From Hyphomicrobium sp. ghe19 (GTDB taxonomy: Bacteria; Pseudomonadota; Alphaproteobacteria; Rhizobiales; Hyphomicrobiaceae): a stretch of 64,000 nucleotides of DNA. Positions 1 through 64,000 of this stretch are shown in pieces. Location of the stretch: positions 3,548,001-3,612,000 of the forward strand of contig NZ_LR743509.1 in assembly GCF_902712875.1 (NCBI RefSeq), written 5' to 3'. The notes below the pieces were generated by a model. That model saw only the letters and a program-made list of their open reading frames with translations. It was not told the DNA's origin and did not search any database. Each line of letters opens with the position of its first letter. Position 1 is the stretch's first letter. The position numbers were made by a program, and so were the translations under genes.

Positions 1-144
1 GGCCCAGAATAGCGAGCTAAACTGTCGTAAAGGGAATTGCCGTTCTAACCCTCGAAGAACGAGGGAAACAAAAAAGACAACGCCCACGGCTTGGGCGGTT
101 GCCGCGAAATGCAGCACGCGCCAAAAGATGAGCGTTGCGTCCAC
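1..144 (-). CDS. copD: CopD-like copper resistance membrane protein, N-terminal part (runs off the window)
   Basis: The frame from a GTG at 144 stays open for 48 codons to the window edge. It begins with the hydrophobic stretch VDATLIFWRVLHFAATAQAV, which resembles the first membrane helix of CopD-family proteins (inner-membrane partners of CopC in copper transfer). GAGG lies about five bases before the GTG, and the start is 12 bases past the copC stop in the same frame, so a short readthrough or tight coupling with copC is possible. The family call rests on the helix pattern and the copC neighbour. The remaining membrane helices are outside the window. Confidence 0.65.
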   Translation of the reverse strand, partial: MDATLIFWRVLHFAATAQAVGVVFFVSLVLRGLERQFPLRQFSSLFWA

Positions 145-156
145 CTGAGCCTCAGA

Positions 157-516
157 TCATTTTCCGACGTGGAAAGAAAAGCTGCCTTGGGTTTTGTGCG
201 TATCGACTGACAATGCGTGCCAATTCACGGTGTAGGAGCCTGCTCCAAGACTTTTGACTCCGACATGAATAGTTGATCCCGATGCGCTGCTGCCGGTGTC
301 TACACGGGCTCCCGAGGCTGCATGCACCGTTGCTCCGCTGAACTTCGGCTCAAGTGCCTCGGTAAAATGGAGATCGACTTGACTCGGAGAGGAACTGACC
401 GTGCTACCCACTGCAGGGCTCGCACTATCAAGCCGTGCGTGAGCTTCCGCTCCTGAGGCAAAGATCGCGACCGACAAAGTAAGCGCGGCGAGGACGGCGT
501 GATTGGAGATTTTCAT
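157..516 (-). CDS. copC: CopC, periplasmic copper-binding protein
   Basis: This 119-aa protein has a signal peptide (MKISNHAVL... to about residue 25) and would mature at the His of HARLDSASP. CopC proteins bind Cu(II) with the N-terminal His plus a C-terminal Asp/His pair, and SVDTHKTQGSF supplies that pair here. No Met-rich Cu(I) loop is visible, so it looks like a Cu(II)-only CopC. The frame continues 22 codons upstream, but I choose the ATG at 516 because AATGAGGAGTCACCG gives a strong ribosome site and the signal peptide begins there. It is followed directly by copD and belongs to a minus-strand copper gene run. Confidence 0.92.
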   Translation of the reverse strand: MKISNHAVLAALTLSVAIFASGAEAHARLDSASPAVGSTVSSSPSQVDLHFTEALEPKFSGATVHAASGARVDTGSSASGSTIHVGVKSLGAGSYTVNWHALSVDTHKTQGSFSFHVGK

Positions 517-526
517 CGGTGACTCC

Positions 527-1465
527 TCATTGGTTCGAGTCAGCAAAGAGCGGCTGCCCGTAGGTCTTCGGAAAAATATCATCGAGATAGAAGTGGATCT
601 GGCCTATTCCGCCGGCGCCATCTCCGCTTGCACGATTGACCGGAATGATTGCTTCGCCGCTGATCTGAAACTTGTCACCCACGTAAATGATCCCAGGATT
701 TAACGTTCCCGTCGTCCGTTCGCCTTCCGCGAAACGGCCGGTTTCCGTTGACAAGTTCCACTCCACAAGGGGGATCAGACGGTTGATGAAATCCGGCAAG
801 CCTGCGTCTTCAACGGCCGATTTCAGATAGGGCATGCTGTATTGAAGCGACCCGCCCCATACGATGGAGCGTGCGTTGAACGTTGTCTCGCCGTCTTCGA
901 TCGTCGTTGATTCAGTCGGAATTGCGTAGCCGACTTGACCGGTGATTGCGAGCGGCTTCAGGTACTTCAACTCGTCAGGAAGAAATCCGAAACCTTTGCC
1001 GACAAAGAGGGTTGGAGCGAAAGTTGTAAAGCGTTCGGCGCCGATTGCGCTGCTGCCGGTGCCTCCCCAATCAACGTCGACAGCCGCCGACATGACGAAC
1101 TCATCGGTAGGATCGGTCACAAATTGAAATTTGAAGCTCGTTTCAAGATTGTCGAATCCGCTAGCCGTGAGTCCGCCGCGCTCTTTGAGATGAATCCATG
1201 TGTCGCCCACGGAGATGCCGAAGTTTTCGGTTATTCTTTTGGAGATTTCAGCCGAGATATCGACTTCGCGTGCGGACGGATCATCTCCATTGCGGAACGC
1301 GGCGACCGTCGGAAGAGAAAGCTCGTCGGCGACACAAGGGTCATCTACGTTCAGGGTAGCCGGAAAAAACCGGTTGCCGACGAAGCAGTGCGCGGACGCG
1401 TGAGATATCGGAATGAAAGCGGTAACGGCCACGAATGCGACCGTCCGCACATGTGTGCAAGACAT
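527..1465 (-). CDS. Predicted outer-membrane or periplasmic protein in the copper gene run
   Basis: This 312-aa protein has a signal peptide (MSCTHVRTVAFVAVTAFIPI, cleavage near ASAH). The body alternates short polar and hydrophobic stretches (ETSFKFQFV, VMSAAVDVDWG, LAITGQVGYAIP, QISGEAIIPV) typical of a beta barrel, and it ends without a membrane helix. I do not recognise a characterised family; proteins of this look are often annotated as hypothetical or transporter-like beside copC. AGGAG stands eight bases before the ATG at 1465. The gene ends 10 bases before the copC start, so they are probably cotranscribed. A role in copper export or sensing across the outer membrane is inference from position only. 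Confidence 0.75.
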   Translation of the reverse strand: MSCTHVRTVAFVAVTAFIPISHASAHCFVGNRFFPATLNVDDPCVADELSLPTVAAFRNGDDPSAREVDISAEISKRITENFGISVGDTWIHLKERGGLTASGFDNLETSFKFQFVTDPTDEFVMSAAVDVDWGGTGSSAIGAERFTTFAPTLFVGKGFGFLPDELKYLKPLAITGQVGYAIPTESTTIEDGETTFNARSIVWGGSLQYSMPYLKSAVEDAGLPDFINRLIPLVEWNLSTETGRFAEGERTTGTLNPGIIYVGDKFQISGEAIIPVNRASGDGAGGIGQIHFYLDDIFPKTYGQPLFADSNQ

Positions 1466-1511
1466 GGACCACTCTCCTGTTCAAACGACTGATCTAAAGC
1501 GCAGGCTACAA

Positions 1512-1904
1512 TCAGACGAAGCGAGGGGGGCCTCGGTTGAAGATTTGCTCCGGACGATGATCGGCCACGAGTTCGGCACACGTGCTGCCGATTTGAATGT
1601 GGCCAAGTGCGACCGGCGCTACGTGCAGCGATGGCTCGCTTGCCATACCGATGTCGAGGCTGGCTAAGCCGGAGCAGATTGGGCAGCTTTTCTGGGATTC
1701 CGGTTTCTCTCCCGGCGTGCCCACGTCTGCGAAGTATTTGAGACTGCCTTTATGGCAGATGACGATGTCTCCGCCGCTCTGTTCAAGCTGTGTCACGGCG
1801 ACAGATGTAATGTGGACAGTCAAAACCCAGGCATTGAGAATCGCGCCCAGAACCGCAAGGGCGCTTACAAGCTGCCTAAACCGACGGGCCCTGGCTATCT
1901 TCAT
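1512..1904 (-). CDS. DUF2946 family protein with CPxC motif (copy 2)
   Basis: This 130-aa protein has one N-terminal hydrophobic segment (LVSALAVLGAILNAWVLTV) and a CPICSGLA motif near residues 74-81. CP(F/I)C after a single anchor is the pattern of DUF2946, a family commonly found beside copper receptors and copC/copD; its biochemical role is not established. The frame stays open further upstream (to 2060) but would then overlap the preceding gene, so the ATG at 1904 is preferred. A GTG nine bases upstream is an alternative. The His- and Cys-containing loop (IVICHKGS) might bind metal, which is inference. Confidence 0.72.
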   Translation of the reverse strand: MKIARARRFRQLVSALAVLGAILNAWVLTVHITSVAVTQLEQSGGDIVICHKGSLKYFADVGTPGEKPESQKSCPICSGLASLDIGMASEPSLHVAPVALGHIQIGSTCAELVADHRPEQIFNRGPPRFV

Positions 1905-2022
1905 GGCTGCCACTAGCAGCACTTCCGGGAGGGCGGAGCAATACCCCGGAGGATACAGGGTCGCAAAATTCGGAGAATAGGCAGTAGGCGTCAACAACGT
2001 AGGCGCCCGCAAGGCCAATCGA

Positions 2023-2691
2023 TCAGACTGCTTTCTTGGGTTTTCGGGGCCAAAATTCAACGGCGAATAGGGCCGCCACCGCCACTAGGCTAATGGCGTA
2101 AACAAGTAGAACGAAGGGATTGAACACGACCCCGGCCCACTCAGGCATGATGATTTCGGCGGTGTTGAACGGTTCCACGCTGTGAATGCAGATTTCGAGC
2201 GCGGATTGAGCACGAAGCATGTCCGTATCAATTCGCATTGCCAATTCGCGAGCGGCCGCCGGATTATCGGATTTGCGCTGCAGCCGATCGAGTAGGGCTT
2301 TGGTCGCCGCGAGATACGCATGTGAGCAATCGTTGAAGGGGTTGTTTTCGTTCGTGAGACTTCCGGGCACTAATCCCCATAGGCAATAGGTGAACTGCAG
2401 GTTGACGAAATTCTGCAATGTTCGAGTCTCGAGATCTGGACTGATCTGCCGGCTGCCTAATTGGAGGATCGCACTCCGGTACTCCGCCATCACTCGCAAC
2501 TGCCCATGCGTCAGATTGGGAATTGAAAGGCCCGAGTTGTTTTGGTTTTTCCGCTGATGATGGGCGTCCGCCGGTGCACTCAAGGCGAGCAAGCACGCGC
2601 AAAACGCCATAGCGATCCACAACAACGATGTGAGTCGCGTTGCCGCAATTTGTTCTTTCAATCGGTACAAGGGGGCTCCCCGCTCACACAT
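2023..2691 (-). CDS. Hypothetical membrane-anchored exported protein of the copper run
   Basis: This protein of 222 codons has an N-terminal signal or anchor segment (TSLLWIAMAFCACLLALSAP), a helical middle and a C-terminal membrane helix (VFNPFVLLVYAISLVAVAALFAV) followed by a basic tail (WPRKPKKAV), so the tail is probably cytoplasmic. I do not recognise the family. A TTG at 2670, preceded by GGGGAG with five-base spacing, is an alternative start that would give a cleaner signal peptide. It lies between the copper receptor gene and the second DUF2946 gene, all on the minus strand, which suggests a role in the same copper system. Confidence 0.65.
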   Translation of the reverse strand: MCERGAPLYRLKEQIAATRLTSLLWIAMAFCACLLALSAPADAHHQRKNQNNSGLSIPNLTHGQLRVMAEYRSAILQLGSRQISPDLETRTLQNFVNLQFTYCLWGLVPGSLTNENNPFNDCSHAYLAATKALLDRLQRKSDNPAAARELAMRIDTDMLRAQSALEICIHSVEPFNTAEIIMPEWAGVVFNPFVLLVYAISLVAVAALFAVEFWPRKPKKAV

Positions 2692-2801
2692 TGACCGTAG
2701 CGTCTGCCGACGTCAGTTATTCCTAAATGTACACCCCCACAACTCGCTTGCGTTTTCAACGCAGCGATTCCCTGTAGAGCTTAAGTCGCGATAGGATTCG
2801 T

Positions 2802-2835
2802 GCGTGGCCGACAAGAATTTCCCCTTCGGCCACGC
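2802..2835 (-). terminator. Hairpin downstream of the copper receptor gene
   Basis: GCGTGGCCG (2802-2810) pairs with CGGCCACGC (2827-2835) around a 16-base loop, just after the receptor stop codon. There is no clear T run, so it may be a transcript-end stabiliser or attenuator between oprC and the downstream copper genes, not a full terminator. Confidence 0.45.
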
Positions 2836-2847
2836 TTCGACCGTGTT

Positions 2848-5178
2848 TTAAAACGTAACGGTCACGCCCGCGTTGAACGAACGTCCCTGGCCGGGAACAG
2901 GCGATATCAGTCCATCTGCTCCGGCAGCCGCATAGTCTGCCCAGTCGACACCGCCGAGCGGCGGGTAATAGAGCTTGTCGAATAGGTTCGTGATGCCGAA
3001 GTCAAAGCGCACGTTCTGCAATTGATAGCTGGATCGCAAATCGACAAGTGCATAGCCGGGCGTGGTCGGTTCATGGCGCAATTCGTTGACGTCGTCCTTG
3101 GTACTAACCATTGTCAGCTGCACGGCATTCGACCAGTTGCCAAGCCGGTGATTGAGCGTCAGCTGCGCGTTGAGCGGCATCATGTGATACAGTGTGTCAC
3201 CCGTATCCAGGTTCTCACCGTTGACATAGCCGATAATGCCGGAGATGCCGAACTGGCCGTAGACTGGGCTTTCCCAGAGGTTGAGACTTCCCGAAACGTT
3301 GACGCCGTAAAGCTGCGCGGCATGATTGGCAAACTGAAGGGTGACGAACTCGGATGACGACATGTCCATCGCGTCCATCCCGCCCATGTCCATGCCGGAC
3401 TGCGATTCCAGGAAGTTCGCATCGATGTAGTCCCGCACGTAGGTGTAATACGGCGTGACCTTGATCTCCCACGTACGGCGGGCACTATCATGCCAGCCAG
3501 CCGTAAAGCTCACTGTATTTCCAATCTCTGGTTTGAGATCGAGATTGCCGACGTAGCCGTTGGCATCGCCATACCAGCCGATCATATCTGCGGCCATGGC
3601 TCCCGTGCTCCAGGCATACCGTTCGTAGAGGTTTGGCGAGCGGGTTTTTCGCGCGTAGCCGATTTCGTATGTCTCGTTGGCCGATGGCTCATAGCGGGTG
3701 AGCGCCGTAACATCGAAGTTGGCGTCGGTGCGCGCATGGTTCCGCGCGTTGAATGCCGCCGCGTCATCCGCATACATCGAGCTGTATCCGGTAACGTCGC
3801 CGGTATTCATCCAGACCATGTCGTTGCGAACGCCAATAAGCGTGCTCCAGGCGCGGTCCCAACGATGTTCCCACTCTGCAAAGGTTCCGAGGCGCTGGCG
3901 GGTGCCGTGATTGATGTCGACGAACGTGTCGGGCCCCATCATTGGATCCATTCCTGCGACCGGCGGCCACCAGTCATTCAGCGTTTGGCGATGGAACTCG
4001 TTGCCGATGCGCAGGACGTCCACAGTAGTCATTGGTATTTCGGCTTTCACCGAATAACCGGCGTCCGTTCCGTCGACGCTCATCGGCATTGCGCCGGACT
4101 TATCCGCGAGCATATCCATCCGATGCTTCGTCTGATGATAGTAGGCGCGAAAGTCGAGCGTGCCCCAATCGAAGTGCGTGAGATAGCGCGCATTAAAAAG
4201 CCACGCGTCATTGTCGACCATATCCATGCGCTGATTGACGAACCCCTGGTAGGGAACCGAGGCATAGACGCCTTGGAACGTGAAGAGGTCGGCACCGTTC
4301 TTAATTCCCACCGACAAGGCATGATTATAGGCCTGATAGAGCGTCGACCGGACGATGGGGCCGTCGTCCCCTCGCGCATAATCGTCGGCCTTCGCCCACG
4401 CGCCTGTATAACCAAGACTGATATTCTGTGTTGCGGCTTCGGCATGCGCTGACGTCGCGATGCCGTCGCCGTTGCTGCGGTAGAAGGCAGAAATACTGCC
4501 TGATGTTCGAACGCCTTCACCGAGATCTGCAAACTCCGGAGGGCGGGATTCGACGTTGATCGTCCCGGCAAGGCTGTCGCCGCCTTTGCTTACAGGTGTC
4601 ACGCCCGCAATTACGTCAGCGCGGGCGACCTGAGACGGATCGATATATGACAGCGGCGGATTCATTTGATTGGTGCAGGCCGGCGAGATGACCATACCGT
4701 TGACCAACACCTTGACCCTGTCGCCGTTGAGGCCGTTGATCGCCGGAAGGCTCGAAATCCCGCCCGAGGAGTAGACGCTGACGCCCGGCACTTGGGTCAG
4801 AAGTTGGGCCGTGTCGCTGGTATTCGGCCGCTGCGACTGGATTGCCTGTCCGGAAAGACGGGTGGTCGTGAGAGGCACAGCGAGCCCCTTCGCTCCAACG
4901 CCAGCGGTCTCGGATGCCGGTTGTCCATCGGGCGGTGAGGATTGCGGAGGCGCCTGCTCGGCATTTTCGAAATCCGCGTTTGAAGGTGCGAAAGACTGGA
5001 TCTTTTTCTTATCTGCCTTTTTGGGTGCTTGGCTTTTACGGTCCTGCTGAACGACGACCGGTGGCATCGTGGCCGTCTTTGGAACCTCCTGCGCAGCAGT
5101 TATTTTTCCGTGACTGCTCAAGACAACAACTGTCGTCGCAGCTGCGCCGAGCAGCTGAGTTCGCCGAGTGCGATACAT
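2848..5178 (-). CDS. oprC: TonB-dependent copper receptor, OprC/NosA type
   Basis: This 776-aa outer-membrane receptor has a signal peptide, a Pro/Lys/Gln-rich linker (about residues 35-95), a plug domain (TAQLLTQVPGVSVYSSGG) and a 22-strand-type barrel ending in F. The plug has CTNQMNPPLSYID. In OprC a CxxxM motif in the plug and an HxM motif in the barrel together bind copper. Here C168/M172 and H352/M354 (KHRMDM) sit 184 residues apart, close to the published spacing. A Met-rich loop (GMDMGGMDAMDM, near residue 600) is a further likely copper site. I choose the ATG at 5178 over one five codons upstream because GGGGA precedes it. The gene heads the run of copper genes on this strand. Confidence 0.93.
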   Translation of the reverse strand: MYRTRRTQLLGAAATTVVVLSSHGKITAAQEVPKTATMPPVVVQQDRKSQAPKKADKKKIQSFAPSNADFENAEQAPPQSSPPDGQPASETAGVGAKGLAVPLTTTRLSGQAIQSQRPNTSDTAQLLTQVPGVSVYSSGGISSLPAINGLNGDRVKVLVNGMVISPACTNQMNPPLSYIDPSQVARADVIAGVTPVSKGGDSLAGTINVESRPPEFADLGEGVRTSGSISAFYRSNGDGIATSAHAEAATQNISLGYTGAWAKADDYARGDDGPIVRSTLYQAYNHALSVGIKNGADLFTFQGVYASVPYQGFVNQRMDMVDNDAWLFNARYLTHFDWGTLDFRAYYHQTKHRMDMLADKSGAMPMSVDGTDAGYSVKAEIPMTTVDVLRIGNEFHRQTLNDWWPPVAGMDPMMGPDTFVDINHGTRQRLGTFAEWEHRWDRAWSTLIGVRNDMVWMNTGDVTGYSSMYADDAAAFNARNHARTDANFDVTALTRYEPSANETYEIGYARKTRSPNLYERYAWSTGAMAADMIGWYGDANGYVGNLDLKPEIGNTVSFTAGWHDSARRTWEIKVTPYYTYVRDYIDANFLESQSGMDMGGMDAMDMSSSEFVTLQFANHAAQLYGVNVSGSLNLWESPVYGQFGISGIIGYVNGENLDTGDTLYHMMPLNAQLTLNHRLGNWSNAVQLTMVSTKDDVNELRHEPTTPGYALVDLRSSYQLQNVRFDFGITNLFDKLYYPPLGGVDWADYAAAGADGLISPVPGQGRSFNAGVTVTF

Positions 5179-5299
5179 AATGCATTTCCCCACATGACCG
5201 CGATCGGCGCGCGCGAATGGGACGCCGTCTGATCAGCTCTTGGATGATTTGATTGAGATATGGCGGATCACCCGCAAAAGCGGACAATCAAAATCGTCA

Positions 5300-5662
5300 T
5301 CAAGCGTAGGCGGGCGGACCGCGACTGCGCGCTTTTACGAAAAAGACGAGCGCAAGAATTGCCGCTTCGCTCGCTTCGACTTTCTGCCCAAGCGAGGATA
5401 CCGGATTGACCGTCGGCGAGCCTGCGGTGATCGCAAGCTGAAACGCGGCGAGGCCTTTGCAGAAAGGACAATTCGATGTTTTGCCACCCGGCTGCTCTGA
5501 CCGGGATTTGCCGCTCTCGCAAATGACATCGGCGAAGCTGCCGAAGTCTGCGACAAATAGGAAATGCCTGAGTTCGGAAATAAGATGGTTCGGAAGAAGC
5601 GCAGCAAAGTTCACGACGCCCAGCAGCGCCAAAGCCGCCCAGGCGACACGAATTTCGCTCAT
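5300..5662 (-). CDS. DUF2946 family protein with CPFC motif (copy 1)
   Basis: This 120-aa protein has an N-terminal membrane segment (VAWAALALLGVVNFAALLP) and CPFCKGLAAF near residues 65-74, the DUF2946 signature. It is the first gene of the minus-strand copper run, 121 bases before oprC. The start is uncertain: the ATG at 5662 has GGAG very close (one base) and GGGG about nine bases away, while an ATG six codons upstream has no ribosome site. Two divergent DUF2946 copies in one cluster suggest paired but non-identical roles. Function is unknown; a copper or thiol-redox role is inferred from the CxxC and the context. Confidence 0.72.
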   Translation of the reverse strand: MSEIRVAWAALALLGVVNFAALLPNHLISELRHFLFVADFGSFADVICESGKSRSEQPGGKTSNCPFCKGLAAFQLAITAGSPTVNPVSSLGQKVEASEAAILALVFFVKARSRGPPAYA

Positions 5663-5837
5663 TCTCCAGATCCCCACCATAAGAAAACGGTAAGGCTGGA
5701 GATGAAGGGCGTCAACCGGTTAGTTTCAAACTTGCCTTGCCGGCGCGGCCCCGCGAATGAAGCCGATGTCCGCTATTGCCGGGAAGCTGGCAGGGCCGAT
5801 TGCGAGTTCCAAAATTTAAAGCGCCCGCTTAGGTCAA

Positions 5838-6715
5838 TTGCCATCGCCGAGTGTCGAGCAGGTTGAAGCGAGCATCGAGCGTTACCTCGCTTCGTTGGAG
5901 GCCGCCGACCTTCAGGAGGGCGAGAACGCGGAGGCGAAAGCCACGCGATTGAGAGACAAGATCACAGCGATGAAGGCGAAGCTTGCTGAGCTCAAGCGGC
6001 TGGAGACGGCCATTCTAGATGTACCCGATCAGCAGATCTCTTTGACGGATCCCGACGCGCGAGCAATGGCGACGAGCATGCGCGGCGCGGGCGTTGTTGG
6101 CTATAACGTTCAGACGGCTGTCGACACTGAGAATCATCTGATCGTCGCCCATGACGTCACTAACATTCTCGTGGACCGCACGTTACTGTCTTCCATGGCG
6201 CGTCTGGCAAAAGAGGCGATGTCTGTCGAGAAGATCGATATTCTGGCCGATCGCGGCTACTTCAGCGGTGTGGAGGTTCTCGCCTGCGAGGCCATCGGTG
6301 CAACTCCGCACGTGCCCAAGCCACTTATGTCGAATGCGAAAGCGGCGGGTCGGTTCGGCAAGGATGACTTCGTCTATCTTGCCGACCAGAACGCCTATCG
6401 CTGCCCGGCAGGAGAGGCCCTCTCATATCTATACACGCGCGTCGAGGAAGGCCGAACGCTGCACAGCTATTGGACGAACAAGTGTGGTAACTGTCCCTTG
6501 CAGGCGAAGTGTACGACCAGCAAAGAGCGCCGCGTGAATCGCTGGGAGCATGAGGGCGTCATCGAGGAGATGCAGAGGCGGCTCGATGCGGGCAACGCTA
6601 TGACGGTTCGCCGGAGAACAGTCGAGCACACGTTCGGCACGATCAAAGCGTGGATGGGTTACACGCACTTCCCTGACGAGAGGACTTGAGCGCGTGAAAG
6701 CCGTCACGATCACGG
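5838..6715 (+). pseudogene. IS1182-type transposase, 5'-truncated and frameshifted
   Basis: The frame carries the C-terminal half of an IS4-superfamily DDE transposase of IS1182 type: ERYLASLEAADLQEGENAE, SLTDPDARAMAT, GVVGYNVQTAVD, DILADRGYFSG (catalytic Asp region), a Cys cluster CGNCPLQAKC and RRRTVEHTFGTIKAWMG (catalytic Glu region). The N-terminal DNA-binding part is absent upstream, and no proper start exists (only a TTG). Near 6672 one extra C shifts the frame: HF continues as LTRGLERV in the next frame for nine codons before the similarity ends. No terminal inverted repeats of the element were identified. It is a dead remnant. Confidence 0.9.
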
Positions 6716-6739
6716 TACAACTTGCGTGACCGCAGAGAT

Positions 6740-6781
6740 GCGGCGCAGCGGGCGGACGACGTTTGCAGTCCGCTGCGCCGC
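6740..6781. repeat. Perfect 12-bp inverted repeat after the transposase remnant
   Basis: GCGGCGCAGCGG (6740-6751) and CCGCTGCGCCGC (6770-6781) form a perfect 12-bp stem with an 18-base loop. It lies just past the transposase remnant and beyond the stop of the small minus-strand frame at 6837. It may be an element end or a transcript-end hairpin; no T run follows on either strand. Confidence 0.6.
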
Positions 6782-6836
6782 CGTGATCAGTTTTTACGTG
6801 CCAGTTTGTACTCGCTGTACAGCTTTGAAGACTCGC

Positions 6837-6944
6837 CTATCCTGATATCTTTTTCTTCTCACGCTTGCTGTTTTTGCGACCTTCATAGGCATAATTGCGG
6901 GCGGGAACAGGCAGATTGCGGCCTTTACTTTTGCGCTTGGCCAT
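6837..6944 (-). CDS. Possible 35-aa basic protein
   Basis: A clean frame of 35 codons starts MAKRKSKGRNLPVPA and ends KREKKKISG, with 14 Lys/Arg. AAAGGA lies about seven bases before the ATG. A further open stretch lies directly upstream on the same strand (to about 7100) but has no ribosome site and no recognised similarity. The product would be a soluble nucleic-acid-binding-like peptide. I do not recognise the family, and it sits in decayed DNA, so it may be a chance frame. Its good start signal and lack of rare codons are the reasons for listing it. Confidence 0.4.
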   Translation of the reverse strand: MAKRKSKGRNLPVPARNYAYEGRKNSKREKKKISG

Positions 6945-7585
6945 CTCGGTTTCCTTTAGCTTTCTGATCTTGTCGCCTCTTCAGGCTTCGCTCGAGCTGC
7001 GGCTTGGCAAGCATCGATGAAGAAGGCGAACGTCTGCTGTTGATGTTTCATGGAAGGAGCTGGCAGGTATCGCACTGAAACCCACAAGCATAGCTCCGCT
7101 GTGCGTTCGCTTTATGCGGCCACACAGTCCACTCGTCGATGTATGTGAGGACGTCCCGGGTCTGGTCGCTTACTGCTTGGTCAAGGCGGCAGTAACAACG
7201 GCCCGGGCCAAGACATGTTTGATGAAGCGCCGAGCGATAGAGAGGGTGGGAAGCTGTAACATGCTGCTCAAGATAGGCAGAGTTTGGAGGAAGTCAACGT
7301 TAAGCCGGCGTTGCCGAACAGCGCAGCAAGCAGCCCACAACGCGCCGCCAATTCTGGCAATTCACGGGCGCACGCGTCATGAATTCGCTGACTGAATTAC
7401 TATGCCTCGCCGAGCGCCAGCCAGCTGCGCGACTTCACAGGTCTGTCGCTTGCTGGCCCCAAGCCCGGCCGGCTAATTCCTAAGCTCGTAACGCTAGCTC
7501 CCGCTTTGCCCTCGGCCAATGTCTACGCCCTTATCCTGAGCGTGGGATCGGCAACGATCATTTTTTGTGTTGAAGCGCTGGCGTC
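6945..7585. other. Non-coding or degenerate stretch
   Basis: About 640 bases without a recognisable gene. Several short frames are open on both strands, but none has start signals plus a known motif. Lying between a transposase remnant and a cysD remnant, it is most likely decayed DNA. Confidence 0.55.
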
Positions 7586-7589
7586 CGAT

Positions 7590-7989
7590 ATGGCCCGGCA
7601 AGCTGGCCGTGAAGAGACGGTGCGCGTATTCCCACTCTCGAATTGGACGGAACGCGACGTGTGGTTCTACATCGGACGCGAACAACTCGATGTCGTCCCG
7701 CTCTACTTCGCATCGGTGCGTCCGACTCTTATTCGAGACGGTCAAATCCTCGCAATTGATGGGCCAGGCATGGTGCTTCGGCCCGAAGAGGAAATCCAAC
7801 ACCGCAAAGTTCGATTCCGCACTCTTGGATGCTGGCCCAATACCGCAGCTGAGATCTCAGACGCGAGCAACGTGGAAGAACTGTTGGGCGAACTCATACA
7901 GTCAAGGTCGTCCGAGAGACGAGGCCGCCTTTATCGATCATGATGAGATCGGCGCCATGGAAGCAAAAAAGCGCGCGGGCTACTTCTGA
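7590..7989 (+). pseudogene. cysD: cysD remnant (sulfate adenylyltransferase subunit 2, C-terminal part, frameshifted)
   Basis: The reading frame from about 7600 gives VRVFPLSNWTERDVWFYIG, then VVPLYFASVRP and VRFRTLGCWP, the C-terminal half of CysD, the catalytic subunit of ATP sulfurylase. The N-terminal PP-loop domain is missing. Around 7920 the frame breaks: SSERRGR is followed in the next frame by IDHDEIGAMEAKKRAGYF, the normal CysD C-terminus, ending at TGA 7987-7989. No cysN follows. A strong terminator 110 bases downstream may be what is left of the old operon end. The gene cannot make an active enzyme. Confidence 0.9.
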
Positions 7990-8100
7990 TGTTCAAAAGC
8001 GTCATCGCAGCAGTTTCTGCCGGTGAACCAAGATGCTCGACGCCGCGTATCTTCTTAGCCGTCCGATGTGGGGATATTCTTCCCTTCCCCCGCGGGCGGT

Positions 8101-8134
8101 GGTTTGCGGTGCCTCTCACCGCAAACCAATTTTT
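8101..8134 (+). terminator. Rho-independent terminator after the cysD remnant
   Basis: GGTTTGCGGTG (8101-8111) pairs perfectly with CACCGCAAACC (8117-8127) around a five-base loop, followed by AATTTTT. This is a textbook plus-strand intrinsic terminator that now serves only the cysD remnant. Confidence 0.88.
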
Positions 8135-8203
8135 GTAACTATAAAGGAGTGCGCACAGAGCACCTCTGAGGATTGTCTCTTACTCTCTGGAATGTTCAAC
8201 TGG

Positions 8204-8803
8204 TCAAAAAGCCGAAAGCTCAAACATGACCTCGTTTCTGCGGAGAAATGGCAACGTCCAGGGCGGATTGTAGAACGCCAAAACGGGGTCCCCGCGCAGA
8301 TCGAGCTTGTGCTTTAAAGCGAACTCACGAAGCTCCGCGATTTTGGTCGAGATCAACGCGTCGGTCGCTCGCCCCGAGAAGCGGATAGCGAGCATACGCC
8401 TCTCCTGGACTGGAACGAGCCTAACGCGAGCATCCGAAGGCTCAGGCAACGTCTCTGTCGTCCATTCGGCCGGCATGATAAAGCGTACCGTCCAGTGGGC
8501 GCCATTCCCCAGCTGAAGGACGGGCGCCGTCATCGCGATCTTCGTGTGCGGCTTGTTGGCGCCGAATATGTAGGCTGCGATGATACGAAACCCATTTCGA
8601 ATAGCCGCAGAGCGTTCTCCCGTAACAGTTACCTCGGCGGCAACCTGGGGAGCATATTTGCGGATCTCGATTGGGCCTTCTGCGAGTAAAGTTGTGAATT
8701 TGGGTTGTTCTACGTCGCTCATGATAGGTCCTGCCGCGGCAACGGCCACGAAAACCAAACCAATAAACGCCAAAACCCACGAATACCGCTTCCGGCGTGA
8801 CAT
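8204..8803 (-). CDS. SOUL family heme-binding protein, membrane-anchored or exported
   Basis: This 199-aa protein has an N-terminal hydrophobic segment (YSWVLAFIGLVFVAVAAAGP) and a SOUL domain: IEIRKYAPQVAAEV, KIAMTAPVLQ, WTVRFIMPAEWTTETLPEP, and RRMLAIRFSGRAT. SOUL proteins bind heme or other tetrapyrroles; the bacterial function is not settled. The ATG at 8803 is chosen because AGG lies six bases upstream; longer in-frame starts (to 8863) lack a site and would put polar residues ahead of the signal. It stands alone on the minus strand, with decayed DNA downstream. Confidence 0.85.
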   Translation of the reverse strand: MSRRKRYSWVLAFIGLVFVAVAAAGPIMSDVEQPKFTTLLAEGPIEIRKYAPQVAAEVTVTGERSAAIRNGFRIIAAYIFGANKPHTKIAMTAPVLQLGNGAHWTVRFIMPAEWTTETLPEPSDARVRLVPVQERRMLAIRFSGRATDALISTKIAELREFALKHKLDLRGDPVLAFYNPPWTLPFLRRNEVMFELSAF

Positions 8804-9098
8804 CAACATCCTGGCCGAAGAAAAAGTGACATCTGAGCTCCGCATCAAGCATGATGCGATCACGTAATTCTAAGTGTACACTTTCATTGTACGGATCCTG
8901 AACGCGTTCGGATCGCCAATCCGTGCTCTCGATGACCCAACCAAAACGTTCGTAATTTTGCTAAGTGGTCCCGCAGGCGTCCGAGCGTGCCGACCACGAT
9001 ATGGGCGCCAAGGCAGAGTTGGCGGGCGTGACCGAAGAGGCAGGAAGGGCGGCCGCTTCGACCCGAGCATCACTTAAGGCTACACAAATCTCGGCGTC

Positions 9099-10016
9099 TC
9101 AGGCATTCAGCGCGCTCCACGCCAGGAAGTTACACGCAGAGCAGATATCATAAAAAACATTGATGCTACTGCGACCGCTGTTGTGAGGAGACTGATGATC
9201 CGCGTCGCGCCAGGCAGAGTTGGTGAAGATACGGTTGCACACGCTGCATCGAGGGATGGCATCGACGAGATCTAAAGTAGCGGTGCGGAACACGACGGGG
9301 GAAAGAAATGGCGCGTCCTCCACAAGACGATGGACAATGCTGAGGCGGCCCTGTTCCTCCAGTTTAAGCTCCATCGTCCATGATCTCTTTCGATCCGGCG
9401 TATCGCAACGATACGGAACCTTGACTAAGTTGCCCCGGCGCGCGGCATCCAGTATTCCGCGAAGGAAGGCGGCGGCGGATACGCCGCTCACATAAGACAG
9501 CAACGGCGTGCCGATGATTGTTTCGACGAGAACTGACGTGAGCCACTCGGAGGATCGTGGCTGGATGTCAACGATCACATCATTCGCATCCAGGGTGTAC
9601 GTAATTTCGCCTGTGGCCTCCGCTGGGAGTTCCAGGGGGAGCATTTGACGGAGCTTCGAGACGATCAGCGGGATGTCGTATGGTTTCGCGAAAACAGCAT
9701 CGTATTCTAGATCCACGATCTCGATGTGACCTGAAGCAATCGCCACCTTAATGCTCGGCACATGGCCGCGAATCCGGTTCGCGAGCGTGAGCCCCTCTGT
9801 TTTGCCCTCCATCCGGATGTTAGTGATCACGACATCGAAATCCGGGTCTGCGGCTAACACCGACAGCGCCTCTTCCGCGCTCATCGCCTCGACGACGGTG
9901 AACCCCGCGGCGCGCAGTTCCTCGCCCATATGGATCCGGATAAGAACTTCGTCTTCGACAATGAGAATGCGGGGCCTCTCATCCCCGACAGCCCCATTCT
10001 CAGGCATCGCCTCCAT
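9099..10016 (-). CDS. Response-regulator-like protein with Asn at the phosphorylation site
   Basis: This 305-aa protein carries a CheY-like receiver domain in its first half (RILIVEDEVLIRIHMGEEL, FDVVITNIRMEGKTEG, VAIASGH, VFAKPY). The acidic pair, the Thr/Ser and the Lys are in place, but the phospho-acceptor Asp is Asn (codon AAC), so classical phosphorylation is not expected. The second half has a PAS-like segment (ITYTLDANDVIVDIQPRSSEWL) and a C-terminal Cys pattern (CSVCNRIF ... CSACNF) that could bind zinc. There is no DNA-binding output domain. GAGGGG stands about seven bases before the ATG at 10016; the frame is open upstream but without signals. No kinase gene is adjacent. Confidence 0.82.
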   Translation of the reverse strand: MEAMPENGAVGDERPRILIVEDEVLIRIHMGEELRAAGFTVVEAMSAEEALSVLAADPDFDVVITNIRMEGKTEGLTLANRIRGHVPSIKVAIASGHIEIVDLEYDAVFAKPYDIPLIVSKLRQMLPLELPAEATGEITYTLDANDVIVDIQPRSSEWLTSVLVETIIGTPLLSYVSGVSAAAFLRGILDAARRGNLVKVPYRCDTPDRKRSWTMELKLEEQGRLSIVHRLVEDAPFLSPVVFRTATLDLVDAIPRCSVCNRIFTNSAWRDADHQSPHNSGRSSINVFYDICSACNFLAWSALNA

Positions 10017-10286
10017 AATCCGCCCCTCATGGTTCGGCCACCGCCGCCCTAACCCCAAACACTGTTCGTGCCAGGGAGTTCCCGAGTTGCGGGCGGGATT
10101 TCTCGACATTTCGTTCGTTGCGCAAATCCTTTCATGCCGGGTGCAGGAACCGCTGCTGCGTCCGCGCGTTCCTGGCCGGCCGCGCTCTGTCCAAAAAGCC
10201 GGTCTCACTGGCGGCATTGGTCTCACCACGGTCGGCGCCCCTTCGGAGAACACAAACCGAGTCCGCTAGCGAAGGTTATGGGGTCA

Positions 10287-10493
10287 TCAGGCGTAGGTAG
10301 ATTTCTCTGCGATCTCGAGCGCATCAGCTATCCGTCTAGATGCTTGCGGCGGCTTTGGCTGCCATGTGATCAGCGGTGAACGATGCAGCCATGTGTCGTC
10401 ACGCACTTGATCCAACACGAAGCGCGCCACGTCTGCGCGCGATATGGTCCCGCCCTGGATACGCCTGGCCTCCCTATCGAACGGCGCTAGGAC
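10287..10493 (-). pseudogene. Remnant of an NmrA-like NAD(P)-binding protein (C-terminus)
   Basis: A minus-strand frame without a start codon reads GGTISRADVARFVLDQVRDD and then TWLHRSPLITW, ending at TGA 10287-10289. The (I)SRADVAxF(V/M)LDQ(L/V)xDD pattern is the C-terminal signature of atypical short-chain dehydrogenases of the NmrA/NAD(P)H-binding type. An upstream in-frame stop and the lack of a Rossmann motif show that only the last 65 or so codons remain. The rest of 10017-10526 shows no gene. Confidence 0.55.
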
Positions 10494-10526
10494 TGCTCAC
10501 ATTTGCCTTCGCGTTCGTGCCCCTGC

Positions 10527-11435
10527 TTAGCTCGACCGTTCACGGGAGAGTGCTTCACGCGCACCGTCCAGTTCCTTCTTCTTGGCAGCGTCGATCTTGG
10601 GGTAGGCGAGGTCTAAGTTCTCCAGTGCCTCCACGACAGCTGCGGCGACGACGAGGCGAGTGAACCACTTGTTGTCGGCAGGCACAACGAACCACGGCGC
10701 GTGCTTCGACGCGGTCGCCTGGATCGCCTCTTCGAACGCTCGCATGTAATCGCTCCAGAACTCCCGCTCCCGCACATCGGACGCTGAGAACTTCCAATGC
10801 TTCTCCGGTTCATCAAGACGCTCCATGAAGCGCTTCTTCTGTTCTTTGTGCGATACGTTGAGGAAGAACTTGAGAATCTTGGTTCCCTGTCGCGTGAGAT
10901 AGTCCTCAAATTGCGCGATGTCGGCGAGCCGCTCGTCCCAGATGGCGTCGCTCACTAAGCGGGAGGGTAATTTTTGCTGATTCAGAATCTCGCGGTGCAC
11001 GCGCACCACGAGCACTTCCTCGTAGTACGAGCGGTTGAAAATACCTATGCGTCCACGCTCGGGTAGCCACCTTGCATACCGCCACATGAAGTCGTGGTCG
11101 AGTTCCTCTGACGATGGCTGCTTGAATGAGACCACCTGGCATCCTTGAGGATTGACCCCCGACATGACGTGCTTAATCGTACTGTCTTTTCCCGCCGCAT
11201 CCATAGCTTGAAAGATTAGAAGGACAGACCAGCGGTCCTGGGCGAAGAGTTTGTCCTGCTGCTCTGCCAGCCGTTCCGTGCCGCGTTGAAGGAGTTCGCG
11301 CGCCTGACCTTTTTCGAGCTCGAGGCCGCACGTATCACTGGGATCAAATTTCTTCAGCTTGAAGCCCTTGCCTTTTGCTATGCGAAAGGGGGCGAGATAC
11401 CTGCCTGTAAGCTCGTCAATTTCTTTCCGGGGCAT
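10527..11435 (-). CDS. ppk2: Polyphosphate kinase 2 family protein (PPK2)
   Basis: This 302-aa cytoplasmic enzyme of the PPK2 family transfers phosphate between polyphosphate and nucleotides. The Walker A motif is FQAMDAAGKDSTIKHVM, followed by GVNPQGCQVVSFKQPS, a Walker-B-like region (RIGIFNRSYYEEVLVVRVH) and the lid region (FLNVSHKEQKKRFMERLDEP). Length and layout fit the single-domain PPK2 group with the HDFMWR element, often polyphosphate:NDP or AMP phosphotransferases; the exact nucleotide preference cannot be read from sequence. It is the last gene of a minus-strand stretch after the ABC exporter, 118 bases downstream, and may be transcribed separately. Confidence 0.92.
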   Translation of the reverse strand: MPRKEIDELTGRYLAPFRIAKGKGFKLKKFDPSDTCGLELEKGQARELLQRGTERLAEQQDKLFAQDRWSVLLIFQAMDAAGKDSTIKHVMSGVNPQGCQVVSFKQPSSEELDHDFMWRYARWLPERGRIGIFNRSYYEEVLVVRVHREILNQQKLPSRLVSDAIWDERLADIAQFEDYLTRQGTKILKFFLNVSHKEQKKRFMERLDEPEKHWKFSASDVREREFWSDYMRAFEEAIQATASKHAPWFVVPADNKWFTRLVVAAAVVEALENLDLAYPKIDAAKKKELDGAREALSRERSS

Positions 11436-11553
11436 GCCGCCTCCGTTTTCGAAGTTCGATCTAACTTCCCGCGATCGTGATTTCTATGTCTCAGCTAAAA
11501 CATGTCGCCATTTCCCGCGTCGCTGAGATCGCGGTCCTTCTTTCGCCGCACAC

Positions 11554-12774
11554 TCAGCCGCTGAAGATAACCCGGCGGAACCGATAGAGCGCGAAGCCGA
11601 AATAAACACTCCCGATGGCGGCTGTGGCCAGGATCTCCGGCCAGACGATGGCAAAATCTGCCCCACGAAAAAGTATATCCTGGGCGAAAATGACGAAATG
11701 CGGCGTCGGGCTGATCACCATCATAATGTCCTTCAACCACACCGGCATGCTTTCCAGCGGGGTCGTGCTGCCGGAAAGCAACATCATCACCAGCAACACC
11801 GGGATGCACAGCAGGCCGAACTGCGCCATCGTGGAAGCGATGGTGCCGAGCGCAATGCCAAGGGCTGCGACCGCGAAAACATAAACGCATGCACCGGCCA
11901 GGAAAAGCAGGCGCGATCCGGCAACCGGCACCTGCAGCCACCACTCGACCACAAGCCACAGGGACAATGCGGTTGCGAGCACGATGACGAGGCCATTGGC
12001 CAAGATCTTCGACAGCATGATCTCGGAGGGCACTACAGGCATTACCAGAAGATGCTCGACCGTACCCTGCTCGCGCTCGCGAATGAGCGCAGCGCCGGTG
12101 AGGATCACGGTGATCATGGTGAGATTGCTGATAATCTGCATCACCGATGTGAACCAGCTCGATTTCAAGTTCGGATTGAACTTGACCCGCGTGACCATCT
12201 TGAGCGGTGGACCGGGCAATCCTTCGCGTTTCGTCATGAATTCGGTTACATATTTGAGGATAACGGTTTGGACCTCCGTCATGCCATTGAAGGCGTGGGC
12301 GACCGCGGTGGCATCGATATCGATTTGAATCGAAGGCTGCCGCCCGGCGAGAGTATCCGACTGGAACTTGGGCGGAATCTCGATGACGAAAAGGAACCGT
12401 TGCGCATTCATCGCCGGGTCGATTTCCGTCGATGCAATCTGCACTGCCGGTTTGAAAGTGGGTGGGGTGAGGCCATCCGCAATGCGGCGTGAAAGATCCG
12501 AATGATCCTCATCGACGATGGCAATAGCCAGATTGGTCGCTTCGGTCGAGGCGCCGGTAGCTGAGGCGTAGATCGCAACGGTGAAGGCATAGCCGACAAG
12601 CAGCAGCATGATCGGGTCGGAGCGGATGCTGCGCAGCTCCTTTATTAACAGCCTGTAGATGTTGGTCAGGTGCAGCCGCAGCCTGCCCCATCGATTGCCG
12701 GGCCGCTTCGCCTCCGCTACGGCATGCGGCGCCCCCTGTTCGCGTGCATCTGCCGTCTTGCTCGCCAGCGACAT
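11554..12774 (-). CDS. ABC-2 type export permease (partner of RbbA-like protein)
   Basis: This 406-aa inner-membrane protein has an N-terminal membrane segment (DPIMLLLVGYAFTVAIYAS), a large periplasmic domain (about residues 65-200) and a cluster of five C-terminal helices (NLTMITVILTGAALI, REREQGTVEHLLVMP, VLLVMMLLSGSTTPLESMP). This is the ABC-2 / YhhJ layout. The reading frame is open upstream, but the ATG at 12774 starts immediately after the rbbA stop (TGA at 12778-12776), with AGGAGAAGTGAG ahead of it, so translation is coupled. With rbbA and the adaptor it forms a three-gene exporter whose substrate is unknown. Confidence 0.9.
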   Translation of the reverse strand: MSLASKTADAREQGAPHAVAEAKRPGNRWGRLRLHLTNIYRLLIKELRSIRSDPIMLLLVGYAFTVAIYASATGASTEATNLAIAIVDEDHSDLSRRIADGLTPPTFKPAVQIASTEIDPAMNAQRFLFVIEIPPKFQSDTLAGRQPSIQIDIDATAVAHAFNGMTEVQTVILKYVTEFMTKREGLPGPPLKMVTRVKFNPNLKSSWFTSVMQIISNLTMITVILTGAALIREREQGTVEHLLVMPVVPSEIMLSKILANGLVIVLATALSLWLVVEWWLQVPVAGSRLLFLAGACVYVFAVAALGIALGTIASTMAQFGLLCIPVLLVMMLLSGSTTPLESMPVWLKDIMMVISPTPHFVIFAQDILFRGADFAIVWPEILATAAIGSVYFGFALYRFRRVIFSG

Positions 12775-12775
12775 C

Positions 12776-15547
12776 TCACTTCTCCTGCTTTTGCAGTATG
12801 ACGTGAGCGGCAATGAGGTAGGCGACGGCAAACGCTGCAAGAACGACCGCATTGGACCACAGATCGGAAAACCCGAGTCCCTTGGTGAAGGTGCCGACGC
12901 TGATCGGCTGAAACCAGGCGGCTGGAAAACCGAGGCCGATCGCCCGTCCCGCGCCGGTGAGGGACGACACGGGCACGAGGAGACCCGAAAAGTTCACCGT
13001 GGGGATCATGGCGATAACCGTGGTTGCAAAGACTGCTGCGACCTGCGTCCGGGTGATCACAGAGACCAGTTGCCCGAAACCGCACGTTGACAAAAGATAG
13101 ACGAACGCTCCCAGCACCAGAGCCGCGAAAGAGCCCTTCACCGGCACGTGGAAAATGAAAATCGCCATCAGCAGCATAAGGAAGAATGTCAGCATTCCGA
13201 CGACGACATAGGGGGCCTGCTTGCCCGTGAGGAATTCAAGTTTGCTGATGGGAGTGGAGCGAAAGTTAGCCATCGATCCGGTCTCCACCTCCCGGACGAC
13301 GGAAATCGACGCCATGATCGCCGGGATCATGATCAACATGATCACGACGACGGTCGGAACCATGGAGAAGATGCTCTTGAAAGCTTGGTTGTAGCGGAAG
13401 CGGTTTTCGATATTCACACTCCCGGCATAGACGTTCGATACCGGATTGGGGCCGAGGCGCTCGACGACGAGATCCTGCATGTAACGCTGCAGCAAGCCGC
13501 TGACGTAGCCTCTGATCGTCTCACCACGGAACGGCATGGAGCCGTCAACCCAGAAGGCGGCCTCAGGCGAACGCAGGTTCGCCAGATCCCGGCCGTAGCC
13601 GGCTGGAATTTCAACAGCGACAGCCAGCTCTCCGCTCCGCATGCGCCGCTCCAGTTCCTCTGCTGAGCCGATCGGACGTTGTTCGGAGAAATAATGCGAG
13701 CCCGAGAAGCTTTCGAGCAACCGGCGGCTCTCCGGCGTCTGGTCCTGGTCGAAGGCCGCGTATTTCAGATTCTCGACATCGAACGTGATGCCGTAACCGC
13801 AGGCCAGCATCAAAATCACCGGGCCGATGAACGCGAATGCGATCCGGAAGGGATCGCGCAGGAGCTCCGCGGTCTCGCGCCGGGCATAGGCCCATAGTCG
13901 TCCGGGATCGAAGCGCTTGGAAGTGCGCGATGCAGCGGATATCCCGGGCGATGCCGCGGGTTTCTCCGGCGATGCCTCCGACTGGAGTGGCGCGGCCTTC
14001 TTTTCCTTCTCGGCTCCGCCTGCTTCTTCCAGATAGGAGATGAAGGCATCTTCGAGAGATGCGCAGCCGCGCTCCTTGACGAGCTCCCTGGGGGTGCCGA
14101 CGGCGAGCACCTTGCCCGCATGCATCAGCGAGATGCGGTCGCAGCGCTCCGCCTCGTTCATGAAGTGGGTCGAGAGAAAGATGGTGACGCCGTCGTTGCG
14201 CGAGAGATCGATCAGTGCGCGCCAGAACTGGTCGCGCGCGACCGGATCGACCCCCGACGTCGGCTCGTCCAGAATAAGCATAAGCGGCCGGTGCAAGACA
14301 GCGACGGCAAGTTGCAACCTCTGCTTCACGCCAAGCGGCAGGCTCTCCGGCTTGGCGTCGGCAACAGCTTTGAGATCATATCCTTCCAATAATTCCTGGA
14401 TACGACTTTCGATCTCATTTGCGGGGAGGTGGTAAAGATCCGCATGCAGCTCAAGGTTCTGCCGCAAGGTAAGCTCGCTATAGAGGGAGAAAGCCTGCGA
14501 CATGTAACCGACGTTCTGACGTGCCTCCATGTCGTCGGCGGCCATTGGCTTGCCGAACAATTTCGCCGAGCCTTCGGTGACCGGCAGGAGCCCCGTCATC
14601 ATTTTCATCGTCGTCGTTTTTCCGCAGCCGTTCGAGCCGAGGAAGCCGAAAATCTCACCGCGTCCGATACGAAAGCTCACGTGATCGACGGCGACGAAAT
14701 CGCCGAACCGGCGCGTCAGCCCTTCGGCCTCGATTGCCGGCGTCTTGTCATCGCTTTCGGCGCGTGGCCGCACGATGACCTCCTGATGCTGGCTGCGCTT
14801 TTCCGGCGGAAGCAGCGCGATGAAGGCGTCGTCGAGGGTGGTCTTTTGCGCCCGCTCGAGGATCTCCTGCGGGGTGCCCTGCGCAATGACCTTGCCGTCG
14901 TCCATTCCCGCGAGCCAATCGAACCGCCTGGCCTCGTCCATGTACGCGGTTGCGACGATCACGCTCATTTCCGGCCGTCGCGCGCGGATCGAATCGATCA
15001 GCTCCCAGAACTGCCGGCGTGAGAGCGGATCAACGCCCGTGGTCGGCTCGTCGAGAATGAGCAGATCAGGATCGTGCATCAGCGAGCAGCACAGGCTGAC
15101 CTTCTGCTTCATTCCGCCCGAGAGCTTGCCGCATGGCCGATTCGGAAACGGGTCGAGCCCGGTGGCTTTCAGAAGCTCGTCGATGCGCGCGCGCCGCTCG
15201 GCCGCGCCCTGTCCGAACAAACGGCCGAAGAAGTCGATGTTGTCGTACACGCTCAGCGTCGGATAGAGATTGCGGCCAAGCCCCTGGGGCATGTAGGCAA
15301 TGCGGCCGTAGCTTGCCCGGCGATGGTGCTCGTCCGCCATGTCTCCGCCGAGCGCCGTGACCTTGCCGGTTTGAATCTTGCGCACGCCGGAGATCAGCGC
15401 GAGCAAAGTGGACTTGCCGACGCCGTCGGGCCCGATCAGCCCCGCCATGCGCTTCGCGGGAATATTAAGGGTCAGGTCGTTGAGCGCGAACGTTTTGCCG
15501 TAGCGGTGGGTGATGCGTTCGATGCTGGCGACGGCTGCATTGGTCAT
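12776..15547 (-). CDS. rbbA: RbbA-like ABC exporter: two fused ATPase domains plus ABC-2 permease
   Basis: This 923-aa fusion has NBD1 with Walker A GPDGVGKST (about residue 38), signature LSGGMKQK and Walker B LLILDEPTTGVDP; NBD2 (about residues 275-520) with GSNGCGKTTT, the degenerate signature LPLGVKQRL that this family usually shows, and LMLILDEPTSGVDP; then a linker and an ABC-2 permease domain (about 565-923) with six helices. It matches the RbbA/YhiH family: E. coli RbbA was described as a ribosome-associated ATPase, but the fused permease and the HlyD partner argue for export. It starts with an ATGA overlap on the adaptor gene. Confidence 0.93.
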   Translation of the reverse strand: MTNAAVASIERITHRYGKTFALNDLTLNIPAKRMAGLIGPDGVGKSTLLALISGVRKIQTGKVTALGGDMADEHHRRASYGRIAYMPQGLGRNLYPTLSVYDNIDFFGRLFGQGAAERRARIDELLKATGLDPFPNRPCGKLSGGMKQKVSLCCSLMHDPDLLILDEPTTGVDPLSRRQFWELIDSIRARRPEMSVIVATAYMDEARRFDWLAGMDDGKVIAQGTPQEILERAQKTTLDDAFIALLPPEKRSQHQEVIVRPRAESDDKTPAIEAEGLTRRFGDFVAVDHVSFRIGRGEIFGFLGSNGCGKTTTMKMMTGLLPVTEGSAKLFGKPMAADDMEARQNVGYMSQAFSLYSELTLRQNLELHADLYHLPANEIESRIQELLEGYDLKAVADAKPESLPLGVKQRLQLAVAVLHRPLMLILDEPTSGVDPVARDQFWRALIDLSRNDGVTIFLSTHFMNEAERCDRISLMHAGKVLAVGTPRELVKERGCASLEDAFISYLEEAGGAEKEKKAAPLQSEASPEKPAASPGISAASRTSKRFDPGRLWAYARRETAELLRDPFRIAFAFIGPVILMLACGYGITFDVENLKYAAFDQDQTPESRRLLESFSGSHYFSEQRPIGSAEELERRMRSGELAVAVEIPAGYGRDLANLRSPEAAFWVDGSMPFRGETIRGYVSGLLQRYMQDLVVERLGPNPVSNVYAGSVNIENRFRYNQAFKSIFSMVPTVVVIMLIMIPAIMASISVVREVETGSMANFRSTPISKLEFLTGKQAPYVVVGMLTFFLMLLMAIFIFHVPVKGSFAALVLGAFVYLLSTCGFGQLVSVITRTQVAAVFATTVIAMIPTVNFSGLLVPVSSLTGAGRAIGLGFPAAWFQPISVGTFTKGLGFSDLWSNAVVLAAFAVAYLIAAHVILQKQEK

Positions 15548-16674
15548 TGAGGAAGTTTCACTTGAAGCTCTTTAGGCCAAGGGATTTTGGGATCAATGCG
15601 CACGAAGCCGAGGCCGCGGACGCCCGTCTTCACAGCACGATGGTATTTATCCAGCACTGCAGGGTCACCCTGGAGTTTCACGCGGAACATCAGCTTCTCC
15701 CGCTCCTCGGTCGTCTCAACGCTCTTGGGCGTGAACTGGGCCTCAGTCGCCACGAAGCTAATGGTGTTCGGGAGGACGTATTGCGGAACAGGATCGAGGA
15801 TGGTGCGCGCCTCGTCGCCAATTGTGAGCCTCCCGGCCACATCCGCGGGGAGATAGATCGTCATGTAGATGTCTTTGAGATCGAGGATGGTCAGGACGCG
15901 CTGTCCCGCGGCAATCACCTCGCCAGCGCGGGCTAGCCGATATTGCACGCGTCCGCTCCGAGGCGAGATAAGCACGAGGTCCGCAAGGATGGCTTGCAAT
16001 CGGTCGGCATCAGCTTCGTACGATTTGATCGACGCCTGGGCCCCATCACGCTTCGCGTGGGCTGAAGTAAGCGCTGCCTGAGCCGAGTCCAACTTGTTGC
16101 GGCGCTGGTCAAATACTTGCTGCGTCATCCATCCTTGCTTGACTAGCGTTTTTCCACGATCGTAATCGTTCCTGGCGAAGGTCAAATCGCTCTCGCGCTG
16201 CGCGATTTCCGCGACGGCTGCCGCTAGATCCTCCTTGGCTTTGAGAATTTGCTCTTGCGCCCCGCGCAGCTGGGCCTCGGTTTCGGGCGACGAGATGGTG
16301 CCGACCACCTGCCCAGCCCTGACCTCGTCGCCTTCATCCACGACAAGTGTCGCCAGACGGCCAGGGTATTTTGCTGCGACGTCAACCTCGGTCGCTTCGA
16401 TGCGGCCATTCGACTTCACGATGCCTTCCGGCATATCGCGGCCGCGCAATCGTGCAATCAGGGTCTCCAGTTGCGTTCGAGCCCGTTCGATCGGGTCAGG
16501 CTGCGCGGATTGAGCGAGTGCGGTGCCCATGATCAGCGCGCTGAGCGAATATCCATGTGTGCCGCCGCTGATGATGAGGATGGCAATAAAAGAAAGAGCG
16601 GCCCGAACACGCATCGGCCTGGGCGCGCAGCCGCTCCTGGCTCCATCCGACGATGAGGTTGTCAGCATCGACAT
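15544..16674 (-). CDS. HlyD/YhiI-type membrane-fusion adaptor
   Basis: This 376-aa adaptor has an N-terminal membrane anchor (ALSFIAILIISGG), a first half-lipoyl segment (GRIEATEVDVAAKYPGRLATL), a long coiled-coil hairpin (about residues 130-240, AQLRGAQEQILKAKEDLAAA) and a second lipoyl half (LISPRSGRVQYRLARAGEV), then a beta-barrel domain. It would link the RbbA-type inner-membrane exporter to an outer-membrane channel; no TolC homologue is in the window. GGAGAGAG precedes the ATG at 16674. It is the first gene of a three-gene operon; its stop overlaps the rbbA start by four bases. Confidence 0.92.
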   Translation of the reverse strand: MSMLTTSSSDGARSGCAPRPMRVRAALSFIAILIISGGTHGYSLSALIMGTALAQSAQPDPIERARTQLETLIARLRGRDMPEGIVKSNGRIEATEVDVAAKYPGRLATLVVDEGDEVRAGQVVGTISSPETEAQLRGAQEQILKAKEDLAAAVAEIAQRESDLTFARNDYDRGKTLVKQGWMTQQVFDQRRNKLDSAQAALTSAHAKRDGAQASIKSYEADADRLQAILADLVLISPRSGRVQYRLARAGEVIAAGQRVLTILDLKDIYMTIYLPADVAGRLTIGDEARTILDPVPQYVLPNTISFVATEAQFTPKSVETTEEREKLMFRVKLQGDPAVLDKYHRAVKTGVRGLGFVRIDPKIPWPKELQVKLPQ

Positions 16675-17253
16675 AGATGCTCTCTCCAGCGATATTCTCG
16701 AGCGGATTCTTGAGGACCGCCGAAGCTATCTCATGCCTATGGCGCTTTATCCGTGGGCTCTGTTCTGAGCGCGTCCTCAAGCCCTTTGAATAATCGGTCC
16801 GCGCCATAGCCTGAGGCAGGCACCGCTCATGCCTAATTCAGTGTCTTATTCCGGCAGCATCCGTGTTTGGCGAAGTCGAACCCAGACTCGTTACCCAGCA
16901 GAGGGAGGACCTGATTAAGGCGACGCTGCCCTTCGGGCTTCAGCTTACCGGTCTGGGGGGCGTCGGGTCTTGGAGCGCAACGGCGGTACTGATGGCTTGC
17001 GACATGGCATCTTCCGTCGCCCTCCGAGTCGCAGAAATGCTACGGAATCGTCGAACGATCGCATGCCTCACAGTGCCAAGGGTTGATCGCTCGTGCCGGA
17101 CGCAAGGCTAACAATCTGTTAACACAACGCCGCTCGGAGTTTTGACTCGCATCAATGATCAGTTATTGCCGCGTGGCATTGTAAAAACTCACGAGCCCAG
17201 CATGCCGAAGGGTCAGGCTATCGAGCTCGACAAATATCGGCGGAACTGCCGCA
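16675..17253. other. Intergenic region between the exporter operon and the AraC gene
   Basis: About 580 bases with divergent genes on either side, so it should hold both promoters. No clear sigma-70 boxes or terminators were found. A short minus-strand frame near 16850-16960 reads LNQVLPLLGNESGFDFAK, faintly like the N-terminus of CheR-type proteins; it is too short to call. Confidence 0.5.
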
Positions 17254-18147
17254 ATGGTCGGAAGCGCTCAGTACACATTTTGGACGGATCCCGACGTCAG
17301 CTGCGAGGCTGGCGTGGTGCTCGCCAAAGTCGAAGTGCCGCCCTGCGAGTTCAGTCGTTCGCTTCGAACGCTGACGCCGACGTTGCCGCCTCAGGTGCTT
17401 CTCCTATTTCAAGTGAGCGGGAGCGGATGTTTGGCTCAGCACGATCGCTCCTGCCCGCTCTATCCTGGAGACTGGTGTCTCATAGATACCGGCGACCGCT
17501 TTGATGGCTCGAGCTTGGGCGATCTGAGCGAATACCAGATTTTGGTTCTTGAGCGGCCTTGCACCCCTGACATCCTCGCCTTGCTCGAGCAGGGAGTGGC
17601 GCGCCGATTTGATTCCAAAGCGGGTATGTCGCGAGTCCTGCGATCCACCCTGGACGAAGCCTTTCAACAGATGAATCGCTTGGGAGGCCGCAGCGGAAGA
17701 TGCTTGCGGAAAGTCATAACAGCAATGACTTGGGATGCTGTACGCGAGCAGCTGGATGCGCCGGCGGCACTGGGGGTTCACGAAATCCAGTGCGCGCGAC
17801 TTAAGCGCCATATCGAGGCCTGTCTGGCCGATCCGGATCTTTGCGTTGAATCTATCGCGGAGGCTTGCAGGACATCCGTACGAAGTGTTCATCGGGTTTT
17901 CGCCGCCGACGCGGCCGGCTCGGTTTGGAAGTACGTCTGGAAGAGACGACTCAGACATTGCGCGGCCGAGCTACGAGATCCCATGCAATCGCATCGCTCC
18001 ATCACCGACATTTGTTTCGCCTGGGGATTTAACAGTACCTCCCATTTCAGTCGGCTTTTCAAGGAGCAGTTCGGCGTTCCTCCGAGCAGATACCGACCAG
18101 CTTCGTGGCTCGAATCTGGAAGCGCAAACAAGGACGATGTGCGTTAG
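17254..18147 (+). CDS. AraC family transcriptional regulator
   Basis: This 297-aa regulator has an N-terminal cupin-like ligand domain of the AraC-binding-like type (about residues 20-180) and a C-terminal double helix-turn-helix: CVESIAEACRTSVRSVHRVF and ITDICFAWGFNSTSHFSRLF, then the conserved tail FKEQFGVPPSRYR. It lies divergent from the HlyD-RbbA exporter operon across about 580 bases, so it may control that exporter; this is inference from position. GGAA lies eight bases before the ATG at 17254. The effector is not predictable. Confidence 0.9.
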   Translation: MVGSAQYTFWTDPDVSCEAGVVLAKVEVPPCEFSRSLRTLTPTLPPQVLLLFQVSGSGCLAQHDRSCPLYPGDWCLIDTGDRFDGSSLGDLSEYQILVLERPCTPDILALLEQGVARRFDSKAGMSRVLRSTLDEAFQQMNRLGGRSGRCLRKVITAMTWDAVREQLDAPAALGVHEIQCARLKRHIEACLADPDLCVESIAEACRTSVRSVHRVFAADAAGSVWKYVWKRRLRHCAAELRDPMQSHRSITDICFAWGFNSTSHFSRLFKEQFGVPPSRYRPASWLESGSANKDDVR

Positions 18148-18299
18148 ACAACGCCTCGAGGATCCCGCCATCTCCCAGCTTCCGACAGGTAAGGCTGGCA
18201 CACCCATCCAACATCAGGCGCGCTGAGGCATGCGAGTGCCCGGTCGCACGACTAATACGAATGTCACTTTTCGATGTGTTCCAGGCATGGAGGCAAGCC

Positions 18300-18911
18300 A
18301 TGGCAGAGCAAAGCAGCATGCATTTCTATCTAAATTGGGCGAAAGAGCGGATCGACGAGATGGATGCCACATTGGCATCAATCGAAACCAAGGCAAGCCA
18401 TCTGCAGCCCGACATCAAAGCGAAGGCCGAGAGGCTCGTGGTCGATCTGAAGCAGCGGCGCGACCAGTTTCAGGCCACTCTCAAGAAGCAGGCCGAAGCA
18501 GGCGAAGCGGCCTGGGAGCGTGCGAAGGCACAGTTGGAATCCGAATGGAGCGCCTTCGAAGCTGACGTGAAGGCTTACCTAGACAGCGTGGGGAAGCAGA
18601 TCGATCAGCAGCAGGCGACCTTCGGAAACGTCGCCGCCGCGCAAATAAAGGCTTGGCAGGAGGCAGCCACCACGTTTCGGAGCGATGCAGCCAAACTGGG
18701 AGCGAACCAACGTGCCGACATCGAGGCGGCAGTTGAACAGATGAAACGCGATGCATCTGCGGCCGAAGCGCGCCTACACGAGTTCAAACGGGCAGGCAAA
18801 GAATCCTGGGCCGTGTTGAGCGCCGCTCTTGCCGAGTCGCGCAATGCTTTCGACCGCGCAAACCAGACTGCTCACGATGCGCTGAAGCGCGCTAGCGGGA
18901 GGCAAGCGTGA
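18300..18911 (+). CDS. Coiled-coil protein of unknown function
   Basis: This 203-aa hydrophilic protein is almost wholly helical, with heptad-like patterns from about residue 15 to the end (LASIETKASHLQPDIKAKAE, AAIKAW, FDRANQTAHDALKRA). It has no signal peptide, membrane segment or Cys. It resembles phasin-like or apolipoprotein-A-like helical proteins, but I cannot assign a family. The ATG at 18300 is chosen because GGAGG stands six bases upstream; a longer start at 18261 is possible but has no site. It stands alone after the AraC gene, on the same strand. Confidence 0.72.
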   Translation: MAEQSSMHFYLNWAKERIDEMDATLASIETKASHLQPDIKAKAERLVVDLKQRRDQFQATLKKQAEAGEAAWERAKAQLESEWSAFEADVKAYLDSVGKQIDQQQATFGNVAAAQIKAWQEAATTFRSDAAKLGANQRADIEAAVEQMKRDASAAEARLHEFKRAGKESWAVLSAALAESRNAFDRANQTAHDALKRASGRQA

Positions 18912-19067
18912 AGCAGGCCTCGGCCGGGGGCACTCCGGCGGTTGAATACGCCTGCCGTCGCATCGTTGCTTGAGATGTAGACCACGCGAGCCTCGGTGGG
19001 CCGGTCGTCGGTCTGTGGCCTGTAACAGCCTTGCGCAAGACCGGCGACATGGCCAGGAAGGCCGCAG

Positions 19068-19556
19068 TCACCGAACTGCGCCCGCATCAGAAATACGAAC
19101 GGCGGACTTCCGGACGTTCCCGGTCTTACGATCTGTAGAGCGACCATCAGAACGAGACGCGACGTTCGCGCCCTTTTGATTGGCGTCCTGAGCAGCGCGA
19201 TACGCATCCCGCAGCTTCTTCTCATCCTCCGGCGTCAATTTGGGAGGTTCGACAGAGATCGTCAGATTGTCGATCTTGCCGGTGAACGGGAACGGTACCT
19301 GGTAGTCTTCATCATCCACCGGCGTTCCGGTGTCGGAACCGACGTCGAACGTCTCGTCGATCTTGAGCACGCCCGTGCCGCCGCGCCCGATGCCGCTCAT
19401 GTCGTTGAACGCTAAGGTGGCGAAGCCGAGCCCATCATATTTGAAGTCGAACTCGATGGTATGTTTACCTGGTGTTAGCGCCTGCGGGCCTTCCCAGTGC
19501 ATGCGCTTGAGATCGAATGAAGGTCCGGCGTTAGGCGCCGGACAAGACGCCTTTGC
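19068..19556 (-). pseudogene. Arylsulfatase remnant, C-terminal part with an internal deletion
   Basis: The frame upstream of the ATG at 19502 is open back to about 19556 and reads PNAGPSFDLKRMHWEG, followed by ALTPGKHTIEFDFKYDG, FNDMSGIGRGGTGVLKID and DETFDVGSDTGTPVDDEDY. This is the C-terminal domain of type I arylsulfatases (formylglycine sulfatases). The catalytic N-terminal two thirds, with the CxPxR motif, are missing. Compared with the usual family sequence about 20 residues between GVLK(V/I)D and DETFDVG are deleted in frame. It cannot be an active sulfatase. Confidence 0.85.
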
Positions 19557-19705
19557 AGTTCACAATCGATCAGATCTCACCGGGAGGGTCAGTCTGAAAT
19601 TCCGGAAAGCGGGCCGGAACGGAATCTCCATTGGCGCTGTTGGGCACATTGCACGATAGCAACGGTATAACGGAGAGTTCGACCTTCTCCGACTTGGAGG
19701 CGCGT

Positions 19706-21853
19706 ATGGCACCCGCAAAGCAACGTCCCGTCAAAAGAAGCCCTTCTCAAAAAGGCCTGACGCTCGCGTCCAATCCGACAGGCCCGCACAAGACCGCCGT
19801 TGCGAAAGGGGGTGAGATTCACCAACAGTCCACCAGCCCGGACGTTTATCTTACGACCCAGCAAGGCATCCCGGTTGCGGACGACCAGAATTCGCTGAGG
19901 GCCGGTAGCCGCGGTCCGACACTTCTTGAAGACTTCCATTTTCGGGAAAAGATCTTTCACTTTGATCATGAACGCATTCCCGAGCGCGTGGTGCACGCGC
20001 GCGGCTACGGTGCGCATGGATATTTCGAACTCACCAAATCTCTTTCGAATGTGACGCGCGCGGACCTCTTCCAGCGGGTTGGCGAGAAAACAGAAGCATT
20101 CGTTCGATTTTCGACCGTCGCCGGTAGCAAGGGATCTTTCGACTTGGCGCGCGACGTCCGCGGGTTCGCTGTCAAGCTCTATACCAAACAGGGTAACTGG
20201 GATCTCGTCGGCAACAACATTCCCGTGTTCTTCATTCAAGACGCCATCAAGTTTCCCGATGTCATTCATGCCGTGAAGCCCGAGCCGGACCGGGGGTTTC
20301 CACAAGCCCAATCGGCGCACGATACGTTCTGGGATTTCATCTCGCTGACCCCGGAAAGCATGCACATGATCATGTGGGTCATGTCTGACAGGGCTATTCC
20401 GCGATCATTCAGGTTCATGGAAGGCTTTGGTGTGCATACGTTCCGCTTTCTCGATGAAAAGGGGCGATCTACCTTCGTCAAGTTCCATTGGAAGCCGAAA
20501 CTCGGTTTGCAATCCGTCATGTGGAACGAAGCCGTCAAAATCAACGGCGCGGATCCCGACTTTCACCGGCGCGATCTCTGGGACGCGATTACGAGCGGCA
20601 ATTTTCCGGAATGGGAGCTTGGTGTTCAGCTATTCGACCAAAAATTCGCGGACAAGTTTGCATTCGACGTTCTCGACGCCACAAAGCTCATTCCGGAGGA
20701 AGTGCTTCCGGTGCAAATCGTCGGCCGTCTCGTCTTGGATCGGGTCGTCGACAATTTCTTTGCCGAGACGGAGCAGGTCGCGTTCTGCACCCAGAACATT
20801 CCGCCCGGCATCGACTTCAGCGACGACCCGTTGCTGCAAGGGCGCAACTTTTCCTATCTCGATACGCAATTGAAGCGTTTGGGCAGCCCAAACTTCACTC
20901 ATATCCCCGTCAACGCACCGCGCTGTCCGTTTGCCCATTTCCAGCAAGACGGTCACATGGCGATGCATAATCCAAAAGGGCGCGCCAACTATGAGCCGAA
21001 CAGCTGGGGCGATGAAGGCGGACCGCGCGAAACTCCATCGTTGGGATTTCGGTGTTTCGCCGAGCCGGTCGATGGTCCGAAGCAGCGGTTACGGCCGGAA
21101 AGTTTTGCCGATCACTATAGCCAAGCGCGCATGTTCTATCGGAGCCAGACTGTACCCGAGCAGAAGCATATCGCCGACGCGGTGGTATTCGAGTTGAGTA
21201 AGGTCGAGCACCCGCATATTCGCGAGCGAATGGTCGCGCATCTTCTGACCATCGATAAAGCCCTGGGTCGAAAAGTCGGAGAAGGCCTCGGATTGGATCT
21301 TCCCGATCCTGCGGTTCCCGCAAAGAAGCCGATCGATGCCGGAACGTCCGAAGCTTTGAGCATCGTGGCACGCGGGCCCGGCACGTTCGCCGGCCGGAAG
21401 CTCGGCATCCTTGCAACGTCCGGTGCCGACGCGAAGACGTTCAAGGCGCTCGTTAGTGCCGTCGAAAAGGCAGGAGGGGTATGCGAATTGGTGGCTCCGA
21501 AGATTGCAGGCATCACTCTTTCCGACGGGACCGAGTTCGCCGCCAAGCAGAAGATAGATGGCGGGCCCTCGGTTCTCTTCGATGCGGTCGCTATTCTAAC
21601 GAGCGAGGACGGCATCGAGCCGCTGCTAAAGGATGCGCCGAGCCAGGATTTCGTGCGCGACGCCTTTGCACACTGCAAGTTCATCGCATTCACGTCTGAC
21701 GCGAAACCGCTGCTGGAGACGTGCGGTATAACCGACGACGATCTCGATGACGGATGCATAGAGCTGACGCCGACGAATGCGGCGGCATTCGTCAAGGCTT
21801 GCGGCAAGCTTCGGATATGGGATCGCGAGGCCCGCGTCGACCTCGACGCGTAG
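19706..21853 (+). CDS. katE: Large-subunit catalase, HPII/KatE type
   Basis: This 715-aa heme catalase converts hydrogen peroxide to water and oxygen. The clade-2 layout is complete: catalytic His in [15 protein letters not shown], distal Asn in [11 protein letters not shown], proximal Tyr in [11 protein letters not shown], and a C-terminal flavodoxin-like domain (about residues 560-715, [19 protein letters not shown]) typical of large catalases. The ATG at 19706 has GGAGG five bases upstream; an upstream frame extension (to 19631) is not needed. The gene stands apart from its flanks (about 300 bases to the next gene) and is probably stress-regulated, though no promoter is evident. Confidence 0.97.
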
Positions 21854-22150
21854 CCAAACGCGCCAGATCACTATGAAGCTTTACGGACCCTCGGCCGCGC
21901 AAAGCGGAAAAGGCAGCCGGGCCGTACATAGGCGCGATGTTAACGCTAGGTCGGAGACGACGCGCCTGCTGCATCCATGAGCACACTCCCTGGTATCGCC
22001 TGGCCCTGGTATCGCCTAGCGCGCAACGGATGTTCTCAGCCTCGCAACCGATTGCCGGGGATGTGCGTTGCAATGCTGGCTACATAGCGAGGATGGCAGC
22101 GTCAGCTCGGGGGCCATCCATTCACGCGACAACTTGGAAATCAGGCGGCA

Positions 22151-23227
22151 ATGACAGTCATGGACAAGCCATCCCCGTCGTTAGAACTGCCCACGCACGG
22201 GGCCGCCACTTTGCCCAGCGTGACGGTCGACAGTTACAATATCGAAGTGCGCGATGACGACGGGTTCGTCGGCGACAAAGCGAGCAAAGGCGCATTTTGG
22301 GAGATCGTCGAGAAATGGCGTAAGGCCCTGCGGAAGGCCGGCGAAGACCCGTTCGGAAAAACGGCCACGGAAGAGCTGTCGAAGAAGCAGCTGGTCGAAG
22401 AACTGGAAAAGGGTGATCCGGAAGCTGCCGGCCTCGTCCAAAGTGCGGTCGAAGAATTCTCTCAGCAGTTCGCCCATGTCATCCGGCGGTTTCTTCGGAC
22501 CAAAGAATGGCGAGATACCGAAGCAATCGTCATTGGTGGCGGGTTTCGCGGCAGCCGGCTGGGAGAGCTTGTGGCGGGCCGGACGGGGCTGCTTCTCAAG
22601 GCCGAGAAAATCAATGTCGACCTTGAAATGATTCACAACGATCCCGATGATGCCGGTCTTATCGGCGCGGCCCACTTGCTGCCGCCCTGGATGCTCAAGG
22701 GACACGATACGATGCTTGCCGTCGATATCGGCGGCACCAACATACGCGTCGGCACGGTCGAATTGAACATCGGGAAATCACGCGACCTCGTTAAAGCCAA
22801 AGTGGCGAACTCAGAGATCTGGTGTCATGCGAAGGACGAGACCGACCGGTCGGGCGCGGTCGCCCGATTGGTGAAGATGCTCGAGGAGCAAATTCGCTGG
22901 AACGACAAAGAGAAGCTCGCGTTGGCGCCCGTTATCGGCATTGGCTGTCCAGGCATCATCCGTGAGGATGGCTCGATCGATCGCGGCGGCCAGAATCTTC
23001 CCGGCAATTGGGAAAGCAGCAGCTTCCATCTTCCCGGGAGCATCAAGGAAAAGATTGGCAAGATCGGCGGAGCTGAAGCGATGATCGTCATGCATAATGA
23101 CGCCGTCGTTCAGGGATTGAGCGAATTGCCCCATATGCAAGATCGGAAACATTGGGCTGTTCTGACGATCGGAACGGGTCTCGGCAATGCGCGGTTCACC
23201 AACCGCGACGTGAAGAAAGCAAAATAG
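22151..23227 (+). CDS. ROK-like sugar-kinase-fold protein with circularly permuted motif order
   Basis: This 358-aa protein contains all core ROK/actin-fold motifs, but in permuted order. The motifs normally at the C-terminus come first: a helical region (about residues 40-120), AIVIGGGFRGSRLGEL (125-140) and DDAGLIGAAHLLPP (166-179). The motifs normally at the N-terminus follow: phosphate-binding DIGGTNIRVG (192-201), GIGCPGII (263-270), catalytic-type HND (315-317) and TIGTGLGNARF (339-349). The ROK zinc-binding Cys cluster is absent. A kinase or sensor role is plausible because Asp317 sits in the catalytic position. The start has AGGCGG ahead of the ATG. It lies between katE and a radical SAM gene; pathway unknown. 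Confidence 0.85.
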   Translation: MTVMDKPSPSLELPTHGAATLPSVTVDSYNIEVRDDDGFVGDKASKGAFWEIVEKWRKALRKAGEDPFGKTATEELSKKQLVEELEKGDPEAAGLVQSAVEEFSQQFAHVIRRFLRTKEWRDTEAIVIGGGFRGSRLGELVAGRTGLLLKAEKINVDLEMIHNDPDDAGLIGAAHLLPPWMLKGHDTMLAVDIGGTNIRVGTVELNIGKSRDLVKAKVANSEIWCHAKDETDRSGAVARLVKMLEEQIRWNDKEKLALAPVIGIGCPGIIREDGSIDRGGQNLPGNWESSSFHLPGSIKEKIGKIGGAEAMIVMHNDAVVQGLSELPHMQDRKHWAVLTIGTGLGNARFTNRDVKKAK

Positions 23228-23306
23228 GGGTCGCCCCGCGGCCTTGATACGATCTCGTTTGAAGCGAAAGACTATGCCTCGGCAATTTTACAGTTGAGGG
23301 TGAGTG

Positions 23307-24953
23307 ATGGCCGATATTGTAATCGTCAATCCGCGCTTCAACACATCGTTCTGGGGCATGGAGAAATGTATGGGGCTGCTTGGCAAGCGAGCCAATCTCC
23401 CGGTCGCCTGCCTCCCCTTGCTCGCGGCGCTCGTTCCGAAGCACCATGACGTGACAATTATCGACGAGAACGTCGAAGACATCGACTTCGCTCGTCTCGG
23501 ACGGGCCGACATGGTGTGCGTCACGGGCATGACCGTCCAGGGAACCCGGATGCGGGAAATTCTACAGGAGGTTCGAGCGCGCGGTGCCTTCACTGTCGTT
23601 GGCGGCCCTATGGCCACCGTGGAGCCGGAAGAACTCGAGGATCTCGCTGATGTCATGTTCATCGGCGAAGCTGACCTTACCTGGCCGCTGTTCATCAAAG
23701 AGTGGGAAGCCGGCCGCCACGCATGCCGCTACGAGCAACACGATAAGACCGACATGACGACCTTGCCGCCGCCCCGGCTCGATCTCCTCAAATCACAATA
23801 CTACATGTTCGGAAGCATGCAGATCTCTCGTGGGTGCCCGTTCACCTGCGAGTTTTGCGACATCATCGTTACCTTTGGGCGAAAGCCGCGTTTGAAATCC
23901 ACTCAGCAGGTGCTGGCGGAACTCGACGCTTACTATCGCGAAGGCATCAAAATCGTCTTCGTCGTGGACGACAATTTGATCGGCAATAAGAAGGCCATCA
24001 AGCCGACATTGCGCGAGATCGCTAAATGGCAGGAAGACCATGCCTATGCGCTCACCCTCTTCACCGAAGCATCATTGGACCTTGCTGAAGACGACGAGTT
24101 GATGAGCCTTATGGGGCGGGCCGGTTTTCAAAGTGTATTCATTGGCATTGAAAGTCCTGACGAGGCGTCTCTCAAAGAAACAAAGAAACTTCAGAACGTG
24201 CGTGAAAGAGCGGGCACGCTCATTGAACGTGTCAAACGCATTCAAGACAGCGGGATTGACGTCTGGTGCGGGATGATCGTCGGATTTGATAACGACAAGC
24301 CGGCGGCTTTCGATGTTCTTCCGGGATTTCTAGCCGAAGCGCGAATCGCGAACGCCCTCATCGGTTTGCTACATGCGATTCCGACTACGCCGCTCTTCGA
24401 TCGCCTGAAATCCGCGGGCCGATTGAATGACGCCGCAGGCAGCGAGACTTTCGGCACCAACGTCATTCCACTCGGGATGTCGCCGGGCATGTTGCGCGAC
24501 GGTTTGGTCAGAGTGACGGAGAATTCCTATTCGGCGGACGCATACTTCCAGCGGCTCGATGCTCTGTTCGTCGACGGTGGCTTCAAATTCGCCGCGCACC
24601 GGCTCCCGTATTGGCAGAGCCATCGGTTGGCGTGGGCAAAAAGCTGTTTCGAGAATTACGTCATGTTCCTTGTGCTGGCGAGCCGTCTTGTTCGCCGCGT
24701 CGAGGACAGAAGCTTGGCGCGCCGTTATCGCACGCAGCTTTTCCGTGCCTTTCGCGCCCGCAAGTTTGAGCCTCAATTGCTCTTCACCTACGCGGTGAAA
24801 ACGGCGATGCACTATCATTACGATGCGATCGCGAAGAGCCTTTCGGCTTCAGCCGGCGGCCCGGTTCCCGGGGCCGTGCGCTCTTTTTCGCGCGCACGCT
24901 CGCGCGACACTTCCGATCGGGTTACGACAGTCGGCAATCGGGCGCTGCATTAG
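23307..24953 (+). CDS. B12-binding-domain radical SAM enzyme
   Basis: This 548-aa enzyme has an N-terminal cobalamin-binding-like Rossmann domain (about residues 1-140: IVIVNPRFNTS, VTIIDENVEDIDF, FTVVGGPMATVEPEE) and a radical SAM core with the CxxxCxxC cluster motif CPFTCEFC (about 175-182), then a C-terminal region like DUF4070. Family members include hopanoid methylases and other methyltransferases; the N-terminus here does not look like HpnP, so the substrate is open. The usual cobalamin DxHxxG motif is not seen, as in many class members. I choose the ATG at 23307, with GAGGG upstream. It follows the ROK-like gene by 79 bases and may be cotranscribed with it. Confidence 0.88.
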   Translation: MADIVIVNPRFNTSFWGMEKCMGLLGKRANLPVACLPLLAALVPKHHDVTIIDENVEDIDFARLGRADMVCVTGMTVQGTRMREILQEVRARGAFTVVGGPMATVEPEELEDLADVMFIGEADLTWPLFIKEWEAGRHACRYEQHDKTDMTTLPPPRLDLLKSQYYMFGSMQISRGCPFTCEFCDIIVTFGRKPRLKSTQQVLAELDAYYREGIKIVFVVDDNLIGNKKAIKPTLREIAKWQEDHAYALTLFTEASLDLAEDDELMSLMGRAGFQSVFIGIESPDEASLKETKKLQNVRERAGTLIERVKRIQDSGIDVWCGMIVGFDNDKPAAFDVLPGFLAEARIANALIGLLHAIPTTPLFDRLKSAGRLNDAAGSETFGTNVIPLGMSPGMLRDGLVRVTENSYSADAYFQRLDALFVDGGFKFAAHRLPYWQSHRLAWAKSCFENYVMFLVLASRLVRRVEDRSLARRYRTQLFRAFRARKFEPQLLFTYAVKTAMHYHYDAIAKSLSASAGGPVPGAVRSFSRARSRDTSDRVTTVGNRALH

Positions 24954-25330
24954 GATCGCTCGGCGCTCCAAACGCCGGAGCACAGACCCGAGGGACCGGT
25001 GCCCCTCCAAGTCCCGCCGGCGCTAAATTCACCGAACCGGCCGGTTCCGTAGGCGATGCGCGGGCCAGCCACTGCATTCATCCGGGCTTGCCCGGAGTCC
25101 GAAACGCGGCCGCCCAATTGAATTGGGTAGAAAGCGAAAGATCCACTCGTCGAATAAATTCGGCCACCGGTTATCTCAAGTCCAATCTCGATGTAGCCGC
25201 AATGGCCGTTGGTCGTCTCGGCGACCATGCTCCAATATCCATCGTAACGGGCTGCACTTGCGGGCAGCGCCGAACAGATAATTGCGGAAGCAGCCAACAG
25301 AGCGATGTTGCTCATACGATTGCCAATCAT
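24950..25330 (-). CDS. Small exported protein of unknown function
   Basis: This 126-aa protein has a clear signal peptide (NIALLAASAIICSALPASA) and a mature part of about 100 residues with aromatic and Gly-rich strands (RYDGYWSMVAETTNGHCGYI, FGEFSAGGTWRGTGPSGLCSG) and two Cys that could form a disulfide. Similar small beta-rich exported proteins occur in Hyphomicrobiales, but I know of no function. AGGAGG lies six bases before the ATG at 25330, a very strong site. It converges with the radical SAM gene, with a four-base 3' overlap. Confidence 0.78.
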   Translation of the reverse strand: MIGNRMSNIALLAASAIICSALPASAARYDGYWSMVAETTNGHCGYIEIGLEITGGRIYSTSGSFAFYPIQLGGRVSDSGQARMNAVAGPRIAYGTGRFGEFSAGGTWRGTGPSGLCSGVWSAERS

Positions 25331-25430
25331 AGGAAACCTCCTACGTGCATCAATGCGATTTGTACCAATGGCAAGGCGCGTCGCGACCCCGAACTCGGAA
25401 GCCTCTCCAAACCATCGCTGACCTCACCAT

Positions 25431-25625
25431 TTGTTCGAACCACTAGCTGCTGCGCCTGCCGCGCAATCCAACTTGGACGCCAGAGGCCGGTTCCCTTCCC
25501 GACAAGCAAGCACGAAGGACAGCATTGGTGATTTGGAATGCGGCCGCCACCTCGGCATGGACGGAGCTAGGTTGATCACCGACGAAACGCTCTACATCGA
25601 CGGCGGCTACCATATCATTGATTAG
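25431..25625 (+). pseudogene. FabI/SDR-type remnant (C-terminal end)
   Basis: The frame ends in ARLITDETLYIDGGYHIID, closely like the C-terminus of FabI-type short-chain dehydrogenases (ITGETLYVDGGYHI). An adjacent frame holds NAAATSAW, resembling the VGNAAxFLxSD segment just upstream, so a frameshift lies near 25540. No Rossmann motif or catalytic Tyr-Lys pair is present. It is the tail of a lost gene. Confidence 0.62.
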
Positions 25626-25691
25626 ATTGCGCCGATGAGGGTCGCTGCAATTCATTCCAACGGGAGCAATTGCTGACGCTCAGCAGAATTC

Positions 25692-25714
25692 TTACAGTTC
25701 TGTAAACTTATAAT
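25692..25714 (+). promoter_or_regulatory. Candidate operator and -10 box upstream of the second TonB receptor
   Basis: TTACAG-TT-CTGTAA (25692-25705) is a perfect inverted repeat placed four bases before TATAAT (25709-25714). A repressor here would block RNA polymerase. The -35 region (GAATTC at 25686) is a poor match. The site is about 230 bases upstream of the receptor ATG, leaving a long leader. Confidence 0.35.
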
Positions 25715-25940
25715 CCCTGTGCTGAGCATTCAGTTGCTCCTCCGCAACCACATCCATTCCGAACGAAAATCGGGAAATCTTTCCACTCCCATCACGTTCT
25801 GCGTGTTTGCCAAACTGACCTGTCGAATTGTCGATTCTCGTTTGCCACAAATCGGGGAAGGCAAAGGACAGAATCGATAGCGCCACTGCGCGATGTTCTC
25901 CTGTTCGGAAGAACATACCGACAGACAGGATGGGGACGGC

Positions 25941-28712
25941 ATGAAGTATTCCACTTTCGCCTTGGCGACTGTGGTCGCGTTGGGCGCGACGGCGAAAACC
26001 GCGGGGCCGGCGATCGCGCAAGATGCGGGAGGGGCGGCGCCCCCCACAACCGCGCCGGCGCCTTCCACATCGACGCCAGCACCTTCAGGCGGCGCCACAA
26101 CGCCGGGTACGACTCTTCCTGAAGTGCAAATCATCCAGCAAAAAAAGCCGAAACCGGCCCCTACCAAACAGGTGACCAAAGCGCCAAAGAAGGCAAAACC
26201 GAGCGCCACCGAGCAAGTGAGCAAACCGCCGGCGAAAAAGCCGGCACCAGTTGCGGCCGCGGTTGCGCCACCGCCAGCTGCTCCACCGCCGTCTGGTCCG
26301 CCACCCGTCGAGCCGCCGCCGGCTGTCGAATCCGATACGGAAGGCGTATCGCAAGGCGTGCCGTACGAGGTTGCTCCCGGTCCGAGCACCGTCAAGATGT
26401 CGCCGATCAGCGGCAGTGAAATTCCGATCGAGAAAGTGCCGGGTGGCGTCAGCACCATCTCGGCTGGAGAGATCGCGCGGCTCAAGGCCGATTATGTCCC
26501 AGACGCCTTGGCTCACTACGTCCCCGGCGTGATCCTCAGCGACGTCCAAGGAAACGTCTTCCAGAACAACGTCGACTACAGAGGCTTCACTTCATCGCCG
26601 GTCGACGGCGTACCGCAAGGACTTGCCGTCTACCAGAACGGTGTCCGCATCAATGAAGCGTTCGGAGATACGGTCAACTACGACTTTCTGCCGGCCATCG
26701 CCATCAGCAGCATAACGGTCATGAGCGGCAACCCGGTCTACGGTTTGAACGCGATAGGCGGCGCGCTGACGTTCGATATGAAGGACGGATTCACCTATCA
26801 GGGTTTGGAGACGGATGCGCGCTTCGGATCCTTCGGCCGGGCGCAGGGCTCGATTCAGGACGGCATGCGATTTGGCAACTGGGCGACCTACATCGCGCTC
26901 GAAGATATTCACGACGATGGATACCGCGAATTCGGAACGTCGGATATTCGCCGGATGTATGCCGATCTCGGAGTGAGAGGCGATGGCTCCGAGTTTCATA
27001 TCAACTTTACCGGCGCCGATAACACCGTCGGCGTGGCGGCGGCTTCGCCTGTCGAGTTGTTGGCGGAAGGTTGGGACAAAACGTTCTCAACCCCGCAATC
27101 GACGACCAATCAAATGGAGATGGTGTCTGTCAACGGAAAGGTAAAAGCCACCGACAACTGGGACCTTGCTGGCGTTGCCTACTATCGTCACTTCAACCAA
27201 GAGCATGTGGACGGAAACATTTCGAATGCGAGCCCTTGTCCGATCTTGCCCTCAAGTACACAGACCGGAGCATGCTTTCAGAACCTGGATGGCACCAATA
27301 TCCTGCTGGGTGATACCAACGGAAATACAATCATCCTGCCGAATGACCTGACAGGTCTCGGCGAAATCGACCGGACGTCGGTCGATACGAATAGCTTCGG
27401 CGGTTCCGTTCAGGCGGTGAACAAAGAGAGGCTGTTCGATCATCACAATCAGTTCTTGGTGGGAGCCAGCATCGACCACGGCAACGTGTCGTTTCAATCC
27501 TCCGCCGAGCTTGGCTTTTTCCAACCGAATTTCGTCATAAAAGGGGGCGCCGGGTTTGTCGGGCCGTTCGGCCAGGGATGCGATCTCACTGGATCGGGAG
27601 ATCCGGGCGACGGATGCACTCCGAATGGAACACCCACGTTGTCCGAGATTCGGCCAGTCAATATTTCGACGACGAACACCTACTATGGTATTTTCTTTTC
27701 CGATACTTTCGACGCGACGGACCGATTGGCACTAACCGTGGGCGGTCGATTTAATATCGCCGACCTCCGTATCCATGATGAAACCGGTCTGGCCCCGGAC
27801 CTCAACAGTTCCCCGACGTATACGCACTTCAATCCAATGGCGGGTGGAACGTATAAGCTCGTCGACGGGATTTCGGTTTACGCCGGCTATTCGGAGGCCA
27901 ATCGCGCTCCGGTTCCGGCAGAACTCGCCTGCGCGGATCCGAACCAACCCTGTCTTCTGCCGAGCTTCTTGACGTCCGATCCGCCGTTGAAGCAGGTCGT
28001 CTCGAATACGTGGGAGGCGGGCTTCAGGGGGGAAAACACAAATATTCTGGCGCACCAAAAGCTGACCTGGAGTCTGGGTTATTTCCGGACCACCAACAAC
28101 GACGACATCACCGAGGTCGCATCGTCCATCATCGGGCGCAGCTCATTCGCCAACGCTGGGGAAACGCTGCGGCAGGGACTCGAGGCGCAGGTGAATTACT
28201 GGTCGGGACGTCTGTTCACCTATATGGGATACAATTTCGTCGACGCTACATTTCAGAACGATCTGACTCTTCCCTCGCCCTTCAACCCTGCAGCCGATGC
28301 AGATGGAAATATCTTCGTCCACCCGGGAGATCGCATACCGGGCGTGCCGGCCCACAAGTTCAAAGCCGGCTTCGACTATGGATTGACGCCGCGCTGGAGA
28401 GCGGGAGCTGACTTGATCGCCGCAAGCAATCAGATCTTCTTTGGCGATGCATCCAATCAGAACGCGCCGCTCGGCGGTTATGCAAAGGTCAACCTGCATA
28501 CCTCCTACGACGTGACCAACAACATTCAGATCTACGGGCTCGTGGACAATCTCTTCGACCGGCACTACGGCGTTTACGGAACTTTTTTCGATGTTGAGGA
28601 AACCAACGATAGCGGCGCGGCGCTCGGCAGCATAACCTTTACGGATCCACGCACAATTATACCGGCTCCGCCCATCACGGCGTACGGCGGTATAAAATTC
28701 AAGTTCAACTAG
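25941..28712 (+). CDS. Large TonB-dependent receptor of unknown substrate
   Basis: This 923-aa receptor has a signal peptide (MKYSTFALATVVALGATAKT), a roughly 90-residue Pro/Lys/Ala-rich region (PPSGPPPVEPPPAVESDTEG), a plug domain (VPDALAHYVPGVILSDVQGN, GNPVYGLNAIGGALTFDMKD) and a long barrel ending in KFKFN. The ligand is not readable; loops contain acidic stretches and two Cys pairs (CADPNQPC). The ATG at 25941 has GGGGA upstream; an in-frame extension to 25893 would spoil the signal peptide. A peroxiredoxin gene follows by 94 bases on the same strand. Iron-chelate or another metal ligand is the usual role of such receptors, but nothing here identifies it. Confidence 0.9.
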   Translation: MKYSTFALATVVALGATAKTAGPAIAQDAGGAAPPTTAPAPSTSTPAPSGGATTPGTTLPEVQIIQQKKPKPAPTKQVTKAPKKAKPSATEQVSKPPAKKPAPVAAAVAPPPAAPPPSGPPPVEPPPAVESDTEGVSQGVPYEVAPGPSTVKMSPISGSEIPIEKVPGGVSTISAGEIARLKADYVPDALAHYVPGVILSDVQGNVFQNNVDYRGFTSSPVDGVPQGLAVYQNGVRINEAFGDTVNYDFLPAIAISSITVMSGNPVYGLNAIGGALTFDMKDGFTYQGLETDARFGSFGRAQGSIQDGMRFGNWATYIALEDIHDDGYREFGTSDIRRMYADLGVRGDGSEFHINFTGADNTVGVAAASPVELLAEGWDKTFSTPQSTTNQMEMVSVNGKVKATDNWDLAGVAYYRHFNQEHVDGNISNASPCPILPSSTQTGACFQNLDGTNILLGDTNGNTIILPNDLTGLGEIDRTSVDTNSFGGSVQAVNKERLFDHHNQFLVGASIDHGNVSFQSSAELGFFQPNFVIKGGAGFVGPFGQGCDLTGSGDPGDGCTPNGTPTLSEIRPVNISTTNTYYGIFFSDTFDATDRLALTVGGRFNIADLRIHDETGLAPDLNSSPTYTHFNPMAGGTYKLVDGISVYAGYSEANRAPVPAELACADPNQPCLLPSFLTSDPPLKQVVSNTWEAGFRGENTNILAHQKLTWSLGYFRTTNNDDITEVASSIIGRSSFANAGETLRQGLEAQVNYWSGRLFTYMGYNFVDATFQNDLTLPSPFNPAADADGNIFVHPGDRIPGVPAHKFKAGFDYGLTPRWRAGADLIAASNQIFFGDASNQNAPLGGYAKVNLHTSYDVTNNIQIYGLVDNLFDRHYGVYGTFFDVEETNDSGAALGSITFTDPRTIIPAPPITAYGGIKFKFN

Positions 28713-28727
28713 GACGCCATGGCGTCC
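28712..28727. repeat. 16-bp perfect palindrome at the end of the receptor gene
   Basis: GGACGCCATGGCGTCC reads the same on both strands and begins at the last base of the receptor stop codon. It could act as a transcript-end hairpin or as a protein site between the receptor and the peroxiredoxin genes. No T run follows. Confidence 0.5.
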
Positions 28728-28806
28728 AGAGCAACAGCGTCATATGTTGAACTCGATCATACGCCGTTCCCGCTTACGGGTTCGGCCCGCCGAAGAGGGA
28801 CCCAAC

Positions 28807-29349
28807 ATGCTGACCCGATATATCTTGGTCGTTGCCATGCTCTTCTCTTGTGGAGCCGAGCCGGCTTTGGCGGCGCTGAAGCCCGGCGACAAGGCGCCGA
28901 TGTTCAAAGCGCATGCCTCACAAGGCGGCAAGGAGTTCACGTTCTCGCTTGCCGAGGCGCTGAAAAAGGGACCGGTAGTCGTCTATTTCTATCCGCAAGC
29001 CTTCACGTCAGGCTGCACCATCGAAGCGCACGAATTCGCGGAGGCGATGACGAAATTCAACGCCCTCGGCGCGTCGGTCATTGGCGTCAGCAACGACGAC
29101 ATCGCGACGCTCAATAAGTTTTCGACATCGGAATGCCGTAGCAAGTTTCCGGTCGCGGCCGATAAGGATCAGCACATCATGACGGCATACGATTCCGTGA
29201 TGATGGGTTTCCTGCCGTATGCAAACCGCACATCCTACGTCATCACGCCCGATGGGCGAATATCGTACGAGTACACGTCGCTCGATCCGTCGGACCACGT
29301 GAAAAATACGCTGGCTGCAATCCAGAGCTGGAAGGCCAAGCACGAGTAG
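28807..29349 (+). CDS. Exported peroxiredoxin, AhpC/TSA (BCP) type
   Basis: This 180-aa thiol peroxidase reduces peroxides with a reactive cysteine. It has a signal peptide (YILVVAMLFSCGAEPALA) and a thioredoxin fold with FYPQAFTSGCTIEAHEF; the Cys of TSGC is the peroxidatic residue. A second Cys in TSECRSKFP may be resolving. GAGGGA lies before the ATG at 28807; a longer frame to 28744 is less likely. The protein should act in the periplasm. Its position right behind a TonB receptor may reflect shared exposure to metal or peroxide stress (inference). Confidence 0.9.
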   Translation: MLTRYILVVAMLFSCGAEPALAALKPGDKAPMFKAHASQGGKEFTFSLAEALKKGPVVVYFYPQAFTSGCTIEAHEFAEAMTKFNALGASVIGVSNDDIATLNKFSTSECRSKFPVAADKDQHIMTAYDSVMMGFLPYANRTSYVITPDGRISYEYTSLDPSDHVKNTLAAIQSWKAKHE

Positions 29350-29374
29350 TTGCGCGCTCTCTCGTCCTTGGCTC

Positions 29375-30151
29375 TCAGCCGGCCTTGATCATCGAAACGC
29401 CCGCATCTTCGAGGGCATCGGCGATCGCCTGAGGCGGCTCGGATTCGGTGACGACGCGATGCACTGCTTCCAGCGGCGCAACCTTGATGAGGCCGCCACG
29501 GCCGAACTTCGAAGCGTCGGCGAGCACCGTGACGGAGCGCGATTGCGTGATCATCGCGCGCGCGACATCCGCTTCTCTCAAATCGAAATCGAGGATGCCC
29601 ACCGTCTCGATCGAGCCGACGGCAAGCACTGCGTGGATGGCGTGAAACTGGCTGATCTGGTCGATGGCCATCGGGCCCAGATTCTCGGTGCTTTCAGCAC
29701 GGTACTCGCCGCCGATCAGGAATGTCGAGTTGGAGGCGCCGCGCGCCGCCAGCGCCGCGATCGCCGCGGAATTGGTGATGACGGTCAGACCGCTTGCCAT
29801 CGCGAGTTCTTCCGCAAACAGTAACGTCGTCGTTCCGGTGTCGACAAACAGGGTGTCGCCGGGCTCGAAGAGTTGTATGGCGCGCCGGGCGATGGCGCGC
29901 TTGGCCTCGGCATGCTCCAGGAGGCGGCCCTGAAACGATCCCTCGATGTCCGCCTCGGGAGCCCCCCGAGGCTCGGCGAGGGTCGCGCCCCCGTGAATTT
30001 TGCGAACGCGGCCGCGCTCCGCGAGGTCCGTCAGATCCCGGCGGATCGTTTCTCTTGAAGTTCCAAGGAGTTCCGCCAGCGCGTCGACGGTTACCCGCTC
30101 GCGCTCGCGAACCATCTGCTCAATCCGTTCACGCCTTATGTTAGGCCGCAT
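29375..30151 (-). CDS. DeoR family repressor (GlpR-like)
   Basis: This 258-aa repressor has an N-terminal winged helix-turn-helix (VTVDALAELLGTSRETIRRD, then L..RGRVRKIHGGA) and a DeoRC sugar-phosphate-binding domain (LFVDTGTTTLLFAEEL, FLIGGEYR, HAVLAVGSI). This class responds to phosphorylated sugars or polyols. It is divergent from the APC permease and the downstream glp-like genes, and most likely represses them. Repeats in the shared intergenic region are candidate operators. Confidence 0.93.
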   Translation of the reverse strand: MRPNIRRERIEQMVRERERVTVDALAELLGTSRETIRRDLTDLAERGRVRKIHGGATLAEPRGAPEADIEGSFQGRLLEHAEAKRAIARRAIQLFEPGDTLFVDTGTTTLLFAEELAMASGLTVITNSAAIAALAARGASNSTFLIGGEYRAESTENLGPMAIDQISQFHAIHAVLAVGSIETVGILDFDLREADVARAMITQSRSVTVLADASKFGRGGLIKVAPLEAVHRVVTESEPPQAIADALEDAGVSMIKAG

Positions 30152-30278
30152 TGCATTCTGCCCGTTCGGTCATTTTATTTGACTGTTCAGCCATTCTATT
30201 GGAGCATGCCACAGATATTTCGCCCATACGGGCAAAATGTAGACGCTGGCGATCCGAGTTAACAACTGGGGGTTGGGA
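30152..30278. promoter_or_regulatory. Divergent regulatory region with candidate DeoR sites
   Basis: The 127-base gap between the divergent deoR and permease genes contains CATTTTATT (from 30171) and CATTCTATT (from 30192), direct repeats 21 bases apart (two helical turns), and the inverted pair TGCCCGT (about 30159) and ACGGGCA (about 30230). These are candidate operators for the DeoR protein controlling both directions. Confidence 0.4.
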
Positions 30279-31865
30279 ATGGGTCAGGACGAAGATACCA
30301 AAGTATTGCATTCGATGGGCTACGCGCAGGAACTGTCGCGGCGCATGGGTGCATTCTCGAACTTCGCAATTTCGTTTTCCATCATCTGCATCCTTGCTGG
30401 CGGCATCACTTCATATCCGCTCGCAATGGGAACGGGCGGCGGTTTCCAGGCAACCATCGGCTGGATCGTGGGCGGCGTCTTCGCCCTCGTCGTTGCGACA
30501 TCGCTCGGACAGATCGCATCAGCCTACCCGACGGCTGGTGGTCTCTATCATTGGTCATCCATCCTTGGCGGACGCGGTTGGGGTTGGGCAACGGCTTGGA
30601 TCAATCTCCTCGGCCTGATCTTCGTCGTCGCGTCGGTCAACGTCGGCGTATGGCTTCTGTTTCGCGACCTCGTTCTCGCCGGCGTTTTCCACATGGACGT
30701 CACGACATGGACCACGCTGTCGACCGACCCGCTGCCAGCCGGCATGACGGCCGATCAAGTCGCGGCCAACAATAACCATGCCTATCTGGTTCAGGTCATT
30801 GCAGTCAGTCTCATTACGTTTTGTCAGGCTGTTTGCAACCACTTCGGCATCAAGCTCACCACTGCACTCACGGATTTTTCCGGCTACCTGATCCTCGTCG
30901 TCGCGGTGGTTTTGACCGCAATGTTCCTGATCTGGGGAGCGAGCTGGGATTTCTCGCGGGTCACGACGTTCGTCAACAACACGGGCGAGGCTGGCGGTGG
31001 ATATGTGCCGGAGCCACGCACGGCACTCATCGCCTTCCTCATCGGCCTGCTCTATCCGCTCTACACGATCACGGGCTTCGACGCGTCGGCGCATACGTCT
31101 GAAGAAACCCGCGATGCCCGCAATGCGGTGCCGCGCGGCATGATCCACTCGGTCTTCTGGTCACTCGTGTTCGGCTTCGTGATGGCGCTGTCGTTCGTGC
31201 TTGCCAGCCCCGATATGGCGGCCACGGCGAAAGACGGCGCAAACGCGTGGTTCAACCTCTTTAACAACCTGCCTGCGCCGCAGGTGCTGAAGGACGTGAT
31301 TGCCATCTCGATCGTGGTCGCGAACTTCATCTGCGCCCTCGCGGGTCTCACCTCGACCTCGCGCATGATCTTCGCATTCGCCCGCGATGGCGGCCTGCCG
31401 GGATCGAGCGTGTGGAAGAGGGTCAGCCCGACGTGGAGAACGCCGGTTCCGGCCATCTGGCTCGGGGCGGTGCTTTCGGTCGCCGCAACGCTCTACTCGC
31501 CGGCCTTTGCCGCTCTTGCTGCCGGCTGCGCGTTGTTCCTCTACGTATCGTACGCGATGCCAATCGCGGCGGGCCTCCTCGCTGAAGGAAAGACCTGGAC
31601 CGAGTTCGGGCCTTTCCGCCTCGGCATCTGGTCGAAGCCATTGGCGCTCGTTACCATATTGGGCGTCCTCGTGCTGATGTATGCGGGCATCCAGCCGCCA
31701 TTCGATATTCTCATCAACTACGCGCTCGGCCTGCTCGCCCTCCTCGTTGTGCTGTGGTTCGGAATCGAATCGCGTCGCTTCAAGGGGCCTCCGATCGGAG
31801 CCGAAATTACGAAGCGACAGGCTGAAATCGCTGCGGCCGAGCGCGCCGTCGGCGAAGCCGTTTAA
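30279..31865 (+). CDS. APC family amino-acid or amine permease
   Basis: This 528-aa inner-membrane transporter has about 12 helices. The first helix shows FAISFSIICILAGGITSYPLA, the family's unwound-helix Gly-rich pattern; GGLYHWSSILGG and ITGFDASAHTSEET are further APC features found in the AAT/BAT-type (choline, GABA, ethanolamine) subgroup. GGGGGTTGGGA precedes the ATG at 30279. It is the first gene divergent from deoR, and a strong terminator follows, so it is largely monocistronic. Finding an amino-compound permease beside a glycerol-phosphate-like oxidation set is unusual (see findings). Confidence 0.9.
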   Translation: MGQDEDTKVLHSMGYAQELSRRMGAFSNFAISFSIICILAGGITSYPLAMGTGGGFQATIGWIVGGVFALVVATSLGQIASAYPTAGGLYHWSSILGGRGWGWATAWINLLGLIFVVASVNVGVWLLFRDLVLAGVFHMDVTTWTTLSTDPLPAGMTADQVAANNNHAYLVQVIAVSLITFCQAVCNHFGIKLTTALTDFSGYLILVVAVVLTAMFLIWGASWDFSRVTTFVNNTGEAGGGYVPEPRTALIAFLIGLLYPLYTITGFDASAHTSEETRDARNAVPRGMIHSVFWSLVFGFVMALSFVLASPDMAATAKDGANAWFNLFNNLPAPQVLKDVIAISIVVANFICALAGLTSTSRMIFAFARDGGLPGSSVWKRVSPTWRTPVPAIWLGAVLSVAATLYSPAFAALAAGCALFLYVSYAMPIAAGLLAEGKTWTEFGPFRLGIWSKPLALVTILGVLVLMYAGIQPPFDILINYALGLLALLVVLWFGIESRRFKGPPIGAEITKRQAEIAAAERAVGEAV

Positions 31866-31879
31866 GACCCATATAACGA

Positions 31880-31910
31880 AGGCCGCGAGTTCACCACTCG
31901 CGGCCTTTTT
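31880..31910 (+). terminator. Rho-independent terminator after the permease
   Basis: AGGCCGCGAGT (31880-31890) pairs perfectly with ACTCGCGGCCT (31896-31906) around TCACC, followed by T5. It separates the permease from the next operon, unless readthrough is allowed. Confidence 0.92.
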
Positions 31911-31968
31911 GTTTCCGTTACGACGCTCACAATCAAAAAAACGCCGAATGGCAAAGGATTAAAGCAAT

Positions 31969-33348
31969 ATGTCGATCGCAGATGTCGCGATCGTAGGCGC
32001 GGGTGTCGTCGGCTGCGCGATGGCGAGACGTTTCGCTCTCGAGGGGGCAAAAGTCGTTCTTCTGGAACGCGGCGCGGACCTGCTCTCGGGGGCCAGCAAA
32101 GCCAACAGCGCCATTTTGCACACCGGCTTCGATGCGCCGCCCGGCAGCGTCGAACTCAGCTGTATGCAGGCCGGATATGCCGAATACCAGGCGATACGCG
32201 AGAGCTTCAATCTCCCGTTGCTCGAAACCGGAGCCATGGTCGTTGCCTGGTCGGACGCCGAGAAAGCGGCGCTCGACGGGATCGAGGCGCAGGCGCGCGC
32301 AAACGGCATCCACGATGTGCGGCGGCTGACGGCGTCCGAAATGCGCGCGCGCGAGCCGCAGCTTTCGCCTCGTGCGCTCGAAGCTCTGCTGGTTCCGGGC
32401 GAGCATGTGATCGATCCATGGTCGCCATTTCTGGCTTATCTGCTGCAAGCCAAGGCCCACGGCGCCGAAATCCGATTTGCGACAGAGGTGATTTCCGGAA
32501 GCTTTGACGGGGATATCTGGACGCTGCAGACGAGCACCGGGGAGCGGCAGGCGCGGACCGTCATCAATTGCGCCGGACTTTTTGGCGACCGGCTCGATGC
32601 GCGTCTCCTCGGCGCGGCTTCGTTTCAAATTCGCCCGCGCAAAGGTCAGTTCGTCGTCTTCGACAAGGCGGCGGCAGCGCTTCTCAGAACCATCGTCCTG
32701 CCTGTTCCGTCAGAACGCACCAAAGGCGTCGTTCTCGCGCGCACCGCTTTCGGGAACTTGCTCGTCGGGCCGACAGCCGAAGAGCAGCAGGATCGGGAAC
32801 GCGCGACCGTCGTCGATGACACGCTTCGCGGTTTGATCGCGCGCGCCGTGGAAATGATACCTGCACTGGCGCATGCCGGCATCACGGCCGTTTACGCAGG
32901 GCTTCGCCCCGCGACAGAAGAGAAACATTATCGAATCTCCGCGCTTCCAGATCGCAATTGGATCACGGTCGGCGGCATCCGCTCGACGGGCATGACCGCA
33001 TCGCTCGGCATCGCGCAGCACATTTACAAAATGTACGAGGAGATGGGGCATCGTCACGTGCCCGTCGCGGAGCCGGCAACGCCGCGCGTTCCAAATCTCG
33101 CTGAGCACGAACCGCGCGACTGGGAATCCGCGGGTTACGGCGAGATCGTTTGTCACTGCGAGATGGTGACGTTGCGAGAGATTGAGCAGGCTCTTTCGGG
33201 TCCGCTGCCGCCCGGCAATTTCGGTGGCCTCCGGCGTCGCACACGATGCGGCATGGGCCGATGCCAGGGCTTCTATTGCAACGCCCGGCTGGCGCAACTC
33301 ACGGCCGGACATTTTGCATCGCCTCTGGCTGTCGGAGACGCCGCCTGA
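31969..33348 (+). CDS. FAD-dependent glycerol-3-phosphate-dehydrogenase-like protein with BFD-type [2Fe-2S] domain
   Basis: This 459-aa oxidoreductase has an FAD Rossmann motif VAIVGAGVVGCAMARR at the N-terminus, a DAO-type catalytic domain (SGASKANSAILHTGFDAPPG, RPRKGQFVVFDK, GLRPATEEKHYRI, GGIRSTGMTASLG) and a C-terminal bacterioferritin-associated-ferredoxin-like domain with CHC at about residues 392-394 and CGMGRCQGFYC. The layout matches the GlpA-like proteins of Thermotoga and of many Proteobacteria. It is coupled by a one-base overlap to the next gene, and a kinase follows, which suggests a phosphorylated polyol substrate. Confidence 0.9.
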   Translation: MSIADVAIVGAGVVGCAMARRFALEGAKVVLLERGADLLSGASKANSAILHTGFDAPPGSVELSCMQAGYAEYQAIRESFNLPLLETGAMVVAWSDAEKAALDGIEAQARANGIHDVRRLTASEMRAREPQLSPRALEALLVPGEHVIDPWSPFLAYLLQAKAHGAEIRFATEVISGSFDGDIWTLQTSTGERQARTVINCAGLFGDRLDARLLGAASFQIRPRKGQFVVFDKAAAALLRTIVLPVPSERTKGVVLARTAFGNLLVGPTAEEQQDRERATVVDDTLRGLIARAVEMIPALAHAGITAVYAGLRPATEEKHYRISALPDRNWITVGGIRSTGMTASLGIAQHIYKMYEEMGHRHVPVAEPATPRVPNLAEHEPRDWESAGYGEIVCHCEMVTLREIEQALSGPLPPGNFGGLRRRTRCGMGRCQGFYCNARLAQLTAGHFASPLAVGDAA

Positions 33349-34625
33349 TGGCCGTACTTCCCGAGAGATCCGCGAGCGTTGACGCGCTCGTCATCGGCGC
33401 CGGACCTGCGGGCCTTGCGGCGGCGACGCGACTGAAGCGTCTCGGTCTTGCGCGCGTAGTCGTCATCGATCGCGAGCTGGAAGCCGGTGGCGTTCCCCGT
33501 CACTGCGGGCATTCGCCATTCGGCATGCGCGAATTCGGACGCGTTTTGACCGGACCCGCTTACGCGCGGCGCCTGACGGATGCCGCACGACGCGCGGGCG
33601 TCGAACTGATGCTTGGCAATACCGTCGTCGCGATCGACACGAGCAAACCTTTGGTCGCGACTTGCGCGAGCAGCGAAGGCATCGTCCGCATCGCAACCAA
33701 ACGCATTATTCTGGCGACTGGCGTGCGCGAGACGCCGCGCGCGGCGCGCCTCGTTTCGGGCGACCGGCCGCTCGGCGTTCTGAATACGGGCGCTTTGCAG
33801 GCTTACGCTTATCTTCAACATCTGGCGCCCTTTCGCAGGCCAGTGATCGTCGGCACGGAACTCGTTTCGCTTTCGAGCCTGCTGACGTGCCGCAGGATCG
33901 GTGCTCGTCCGGTCGCGATGATCGAGGAGGGTAGCGGACCGACGACGCGGCGGCTTTTCATGGGCTTGCCACGTCTGCTCGGCGTGCCGGTGCATTACGG
34001 AACTCGCATCACCGACATCCGGGGGATGCACCGCGTCGAGGCGGTGACGTTATCGGGAGCTGATGGAAAGCGGCAAGACATCGAATGCGACGGCGTGCTT
34101 TTTACGGGCCGTTTTACGCCCGACGCGCCGCTCGCCCGCGCCGCGGGGCTCGACATCGATAGCCGCACCGGCGGCCCGACGATCGATCAATTTGCACGGA
34201 CGAGCGAGCCGCGGATTTTCGCTGCGGGCAATGTGCTGCATCCGGTCGAGACAGCTGGTTGGTCGTGGCGAGAGGCCGTGCGCGTCGCGGACTTCGTTGC
34301 TGCCGATCTCGGCGGATGGCTGCCGTCGCCGGACAACGCGATCACGCTCACGCCGGGAGACGGGATCCGCTATGTCGTGCCGCAACGCATTGTGCGTGGG
34401 CCTGGCGGATTGCCTCATATCCAATTGCGGGCGACTGGCGACGTGTCCGGCGCATTGGTTGCACACAGCAAAGGTCAGCGATTGAGAACACAACCGATGA
34501 CGTCGGGACCCGAGCGCCGGATTTTGGCCCCGCTCGCCGCGTTCCGTCAGGCCGATACAGATATCACTTTCAGTTTCGACAACAGCCGTTCAACGGCATC
34601 CCGGAGCGATGCGACATGCGTGTAG
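33348..34625 (+). CDS. FAD/NAD(P)-dependent oxidoreductase, GlpA partner
   Basis: This 425-aa flavoprotein has a first FAD motif ALVIGAGPAGLAAATRL, the family element GGVPRHCGHSPFGMREF, an internal NAD(P)-binding fold (RPVIVGTELVSLSSLL), and a second FAD-region motif (RIFAAGNVLHPVETAGW). This type is usually the electron-transfer partner of the GlpA-like [2Fe-2S] flavoprotein. The third member of the usual set, the small Cys-rich DUF1667 protein, is not seen. The start is the ATG at 33348 inside the TGATG junction with the previous gene. The stop overlaps the kinase start by 10 bases. Confidence 0.88.
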   Translation: MAVLPERSASVDALVIGAGPAGLAAATRLKRLGLARVVVIDRELEAGGVPRHCGHSPFGMREFGRVLTGPAYARRLTDAARRAGVELMLGNTVVAIDTSKPLVATCASSEGIVRIATKRIILATGVRETPRAARLVSGDRPLGVLNTGALQAYAYLQHLAPFRRPVIVGTELVSLSSLLTCRRIGARPVAMIEEGSGPTTRRLFMGLPRLLGVPVHYGTRITDIRGMHRVEAVTLSGADGKRQDIECDGVLFTGRFTPDAPLARAAGLDIDSRTGGPTIDQFARTSEPRIFAAGNVLHPVETAGWSWREAVRVADFVAADLGGWLPSPDNAITLTPGDGIRYVVPQRIVRGPGGLPHIQLRATGDVSGALVAHSKGQRLRTQPMTSGPERRILAPLAAFRQADTDITFSFDNSRSTASRSDATCV

Positions 34626-36052
34626 CGGCGATCGATCAAGGCACGACTTCGACGCGCGTTCTCGTCGCCGACACGGACGGCAAGATAGAGATCGCGTGCG
34701 CCATAACTCATCAACAGATCCATCCGCATCCCGGATGGGTGGAGCACGATCCTGAAGAGCTGCTGGGCAATATTCGCGCCTGTCTCCAAGCTGCGGGCGC
34801 GGTCGATGCGATCGGCATCGACAATCAGGGCGAGAGCTGCCTCGCGTGGGATGCGCGAACAGGCGCGGCGTTATCCCCCGTCATCGTGTGGCAGGACAAT
34901 CGTACCGCCGACGTCGTCGAGCGCCTGAAGGGTGCCGGCGCCGAAGCATTGACACTCGCGCGGGCCGGGCTGCCGTTGGATGCGTATTTCTCCGCCTCGA
35001 AGCTCGCTTGGATCATCAACACGCTTCCGGCGGCGAAGGCCGCCATGGAGGCCGGGCATCTGCGGCTCGGCACGACGGACGCGTTCTTCCTCGAACGCTT
35101 GACCGGAACCTTCGCGACCGACGTTACGACAGCCTCACGCACGTCACTGATGGATCTCGAGACGGGACAATGGGACGAGCGGCTCTGCCAGCTCTTCGGC
35201 GTCCCGATGTCGTGCCTGCCGAAAATCATGCCAACCGTTGCGGATTACGGGCGCGTTGACGGTGTGCCGATTACCGCGGCTGTCGTCGATCAGCAGGCGG
35301 CCCTCTTCGGTCATGGATGCCGTAACCCCGGCGACGCCAAGATCACCTTCGGTACCGGCGCATTCGCGTTGACGGTCACGGGCGACAAGATCGCACGTGC
35401 GCCGGAAAAAGGTTTGCTGCCGACGGTCGCCTGGTCGATTGACGGCCGCATGACTTACGCAGTCGACGGCGGGGTCTATGACGCGGGTTCGGCAATCGAA
35501 TGGGCGCGGCGCATCGGTCTGGTGACTGATCTGACAGCGGATCTCGATTGGTTCGACTGTACGCCCGCTATCGAACGCGGCGTCGTCTTCGTGCCGGCGC
35601 TTTCGGGTCTTGCCTGTCCGCATTGGGACCGGACGGCGGCGTCGCTTTTCCTCGGCATGACGGCTGCGACGACGCGGGCCGACCTCTGTCAGGCGTTGCT
35701 GGAAGGGATTGCGCTCAGCGCCGCCGATGTCGTCGGGGCCATGGACGCACATGTTGCGATTGGCCGTTCGATTGCCATCGACGGGGGCCTCGCCCGCAGC
35801 CGGTACTTCGCGCAATTCCTGGCAGACATGATCGGCCGCGACGTGCTCGCGACAAGTTTCGATGAGCGCACGGCGTTCGGCACGGCGTCGCTAGCCGCGC
35901 TTGGCGGCGGGTTCGCATTGCCTGCCCCCGAAACCGTCTCGCGGACGTTTTCGCCGCGGGGCGGCGATAATGGCAAGATACGCGCACGTTTCAGCGAGGC
36001 CGTATCACGGGCCAAGGGCTGGCGGGATCACGGTGGACAGCGGGCCGATTGA
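34616..36052 (+). CDS. FGGY family carbohydrate kinase, glycerol-kinase-like
   Basis: This 478-aa ATP-dependent kinase has VAAIDQGTTSTRVLVAD (phosphate 1), DAIGIDNQGESCLAWD, SPVIVWQDNRT, VDQQAALFGHG and ITFGTGAFALT (phosphate 2), then IAIDGGLARSRYFAQFLAD (adenosine motif). The order fits glycerol kinase and its relatives; exact substrate specificity is not readable. The reading frame is open far upstream, but the ATG at 34616 gives the standard N-terminus and a 10-base overlap with the preceding gene. With the two flavoproteins it forms a tight polyol phosphorylation/oxidation operon under the nearby DeoR regulator. Confidence 0.9.
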   Translation: MRVAAIDQGTTSTRVLVADTDGKIEIACAITHQQIHPHPGWVEHDPEELLGNIRACLQAAGAVDAIGIDNQGESCLAWDARTGAALSPVIVWQDNRTADVVERLKGAGAEALTLARAGLPLDAYFSASKLAWIINTLPAAKAAMEAGHLRLGTTDAFFLERLTGTFATDVTTASRTSLMDLETGQWDERLCQLFGVPMSCLPKIMPTVADYGRVDGVPITAAVVDQQAALFGHGCRNPGDAKITFGTGAFALTVTGDKIARAPEKGLLPTVAWSIDGRMTYAVDGGVYDAGSAIEWARRIGLVTDLTADLDWFDCTPAIERGVVFVPALSGLACPHWDRTAASLFLGMTAATTRADLCQALLEGIALSAADVVGAMDAHVAIGRSIAIDGGLARSRYFAQFLADMIGRDVLATSFDERTAFGTASLAALGGGFALPAPETVSRTFSPRGGDNGKIRARFSEAVSRAKGWRDHGGQRAD

Positions 36053-36126
36053 AAGTTCGCCCGTCGATGGGCGAGCTGACATTGGAGCTCTCCGCACCTA
36101 CATGATGCGGGATGCCGGAGGTTCCA

Positions 36127-37146
36127 ATGGCTCCACTTTCCATACTCGATCTCGTTCACGTTACCGAAGACACCGATGCGCGCGGCGCTCTCGATAACGC
36201 CCGCGACCTCGCCGCGCATGCCGAACGCTGGGGCTATCGCCGCTTCTGGGTTGCCGAGCATCACAACATGCCGGGGATCGCCAGCGCCGCGACATCGATC
36301 GCTATCGCGCACATTGCCGCCGGATCGAATTCCATTCGCGTCGGTGCGGGCGGCATCATGCTGCCCAATCATGCGCCGCTCATTATCGCCGAGCAGTTCG
36401 GCACCCTCGCACGGCTTTTTCCCGGGCGCATCGATCTGGGCGTCGGCCGCGCGCCCGGCACGGACCAGCTGACGGTGCAGGCTTTGAGACGGCAACCGAC
36501 GGCCGCCGATACGTTCCCGCGCGACGTGCTCGAGTTGCAGGCCTACTTCGAACCAGCTGCGCCTCACCAGCGTGTGCAGGCTGTGCCGGCGGCAGGAACG
36601 AAAGTACCCATCTGGATCCTGGGATCGAGCACGTACGGGGCGCATCTCGCGGCGGAGCTTGGGCTTCCGTACGCGTTCGCTTCGCACTTCGCGCCCGACC
36701 AATTGCTGGCCGCGCTCGACGTTTACCGCAGCCGCTTCAAGCCGTCGGAGCAGCTCGCGACGCCGCACGCGATGGTCGGTGTCAATATCATCGCCGCCGA
36801 AACCGGCAGGGAAGCGCGGCGTCTGGCGACGACGCAGCAGATGTCGTTTGCAAACATTTTTCGCGGGGCGCGGGGGCTCAGCCAGCCGCCGATCGACGAC
36901 ATTGAGACCTATTGGACGCCGCGCGAAAAGGCGCAAGTTTTGCAGATGCTTCAGCGTTCCATCGTCGGCTCGCCGGAAACGGTCCGCGCCGGAATCGACG
37001 CGCTGATTGACGAAACCGCTGCCGACGAGATTATGATCGTATCGGATGTTTATGATCATAGTGCGCGGTTACGCTCGTTCGAGCTCATCGCGGCCGTGCA
37101 CCAAGCCAGCGGCAAAGAGAAAACGTCGACGGAGACCTGTCCTTGA
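36127..37146 (+). CDS. LLM-class flavin-dependent oxidoreductase
   Basis: This 339-aa member of the bacterial luciferase-like monooxygenase superfamily shows [79 protein letters not shown] and a C-terminal [20 protein letters not shown]. These match the MsnO8/YhbW-type group, which uses FMN. Substrate unknown. GGAGG stands six bases before the ATG at 36127. It starts 74 bases after the kinase and overlaps the following molybdoenzyme gene by four bases, so the two are translationally coupled. Confidence 0.92.
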
Positions 37147-37814
37147 GTAATGACGAGAGCGAACCGCCTCCGAGCGCCAGCAAGCTTACGCGAAGCAAGC
37201 AACGCTGGGCGCGGGAAGGCCGCTTCCTCACTGGAAGGACCGCGCGTGCAGATTCGGAGCGGCTGCCCCCGGGCCAGCATGTGGTTCGCGATTGGCCAGT
37301 GCTCGATCTCGGCGAGCAACCCGCGATTGCTCTCGACGCCTGGAACCTCGTGATCGACGGCGCTGTCGACCATCCGGTGACGCTCGATTGGGCCGCATTT
37401 CAAAGCGAGCCACAAACAGCCAAGACCTCGGATATTCATTGCGTGACGACTTGGTCGCGGTACGACAACCGCTGGACCGGCGTCGCGACACGAGATCTGC
37501 TCGACCTCGTCATGCCGAATGCCACCGCCCGGTTCGTCATTCTGCATAGCTACGATCGCTACACGACCAATATTACGATCGAAGACTTCGCGTCCGACGA
37601 TGCGGTCGTAGCGCATACCTGGGAAGGAAAGCCGCTGACACGGGAACATGGCGGGCCCGTCCGCCTCGTCGTACCACATCTTTATTTCTGGAAAAGTGCG
37701 AAGTGGCTGAAGCGGATCGAGTTCACGGCTGAGGACGCGCCCGGCTTCTGGGAGGTCAACGGTTATCACAACCGCGCCGACCCGTGGCTGGAACAGCGCT
37801 ATTCCGACGATTGA
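37143..37814 (+). CDS. Sulfite-oxidase-fold molybdopterin oxidoreductase (single domain)
   Basis: This 223-aa protein is a stand-alone sulfite-oxidase-type molybdenum cofactor domain. [19 protein letters not shown] holds the conserved Cys that ligates molybdenum, followed by [18 protein letters not shown] and [19 protein letters not shown]. There is no signal peptide, so it is probably cytoplasmic, unlike MsrP. The start is TTG at 37143, set by GGAG eight bases upstream and a TTGA overlap with the luciferase-like gene. The coupling suggests a joint redox job, perhaps on sulfur or N-oxide compounds (inference). Confidence 0.88.
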
Positions 37815-38002
37815 GGCACCGGCTTCAGGCGGCTCAATTGGTTAACATCCAGGGGATGAATTGCACTTATGGCCCGATGCGCGAACGCGAAGGCGTTTCG
37901 CTCGCGACCCCACACGGGGGCATAACTTCTGCCATCGTTTCGGCGGAGCATTCGCGCTAAAGTCGAATCTTATTGCGGGGCAATTAAAAAAGGGGGGGTC
38001 GA

Positions 38003-39967
38003 TTGTTTCCCCATCGACGTTTTTTCGGCATCGCGCCGGCAATTTTGCCGATAGCGATTGCGTTTCTCTCCCTTGTCGTGCCGGCATCCAATGCGCAGGC
38101 AAAGGACGCTGCGGACGATTGTGAAGGCGTCATCGGCCTGTCGGTGCTCGCTTCGCCAGTCGCTCCGTGGAACGGCGCGCCTTTGCGGGTGATCTTCTCG
38201 TCGGAGAAACCGATCACGGCTGAGTTCTCGCTCGCGGGTCCCGATGGCGCGGTCGCGGTCAAGTCCAACGAGCGTCACGGCGGGCCGCCGTATTTCTGGT
38301 TCGCCGAAGTGGCATCGCCCGCTGCCGGAACGTGGCACGCGAAGCTCACGCGCGACGGCGGTGACGCGGACTGCGCGACGATCACCCGCGAGATCACCGT
38401 CGGCCGAACCGCATCGGCGCCCATCAAGGCTACGAGCAAAAGTGTCTGGCCAGTCAGGGGTGCCTGGAACCGGTCGACCGAAAACCTCTATTCGGCCTGG
38501 ATCGAGAAGCTGTTCGATGCGCCGATCGAGCAGGAACTGTCATGGCCGGCGTTGCATGAAGTGCTGCGCGATAAATCGCGCAATTTCCTGTTCAACCATC
38601 TGGGGCTCGACGAAGACTCTAAAAAGCTCGTCTTGAAGCCGGACTGCGCCGACCTCCCCTACTTCCTGCGCGCATACTTTGCATTCAAGACCGGTTTGCC
38701 GTTCGGATACTCGAAGTGCACGCGCGGCGGCGGCGGCAAGGCCCCCCGGTGTCCGCAGTGGTTCAACATTCAGCGGGAAGAATCCGCCCCGGCGACCGAT
38801 CAAAATGACGCCCAGGCGGGCTCAGGTTCACTCTTCGGAGTTTTCGGTAATGCGGCCGCGCAAACGACCCCTTCCCGGGCTTCATCGCGGCCCCCAGGCC
38901 TTGTGCCCGGATTTGGCTACTATTTGCGAACGACGGTCGCCAATGGGGTTCATTCGGGTTCCGGCCGCACGGCTGCGGACGACGACAACACCGATTATTA
39001 TCCCGTCCCGCTCACGGCGGACGCGCTTCGTCCAGGGACGATCTATGCCGATCCCTACGGCCACGTATTGGTGCTCGTGAAGCGGATCGCGCAGACGAGT
39101 GATTCCGCAGGGGTTTTTCTGGCCGTCGATGGCCAGCCCGACGGGACTGTCGCGCGCAAGCGGTTCTGGCGCGGAAATTTCCTCTTTGCACAAAATCCTT
39201 CGCTCGGGAGCCCCGGCTTCAAGCGCTTCCGGCCTGTCGTCGCCGATGCAAACGGCGGCCTGAGGCGGCTGGCGAACGCTGAGATTTCAAAAGATCCCCA
39301 ATACGGCGACTTCTCCCTCGAACAGTCGAAGCTCGGGGTCGAAGACTTTTACGATCGGATGGACGATGTGATGTCGCCGGAGCCGCTCGATCCGTTGCGC
39401 GCGATGAAGGAGACGATCACGGCGCTCGAAGAGCAGATCAAGACCCGCGTCACTTCCGTCGAGAACGGCCGGAAGTATCAGAACGGTGGGGGCGCGGAGG
39501 TCGCAATTCCGTCCGGCTCGTCGATCTTCGAGACGACCGGAGCATGGGAGGATTACTCGACCCCATCCCGAGATCTCAGGTTGCTCATCGCAATCGACGT
39601 CGTGTGCGGCTTTCCTGACCGCGTCGCGCGGCGGGCGGACCGGTATGCGATGCCCAAGGATAAGAGCCCCTCCGAGGTTAAAGGCGAACTGGATAGCCTG
39701 CTCGCAGCCGAGCTGGCAGCACGCAAGTTCTCCTATCCGCGTAGTGACGGCTCGACTTGGACACTTGCCATGAAGGACGTTATCGACCGCGCCGCCGATC
39801 TCGAGATGGCCTACAACGTCAATGATTGCGTCGAGCTCAGATGGGGCGCGCCGCAGCAAAGCGACGAGGCTTCTACTTGCAAGCGTCGCGCATCCTCGGC
39901 GCAGCGGAGCAAAATGGCGGAGTATCGCGCGTGGTTTCATGACCGCCGCCGCCCCGCGCGCGAGTAG
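38003..39967 (+). CDS. Large exported protein with a possible cysteine-peptidase-like Cys/His pair
   Basis: This 654-aa protein has a signal peptide (IAPAILPIAIAFLSLVVPAS) and two visible parts. Residues 40-135 look like an Ig-like beta domain (PLRVIFSSEKPITAEFSLAG). Residues 150-640 contain DCADLPYFLRAYFAFKTGLP (Cys215) and, after a low-complexity stretch, GTIYADPYGHVLVLV (His354). A Cys at a helix start followed by a strand-His is the plan of papain/NlpC-P60-like enzymes, but I cannot place the family, and the peptidase idea is inference. The start is TTG at 38003 behind a very strong AGGGGGGG. It stands alone, with a hairpin downstream. Confidence 0.75.
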   Translation: MFPHRRFFGIAPAILPIAIAFLSLVVPASNAQAKDAADDCEGVIGLSVLASPVAPWNGAPLRVIFSSEKPITAEFSLAGPDGAVAVKSNERHGGPPYFWFAEVASPAAGTWHAKLTRDGGDADCATITREITVGRTASAPIKATSKSVWPVRGAWNRSTENLYSAWIEKLFDAPIEQELSWPALHEVLRDKSRNFLFNHLGLDEDSKKLVLKPDCADLPYFLRAYFAFKTGLPFGYSKCTRGGGGKAPRCPQWFNIQREESAPATDQNDAQAGSGSLFGVFGNAAAQTTPSRASSRPPGLVPGFGYYLRTTVANGVHSGSGRTAADDDNTDYYPVPLTADALRPGTIYADPYGHVLVLVKRIAQTSDSAGVFLAVDGQPDGTVARKRFWRGNFLFAQNPSLGSPGFKRFRPVVADANGGLRRLANAEISKDPQYGDFSLEQSKLGVEDFYDRMDDVMSPEPLDPLRAMKETITALEEQIKTRVTSVENGRKYQNGGGAEVAIPSGSSIFETTGAWEDYSTPSRDLRLLIAIDVVCGFPDRVARRADRYAMPKDKSPSEVKGELDSLLAAELAARKFSYPRSDGSTWTLAMKDVIDRAADLEMAYNVNDCVELRWGAPQQSDEASTCKRRASSAQRSKMAEYRAWFHDRRRPARE

Positions 39968-40038
39968 CCGAACCTTCTCAGCTATTAGACGGCAGATGAT
40001 ACGAAATTTTTGCGGATTACGTGCCGAATACATGAAAA

Positions 40039-40081
40039 GACCCCGACGGCTTAACGGCATTATTGCCGTGTCGACGGGGTC
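40039..40081 (+). terminator. Hairpin after the large exported protein
   Basis: GACCCCG (40039-40045) pairs with CGGGGTC (40075-40081), and inside it ACGGCA pairs with TGCCGT around TTAT, giving a long two-part stem 70 bases past the stop codon. The T run is missing, so efficiency is uncertain. Confidence 0.6.
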
Positions 40082-40666
40082 AGTTGAAGATTGATAAAAT
40101 TAATACGTAAGAAAAAATGATTTCTGCAACATGCTACGCAGTGTACTGAATAAACGCGCTTTTTGCTAGGCCGCAAAACGCGAAAACGCGCCGTGGTTGC
40201 TGAGGACTTTCGCCATCAAAATCCGCGCAGTTGCTGCACATCTTTGCGAAGATCCGGAATGATGTACTGGGAAATACAGCACAATAACTCGGCAGATATA
40301 TCCGTCGTCGCGATATCCACAAAAGTGGAAAAAGCCCAAAAATTATTTATGGCCTAGGCCAACTGGGCGAAGGTTTTCAACCGGAATTGATCCGTCCGCA
40401 GAAACATGCATTAGGACAATATTGGCGATAACGGGATCGCATTATCGCTCGGCGGACATCGCGCCTCACTCCGGTGCTTGCAGAGCTTCGCTGAACGTCG
40501 CGAAGATTGGAGAGATGGATGCGCATGGTGACGATCACTCGACGAGCCCCCAGCCCGTCAACTTCCCATGTCACGCTCAACGGCATGAGGACTAAGGATC
40601 GTGAGGCATGAAACGGCCCTCGCGCTGGCGAGCCGGCGCAAAAAAGGACGCTGATTTCCGTGACGT
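40082..40666. other. Intergenic stretch without a recognised gene
   Basis: About 585 bases. A 69-codon minus-strand frame (40377-40586) lacks a ribosome site and a recognisable motif. The first 300 bases are AT-rich for this genome and may hold promoters or a small RNA, but nothing specific is supported. Confidence 0.5.
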
Positions 40667-40804
40667 TTAGTCGGAGCCGCTTAGGACCTTCCGATCAGCG
40701 CGATGATTGCGGTTCGTGACGAAGACCACCAAACCGGTACCGAGAGCTCCGAATACAAGAAGAGCCTCAACTGCGAAAATCATCGTGTAGGCTGAATCGG
40801 GCAT
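40667..40804 (-). CDS. Small single-pass membrane protein, 45 aa
   Basis: The frame encodes a 45-residue protein, MPDSAYTMIF followed by a membrane helix (AVEALLVFGALGTGLVVFVT) and a basic tail (NRNHRADRKV). AGAGGAAG precedes the ATG at 40804 with good spacing. Topology by the positive-inside rule puts the C-terminus in the cytoplasm. Small proteins of this shape occur as subunits of respiratory complexes, but there are no such genes nearby. Family not recognised. Confidence 0.62.
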   Translation of the reverse strand: MPDSAYTMIFAVEALLVFGALGTGLVVFVTNRNHRADRKVLSGSD

Positions 40805-41076
40805 TGCGCTTCCTCTTTATTTTTATCCGCTTATGAAACGATGTTCCCTCGCAAAAAGCTACCGAAGTCTGCGCAAATTGGCATTTCTTTTTCGGATGTG
40901 CGCTGCACTGCACAAAGCCATCTCCCAGCCGCAAGCGATGGCTGGATGTTATTTTGTCGAACGATCGCATGTGCTTGTCGTCGTCATTACGCACGCAGAC
41001 TAAGGGGGCATTGTGAAACGATCTTCCCGCGACGCAACCGGCCGCTAAGCCGTTTTGGGCAAATATCCCGATTGCA

Positions 41077-41982
41077 CTAACGAGCTTCGAGGAACTGCTC
41101 GAGTGCGGTTCGTGTTGGGAGTCCAGCTCGCGCGCCAAGCCCCGTGCAACTGATCGCGGCGACGGCGGATGCGATGCGTGCGCACTCAGCGTCCTTCAGG
41201 CCTTCCGAGATCGCCCATGCAAACGCGCCGTGAAAGGCATCGCCTGCGCCTGTCGTGTCGACGACTTCGACCGGGAACGCGGCTTGGCGGCAAAGCTTTC
41301 CGTTGACGGTCATCCAAAGGTATCCGTTGACGCCCAACGTTACGCCCGCATGGCAAATGCCGGATTGAACCAACGTTGCCAGGCGCTCCTCGTCGCTGGC
41401 GCCGCTCACGAACTGCCTGAAGGCCGGCGCGGAGAAGATCGCGTAGTCGGCGAGCCCGAGGACTTTCGCAAGCAGCTGCCCGCTGTTCAAATCAATATCG
41501 AGGACGGTTGGCACGTTGTGAGCGCGGGCGGCTGCGAACGCGGCGACAGTTCCTTCAAGCCAGGTCAAATCGCTCGAGACGGCACCCGCATTCGCGATAT
41601 CGGCGATGGGAAGCCAATCGGCGGCGAGAGGGAATTCATGATCGTCCTCGCTGACGACGAGGCGTTCTCCGTTACGATCAACGATGACGGCAGCTGTCGC
41701 CGATGAAACGCCGGCGCACGTGCGAACGTGTGTCGTGTCGACACCCACGGCATCGAGCTGCTGGCGAATTATCGCGCCCGAAGGATCGTCGCCGATGCGC
41801 GCCCAGAGCGAGACGCCACCGCCGAGACGCGCGATCGCGGCTGCAGCGTTCGCAGCCATGCCGCCTCCGCTCGCGACGTGAGCAAGTGCGCGAATTTTCG
41901 TCGGCGATGATGGAAACGCCTCGATCCGATATACGTAATCGAGTGCGGCGTGGCCGACCGCGATGACGTGCTTTGGGGGCAT
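41077..41982 (-). CDS. PfkB family carbohydrate kinase
   Basis: This 301-aa ribokinase-fold kinase has N-terminal VIAVGHAALDYVYRIEAFP, the substrate-binding ASGGGMAANAAAAIARLGG, and the C-terminal PfkB signature VDTTGAGDAFHGAFAWAI, whose Asp is the catalytic base. The substrate (ribose, fructose, nucleoside or other) cannot be told. The ATG at 41982 follows a weak GAAAG. The gene ends a likely minus-strand operon nudix-cbpA-cbpM-pfkB, starting 25 bases after cbpM. Confidence 0.9.
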   Translation of the reverse strand: MPPKHVIAVGHAALDYVYRIEAFPSSPTKIRALAHVASGGGMAANAAAAIARLGGGVSLWARIGDDPSGAIIRQQLDAVGVDTTHVRTCAGVSSATAAVIVDRNGERLVVSEDDHEFPLAADWLPIADIANAGAVSSDLTWLEGTVAAFAAARAHNVPTVLDIDLNSGQLLAKVLGLADYAIFSAPAFRQFVSGASDEERLATLVQSGICHAGVTLGVNGYLWMTVNGKLCRQAAFPVEVVDTTGAGDAFHGAFAWAISEGLKDAECARIASAVAAISCTGLGARAGLPTRTALEQFLEAR

Positions 41983-42007
41983 GAAGCTTTCGCGCGTGTG
42001 GATGACT

Positions 42008-42370
42008 TCAGGGTAGCGGAGGGCGCTCGTCCGGCTGTTCTGCAAGAGAGCTTCGCGCGCTCGCGAGAACGTTCAGACGGGCGTGCAGCCGCTCGATCTC
42101 GTTCAGGAGGTCGAAGACGAGCGCAATACCTGCGGGATTTAGGCCGAGGTCCCGATTGAAGCGTTTCGCCTTTGCGGCAAGGACGACGCTCACGCTCGAA
42201 AATCTCCATTCCGATGGACTGCGTCCCTGCGGCTCGATGATCCCCTGCTCTACAAGCTCAGAAATCCACGCCACATCGCCCTGGCAGCTTTGGCAGAGTT
42301 CTTCGAGTGAATAGACGGATGCCGAACCAATCATTTCAGCGGGCATGGGCTCGCGCTCTCCATTTGCCAT
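42008..42370 (-). CDS. cbpM: CbpM, chaperone modulator of CbpA
   Basis: This 120-aa MerR-like helix-turn-helix fold protein (VYSLEELCQSCQGDVAWISE, WRFSSVSVVLAAKAKRFNRD, then the helix LVFDLLNEIERLHARLNVL) is the usual partner of the DnaJ homologue CbpA, whose J-domain activity and DNA binding it inhibits. GGGAG stands eight bases upstream of the ATG at 42370. It sits 17 bases after cbpA, the normal arrangement, which supports the call. Confidence 0.9.
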   Translation of the reverse strand: MANGEREPMPAEMIGSASVYSLEELCQSCQGDVAWISELVEQGIIEPQGRSPSEWRFSSVSVVLAAKAKRFNRDLGLNPAGIALVFDLLNEIERLHARLNVLASARSSLAEQPDERPPLP

Positions 42371-42387
42371 ATCTCAAACTCCCAGGC

Positions 42388-43326
42388 TCAAACTTCAAGG
42401 CTGGCGCGTGGATCGAACGCCAATTCCTTCGCCATTTCCTCGTAAATCTGACGGGCCTTTTCGTTGGTTGCGGGCGGCCAAACAATCTTCAGAACCGCAT
42501 AGAGATCGCCGGGCGGCGTCGCCGGAATTCCGCGGCCTCTGACCCTCAGTTCGCGCCCATGCGCGGAGCCGGGCGGGACTTTCAACATGATCGCTCCTCC
42601 GGGTGTCGGCATCTTCACGCTTGCGCCCAACGCCGCTTCCCAGGGGGCAACGGGAAGATCGAGATAAAGATCCTTGCCGACGACGCGATAACGCTGATCC
42701 GGCTTGAAGCGGATTTCGAGATAGAGATCGCCTGCCGGGCCGCCACCCATTCCGGGTGAGCCCTGGCCTTTCAAGCGGATGCTTTGTCCCTCGGTGACGC
42801 CTTTCGGGATCTGCACTGTCAGACTTTTATCGCGCACCAGAACGTGGCCGCCTTCATCGAGTTCCGGCACGCGAAGTGTAATCGTGCGCGTGGCGCCTTC
42901 CAGCGCGTCTTGGAGATCGATGAGGATTTTCGCGTGATGGTCTTCGCCTCGCGCGCGAAACGTCGTGTGAGTCCGGCCGTGATGACGTTCGGCGCGAGCT
43001 CCGCCGAAAATCGATTCAAAGAAGTCGCTGAAGTCACCGGCTCCGGATCTGCCTGAAAACTCGAATCCGGCGTCCCAGTCCGGAGGCGGCCTGAAGTCCT
43101 GCCCGGATTTATAATCTTTGCCGAGCTGATCATAGGCCGCGCGCTTCTCGGGATCGCTCAAGACATCATTGGCTTCGCCGATCTCTTTGAACTTTGCTTC
43201 GGCGCCATCTTCCTTGTTGACGTCGGGATGGAATTTTCGCGCGAGCTTACGGTATGCGCGCTTGATGTCGTCCTCGGTTGCATTTCGTTCCACGCCGAGG
43301 ATTTTGTAATAGTCCTTGAATTCCAT
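42388..43326 (-). CDS. cbpA: CbpA, DnaJ-class co-chaperone
   Basis: This 312-aa protein has a J domain (residues 1-70, DYYKILGVERNATEDDIKRA, HPD in KFHPDVNKED), a Gly/Phe-rich linker (FEFSGRSGAGDFSDFFESIF) and two C-terminal substrate-binding domains (ITLRVPELDEGGHVLVRDKS, YLEIRFKPDQRYRVVGKDLY). The central zinc-finger of DnaJ is absent, as in CbpA. It stimulates DnaK and binds curved DNA in E. coli. It is flanked by a Nudix gene 11 bases upstream and cbpM downstream. Confidence 0.95.
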   Translation of the reverse strand: MEFKDYYKILGVERNATEDDIKRAYRKLARKFHPDVNKEDGAEAKFKEIGEANDVLSDPEKRAAYDQLGKDYKSGQDFRPPPDWDAGFEFSGRSGAGDFSDFFESIFGGARAERHHGRTHTTFRARGEDHHAKILIDLQDALEGATRTITLRVPELDEGGHVLVRDKSLTVQIPKGVTEGQSIRLKGQGSPGMGGGPAGDLYLEIRFKPDQRYRVVGKDLYLDLPVAPWEAALGASVKMPTPGGAIMLKVPPGSAHGRELRVRGRGIPATPPGDLYAVLKIVWPPATNEKARQIYEEMAKELAFDPRASLEV

Positions 43327-43337
43327 TTGGGCTCACA

Positions 43338-43745
43338 TCATCGGATGAGGTTCAGCGCATCAGTGATAATTTCCCGGTGATCGAAGGCGATTTCAACACC
43401 ATCGAAGTCTTTTATCCAGACCACAGCTGCCGCATCGTCGGCGGCTCTCGCGTCGCCGCGCGCATCATTCGTCAGGAATGCGACTGAGCAGACGTGACCG
43501 CGAGGATCGCGATCGGGCCGTGAATAAACGCCGACGAGTGCGAGGTTCATCGCGTCAAGTCCCGTCTCCTCCGCCAGTTCGCGCCGCGCCGCATCTTCGA
43601 CCGCCTCACCGATTTCGACAAATCCCCCGGGAAGCGCCAGATAATGCTTGAACGGCGGGTTTTTACGCCGGACCATAAGCACCCTGCGGTCCCGATCGAC
43701 AACAACGCAGTCGGCGGTAAGAGCGGGCGTTCGAGGAAGCGGCAT
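43338..43745 (-). CDS. Nudix hydrolase (first of a divergent pair)
   Basis: This 135-aa protein has the complete Nudix box GGFVEIGEAVEDAARRELAE followed by ETGL. The surrounding sequence (RTPALTADCVVVDRDRRVLM, KHYLALPGGF) fits ADP-ribose or NUDT-type pyrophosphatases. AGGA stands six bases before the ATG at 43745; an in-frame start at 43847 would run into the divergent Nudix gene. It is the first gene of the cbpA operon on the minus strand. Confidence 0.9.
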   Translation of the reverse strand: MPLPRTPALTADCVVVDRDRRVLMVRRKNPPFKHYLALPGGFVEIGEAVEDAARRELAEETGLDAMNLALVGVYSRPDRDPRGHVCSVAFLTNDARGDARAADDAAAVVWIKDFDGVEIAFDHREIITDALNLIR

Positions 43746-43775
43746 GGCGATCCTATTTACGGCGAAAGCGACAAC

Positions 43776-44240
43776 GTGAAAACCGCGACGAGCGCCGGAT
43801 TGCTGCTGTATCGCGATAGAAACGGGCTTGAAGTCTTGCTCGCTCACCCTGGTGGGCCATACTGGCGCAAGAAGGACGAAGGTTCGTGGACGGTACCGAA
43901 GGGTGAAGTTCTAGCCGGAGAAGACTTATATAAAGCAGCGTTTCGCGAATTTGTTGAAGAGACCGGATTTCATCCCCGAGGCACTGTCACTCCGCTCGGG
44001 TCCGTCCGGCAGGCCGGCGGAAAGCGCGTTCATGTATGGGCGGTAGAGGACGATTGGAACCCTGAGACGCTCGTTAGCAATACGTTCAGCATGGAATGGC
44101 CGCCGCGGTCTCGCCAGACGCAGACGTTTCCCGAGATCGATCGCGCCGAATGGTTCGATCTCACCACGGCGCATCGCAAAATACTGAAGGGGCAAGCCGA
44201 ATTGCTCAACCGCCTTGAGCTTTTGCGGAACGCCAAGTGA
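43776..44240 (+). CDS. Nudix hydrolase (second of a divergent pair)
   Basis: This 154-aa protein has a Nudix box GEVLAGEDLYKAAFREFVEE followed by TGF, preceded by SAGLLLYRDRNGLEVLLAHP and WTVPKG. This is the AP4A-hydrolase/NUDIX type seen with polyphosphate-nucleotide substrates; specificity is not certain. The GTG at 43776 is used, with GGCGAAAGCG upstream; a longer frame to 43644 would overlap the opposite gene. Its 5' end is 30 bases from that of the minus-strand Nudix gene. Confidence 0.88.
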   Translation: MKTATSAGLLLYRDRNGLEVLLAHPGGPYWRKKDEGSWTVPKGEVLAGEDLYKAAFREFVEETGFHPRGTVTPLGSVRQAGGKRVHVWAVEDDWNPETLVSNTFSMEWPPRSRQTQTFPEIDRAEWFDLTTAHRKILKGQAELLNRLELLRNAK

Positions 44241-44315
44241 GGGCGACGTTTCGGGAGTGAACCTCATCTCATGGAAGCGGCCGCGCAATTCGAACCAATA
44301 CGAAAACCACGCTAA

Positions 44316-44335
44316 CCGGATTTTAAGCAATCCGG
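44316..44335 (+). terminator. Weak hairpin downstream of the Nudix gene
   Basis: CCGGATT (44316-44322) pairs with AATCCGG (44329-44335), 76 bases after the stop. It is a short stem without a T run, so a weak transcript-end candidate. Confidence 0.3.
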
Positions 44336-44466
44336 CAGCCGAAGGGCGAAAGCTCTGAAAGTCTTAGGGAATATCATGGATATCGATTGCATGCGCGCCG
44401 GTTGGCTTGAGAAGATCGGGATTGCCGGACAAGCGCGAAAAAATTCCAACGGGATTGAGTGGCGTC

Positions 44467-44676
44467 ATGGATGAATGCAATTCAAAGATCGTGCTTTCTG
44501 AGGCCTATTCGGAGAGGCTTTCCGACGACGAGATCGCGGAGATGATGGCAGAGGCTGCCATGGTCGATCTTCTTTTCCAGTCTGGACGAATTTCGACGTT
44601 ATACCTTACCGGCTTGGTGGCAGCTGCTGATACGTCGTCCGAATGGCAGCCGGAGCCCGAAGCCTCGGCGGCCTAA
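44467..44676 (+). CDS. Small acidic hypothetical protein
   Basis: This 69-aa protein is acidic and helical: MDECNSKIVLSEAYSERLSD, then EIAEMMAEAAMVDLLFQ. There is no signal peptide or membrane helix. I do not recognise a family. The ATG at 44467 follows GAGTGG; a longer frame to 44407 has no better site. A strong terminator sits 34 bases after the stop, which supports a real transcript. Confidence 0.6.
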   Translation: MDECNSKIVLSEAYSERLSDDEIAEMMAEAAMVDLLFQSGRISTLYLTGLVAAADTSSEWQPEPEASAA

Positions 44677-44709
44677 TTCGCACTTCGGCACGCGGGCCAA
44701 GGTCAACGA

Positions 44710-44743
44710 ATGAGCGGATGCGATTTCGCCCGCTCATTTTTTT
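44710..44743 (+). terminator. Rho-independent terminator
   Basis: ATGAGCGG (44710-44717) pairs with CCGCTCAT (44730-44737), with GCG/CGC pairing inside, followed by T7. It terminates the small acidic protein transcript. Confidence 0.88.
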
Positions 44744-44792
44744 GCTCAGCTCATCTCTGAACACGAGCCCTGCCTCTTGTCACGGCGTGGCC

Positions 44793-45569
44793 TCATTTCA
44801 CGGGGCCGTATTCTGGGGCATATTCCGGCGGCAACGGTTCCGCTACGGCACTGAAAAGGTAGGTCAGGCCGATACGGGTTACCCAAAAACTATCCTCAAA
44901 TTTCGTTTGCACTTGGCACGAACCGCCAGGACCGCCGCAGGAATCGAAGCTAACCGAGTCGTGGTCGGTTCCTAGATCGACGTAGGCTGCGTCGCCACGA
45001 AACGTCCAATGATCCCTCAGAAAAATTTCGAAGCCGCCGCCGACTGTCCAGCCCACCTTTGTTTCGTCATTGTGCCGCGTAACGGGCCCATCAAGCGCAA
45101 ATGGATCGGAGAATTTGTGGTCGACGGCCGCGTAGGCGAACCCGCCGGTCGCGAACAACAGTATGTTGTCATCGGCTATGACGCCTACCCGGCCATTCAG
45201 TGAGCCGAACCAATTCATCGATGAGTTGAAGGATGGGCCAAACCTTTCGTTTCCTAAGCGGTTATCGGCGCCGAAATAGTTGAACGCCGATTCAATGCCG
45301 ATCAGCGCATTTCCGCATTGGATATTGTAACCGGTGTACGAACCGAGGGTGAAACCCTTATCGTTGCCGCTGATCGTGCCTATATCGCCGGACACCTTGG
45401 ATCGCATGCTGCCGCCGCCGAGCTCGCCGCCTGTATAAAGGCCTGAGTATATGCCGCCGCATGGCGTTCCAGGCGGCCCGCCCCAAAGGATATTCGGGCC
45501 ATCAGCGCGCGCTGCGGAGGCTCCAGCGAGGCAAAATATCAGCGCTATAACTATCTGAATGATCTTCAT
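44793..45569 (-). CDS. Outer-membrane beta-barrel porin, Omp25-like
   Basis: This 258-aa protein has a signal peptide (IIQIVIALIFCLAGASAARA) and an eight-strand-like barrel (YSGLYTGGELGGGSM, FTLGSYTGYNIQCGNALIGI, VGVIADDNILLFATGGFAYA, WTVGGGFEIFLRDHWTFRG, WVTRIGLTYLFS). These are Omp25/RopB-type features of Hyphomicrobiales, though it ends with a Pro/Glu-rich tail after the last strand. The role is general envelope integrity or small-solute passage. It stands alone, and the unusual repeat-rich stretch upstream may hold its regulation. Confidence 0.88.
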   Translation of the reverse strand: MKIIQIVIALIFCLAGASAARADGPNILWGGPPGTPCGGIYSGLYTGGELGGGSMRSKVSGDIGTISGNDKGFTLGSYTGYNIQCGNALIGIESAFNYFGADNRLGNERFGPSFNSSMNWFGSLNGRVGVIADDNILLFATGGFAYAAVDHKFSDPFALDGPVTRHNDETKVGWTVGGGFEIFLRDHWTFRGDAAYVDLGTDHDSVSFDSCGGPGGSCQVQTKFEDSFWVTRIGLTYLFSAVAEPLPPEYAPEYGPVK

Positions 45570-45959
45570 AATATGGACACCCGTCTAAAATTCAATTTTG
45601 AAAAATCTGACGTTCGGAGTCGAAAACTTCTGAAGTCTGAAAAATCTGAAACCGGAATTTTGAAATCGGAAAGCGGCGGCCCGAAAATCCGAACCGCGAT
45701 GAGCGCTTGAGCTTCACAGGCAGGGGATGTGATTCGCAGGGTGTCGTCGAGCGGCGTGCTGCGGTTTGTCTCTCATTGCAGAGAGGCGTTGCTCAACTTA
45801 CACGCATGCCGCCTTTCGGCGAGCTCGCCACTGCTTGTTCCTCTGTCATTTCGTGATTTCATTTAAAAAGATACGGCGCGACTTTACGCAAACTCCACGC
45901 CACAGCGGTACGATCAGATATATTTCGCGTCATATTTTTATACTCTGGATTTTTTTATC
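45570..45959. other. AT-rich intergenic region with imperfect repeats
   Basis: About 390 bases between a minus-strand porin gene and a plus-strand LuxR gene, so it should contain two divergent promoters. From 45600 to 45680 it repeats CTGAA/TCGGA-type words (TTCTGAAGTCTGAAAAATCTGAA and similar). No gene is supported. Confidence 0.5.
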
Positions 45960-46634
45960 GTGCTGAAGGGCGTGTTAGCGCAGATCGTGCCTGATCGGGC
46001 GGCGATCGTTGAGCGGGACAAGGGCATCGCGTTTCTATCTGCCACGCGGTCCATTTATCAGCTCGATGAGCTATTCTATTTCTGTGCGAACATCCCAAGG
46101 CATTCGAGCCGCGCTTTCGTGCATTGTGCTTTCAGCAGTGATTTCGCTGCCCAAGCGATTACGTCTCATCCGATTTCCGCCGAGCAATTGGCGAGCCTGA
46201 AAATCACCAAGCTCTCGAAACGATGGAAGGGGTGCGATAGCGGCGATGCTTCAGAATCCGCGATCGAGCTGACGACGCGAGGACGTGAGCTTGCGATCTT
46301 GGGTTTCTCCTCCAGCCCAACGCCCGCAACCGACGCGGATGCCGAAGGCCCTCCCTCCTCTGCCGAATTGAAAACGCTCGGCGATTATTTCCACAGTCAT
46401 ATGCTCAGACGGAACGGCATCGATTCGTCCGATGCGCTGGTCATATCTGCAAGAGAACTCGATTGCCTGAGATGGGTCGCAGCGGGAAAATCAGCTTGGG
46501 AAGCGAGCGTGATCCTCGGAATCAGTGAGCGCACAGTTCGCTTTCATCTCAATTCCGCGCGGGAAAAGCTCAACTGTACGACAACCACGCAAGCGGTCGC
46601 GAAAGTTGTCGCTCAACAACTGATCGCGATATGA
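45960..46634 (+). CDS. LuxR-type transcriptional regulator (solo)
   Basis: This 224-aa protein has a C-terminal LuxR/FixJ helix-turn-helix (ISARELDCLRWVAAGKSAWE, ILGISERTVRFHLNSAREKL) and an N-terminal domain of about 150 residues that lacks a clear receiver or acyl-homoserine-lactone pocket. There is no luxI gene nearby. The start is unsure: GTG at 45960 has no ribosome site, and nearby GTGs at 45972 and 45987 are options. The 3' end overlaps the convergent PrtD-like gene by 22 bases. Confidence 0.8.
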   Translation: MLKGVLAQIVPDRAAIVERDKGIAFLSATRSIYQLDELFYFCANIPRHSSRAFVHCAFSSDFAAQAITSHPISAEQLASLKITKLSKRWKGCDSGDASESAIELTTRGRELAILGFSSSPTPATDADAEGPPSSAELKTLGDYFHSHMLRRNGIDSSDALVISARELDCLRWVAAGKSAWEASVILGISERTVRFHLNSAREKLNCTTTTQAVAKVVAQQLIAI

Positions 46635-47656
46635 CGCCGTTTCGCCGTTGATTTTCGGAACGCATGGACGTTCGCCGCGGGCGGCTCGGCGTCTGGCGCC
46701 GGATGCAAGACTTCTTCCGCATTCGACAGCCGACCGCTTTCGAAATCTGCGCAAATACGCACGTATCCTTCCCATGCTTGCACGACAAATGCTCTGCCTT
46801 CGCTCGCGTCTGCGAGTGTCCGAAGCGCGCGGTCCGCGATGATGTATGCTGCGATCATCAATCCCGCGGTGAGAGAGCCCGCGAGCATCAGATGCACGCC
46901 CCAGCCAATGACAGCAAGTGACGCAGCGATGCGAACGCCCCGTGAGCCGAGCGGGTTTTTGAAAAGCGCCGCGCTCAGGACAGCGAGACCGGCGAACGAC
47001 GCGATTGCGCCGAGGCCGGGATTGATCAGGAAGAGGACGGCGAAGAAGAGTGGCGTCAGCGGTGCATCGAACAGAAGGAGCATCGTCGGGCTCGACAAGA
47101 CGGCGCGCAGCTTATGCAGCGTACGTAGCCCTTGCATCTGGCCACCGTCGCGTTCCGGCGCGGACATCAGCAGGGCGGACAGTATGGTGCTGCCGAGGAC
47201 CGTCTCCATCGCAGCGCCGAGCTGGCTCAGAGGTCGCCTTCGAAGGATGTCCAGCACTGACATCATGGCGAGAATACCCAGCGTGACGCCGGGCAGCATC
47301 ACCAGCGGATCGATGCCGCCGCCGGATAGGGTATGGTCGGCCATTCGGAAGGAATAGATCGGCATCGCCAGCATCAGCAGGTTGGCAAAAATCGAGAATA
47401 CCGCAACTTCGGCAAGCGTTCTTCTTGCCGCCAATCTCCACAGCGTTAATGCATTAACGGCGCGATCCCGCCGTTCAGACGGGGCGTTGCCGGCTGCAAG
47501 GCTCTTCAAGGACTGCTCGACATTGCGGTGAATGTTCGCGAGTCTGACGAGAGCCGGATGCGGGGGGATGGATTTGCCGAGGCCCTCAAGCGCGCCCGGC
47601 GCACTATTCGCGACCAAGTGTAGACTGCGTCTTTCAACCGTTGACATGACCGGCAT
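46613..47656 (-). CDS. PrtD-like type I secretion membrane half, without ATPase domain
   Basis: This 347-aa inner-membrane protein matches the transmembrane half of PrtD-type type I secretion ABC transporters: VFSIFANLLMLAMPIYSFRM, LGAAMETVLGSTILSALLM, PTMLLLFDAPLTPLFFAVLF, and GWGVHLMLAGSLTAGLMIAA. The ATP-binding domain that normally follows is missing: there are only about 60 hydrophilic residues after the last helix. The stretch between helices 4 and 5 (about 50 residues in PrtD proteins, containing RAMGM) is also absent. Such a protein would have no known power source alone. No ATPase-half, HlyD or TolC gene is adjacent. Confidence 0.78.
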   Translation of the reverse strand: MPVMSTVERRSLHLVANSAPGALEGLGKSIPPHPALVRLANIHRNVEQSLKSLAAGNAPSERRDRAVNALTLWRLAARRTLAEVAVFSIFANLLMLAMPIYSFRMADHTLSGGGIDPLVMLPGVTLGILAMMSVLDILRRRPLSQLGAAMETVLGSTILSALLMSAPERDGGQMQGLRTLHKLRAVLSSPTMLLLFDAPLTPLFFAVLFLINPGLGAIASFAGLAVLSAALFKNPLGSRGVRIAASLAVIGWGVHLMLAGSLTAGLMIAAYIIADRALRTLADASEGRAFVVQAWEGYVRICADFESGRLSNAEEVLHPAPDAEPPAANVHAFRKSTAKRRHIAISC

Positions 47657-47888
47657 CGAATAAGTTGAGCGTACTGGTCAGATCATCGAGATCGAGGTTC
47701 GATGCCGCCAGATGGTGGGCGGGCAGGGCATGCGGCGCGGCGCCTACGCCTTCGAAATGGATCAAACGGGCGCGGCGGGGGCACCTCCCCATCCTCTGAC
47801 TGATTATGTTCCGGCGGAGACGATGGACGAGATGGCGATGGAGCCGATGGGCTCCACTCCGAGGTCTCCACGCAGTCAGGTCTTTCAT
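47634..47888 (-). CDS. Possible small protein upstream of the PrtD-like gene
   Basis: A frame from ATG 47888 (preceded by GGAGAGG, a very good site) runs 84 codons and ends inside the PrtD-like start, giving a 23-base overlap and likely coupling. Its last 30 residues (HHLAASNLDLDDLTSTLNLF) look protein-like and acidic, but the middle is Arg/His-rich and looks more natural in the next frame (EHNQSEDGEVPPPRPFDP). So either a frameshift has hit this gene or the frame is spurious. Family unknown. Confidence 0.35.
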   Translation of the reverse strand: MKDLTAWRPRSGAHRLHRHLVHRLRRNIISQRMGRCPRRARLIHFEGVGAAPHALPAHHLAASNLDLDDLTSTLNLFDAGHVNG

Positions 47889-48150
47889 TCTGCCTCTCCG
47901 ATCAAAGCAAGGCAATTTGCTCGGCTTGTTTTTGCTGCTCAGGGACAATGGCGAAGAAGGATCGTTTAAGAACCTGATCGGAACGACAGTGACGATGCGA
48001 AAATGCTGATCAATTTCGAAATAAACCGGCAAGCATGTGCCGCCGATCCTTCAGAAAATGCGTCGACATACGTTCTGCCGGAAAAAGCTATTTGAGGTTT
48101 GGACCAAATCTTCCGTCAAGCGATCATCGGCGTCAGGCTAAGACGCACAT

Positions 48151-48188
48151 GCGGGCGCCTCGGTTTGGGAGAGCATCGAGGCGCCCGC
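48151..48188. repeat. Perfect 12-bp inverted repeat (strong hairpin)
   Basis: GCGGGCGCCTCG (48151-48162) and CGAGGCGCCCGC (48177-48188) form a perfect 12-bp stem with a 14-base loop in the gene-poor stretch 47889-48374, 187 bases upstream of the alcohol dehydrogenase start. No T run is present. It could be a leader hairpin, a small RNA or a protein-binding site. Confidence 0.6.
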
Positions 48189-48374
48189 TATCTGGCGCCA
48201 ACGCGCGGACGGAGGCGTCGCTGGCTCGCTCAGGATCTCATATCGGGTGGCCAAATCAACTGTCGAAACCGTCAGGGGAGTTGTCTGAAATGCCCATAGC
48301 GCGCGGGCGTTTTGTGGCGTCAATTAGCCATCGCCTTCAGAAGGCGCCAAATTCTGCTTCGAAAGATTTGACCG

Positions 48375-49358
48375 ATGAAAGCCATGGTCTTCCGCGCCGT
48401 CGGTCAGCCGCTGGATCTTGAGGAGCGGCCCGATCCTGTTCCGCAAAGCGGTCAGATTCGTATTCGTATCGAAGCATGCGCGGTTTGCCGGACAGACCTT
48501 CACGTTATCGACGGCGATCTGCCGTTTCCGAAGCTACCCATCATTCCTGGACATCAGATCGTCGGCATTGTCGACGCCGTCGGCCCGAACACGACGGATC
48601 ATCGGGTCGGCGATCGGGTCGGGGTGCCTTGGCTTGGCCACGTCTGCGGACACTGCCACTATTGTGCAAGCGGACAGGAGAACCTGTGCGATTTCCCGCT
48701 CTTCACGGGCTATACGCGCGACGGTGGTTTCGCGACGCATACGATCGCAGATTCCGATTTTGCATTTCCGATGGCGAATTTCGACGATCCCGTCGCGGCC
48801 GCACCCTTGCTGTGCGCGGGGCTCATCGGCTGGCGCTCCTTGCGCTTCGCAGGGGAGGGAGCGCGGATCGGCCTCTTCGGATACGGAGCGGCGGCGCACA
48901 TCATCACGCAGGTTTGCAATTGGCAGGGCCGCGAAGTCTACGCGTTCACCCGGCCCGGCGACGAAGCGGCGCAAAAGTTCGCTCTCTCGGTTGGTGCGCG
49001 CTGGAGCGGCGGGTCGGACGCAACGCCGCCGGACCCACTTGATGCCGCGATCATCTTCGCGCCGGTCGGGGCACTCGTGCCGACGGCACTCAAGACCGTT
49101 CGCAAAGGCGGTCGCGTCGTATGCGGGGGCATACATATGAGCGACATCCCGACGTTCCCTTACTACTTGCTCTGGGAAGAGCGGGACATTCGATCGGTCG
49201 CTAACCTCACGCGCCAGGACGGCAAGGAGTTTCTCGCGATCGCTCCGAAAGCCGCGGTCCGCACCACGACGACAGTCTACCCTTTGGAGCGCGCGAACGA
49301 AGCATTGGCGGATCTCAAGGCGGGACGCTTTTCCGGGGCGGCCGTGCTCGTTCCTTAG
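48375..49358 (+). CDS. Zinc-dependent alcohol dehydrogenase
   Basis: This 327-aa medium-chain dehydrogenase has catalytic zinc ligands in EACAVCRTDLH and the GHQ motif of PIIPGHQIVGIV, the structural zinc cluster CGHCHYCASGQENLC, and a nucleotide-binding fold (ARIGLFGYGAAAHIITQV) with Tyr in place of the second Gly of the usual GxGxxG. Length fits the AdhP/YahK-type NAD(P)-dependent alcohol dehydrogenases. It starts at the ATG at 48375, though GGAG-type sites are weak. It is not in an operon, and HdeD converges from the other side. The substrate is not known. Confidence 0.92.
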   Translation: MKAMVFRAVGQPLDLEERPDPVPQSGQIRIRIEACAVCRTDLHVIDGDLPFPKLPIIPGHQIVGIVDAVGPNTTDHRVGDRVGVPWLGHVCGHCHYCASGQENLCDFPLFTGYTRDGGFATHTIADSDFAFPMANFDDPVAAAPLLCAGLIGWRSLRFAGEGARIGLFGYGAAAHIITQVCNWQGREVYAFTRPGDEAAQKFALSVGARWSGGSDATPPDPLDAAIIFAPVGALVPTALKTVRKGGRVVCGGIHMSDIPTFPYYLLWEERDIRSVANLTRQDGKEFLAIAPKAAVRTTTTVYPLERANEALADLKAGRFSGAAVLVP

Positions 49359-49448
49359 AGACGGCTTGGCCTTAGAGCCGGCTTGGCCGTGCCGCCCTCG
49401 TGGCCGCCTTTAAGAAGTTATGCCGAATCGTCGACGCCGACTTCCTTT

Positions 49449-50039
49449 CTATGCGGAGGTCGGCGTGATGTTACGAGCCTGCAACGCCATCGCGCACAAC
49501 GCGCATCCGCCAAATACGAGATTGATGCCGACAAGCAGGCCGATCGCCCAAGCCGCGGATGACGGCAGGGCAAAGAAGATCAAGCCGGCGAGCACCAGAT
49601 CGACGATCCCGCTCAAGAGCATGACCCACCAGCTTCCCGGCAATTCGTTGCGATGTTCGGCAGCGAACATGATCGAGGAAATGCCTTCAATAATGAAGAA
49701 GGCGATCAGGACGAGGGTGAGAGATACCATTCCCGATATTGGCCAGAAGAGAAGGACAAGGCCCGCCGCAATGGCGATCAGCGCTGAAATGAGCGACCAC
49801 CAAAAGCCGGGCATCGGACGGACGGAAAAGGTCGTGAAAAGGCCGGCGATGCCGCTGAACAACAAAAGCCAGCCGATGAAAAGCTCAACGGTCAAGGTCG
49901 CTATTTGCGGAATGATGATCGCGGCCGCGCCGAGGATGATCAGTACGATGCCTTCGAACAGATAGAGCTTCCAGTGCTCATGCAGCGCCGACGCAAATTG
50001 AAATCTAAAATTGCGAGCTTCGGATTGATTGAATGTCAT
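49449..50039 (-). CDS. HdeD family membrane protein
   Basis: This 196-aa integral membrane protein has six helices (YLFEGIVLIILGAAAIIIPQ, VELFIGWLLLFSGIAGLF, WWSLISALIAIAAGLVLLFW, SLTLVLIAFFIIEGISSIMF, VMLLSGIVDLVLAGLIFFAL, IGLLVGINLVFGGCALCAM). This is the HdeD (acid-resistance, DUF308) fold. The reading frame extends to 50189, but the ATG at 50039 gives the normal N-terminus. E. coli HdeD supports acid resistance at high cell density; here the role is not shown. The 170 bases upstream hold its promoter region. Confidence 0.9.
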   Translation of the reverse strand: MTFNQSEARNFRFQFASALHEHWKLYLFEGIVLIILGAAAIIIPQIATLTVELFIGWLLLFSGIAGLFTTFSVRPMPGFWWSLISALIAIAAGLVLLFWPISGMVSLTLVLIAFFIIEGISSIMFAAEHRNELPGSWWVMLLSGIVDLVLAGLIFFALPSSAAWAIGLLVGINLVFGGCALCAMALQARNITPTSA

Positions 50040-50317
50040 TTGTCGAACTCCCCAGTGTTGGAGTGAGAAATCAATGCAGACAATACGACAAAATCCGTTG
50101 TCGCGCTCTAAGAGCCGACACGTCGTGAATTTGTTATGACTAGAGGAGGGAAATTTCGCCGAAGATCGGCTGGCCGGCAAAGCGCTCACCTAATCGTCGG
50201 TCGTGAGCTTAAATAAGTTGTCGTTGCAATCCGCCTTACCCTTCAACGAAGCTAAGCGCGACGACTTTGAACGCTAACGGATGGATTTCCGGCATTTGCC
50301 ATATGCGTCCGAATTGC

Positions 50318-50350
50318 AGAGGCCCGGCAGCTCCTCGCCGCCGGGCCTCT
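50318..50350 (-). terminator. Hairpin downstream of the molybdenum hydroxylase operon
   Basis: AGAGGCCCGGC (50318-50328) pairs perfectly with GCCGGGCCTCT (50340-50350) around 11 bases, just past the stop of the large subunit gene. No T run in either direction; likely a transcript-end stabiliser. Confidence 0.7.
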
Positions 50351-50357
50351 GATTCTA

Positions 50358-52718
50358 TCAGGCGATCTTGTCGCCCATCGGCAAATTTCGCAGCCGCTTG
50401 CCGGTCGCCGCGAAGATGGCATTGGCAAGCGCCGGCGCAAACGGCGGCACGCCGGGTTCACCCACACCACCGGCGTGGACGCCCCACGGCGCATCGATGA
50501 TGTGCACCGAGACTTTCTGGGGATAATTGCTCATCCGCGTCACGTCGTAGTCGGTGAAATTCGACTGCTCGACGGCGCCGTTCTTGAACGTGATGCCGCT
50601 GTAGAGCGCGTTCGACATGCCCATAACGGCGGCGCCCTCCATCTGCGAACGGATGCGCTCGGGATTGACGTGGAAGCCGCAATCGATCGCCGACGTCACC
50701 TCCGGTACACGGATCGTTCCGTCGTCATCGATCGCGACATGGACGACGCTCGCGACATAGCTCGCGAACGCGCGATGAACGGCGATGCCGAGGCCCTGGC
50801 GCGGAGGCAAGGTCTTGCCCCAGCCTGCATTCTCCGCCGCGACGCGGACGACGTTCTTCAGGCGCGCCGTGTTGATCGGAAATTCCTTATAGGGCTCGCC
50901 ATAGTTCCAGAAGTCGTCGGGGAAGCCCGCCGTCTTCGGATCAATTTCGCGGTCCGGCCCAAGCATTTCGAGCAGGAAATCCTTCGGATCGCGGCCGAGT
51001 TTGTGGGCGACTTCGCAGACCGCCGACTGCACGGCGAACGCTCGCTGAATGTTGGAGACCGAGCGGAACCAGCCGATGCGCGTGTGGGCCATCGCTTGGC
51101 CGTTCTCGCAGCGGATGTTCGGAATATCGAATGGCATATCGACAAAGCCCATGCCGTATTCGATCGGGAACTGGTAGCCGTCATCCTGCTTGAACGTCGA
51201 GACGATGGACGGCGCCACGGTCCGGTGACGCCAGCCGGTGACCTTGCCGGCATCATTGAGCGCGACCTCGATGCGTTCGACGGACGTCGTGTGATAGAAC
51301 GAGTGCTGAATGTCGTCCTCACGCGTCCACTGCACGAGCACGGGCTGGCCGCCCATTTTCTGCGAAAGAAGCGCGGCCTCGATCATGAAGTCCCACTTCG
51401 ACTTGCGTCCGAAACCGCCGCCAAGCAGCGAGACGTGCACCGTCACATTCTCGATCGGCATTTTGAGCGCTGCGGCTACGTCTTTCCGCGCACCGTACGG
51501 ACTCTGTACCGGTGCCCAGATTTCAGCTTTGCCGTCGACGATGCGAGCGATAGCGACAAGCGGCTCCATCGGCGCCTGGACGAGATGGCGGCCGTGATAT
51601 TCGGCCGTAACGACGTCCTTGGCGTTCGCAAACGCCGCGTCGGGATCGCCTTGGTTGCGCAGAACCTTGCCGGGCTTTGCGGCCGTCGCCGACATTTCCG
51701 CCGCGTAAGCATCGCTATTGTAAGCCGTGTTAGGGCCGTCTTCCCATTCGACCGTCAGTGCGTCGCGGCCTTGCATGGCGGCATACGTGCTGTTGGCGAC
51801 GACGGCGATGCCGCCCAGCTGTCCGAACTTGCGCGGGACCGTGAACACGCCTTCGATCTCGTGCACGGCCTCAACGCCCGGTACCTTGAGCGTTGCCGAG
51901 GCGTCGTATGATTTCACCTTGCCGCCGAGGACGGCGGGACGTGCGATGACGGCGAACTTCATACCGGGCAAACGCGTGTCGGCTCCGTAGCCCGCCTTAC
52001 CGATGGTGATGTCGCGCAGATCCGCGATCTGCACTTCGCCCTTCCCCATCAACGTGAATTCGTTCGGCGACTTGTAGAGGATCGTTTCGGGAGCCGGCAC
52101 CGGGAGCGCCATCGCGGCCACGGCGAGTTCGCCAAAGCCCAGGACCTTGCCTGTTTCTTTTCCTTCCTTGTCGAGCAGCGCCACCTGATGATTGCGCGCG
52201 CGGCAGAGCGCGGGGTCGACGTTCCACTTGGCTGCGGCCGCGGTCTCCAGCATTTGGCGCATCGCGGCCCCGCATTGACGCATGGGCTGGATGAAATGGC
52301 GCATACTTCGGGAACCGTCGGTGTCCTGGTTGCCGTATTTCGGCTCATCGCCCGGCGCCTGCACGAGCGTCACGCGCGACCAGTCGGCGCCCATCTCGTC
52401 GGCAACGACCATTGGTAGGCTCGTTCTGATGCCGGTGCCCATCTCGCTTCTATGCGTGACGATCGTCAGGGCGCCATCGGGCGCAATGGCGATGAACACA
52501 TGCGGATCGGCGACGACGCCGTCCGGCATTGTGAGACCACCAGTGGGATAGGGTTTCAAAGCTTCCCTGGCGCTCGCCGGTGTTATGCGAACAGCAAGCA
52601 CCAGTCCCGTCGCCGTCAACAACCCGCCGAGCACGCCGCGGCGGCTGACGTTCGATATCTCGGCGTCGAAGCTCTGGACATTATCCGTCTCTGCTTCGGC
52701 TTTAAGGTAATGCAGCAT
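50358..52718 (-). CDS. IorB-type molybdenum hydroxylase large subunit (Tat-exported)
   Basis: This 786-aa molybdopterin-binding subunit of xanthine-oxidase-family hydroxylases, of the isoquinoline-1-oxidoreductase beta/aldehyde oxidoreductase kind, has a twin-arginine signal (SRRGVLGGLLTATGLVLAV) near residues 25-45. Cofactor motifs include SLLGGGFGRKSKWDF and, at the C-terminus, GGVGEPGVPPFAPALANAIF, whose Glu is the catalytic residue. Start: ATG at 52718 after GGAGGGG. It begins two bases after the [2Fe-2S] subunit stop and should form a periplasmic heterodimer with it; a cytochrome partner is not in the window. Confidence 0.93.
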   Translation of the reverse strand: MLHYLKAEAETDNVQSFDAEISNVSRRGVLGGLLTATGLVLAVRITPASAREALKPYPTGGLTMPDGVVADPHVFIAIAPDGALTIVTHRSEMGTGIRTSLPMVVADEMGADWSRVTLVQAPGDEPKYGNQDTDGSRSMRHFIQPMRQCGAAMRQMLETAAAAKWNVDPALCRARNHQVALLDKEGKETGKVLGFGELAVAAMALPVPAPETILYKSPNEFTLMGKGEVQIADLRDITIGKAGYGADTRLPGMKFAVIARPAVLGGKVKSYDASATLKVPGVEAVHEIEGVFTVPRKFGQLGGIAVVANSTYAAMQGRDALTVEWEDGPNTAYNSDAYAAEMSATAAKPGKVLRNQGDPDAAFANAKDVVTAEYHGRHLVQAPMEPLVAIARIVDGKAEIWAPVQSPYGARKDVAAALKMPIENVTVHVSLLGGGFGRKSKWDFMIEAALLSQKMGGQPVLVQWTREDDIQHSFYHTTSVERIEVALNDAGKVTGWRHRTVAPSIVSTFKQDDGYQFPIEYGMGFVDMPFDIPNIRCENGQAMAHTRIGWFRSVSNIQRAFAVQSAVCEVAHKLGRDPKDFLLEMLGPDREIDPKTAGFPDDFWNYGEPYKEFPINTARLKNVVRVAAENAGWGKTLPPRQGLGIAVHRAFASYVASVVHVAIDDDGTIRVPEVTSAIDCGFHVNPERIRSQMEGAAVMGMSNALYSGITFKNGAVEQSNFTDYDVTRMSNYPQKVSVHIIDAPWGVHAGGVGEPGVPPFAPALANAIFAATGKRLRNLPMGDKIA

Positions 52719-52720
52719 GA

Positions 52721-53179
52721 TCAGACCCCTCCCGCAGCAAGACGAACGGCTTCGTGAATGCGCTGATAGCATCCGCACCGGCAGATGTTCCCCGCCATGG
52801 CCTCGACGATTTCGGCGTCAGAGGGCGCGCGATTTTTGGCGAGCAACGAAGCTGCCTGCATGATCTGGCCTGCCTGGCAGAAGCCGCACTGCGGGACGCT
52901 GACTTTCCGCCAAGCCTGCTGGACGGCGTGCTCCCCGTCAGGGCTCAAGCCCTCGATCGTCGTGACAGATTTGCCGGCCGCTTCGCCGAGCGTCGTCTGG
53001 CACGAGCGGACAGCAACGCCATCGAGATGAACCGTGCATGCGCCGCAGACGCCGGCGCCGCATCCGAATTTCGTGCCCGTCAGATTGAGCATGTCGCGGA
53101 CATACCAGAGCAGCGGCATGTTGGGATCGCCGCTAAACTCGTGAGCTTCGCCGTTTATTGTGATGGATGACATGTCCAT
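52721..53179 (-). CDS. IorA-type (2Fe-2S) small subunit
   Basis: This 152-aa ferredoxin-like subunit has two clusters: plant-type [15 protein letters not shown] (about residues 40-54), and the C-terminal all-helical domain with [10 protein letters not shown] and ICRCGCY. It passes electrons from the molybdenum subunit. The start is either ATG at 53179 or the second ATG at 53173; AGGAG is three bases from the first and nine from the second. It precedes the large subunit by two bases and follows the lactate permease by 90. Confidence 0.93.
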
Positions 53180-53269
53180 GCTCTCCTTCCAGTTCGTGTG
53201 TTCGAATTTCAGACTTCAATTGGTTCCAGCTCGCGACGAACGCGAGCGCGACTTGCATTCAATGTTTCT

Positions 53270-54913
53270 TCACGGCGCGAGAAGCGTGAATGGCCAGAGG
53301 TAAACCTGCGCCATGACAAGCAGTCCGACGAGCGTCGCAAGCGCGAGTGAATGGAAAAACACAAAGCGAAGTATCGATCCTTCGTGCCCGTACCATTTGG
53401 TAGCCGTCGAGGCGACTACAATAGATTGCGCATCAATCATCTTGCCCATGACGCCGCCCGCGCTATTTGCCGCTGCCATAAGGACCGGATTGATGCCGAG
53501 CTGTTCAGCCGTGATCCGCTGCAGGCCGCCGAACAATACGTTCGACGATGTGTCCGACCCTGTCAGCGCCACACCGAGCCAGCCGATGAGCGTGCCGAAG
53601 AACGGATACGCCCATCCTGTGTGGGCGAGCATCAGCCCGAGCGTTGCGTCGCTGCCGGAGTAACGCGTGATGAAGCCGATCGCCATCATGCAGGAGATCG
53701 TCAGAAGCGAGTAGCGGACCACGTAGATGGTCTTCGCGTACATCCGCACAAGTTGGCCGAGATTGTATCCCAGGAAGATGCCGGAGATGATCGCCGAAAT
53801 CAGAATACCCGTTCCCGTGGCGGACAAGATGTTGAGGTTGAAGATCGCGGCTTCGGCGTGCGGCGATTGAACGACGGGCGGCATTTTCTGCACGAGTTCA
53901 TGCAGACCCATGACCGGAATCTTCTGTATCCAAAGTCCATCGAGCGCGGCGCGGACTTGCGGCGTTCCCCAAAGAAAGACGAAGGCCGCGAGAATGAGCC
54001 ACGGCGTCCATGCGCGCCGCATGACGGCGAGCGAATGAGAGACGGCCACCGGCGCTGTCGCTTTTTCCGGAACCGGCGCATTCGGAATCTTCGTCATCGG
54101 AACGGCCGGGCTCCAGACCCGCAAAAATAGCGCGAGGGCCGCCATCGAAACGAGCGAGGCTACGACGTTGACCAGCCAGGGCCCGTGAAAATTCGATACG
54201 AGATACTGCGGTATCGCGAAGGAAACGCCTGCGACGAGGATCGGGGGCCAGACTTCGATCATTTTGCGAAAACCGACGAAGGCCCAGATCAACCAGAACG
54301 GAACGATGATCGCAAAGGGCGCGAGCTGGCGGCCAACGGTGGCGCTCAATTCGTAGAGATCGAGTCCCGTGACGGCTGCCAGCGCCACGAGCGGCGTTCC
54401 GAGCGCGCCGAATGCGACGGGTGCGGTATTGGCGATCAGCGACAGGCCCGACGCGGCGAGCGGCGGAAAGCCCAAGCCGATCAGCATCGCGGCCGTCACC
54501 GCAACGGGCGTTCCAAAGCCGGCGGCGCCTTCGAAGAACGCGCCGAATGAAAACGCGACGAACAGAAGTTGCAGCCGGCGATCGTTGCTTATTGCGCCGA
54601 TCGATTTTTGCAGGACATCGAACTCGCCTTTTTCGCTCGCGAGGCGATAAAGAAAAATAACATTTAGGATAATCCAGCCGATCGGCAGAAGGCCGAAAGC
54701 CGCGCCATAGACAGCGGCCATGCCAGCCATTTTCGCGGGCATTCCATAGGCGAGGATAGCGACCAGCAGGGCCGCGCCAAGACCAAGTAGAGCGGCGACG
54801 TGCGCGCGCACTTCGAAGAGCCCGATACTTCCGAGCAGGACGACCACTGGAATGATCGCCACGACTGCGGACAACGCCATATTGGCAAAAGGGTCATATA
54901 TTTGCGACCACAT
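53270..54913 (-). CDS. lctP: L-lactate permease family transporter
   Basis: This 547-aa protein has about 13 helices and the LctP hallmark FGAFFEGAAGFGTPVAVTAA, plus ANTAPVAFGALGTPLVALA and SDTSSNVLFGGLQ. It carries lactate or glycolate by proton symport in characterised members. The ATG at 54913 (MWSQIYDPF) is preferred to one seven codons upstream. Its gene is followed by the IorAB hydroxylase pair rather than a lactate dehydrogenase, so the true substrate could be another small hydroxy acid. A FadR-type regulator gene is divergent. Confidence 0.92.
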   Translation of the reverse strand: MWSQIYDPFANMALSAVVAIIPVVVLLGSIGLFEVRAHVAALLGLGAALLVAILAYGMPAKMAGMAAVYGAAFGLLPIGWIILNVIFLYRLASEKGEFDVLQKSIGAISNDRRLQLLFVAFSFGAFFEGAAGFGTPVAVTAAMLIGLGFPPLAASGLSLIANTAPVAFGALGTPLVALAAVTGLDLYELSATVGRQLAPFAIIVPFWLIWAFVGFRKMIEVWPPILVAGVSFAIPQYLVSNFHGPWLVNVVASLVSMAALALFLRVWSPAVPMTKIPNAPVPEKATAPVAVSHSLAVMRRAWTPWLILAAFVFLWGTPQVRAALDGLWIQKIPVMGLHELVQKMPPVVQSPHAEAAIFNLNILSATGTGILISAIISGIFLGYNLGQLVRMYAKTIYVVRYSLLTISCMMAIGFITRYSGSDATLGLMLAHTGWAYPFFGTLIGWLGVALTGSDTSSNVLFGGLQRITAEQLGINPVLMAAANSAGGVMGKMIDAQSIVVASTATKWYGHEGSILRFVFFHSLALATLVGLLVMAQVYLWPFTLLAP

Positions 54914-54960
54914 ACGACCCGTGTCCCTCGACATCGCGGTGCTGGACTGCAGCGGTGTTT

Positions 54961-54981
54961 CTGGTAAATTTTTTATACCAG
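54961..54981. promoter_or_regulatory. Candidate operator between the lactate permease and GntR genes
   Basis: CTGGTA (54961-54966) and TACCAG (54976-54981) form an inverted repeat with a nine-base AT-rich spacer, 48 bases before the permease ATG and 112 before the regulator ATG. TGGT-N-ACCA is the type of site bound by FadR/PdhR/LldR regulators, so it fits the adjacent GntR protein. Confidence 0.55.
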
Positions 54982-55092
54982 GGATGGCGAATGGTCAAAT
55001 CGACGAGCCATATAGCCCGACGGAAATAGACAATGACATCCGCGGCTGCGCCGGTTTAGAAATTGCGCGCAACACCACAGGGATCAGGCAAA

Positions 55093-55854
55093 ATGCTTGC
55101 CGTACGTACGCCAAAAATCGCGGACGCAATCGCATCGAAGATCGAGAAGCTCATCCTCGAGGGCGCACTTCGTCCCGGCGAGAAACTTGCGCCGGAGCGC
55201 GAGCTCGCGCAAAAGCTCGACGTGTCACGGCCGTCGCTCAGAGAAGGCATCGACAAGCTCGTGCGGCGCGGACTGCTGAAATCTTCGAAGAACGGAACGT
55301 TCGTGGCGCAGTTCCTGTCGCCGATCATGGCGCCGCTGGCGAACCTCTATCGCGGCAATCAACAGGCGTTCGCCGATTATTTCGAGTTTCGCCAGTGCGT
55401 CGAAGCACGGGCTGCGCGTGATGCGGCGCTGCGGGCGACAGATGTCGAAAGGGCGGCCATTCGAACCTGCCTGGACGACATGCGCAAAGCTCATAAGCTT
55501 GAGGATCCCGCGCAGGAGGCCGAAGCCGACGTGACGCTGCACATGCTCGTCTACGAAGCGGGACACAACTTCGTCGTTCTGCACGTGATGCGTGCTCTTA
55601 GCGAACTTCTTCGGAACAATATCTTCTTCAACCGGAAGAACCTGTATCTGAAAGCTGGCGTCCGCGAGAAACTTCTGGCGCAGCACCTCGCGATCGGCGA
55701 GGCCGTCCTCTCAGGAGATCCTGAGCGCGCGGAGACTGCGGCCGGCGATCATATCGGCTTCGTGTTCGACACCGTCGCGGAAATCCAGCGGGCCAGCGCG
55801 CGGCTCGATACGTCGCTGCTTCGCGCGCGGAGAGGCGATTTTCTGGCGAGCTGA
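55093..55854 (+). CDS. GntR family regulator, FadR subfamily (LldR/PdhR-like)
   Basis: This 253-aa regulator has an N-terminal winged helix (IADAIASKIEKLILEGALRP, ELAQKLDVSRPSLREGIDKL) and an FCD domain of six helices with metal- or ligand-binding residues in EADVTLHMLVYEAGHN and AGDHIGFVFDTV. FCD regulators sense carboxylates such as lactate, pyruvate or galactonate. It is divergent from the lactate permease with a candidate operator between them. The ATG at 55093 (AGG four to five bases upstream) is preferred over one ten codons earlier. Confidence 0.92.
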   Translation: MLAVRTPKIADAIASKIEKLILEGALRPGEKLAPERELAQKLDVSRPSLREGIDKLVRRGLLKSSKNGTFVAQFLSPIMAPLANLYRGNQQAFADYFEFRQCVEARAARDAALRATDVERAAIRTCLDDMRKAHKLEDPAQEAEADVTLHMLVYEAGHNFVVLHVMRALSELLRNNIFFNRKNLYLKAGVREKLLAQHLAIGEAVLSGDPERAETAAGDHIGFVFDTVAEIQRASARLDTSLLRARRGDFLAS

Positions 55855-56072
55855 TCGGGCAGCTCGGACCTTGAACATACATCGCGCGCCATTATTTCGC
55901 CGCAACCTATTCACGCGGGCTTCATATGGCTGCCTTTATCCCTCATTGTCGAAGGGATAGCTTCGGCGTTGGCGAACCACGGCAATTGCCGGATTTCCAA
56001 CTAAGAAGAGCGTCGAAGCTAAATCGATTCGCGGCGTCATACGGGGACGCTGCAATAATCCGAGGGAACAAC

Positions 56073-57836
56073 ATGAAATCTACCCGACAAGCGATCTTGG
56101 CCGGCGCCTCGCTCCTGGTAGCGGTGGCCGCAACGCCGACGCTCGTTCGAGCCGACGATCAACAGCCGGGAAACAACGGCCAGGGCAAGGAAGACAAATC
56201 AAAGCGCCAAGGCAAGGAAGATCGTGGTGGTCAGGATCGTGGAGGCCAGGATCGTGGCGGTCAGGACCGCGGCCCGCGGGGCCAGCAGGACCGCGGCCAG
56301 ATGGGCCAGCAGGACCGCCGTGAGCAGGGCCAGCAGTGGCAGCAGAAGCAGCAAAAGCAAGGTCAGCAAGACCGCGACCAGGGCCAGCAGTGGCAACAGA
56401 AGCAGCAGCAAGGCCAGCAAGACCGTGGCCAGCAGCAGTGGCAGCAGAAGCAGGACCGGGCGTTCGGAAAAAAGGAACCGTCCTCGAACGGGCCGAGCAA
56501 GCAGTTTGGCGGCGGCGACCAGCCTAACGGCAATCCCAACGCGTTCGTCAAACCGCAGCCGATGAACCCACAGAAGCCGCCTGTCGTGGACAACACGCAG
56601 CAGCAGCAACAGCAGCAGTTTCCCAACGGCAAGCCGCAAAACTTCGACAACCAGTTCGGCCGCCCCGGCAAGGACAAAGACAATCGCAAGTGGGACCAGC
56701 AGAAGCAGTTCGGCGGCCGGGATCAGAATCCCAATCAGGGACAAAATCCGGGAGGCAATCAGCCCAACAATCGGCCTGTCGTCGACAATCCGAACGGCGA
56801 GCAGAACTTCGGTCAGACGCGCAAGCCGCTTTCTGCAGCTGACGCCAAACGCCGGTTCGACACCATGCGCGGTGAGCGCAAAGAGGTGAAGATCGACGGC
56901 GGCAAAGGCGTTGTCATCGAAGAACCGGGCAAACGCCGGATCTTCAAAGAAAACAATCGCATGGTCATCCAGCACGATGAGACCGAGCGTTTGCGGCGCG
57001 TGGCACCGAACGCCCGCTTCGAGAAGGGGCAGGGCGGCTCGAACGTCTCGATCATCGAACGGCCCGGCGGATACCGGGTCTATTCGGAGACCGACTCGAA
57101 TGGTCAGTTGCTCCGGCGGTATCGCCGCGGGCCGGATGGACGCGATGTCATCATCATCGACAACCGCCGCCGCCACGGAAATGGCTTCGGTAAAGGCGTC
57201 GCGACGGGCGTCGGGATCGGCATCGGCGTCGTGGCCGGAGCTGCGATCTTGAATTCCATCCTCGATGTGCCGCCGCCGCGCGTCAGAATTCCGCGCGATA
57301 AGTATATCGTCGACTACGGTCGTGCGAACGATGATGACGTGTATGAAGCCCTCAGCGCGCCCCCGGTCGACGACTACGACGACCGCTACTCGCTCGATGA
57401 GATTCGGGCGACGGCCGGCCTTCGCGACCGCATGCGCCGTATCGATCTCGACGACATCACCTTCGAATTCGGCTCGTGGGACGTCGATCCGAGCCAATAC
57501 CGCAAGCTCGAACGTATTGCGCGTGGGATGAACCGCGTCATCGACCGCAATCCCAACGAGGTCTTCATGATCGAAGGCTACACCGATGCCGTCGGATCGG
57601 AGGAAGACAATCTCTCGCTGTCGGACCGGCGCGCCGAGTCCGTTGCGGAGGTGTTGACCGAGCAGTTCAATGTGCCCTTCGAAAACCTGGTCACGCAGGG
57701 CTATGGCGAGCAATACTTGAAGGTGCCGACCCAGGCTCCCGAACGGCTCAACCGCCGCGTTGCTGTCCGGCGCATCACGCCGCTGCTGGCGCGTGACGGT
57801 GGACCGCCCCCTCCGCCGCGCCGCTATCCGGACTAG
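56073..57836 (+). CDS. OmpA-domain envelope protein with long Gln/Asp/Arg-rich region
   Basis: This 587-aa protein has a signal peptide (ILAGASLLVAVAATPTLVRA), then about 220 residues of low-complexity, disordered sequence (GGQDRGGQDRGGQDRG, QQWQQKQQKQGQQ), a central domain (about 250-390, RREV-like EPGKRRIFKENNRMVIQHDE), a Gly-rich membrane-type helix (GFGKGVATGVGIGIGVVAGA) and a C-terminal OmpA peptidoglycan-binding domain (NPNEVFMIEGYTDAVGSEED, LSLSDRRAESVAEVL). The Asp and Arg that hold diaminopimelate are present. GAGGGA precedes the ATG at 56073. It would anchor the outer membrane to the wall; the disordered part is expanded by tandem repeats. Confidence 0.9.
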   Translation: MKSTRQAILAGASLLVAVAATPTLVRADDQQPGNNGQGKEDKSKRQGKEDRGGQDRGGQDRGGQDRGPRGQQDRGQMGQQDRREQGQQWQQKQQKQGQQDRDQGQQWQQKQQQGQQDRGQQQWQQKQDRAFGKKEPSSNGPSKQFGGGDQPNGNPNAFVKPQPMNPQKPPVVDNTQQQQQQQFPNGKPQNFDNQFGRPGKDKDNRKWDQQKQFGGRDQNPNQGQNPGGNQPNNRPVVDNPNGEQNFGQTRKPLSAADAKRRFDTMRGERKEVKIDGGKGVVIEEPGKRRIFKENNRMVIQHDETERLRRVAPNARFEKGQGGSNVSIIERPGGYRVYSETDSNGQLLRRYRRGPDGRDVIIIDNRRRHGNGFGKGVATGVGIGIGVVAGAAILNSILDVPPPRVRIPRDKYIVDYGRANDDDVYEALSAPPVDDYDDRYSLDEIRATAGLRDRMRRIDLDDITFEFGSWDVDPSQYRKLERIARGMNRVIDRNPNEVFMIEGYTDAVGSEEDNLSLSDRRAESVAEVLTEQFNVPFENLVTQGYGEQYLKVPTQAPERLNRRVAVRRITPLLARDGGPPPPPRRYPD

Positions 57837-57842
57837 CTCGGG

Positions 57843-59546
57843 ATGGGAGCCGTGCTTCGCCGGATCGTGCTGATAGGAGCGACTGGCTTCTTCGGACGGC
57901 GGCTTGCACGGCGCCTCGCCACCATTCCGGATGTCGCGCTCGTGTTGACATCTCGCAGTGAAGAGCGAGCTCGAGACTTCGCAAAAACACTAGAAGGGGG
58001 TGAGCACATCACCCCCTTTTCTTTTGAGCGCGACGATGCGTCGAGCGTCGCGCGGCTCGGGTCTCTATCTCCGTGGCTCGTCATCGACGCTTCGGGACCG
58101 TTCCAGTCAGCCAGCTACGATCTTGCACGTGCAGCGATTGGGTTCGGCGCGCATTGGATCGATCTCGCCGATGCTCGCGACTACCTTCTTGGTTTCGGCG
58201 CTGCGCTGGACGCAGGGGCCCGGAAGAAGGGGGTCGTTGCGCGTGCGGGCGCGAGCTCGACACCCGCCTTGTCGATGGCTGTCGTCGCGGACGTGACCGA
58301 TGGCTGGCAGCGCGTCGACAGCGTCGACATCGCAATTTTGCCCGGCGGCGCCGGTGACGTCGGCGAAGCCGTCATTCGCGCAATTCTTTCGTATGCGGGC
58401 GCAAAGATCACGGTCTACGAAGAGGGTGCAGAAAGAGAGATATCCGGATGGGGCAGCGTCACCCGCGCAAAGATCGCGCGGCTCGGAACTCGCTACCTGT
58501 CGCCGGTCGAGACGGCGGACGCAACGCTGATGCAGCGCCGCTTCAACGTCGCGTCGCGCGTGTCGTTCAGCGCGGGCCTTATGTCCCGCGTCGAACAATT
58601 CGGGCTTGTTGCTCTCTCGCAGATGAGACGGCGCGGGTTGATTTCACGGCCGGAAACCTTGGCGCCTCTTCTTGGGAAGGCGCGGCGGGTAACGCGCCTG
58701 TTTGCTACCGATCGCGGCGGCATGACAATCACGTGCGCCGGGCTCGACGCGAACGGCCGGCAGATTTGCGCTCGCTGGTTTCTTCATGCGGAGAAGGATG
58801 CAGGTCCCGACGTTCCGGTTCTTCCGGCTGTTGCTTTGACGCGATCGCTGCTTCGCGGAGGGGGCGAAGCCGGTGCGGGAATTGCGGCCTTGCCGCTCGC
58901 GGCAATCGAAGCCGAGATGACGCGGCCGTCACTCACGACGACGCGCACCATACAAAGCGAAGGCGACACCTGCCTTCTTGCGTTGGCGTGTGGGGAAGAC
59001 GCCTATAGGCGGTTGCCCAGCGCACTTAGAGCTTTTCACGATCAGAATGCGCCGCCTGTCTGGTCCGGCAAAGCCGACATCGACGCTTCGAACTCGATCG
59101 CGAGACGTTTACTGAGGGCGATCGTCGGCTTGCCATCTCCGGCGCGAGGCGTCGGCGTAACCGTTACAGTTGATCGTTCCGGTGGCGAAGAAATCTGGCA
59201 ACGGAATTTCGATGGCCAACGCTTTGCTTCTCGTCTCGCGTACAAGGGTAAGAACGTCGTTTCAGAACGTTTCGGGCCGATCGAGATCCTGATGGCGATC
59301 GAGGCGGACAGCGTTGAGGTTCGGATGCCAGTTGCCGGCTGGCGCATTGGCCGGATCAGACTTCCGCTCATGCTTGCGCCGACATCCGAGACACGCGAAT
59401 TTGTGGGCGAGGATGGCCGCTTTCATTTCGACGTTGCAATCGGACTGCCGGTCGTCGGGCTCTTGGCGCATTATCGCGGCTGGCTGGAGCCGAGGACCGG
59501 TTACGCTCTCGCTCGGAGCCCGGTCGCATCTTCATGCGCCGACTAG
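57843..59546 (+). CDS. Saccharopine-dehydrogenase-like NAD(P)-binding protein with DUF4166-like C-terminus
   Basis: This 567-aa protein has an N-terminal Rossmann domain (RIVLIGATGFFGRRLARRLA, then VVIDASGPFQSASYDLARAA, GAHWIDLADARDYLLGFG) typical of saccharopine-dehydrogenase-like enzymes, and a C-terminal domain of about 180 residues (IWQRNFDGQRFASRLAYKGK, VEVRMPVAGWRIGRIRLPLM) that fits DUF4166. The reaction is not known. It starts six bases after the OmpA-domain gene. Between codons 51 and 61 lies a terminator-like hairpin (see findings). The 3' end overlaps the convergent nuclease gene by four bases. Confidence 0.86.
   Translation: MGAVLRRIVLIGATGFFGRRLARRLATIPDVALVLTSRSEERARDFAKTLEGGEHITPFSFERDDASSVARLGSLSPWLVIDASGPFQSASYDLARAAIGFGAHWIDLADARDYLLGFGAALDAGARKKGVVARAGASSTPALSMAVVADVTDGWQRVDSVDIAILPGGAGDVGEAVIRAILSYAGAKITVYEEGAEREISGWGSVTRAKIARLGTRYLSPVETADATLMQRRFNVASRVSFSAGLMSRVEQFGLVALSQMRRRGLISRPETLAPLLGKARRVTRLFATDRGGMTITCAGLDANGRQICARWFLHAEKDAGPDVPVLPAVALTRSLLRGGGEAGAGIAALPLAAIEAEMTRPSLTTTRTIQSEGDTCLLALACGEDAYRRLPSALRAFHDQNAPPVWSGKADIDASNSIARRLLRAIVGLPSPARGVGVTVTVDRSGGEEIWQRNFDGQRFASRLAYKGKNVVSERFGPIEILMAIEADSVEVRMPVAGWRIGRIRLPLMLAPTSETREFVGEDGRFHFDVAIGLPVVGLLAHYRGWLEPRTGYALARSPVASSCAD
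57994..58025 (+). terminator. Terminator-like hairpin inside the reading frame
   Basis: AAGGGGGTGA (57994-58003) pairs perfectly with TCACCCCCTT (58009-58018) around GCACA, followed by TTCTTTT. The 10-bp stem with a T-rich tail is a full intrinsic terminator shape, yet it lies within codons 51-61 of the saccharopine-dehydrogenase-like gene, about 160 bases past the OmpA-domain stop codon. Confidence 0.8.
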
Positions 59547-60268
59547 TTGGCGGATGCGGGCCGCCAGCCGGCTGCGGTTGCTTCTGCCTCGGAGCAGAAC
59601 CAGCGCTTGCCGTGTCCTCCGTCCATCCGGACCTTGTCGTACCAAGTTCCCCACGGCATGTGATAGATGCGGCCGCGGGACGAAACGTTGCCTTTGATCG
59701 CGCAACCTTTCGGAGCTGCGACTTCGGCGACCTGCCATTCGTTACGGCGGTAGTCCCAAGGCGCTTGCGCCTGTCCTTGCCAAACGCCGATCTTTTCCCG
59801 GCGCGCTTCAGCTTCGATGCCGACGTAGGTGGTCGAATATTTGACGAAGGCCCAGGCGAGCCCTGCGCGCACCATCGCCTCTTCGATGTCGATGCCATCC
59901 ACGAAGCACGTCGCGAGCGTCCGGTGATAGCGATCGGTGCCGGTGCGGTCGCAGGCGATCTCTTTATGTTCAACCAACTTCCGCAACATCGCCGCGGCAG
60001 CCTTTCCGCATTCCCACGTCGCCCCGGTCGCTGTTTGACATGTCTGCGTCAACTCCGGCGCGTCGATGCCTTCAAGACGAACGCGTGTCTGCCCGACGTC
60101 GAGAGTATCGCCGTCGACGACTCGGCCTGCGCCTGAGATGATTGCCGGTTGGCCATTCTCCGGGACCTTCACTGCAAGGGCTGCAATTGGCGGAATTGCC
60201 AGGAGAAAAAGCGCACCTGCCCGAAGGCAAGTGCGCGATAGTCGAGACGGGAAAGACAATTCTGGCAT
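59543..60268 (-). CDS. Exported staphylococcal-type nuclease with C-terminal extension
   Basis: This 241-aa protein has a signal peptide (LRAGALFLLAIPPIAALAV), an SNase domain (GRVVDGDTLDVGQTRVRLEG, IDAPELTQTC, RTGTDRYHRTLATCFVDG, AMVRAGLAWAF) and about 70 extra residues (GCAIKGNVSSRGRIYHMPWG, GKRWFCSEAEATAAGWRPA), a YjgK/COG1525-style tail with two Cys. Catalytic Arg and Asp residues (VRLEGIDAPE) are kept, so it should cut nucleic acid with calcium. AGGA lies seven bases before the ATG at 60268; a frame to 60415 has no signal. It converges with the saccharopine-type gene. Confidence 0.9.
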   Translation of the reverse strand: MPELSFPSRLSRTCLRAGALFLLAIPPIAALAVKVPENGQPAIISGAGRVVDGDTLDVGQTRVRLEGIDAPELTQTCQTATGATWECGKAAAAMLRKLVEHKEIACDRTGTDRYHRTLATCFVDGIDIEEAMVRAGLAWAFVKYSTTYVGIEAEARREKIGVWQGQAQAPWDYRRNEWQVAEVAAPKGCAIKGNVSSRGRIYHMPWGTWYDKVRMDGGHGKRWFCSEAEATAAGWRPASAN

Positions 60269-60561
60269 GGGTCTATCCTGAAGGAGGGATGCTGCACAAC
60301 CTTGGCGATAGCGTGTTATAATTATGCAACCCATAAGGGATTCGTCTCCCGGGCGCCAAAAGCAACGGGACGTCAGGAGGCGAACTGAAAAACGTGAGCG
60401 AGACGCCTGACTCACCGACTGACTGGTTCACCCACAGAACAGCGGGCGCCCGGAGCGCTTTGACCTTGCGCCGCAGGGGTAAGCGGCCCGTAAGTGACAT
60501 AATTCGCAGCGATATTTCCGCCCGCATTACGCGGCCCGTTCGCCGCCCTTAAGAGGACTGC

Positions 60562-62907
60562 ATGCCCTACACTCCCGCGCCGCCTCCGCTGCCGCCGATA
60601 AGGCCGAGCTTCGAGCGCGCACCTCTCGGATCGGGTCCACGCCGCACGCCTCCGCCCCCGGGCGGCGGCGGTGGGCATCGGAGTCCGCCGGCACGACGGG
60701 GCGGCCTCTGGACGGGCATCCTCTATGTGCTGCTCTTCATCGTTGCGGTCGGTGGTGCCGGCGTTGGCTACCTTCTTCTCAATCCGCCGAGCGACCTGAT
60801 CCGCCAGAAGATCGCCGAAGAAGTGAAGGCGCGGACCGGCCGCGATCTCATCATCGCCGGGCGGGCGTCCTTCACATTTTTCCCGGTACTCGGTCTCTCA
60901 TTGAAAGACGTGTCGCTCTCGGGCCCGCCCGGAATGGACGGCGCGTTCCTGAATGCTCAAGCGCTCGAGGCCAGCCTCGATCCGATGACGCTTTTGGAGC
61001 GCCAGCCGAAGATCACTGCGGTGACGCTCAAGAGCCCTGTTCTGGATCTCCGCATCGATAAGGAGGGCCGCCGAAACTGGAAGTTCGCGGCCCGCTCCGC
61101 ACCGACGCGGGTCGCCGAGTTGCAGATGCCCGGAACTCAGCGCGACACTGCCCCGATAGAGATGGCGATGGCGGAAACCGGCGCCGGACCCGATGCGGCC
61201 GATTTGAAAATCGAAAACGTCAGTGTGGAGAATGGGACGTTCCGCTTTACCGACGACCGAACGGGGAAAATTTCGGTAGTCTCCCAAGTCAACGTCACGC
61301 TCGGGCTGCCGTCTCTCCAAAGCCCGCTCGTCGCTAACGGCAATCTCGTCTGGCGCGAACAGCGGCTCGACTTCGACGGCAAAGTCGCCGACGTCCGCGC
61401 GATCGCCGCCGAGAAGCCGACGCGACTCTCCTTCAACGCCCGGAATCCATTGATTACGGCGTCCTATGACGGCGGCCTCCTTATCAAGGAAGGGGCTACC
61501 CTCGACGGCAAGGTTTCCGCGCAATCGAATTCGGCGCGCGAGCTTGCCACGTGGTTCGGCACGCAGCTGCCGCCCGTCAGCGGCTTCGGACCCATGTCGA
61601 TCCAGGGCACGCTGAAGACAGCTCTCAACGTGACGGTGTTTTCGGATGCCGCATTCAGTTTGGACGGCGCGGATGCCAAGGGCCAGATCAAGGTGACGAC
61701 CGGCGGCGTCCGGCCGTTGGTGGAGGCCGATCTCGCCGTCTCGGAACTGGATCTCAACAAGTACCTGACAGGCGCGGTCATTGGCCGGGAGGCTAGCGCG
61801 CCGACGGCCGGCGGCGAAGCCGTTCCTGCGGCTGCGCCGACGCCATCAACGCCGGAGCCGCCGGTTGCGCCGAAGCAGCCGACACCGGCGACACCGGATC
61901 AGATCCAGAAATTGCTGGAAGGCTCGAAAGTTTATGGCTTCGCGCAGCGCGAGGGATGGTCCAGCGAGCCGCTGAACCTGACGCTCCTCGGCGTCGCCGA
62001 CGGCAATGCCCGCGTGAGCGTCGAGAAGCTCCATTTCAAGAACATGTCGATCGGCAAGTCGTCCGTCGACGTTGCCGTGAAAAACCTCGCTATGCAGGCG
62101 AAATTCAACGATGTCGCGCTTTACAAGGGGCATGGCAGCGGCGTCCTCGCCGTCAACGGATCGGGCGGAAACGCGAACGTGGCCGCGAACTTCAAGCTCG
62201 ATAACGTTTCGGCGTTGCCGTTCCTCAAGGATGCTGCAAATTTCGGCTGGGTTTCGGGCAACGCCAATGTCGCCCTGCAGCTCTCTGCAGACGGCGCGAA
62301 CCAACTGCAGCTGATCGAAAGCCTCAACGGAACAGCCGGCTTCCAATTCGCGGACGGCGCCGTCGTTGGCTTCAATCTGCCCGGCGCCATACACGGGCTC
62401 ACCCAAGGCAACCTCGGTGCGCTCAAAACGTCGCCGTCGGAAAAGACCGACTTCACCGCGCTCGGCGCCTCGTTCACGATTACCAACGGCGTCGCGCAGA
62501 ACCAGGATCTGCAGCTCATCAGCCCGATGCTGAGGGTGACCGGCGCGGGCACGGTCCGCATGCCGGAGCGGACGGTCGATTATACGGTCAGGCCGAAGCT
62601 CATCGCTTCGGCGGAGCCCCAGAAAGGCAACGCCGAGGCATCCGGAATTGAAATTCCGGTCCACATCACTGGCTCCTGGGACAACCCTTCCTACCGGCCC
62701 GATTTCAAGGCCGTGCTGTCGGATCAGGATAAGACCGTCGAGACGATCAAGCAGATCGGCAAAAAGTTCAAAGGCAAGAATCCGAACGAGATCGTCGATC
62801 AGCTCTTCGGCAAAAAGGCCGACGAGGATCCGACGAGCCCAGCTGCGACCAACAAGAAGAAAGCCAAAGATCTGCTCAACAAGTTCCTCGGCAAACAGGA
62901 CCAGTGA
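60562..62907 (+). CDS. AsmA family protein
   Basis: This 781-aa protein has a proline-rich cytoplasmic N-terminus (YTPAPPPLPPIRPSFERAP), one membrane helix (WTGILYVLLFIVAVGGAGVG, about residues 50-70), then a large periplasmic beta region starting with the AsmA pattern GRDLIIAGRASFTFFPVLGL and ending with the conserved VTGAGTVRMPERTVDYTVRP and a Lys-rich tail. AsmA-like proteins act in outer-membrane lipid transport and assembly. AGAGGAC precedes the ATG at 60562. It is monocistronic by spacing. Confidence 0.94.
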   Translation: MPYTPAPPPLPPIRPSFERAPLGSGPRRTPPPPGGGGGHRSPPARRGGLWTGILYVLLFIVAVGGAGVGYLLLNPPSDLIRQKIAEEVKARTGRDLIIAGRASFTFFPVLGLSLKDVSLSGPPGMDGAFLNAQALEASLDPMTLLERQPKITAVTLKSPVLDLRIDKEGRRNWKFAARSAPTRVAELQMPGTQRDTAPIEMAMAETGAGPDAADLKIENVSVENGTFRFTDDRTGKISVVSQVNVTLGLPSLQSPLVANGNLVWREQRLDFDGKVADVRAIAAEKPTRLSFNARNPLITASYDGGLLIKEGATLDGKVSAQSNSARELATWFGTQLPPVSGFGPMSIQGTLKTALNVTVFSDAAFSLDGADAKGQIKVTTGGVRPLVEADLAVSELDLNKYLTGAVIGREASAPTAGGEAVPAAAPTPSTPEPPVAPKQPTPATPDQIQKLLEGSKVYGFAQREGWSSEPLNLTLLGVADGNARVSVEKLHFKNMSIGKSSVDVAVKNLAMQAKFNDVALYKGHGSGVLAVNGSGGNANVAANFKLDNVSALPFLKDAANFGWVSGNANVALQLSADGANQLQLIESLNGTAGFQFADGAVVGFNLPGAIHGLTQGNLGALKTSPSEKTDFTALGASFTITNGVAQNQDLQLISPMLRVTGAGTVRMPERTVDYTVRPKLIASAEPQKGNAEASGIEIPVHITGSWDNPSYRPDFKAVLSDQDKTVETIKQIGKKFKGKNPNEIVDQLFGKKADEDPTSPAATNKKKAKDLLNKFLGKQDQ

Positions 62908-63149
62908 GCTGCACGATTGTCGCGTTTCGATCGCTCGATCGGAGTGTTGTTTTATCTTCGGTTAAGTCGATGGAACACCAGCACGAAAAAAAATCCGCAT
63001 AGGGGGCAAAAAGATCTTGCGTAGGGGGGGCGTTGGCCTCATATGCACCCTCTCTCGTCTGTCCACCTGCCAACATGGTCGAGGTTTTCCAGAACCAATG
63101 AGGTAAGGAGCGGGCGAGTCAAACCTATCTGCTGGTTGGGGAGGGTCAC

Positions 63150-63704
63150 ATGGCCTTTAATGACACCCTCTTCCAATTGGGGATGGACTTGACTCGTTCA
63201 AGCACCGCCCAAGAGGAAGATTTTTCGCGCGCTGCGTTCAACACGGAAGTAGAAGACTCGACGAGTCCGCCTACTGGACAAAGCGTAAATAGTGCAGGGA
63301 CTACGATCTTTATCGATCTCCACGGCGCCAAGCGCCTCGACGACGTCAAGTCGGCCGAGCGTGCGACAAAGCGTGCCGTCGAGAGCTTGGGCCTCAAGCT
63401 CAAGAGCCTCCACCTCGATCGCGTCGCCGGCGGCGGCGTATCGGGTGTCGCGGTCTTGGGCTCCGGGCACCTGTCTTTGCAGGCTTGCTCGCGGAGCGGC
63501 TTTGCCGCCGTCGACGCGCGCGGTTGTACGGGACTGAAGCCGGCATCGGCTTTGCTCGCACTCGCCGAAGCGTTCGGCGCGCGCGAGGCTGTCATCCGGC
63601 GGGAGCGGACACTGTCCGACCTGACCGTGCCTGCCCTTCGCGTCGTGCCCAGAGCACCGCGTAAGGCTCAGCGCCAGAAGGCTCAAGCGAAGAAAGCGGC
63701 TTAA
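63150..63704 (+). CDS. AdoMet-decarboxylase-like protein lacking catalytic residues
   Basis: This 184-aa protein fits the bacterial SpeH/SpeD fold: TIFIDLHGAKRLDDV, GVSGVAVLGSGHLSLQACSR, SGFAAVDARGC. Active enzymes self-cleave at Glu-Ser in (E)SHxSIHTWPE to make a pyruvoyl group. Here that Glu-Ser is Ser105-Gly106 and the second His is Gln111, while His107 and Cys126 remain. Self-processing is therefore not expected, so it is a likely pseudoenzyme or one with another role. It has a 45-residue N-terminal extension and a basic tail (PRKAQRQKAQAKKAA). A terminator follows at once. Confidence 0.82.
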   Translation: MAFNDTLFQLGMDLTRSSTAQEEDFSRAAFNTEVEDSTSPPTGQSVNSAGTTIFIDLHGAKRLDDVKSAERATKRAVESLGLKLKSLHLDRVAGGGVSGVAVLGSGHLSLQACSRSGFAAVDARGCTGLKPASALLALAEAFGAREAVIRRERTLSDLTVPALRVVPRAPRKAQRQKAQAKKAA

Positions 63705-63738
63705 GCCGCTTCGCTCTCTTCAATCCCAGCGATAGTGG

Positions 63739-63768
63739 CCGCGATCGGAACTCTCCGATCGCGGTTTT
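63739..63768 (+). terminator. Rho-independent terminator
   Basis: CCGCGATCGGA (63739-63749) pairs perfectly with TCCGATCGCGG (63754-63764) around ACTC, then TTTT. It terminates the AdoMetDC-like gene. Confidence 0.94.
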
Positions 63769-63825
63769 CAGGCTTGGCCACGCCTCAGCCTTAGCCGGAC
63801 TCAGGCGTTTCGGCTTGGCGACAGC

Positions 63826-64000
63826 TTAGCCAACGTGGCCCTCGCTCAGGCGAGCGACTTCCTTGGCCGGCTCCGCCGCCTTCAGCGCTTCCGTCGGCAA
63901 CATCGAAGCGCCGGCCGATGGCGATAGCTTCCTGAAGAACAGGATCGACGACGCCGACACGAGCGCGATCAAGATGAAGACCGGCGGGAAATGCACCGCA
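63826..64000 (-). CDS. MFS transporter, C-terminal end (starts outside the window)
   Basis: The last 57 codons plus stop run off the right edge. They hold a membrane helix (FPPVFILIALVSASSILFFR) followed by RKLSPSAGASM and a cytoplasmic helical tail (TEALKAAEPAKEVARLSEGH). A final helix followed by a short R/K-(L/H)-xP tail is common in MFS permeases; the family is likely but not certain. The stop TAA is at 63828-63826. Confidence 0.6.
   Translation of the reverse strand, partial: AVHFPPVFILIALVSASSILFFRKLSPSAGASMLPTEALKAAEPAKEVARLSEGHVG

Follow-up and report, generated by a model that had tools for sequence, protein, structure and literature searches.

The Hyphomicrobium sp. ghe19 genome encodes a ROK-family protein whose chain is circularly permuted. 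The gene is a 358-amino-acid open reading frame at positions 22151–23227 on the forward strand of the window, the whole 64,000-nucleotide stretch that was analysed, and it most likely starts at the fourth codon (22160), where most of 36 aligned homologues begin. We favour, with modest confidence, the explanation that the protein arose in nature from a ROK-type sugar kinase by circular permutation, is still active and, in Alphaproteobacteria, is under EcfG stress control; the confidence in this joint reading is limited by the kinase step, its weakest part.

The sequence-only reading had claimed a motif order in which the two ends of an ordinary ROK kinase are exchanged, and the positions of the motifs in the reading frame bear this out. 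A motif scan placed GGGFRGSR at residue 129 (the GGG itself, residues 129–131, marks the adenosine site in the C-terminal lobe of ROKs; 22535–22543, + strand), DAGLIGAAHL at 167, DIGGTNIRVG at 192 (DIGGT, residues 192–196, the phosphate-1 motif and former N terminus of the fold; 22724–22738, +), GIGCPG at 263 (residues 263–268; 22937–22954, +), HND at 315 and GTGLG at 341, with a second HND at residue 162. The same order recurs across the family: GGG preceded DxGGT in 232 of 240 listed homologues and followed it in none, the remaining eight being left unresolved by the pattern, and it was permuted in all 41 genome loci. The two sets overlap, and the window protein belongs to both, but the numbers rule out an accident of one sequence. 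The zinc motif was said to be lost, and the pattern CxCGxxGCxE is indeed absent from the window protein, whose only cysteines are C225 and C266. Where the permuted proteins carry a database name, it is "ROK family protein", "glucokinase" or "sugar kinase", and these ordinary names hide the rearrangement.

Profile comparisons show the permutation independently of the motifs. The Pfam ROK model (PF00480) matched the window protein at 37.8 bits (cut-off 22.9) in two stretches, the best aligning residues 66–177 to profile positions 190–291, while in the four homologues scanned the best stretch covered about residues 187–350 (306–471 in the longer P0074) and profile positions 2–144. In a six-frame translation of the genome, the gene scored 18.9 bits as a single place. 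A further comparison used a profile built from 16 normal-order, zinc-containing ROKs. In native order, the family aligned to it in two pieces, residues 187–345 on ROK 7–141 (score 45.2) and residues 72–179 on ROK 204–304 (44.2). When the halves were swapped by re-cutting the family at residues 182–188, the two pieces merged into a single alignment of 293 columns with a score of 71; cuts at 180–188 gave 292–293 columns, covering positions 7–8 to 302–304 of the 330 in the profile. The best score depended on the cut point, being 44–45 for cuts at 0–112 and 266–350, 52 at 126, 71 at 140–188, 60 at 196–224 and 55–59 at 238–252. The N-terminal GGG/GAA segment thus finds its match in the C-terminal part of ROK and not in a different family, as seen with Pfam, with the zinc-ROK profile and with a structural model of the half. 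We regard it as virtually certain that the gene family is a circular permutation of ROK.

Two separate Pfam stretches would also be expected if two half proteins with no common origin had been fused, or if the assembly or gene calling were at fault, and re-cutting gave no gain for the Pfam score, the PDB sequence match or the score against a polyphosphate glucokinase profile. The gain is therefore confined to the zinc-ROK comparison, where both halves can be aligned. The part of the family matched by one half nevertheless complements that matched by the other, so that ROK is covered once, and because all 41 loci, drawn from many genomes, share the order, we rejected both the assembly artefact and the joining of unrelated pieces; we consider such an origin extremely improbable. 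A search of 398 genomes with the re-cut profile (E ≤ 1e-8, best five or fewer candidates per genome) found no close normal-order relatives, its matches at 48 or more places in 22 of the genomes each covering one half of a permuted gene; normal-order ancestors at a greater distance may exist.

The predicted structure has the permuted chain order. In the AlphaFold2 model of the window protein (pLDDT 93.7), residues 186–352 match residues 1–144 of the ROK kinase 5nck, and in a second model, made for the N-terminal half by itself, residues 21–166 match residues 142–273 of the same chain; the two-lobed actin-like ATPase fold is present in these models. Foldseek gave no good whole-length match for the full model (best TM to the query 0.36 among 50 matches listed), as expected for a program that aligns sequentially. 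The claim that two halves had swapped ends stands as far as their order is concerned, but the exchange is not a simple one of lobes, as the chain was broken within the C-terminal lobe, after strand 2 and before strand 3. Strands 1 and 2 of that lobe, with GTGLG, now form the C terminus (residues 334–351; 23150–23203, +; from motifs and model), and the models place the part from strand 3 to the last helix at the N terminus (residues 24–176; 22220–22678, +). The new junction, residues 177–186 (22679–22708, +), joins the former C terminus to the former N terminus according to the profile re-cut and the model.

In ordinary ROKs, the hairpin between strands 2 and 3 of the C-terminal lobe leads into the ExxH sugar loop. 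A short relative, P0121, begins one residue before the position of His16 and ends at Arg352, seven residues after GTGLG, and the permuted set has 7–40 residues after GTGxG, whereas the median is 119 for the 116 relatives listed for L001, a normal-order ROK from the same genome. These ends and short tails indicate that the chain was opened in this hairpin, and the new chain ends sit next to the sugar loop. We propose that the old C-terminal helix became joined to the old N-terminal DIGGT strand via the roughly ten residues of the junction and that new ends opened beside the ExxH sugar-ligand loop. The chain would still fold as a two-lobed actin-like ATPase, with the strand of residues 24–29 predicted to complete the sheet formed by residues 334–340 and 344–351. 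A natural permutation of a two-lobed, hinge-closing enzyme offers a natural test of whether actin-like ATPases depend on chain order for their folding, specificity and domain closure. A sequence search of the PDB found no solved structure of the permuted family, and in the open-licence literature we found no report of a permuted ROK or of an EcfG or stress link for this family; the CIRPIN preprint (PMC12667903) describes, in the part consulted, a permuted pair of ribonuclease H-like domains that may or may not be related.

The residues presumed to serve ATP binding and catalysis are conserved. D192, G194, G195, R199, P267, G268, Q281, N282, W287, H315, N316 and D317 do not vary among the 72 aligned homologues or the 41 loci, and GTGLG is kept in 72 of 72 homologues and in the 40 loci covered. 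The adenosine GGG motif is also invariant, and the threonine of DIGGT is found in 66 of the 72 homologues. In the conserved sugar-side segment QNLPGNW (residues 281–287; 22991–23011, +), Q281, N282, L283, G285 and W287 are present in 72 of 72 homologues and P284 in 71, residue 286 being uncounted. The retention of Asp317, to which the sequence-only reading had pointed, thus extends to all of the aligned homologues and loci. From general knowledge of ROK kinases, we take Asp317, in HND (residues 315–317; 23093–23101, +), to be the catalytic base, DIGGT and GTGLG to be the phosphate sites and GGG the adenosine site. As the ATP-site and catalytic residues are invariant, the protein is most likely an active sugar kinase, a reading that we consider reasonably probable: nucleotide binding through DIGGT, GTGLG and GGG would be kept, as would phosphate transfer to a sugar hydroxyl with Asp317 as the base.

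Alternatively, the permuted fold could be non-catalytic, a pseudokinase sensing sugars or nucleotides in the stress response. ROK repressors demonstrate that the fold can sense without catalysis, and the loss of the zinc motif and the uncertain position of ExxH would suit such a role. However, pure sensing does not need a catalytic aspartate and two phosphate motifs that are invariant in 72 of 72 homologues (66 for the threonine of DIGGT), and the window protein has no DNA-binding domain in Pfam at E ≤ 10, including the N-terminal helix-turn-helix of repressors of the Mlc/NagC type; among four homologues, one (P0120) had a sub-threshold match to HTH_63 (E 0.17). We therefore consider a sensor rather unlikely.

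His16, close to the new N terminus (22196–22198, +), is invariant in 72 of 72 homologues and in the 40 loci covered, and is a candidate for the ExxH position of the ROK sugar loop. In the profile alignment with polyphosphate glucokinases it falls near their sugar-loop histidine, but in the alignment with zinc-ROKs it lies two residues away from the corresponding histidine, and because of this disagreement the idea that His16 stands in for the lost ExxH histidine is a guess.

The comparison set of known ROK kinases (PF00480; the ManNAc kinases 5nck and 6q26; Streptomyces griseus glucokinase 3vgk) shares with the permuted family the predicted fold, the phosphate-1, phosphate-2 and adenosine GGG motifs and the catalytic aspartate, and both halves align to it. 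The permuted family differs in its chain order, in lacking the zinc motif and in having a new N terminus in place of the ExxH loop. The window protein is thus a homologue of ROK kinases, and as it departs from them in both chain order and zinc motif, it is classified as a permuted variant and not as an ordinary member. With larger normal-order relatives of low identity, the family has the DGGTNxR phosphate-1 motif and the overall fold in common.

Of the two groups compared, the half from DIGGT to GTGLG is nearest to polyphosphate glucokinases, scoring 102 against their profile and 45 against the zinc-ROKs, although the former set is larger (57 sequences compared with 16) and a larger set can raise the score; the other half is nearest to the zinc-ROKs (44 compared with 22). 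The first of these scores, together with the best single-sequence match in the PDB being the polyphosphate-dependent PPGMK 1woq (E 0.081, not significant), could be taken to suggest a permuted polyphosphate-dependent kinase, whose nearest ordinary relative would be polyphosphate glucokinase and whose donor would fit a stress protein. The better match of the other half to zinc-ROKs and the invariant adenosine motif argue against this, and we find a polyphosphate donor improbable. The NCBIfam model of polyphosphate glucokinase (NF045942) scored 23.7 bits against a cut-off of 250, with the normal-order L001 also below it at 105.3. A PDB search with the family profile gave 24 sequences at E ≤ 1, all of them partial matches, the best being a hexokinase (E 0.0016).

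The same genome contains two normal-order, polyphosphate-glucokinase-like ROKs (L001, 1435–2241, and L002, 1195–2118), and we read L001 as lying between open reading frames resembling a trehalose-phosphate synthase and a PfkB-type kinase. These two proteins resemble the permuted one in the high profile score of its DIGGT-to-GTGLG half and, by our reading of their sequences, in lacking the zinc motif; they differ in having normal order and about 268 amino acids, and their second half is poorly alignable to the permuted family.

In the permuted protein the substrate pocket has a chain end on either side, and the permutation may therefore have changed the substrate or the donor. Tentatively, and with less than even confidence, the family could be a new conserved branch of the ROK/hexokinase superfamily, derived by one permutation at the sugar hairpin and serving as a dedicated stress-response kinase with an altered substrate or donor, that is, with an acceptor other than free hexose or with polyphosphate as the donor.

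The promoter regions point to stress regulation. An EcfG-type promoter-like motif, GCAAC-N17-CGTT, lies upstream of the window gene (22044–22069, +); it is one mismatch from GGAAC-N16/17-CGTT and weak alone. Across the 41 loci, the 250-base upstream windows contained GGAAC-N15-18-CGTT exactly in 8 cases and, when one mismatch was allowed, in 29; random windows from the same loci averaged 0.35 (maximum 3, 200 draws) and 4.1 (maximum 8, 60 draws), respectively. With the spacing restricted to 16–17 and at most one mismatch, the motif was found in 29 of 36 alphaproteobacterial loci and in none of the 5 others; on the opposite strand it was found in 8 of the 36, and 200 shuffled motifs gave a mean of 1.6 and a maximum of 8. 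As the loci are related, their effective number is smaller. Most sites start 50–120 bases upstream of the residue-1 position, with three at −25 or −26 (L006–L008) and two beyond −170 (the only site of L052 and a second site in L007). A scan of the whole genome with GGAACN16-17CGTTG gave little information, as its 35 matches were a modest excess over the 25 in the control. In the sections consulted, published motifs are GGAAC-N16-CGTT for R. etli (PMC3892343) and GGAAC-N17-20-GTT for Sphingomonas, with GCAAC variants among EcfG-dependent genes of Sphingomonas melonis (PMC6599016); neither paper mentions ROK or glucokinase in its main text.

NepR is the anti-sigma factor of the EcfG/PhyR-NepR general stress response. 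Two NepR matches were found in the ghe19 genome, and NepR was present in 25 of 28 other alphaproteobacterial carriers of the permuted gene and 0 of 5 other carriers, compared with 30 of the 190 genomes of a class sample. Within that sample, 7 of the 8 carriers and 23 of the 182 remaining genomes have it (Fisher P = 9e-6), a test which assumes the 190 genomes to be those with handles G000–G189 and ignores shared ancestry and genome size. As in the EcfG (PhyR-NepR) regulon, most alphaproteobacterial copies examined have the promoter-like motif upstream, and we consider EcfG control of the permuted gene in Alphaproteobacteria probable; the protein would then be made under the general stress response, which would gain an uncharacterised enzyme. 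The five non-alphaproteobacterial copies (L060–L064) have no EcfG-type motif and come from genomes with no NepR match, and are therefore presumably under other regulation. As for the substrate, the kinase might phosphorylate hexose released from trehalose or glycogen, a guess that lies outside our confidence in the joint reading.

The neighbours named earlier, katE and a radical SAM gene, do flank the window gene, with a long catalase upstream and a B12-binding/radical SAM protein downstream, but this arrangement is conserved only in the nearest Hyphomicrobium genomes. Clustering of the flanking open reading frames of 41 loci found no neighbour common to the whole family; the radical SAM neighbour is common to the window, L004 and L005 only, and ten loci from one related group share a frame that we read as resembling ribosomal protein L21. 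The catalase is of the katE type, scoring 925 bits against the NCBIfam HPII model (cut-off 1102), and a one-mismatch EcfG-type motif, GGAAC-N17-TGTT (19616–19641, +), lies 65 bases before its likely ATG (19706). The B12-binding/radical SAM protein with DUF4070 (23307–24953, +) starts 80 bases past the permuted gene and matched no NCBIfam model at its cut-off. Proteins with DUF4070 include the hopanoid C-2 methylase HpnP, which is reportedly EcfG-controlled in Rhodopseudomonas.

Proteins 94–95% identical to that of the window are encoded at the closest named loci found, which belong to H. facile DSM 1565 and a Hyphomicrobium MAG. Within the genus, profile matches identified members in 15 of 22 genomes; with the best five or fewer candidates considered per genome, they did so in at least 16 of 385 genomes of a class sample and at least 22 of 398 of a phylum sample. 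At least two proteobacterial classes, Alphaproteobacteria and Gammaproteobacteria, contain relatives: names among the matches listed include Hyphomicrobium (Alphaproteobacteria), Pseudoxanthomonas, Luteimonas, Lysobacter and Stenotrophomonas, and the lineage of Pseudoxanthomonas daejeonensis was checked to be gammaproteobacterial. Two protein searches gave at least 8,000 and at least 7,885 matches at E ≤ 1e-3, totals that are no measure of family size since they may include ordinary ROKs and the sets overlap.

At least three sampled genomes (G560, G576 and G800) carry two copies of the permuted gene. The second copy of G800 scored 394 bits compared with 652 for the first, and the only copies of G801 and G805 scored likewise much lower, which suggests a divergent paralogue within the genus. 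Two longer proteins, a 1020-amino-acid frame in L053 and the 480-amino-acid listing of P0074, looked like fusions, but we read their added parts as probable miscalls of an upstream frame or start; in L053, a promoter-like motif lies directly before the usual start.
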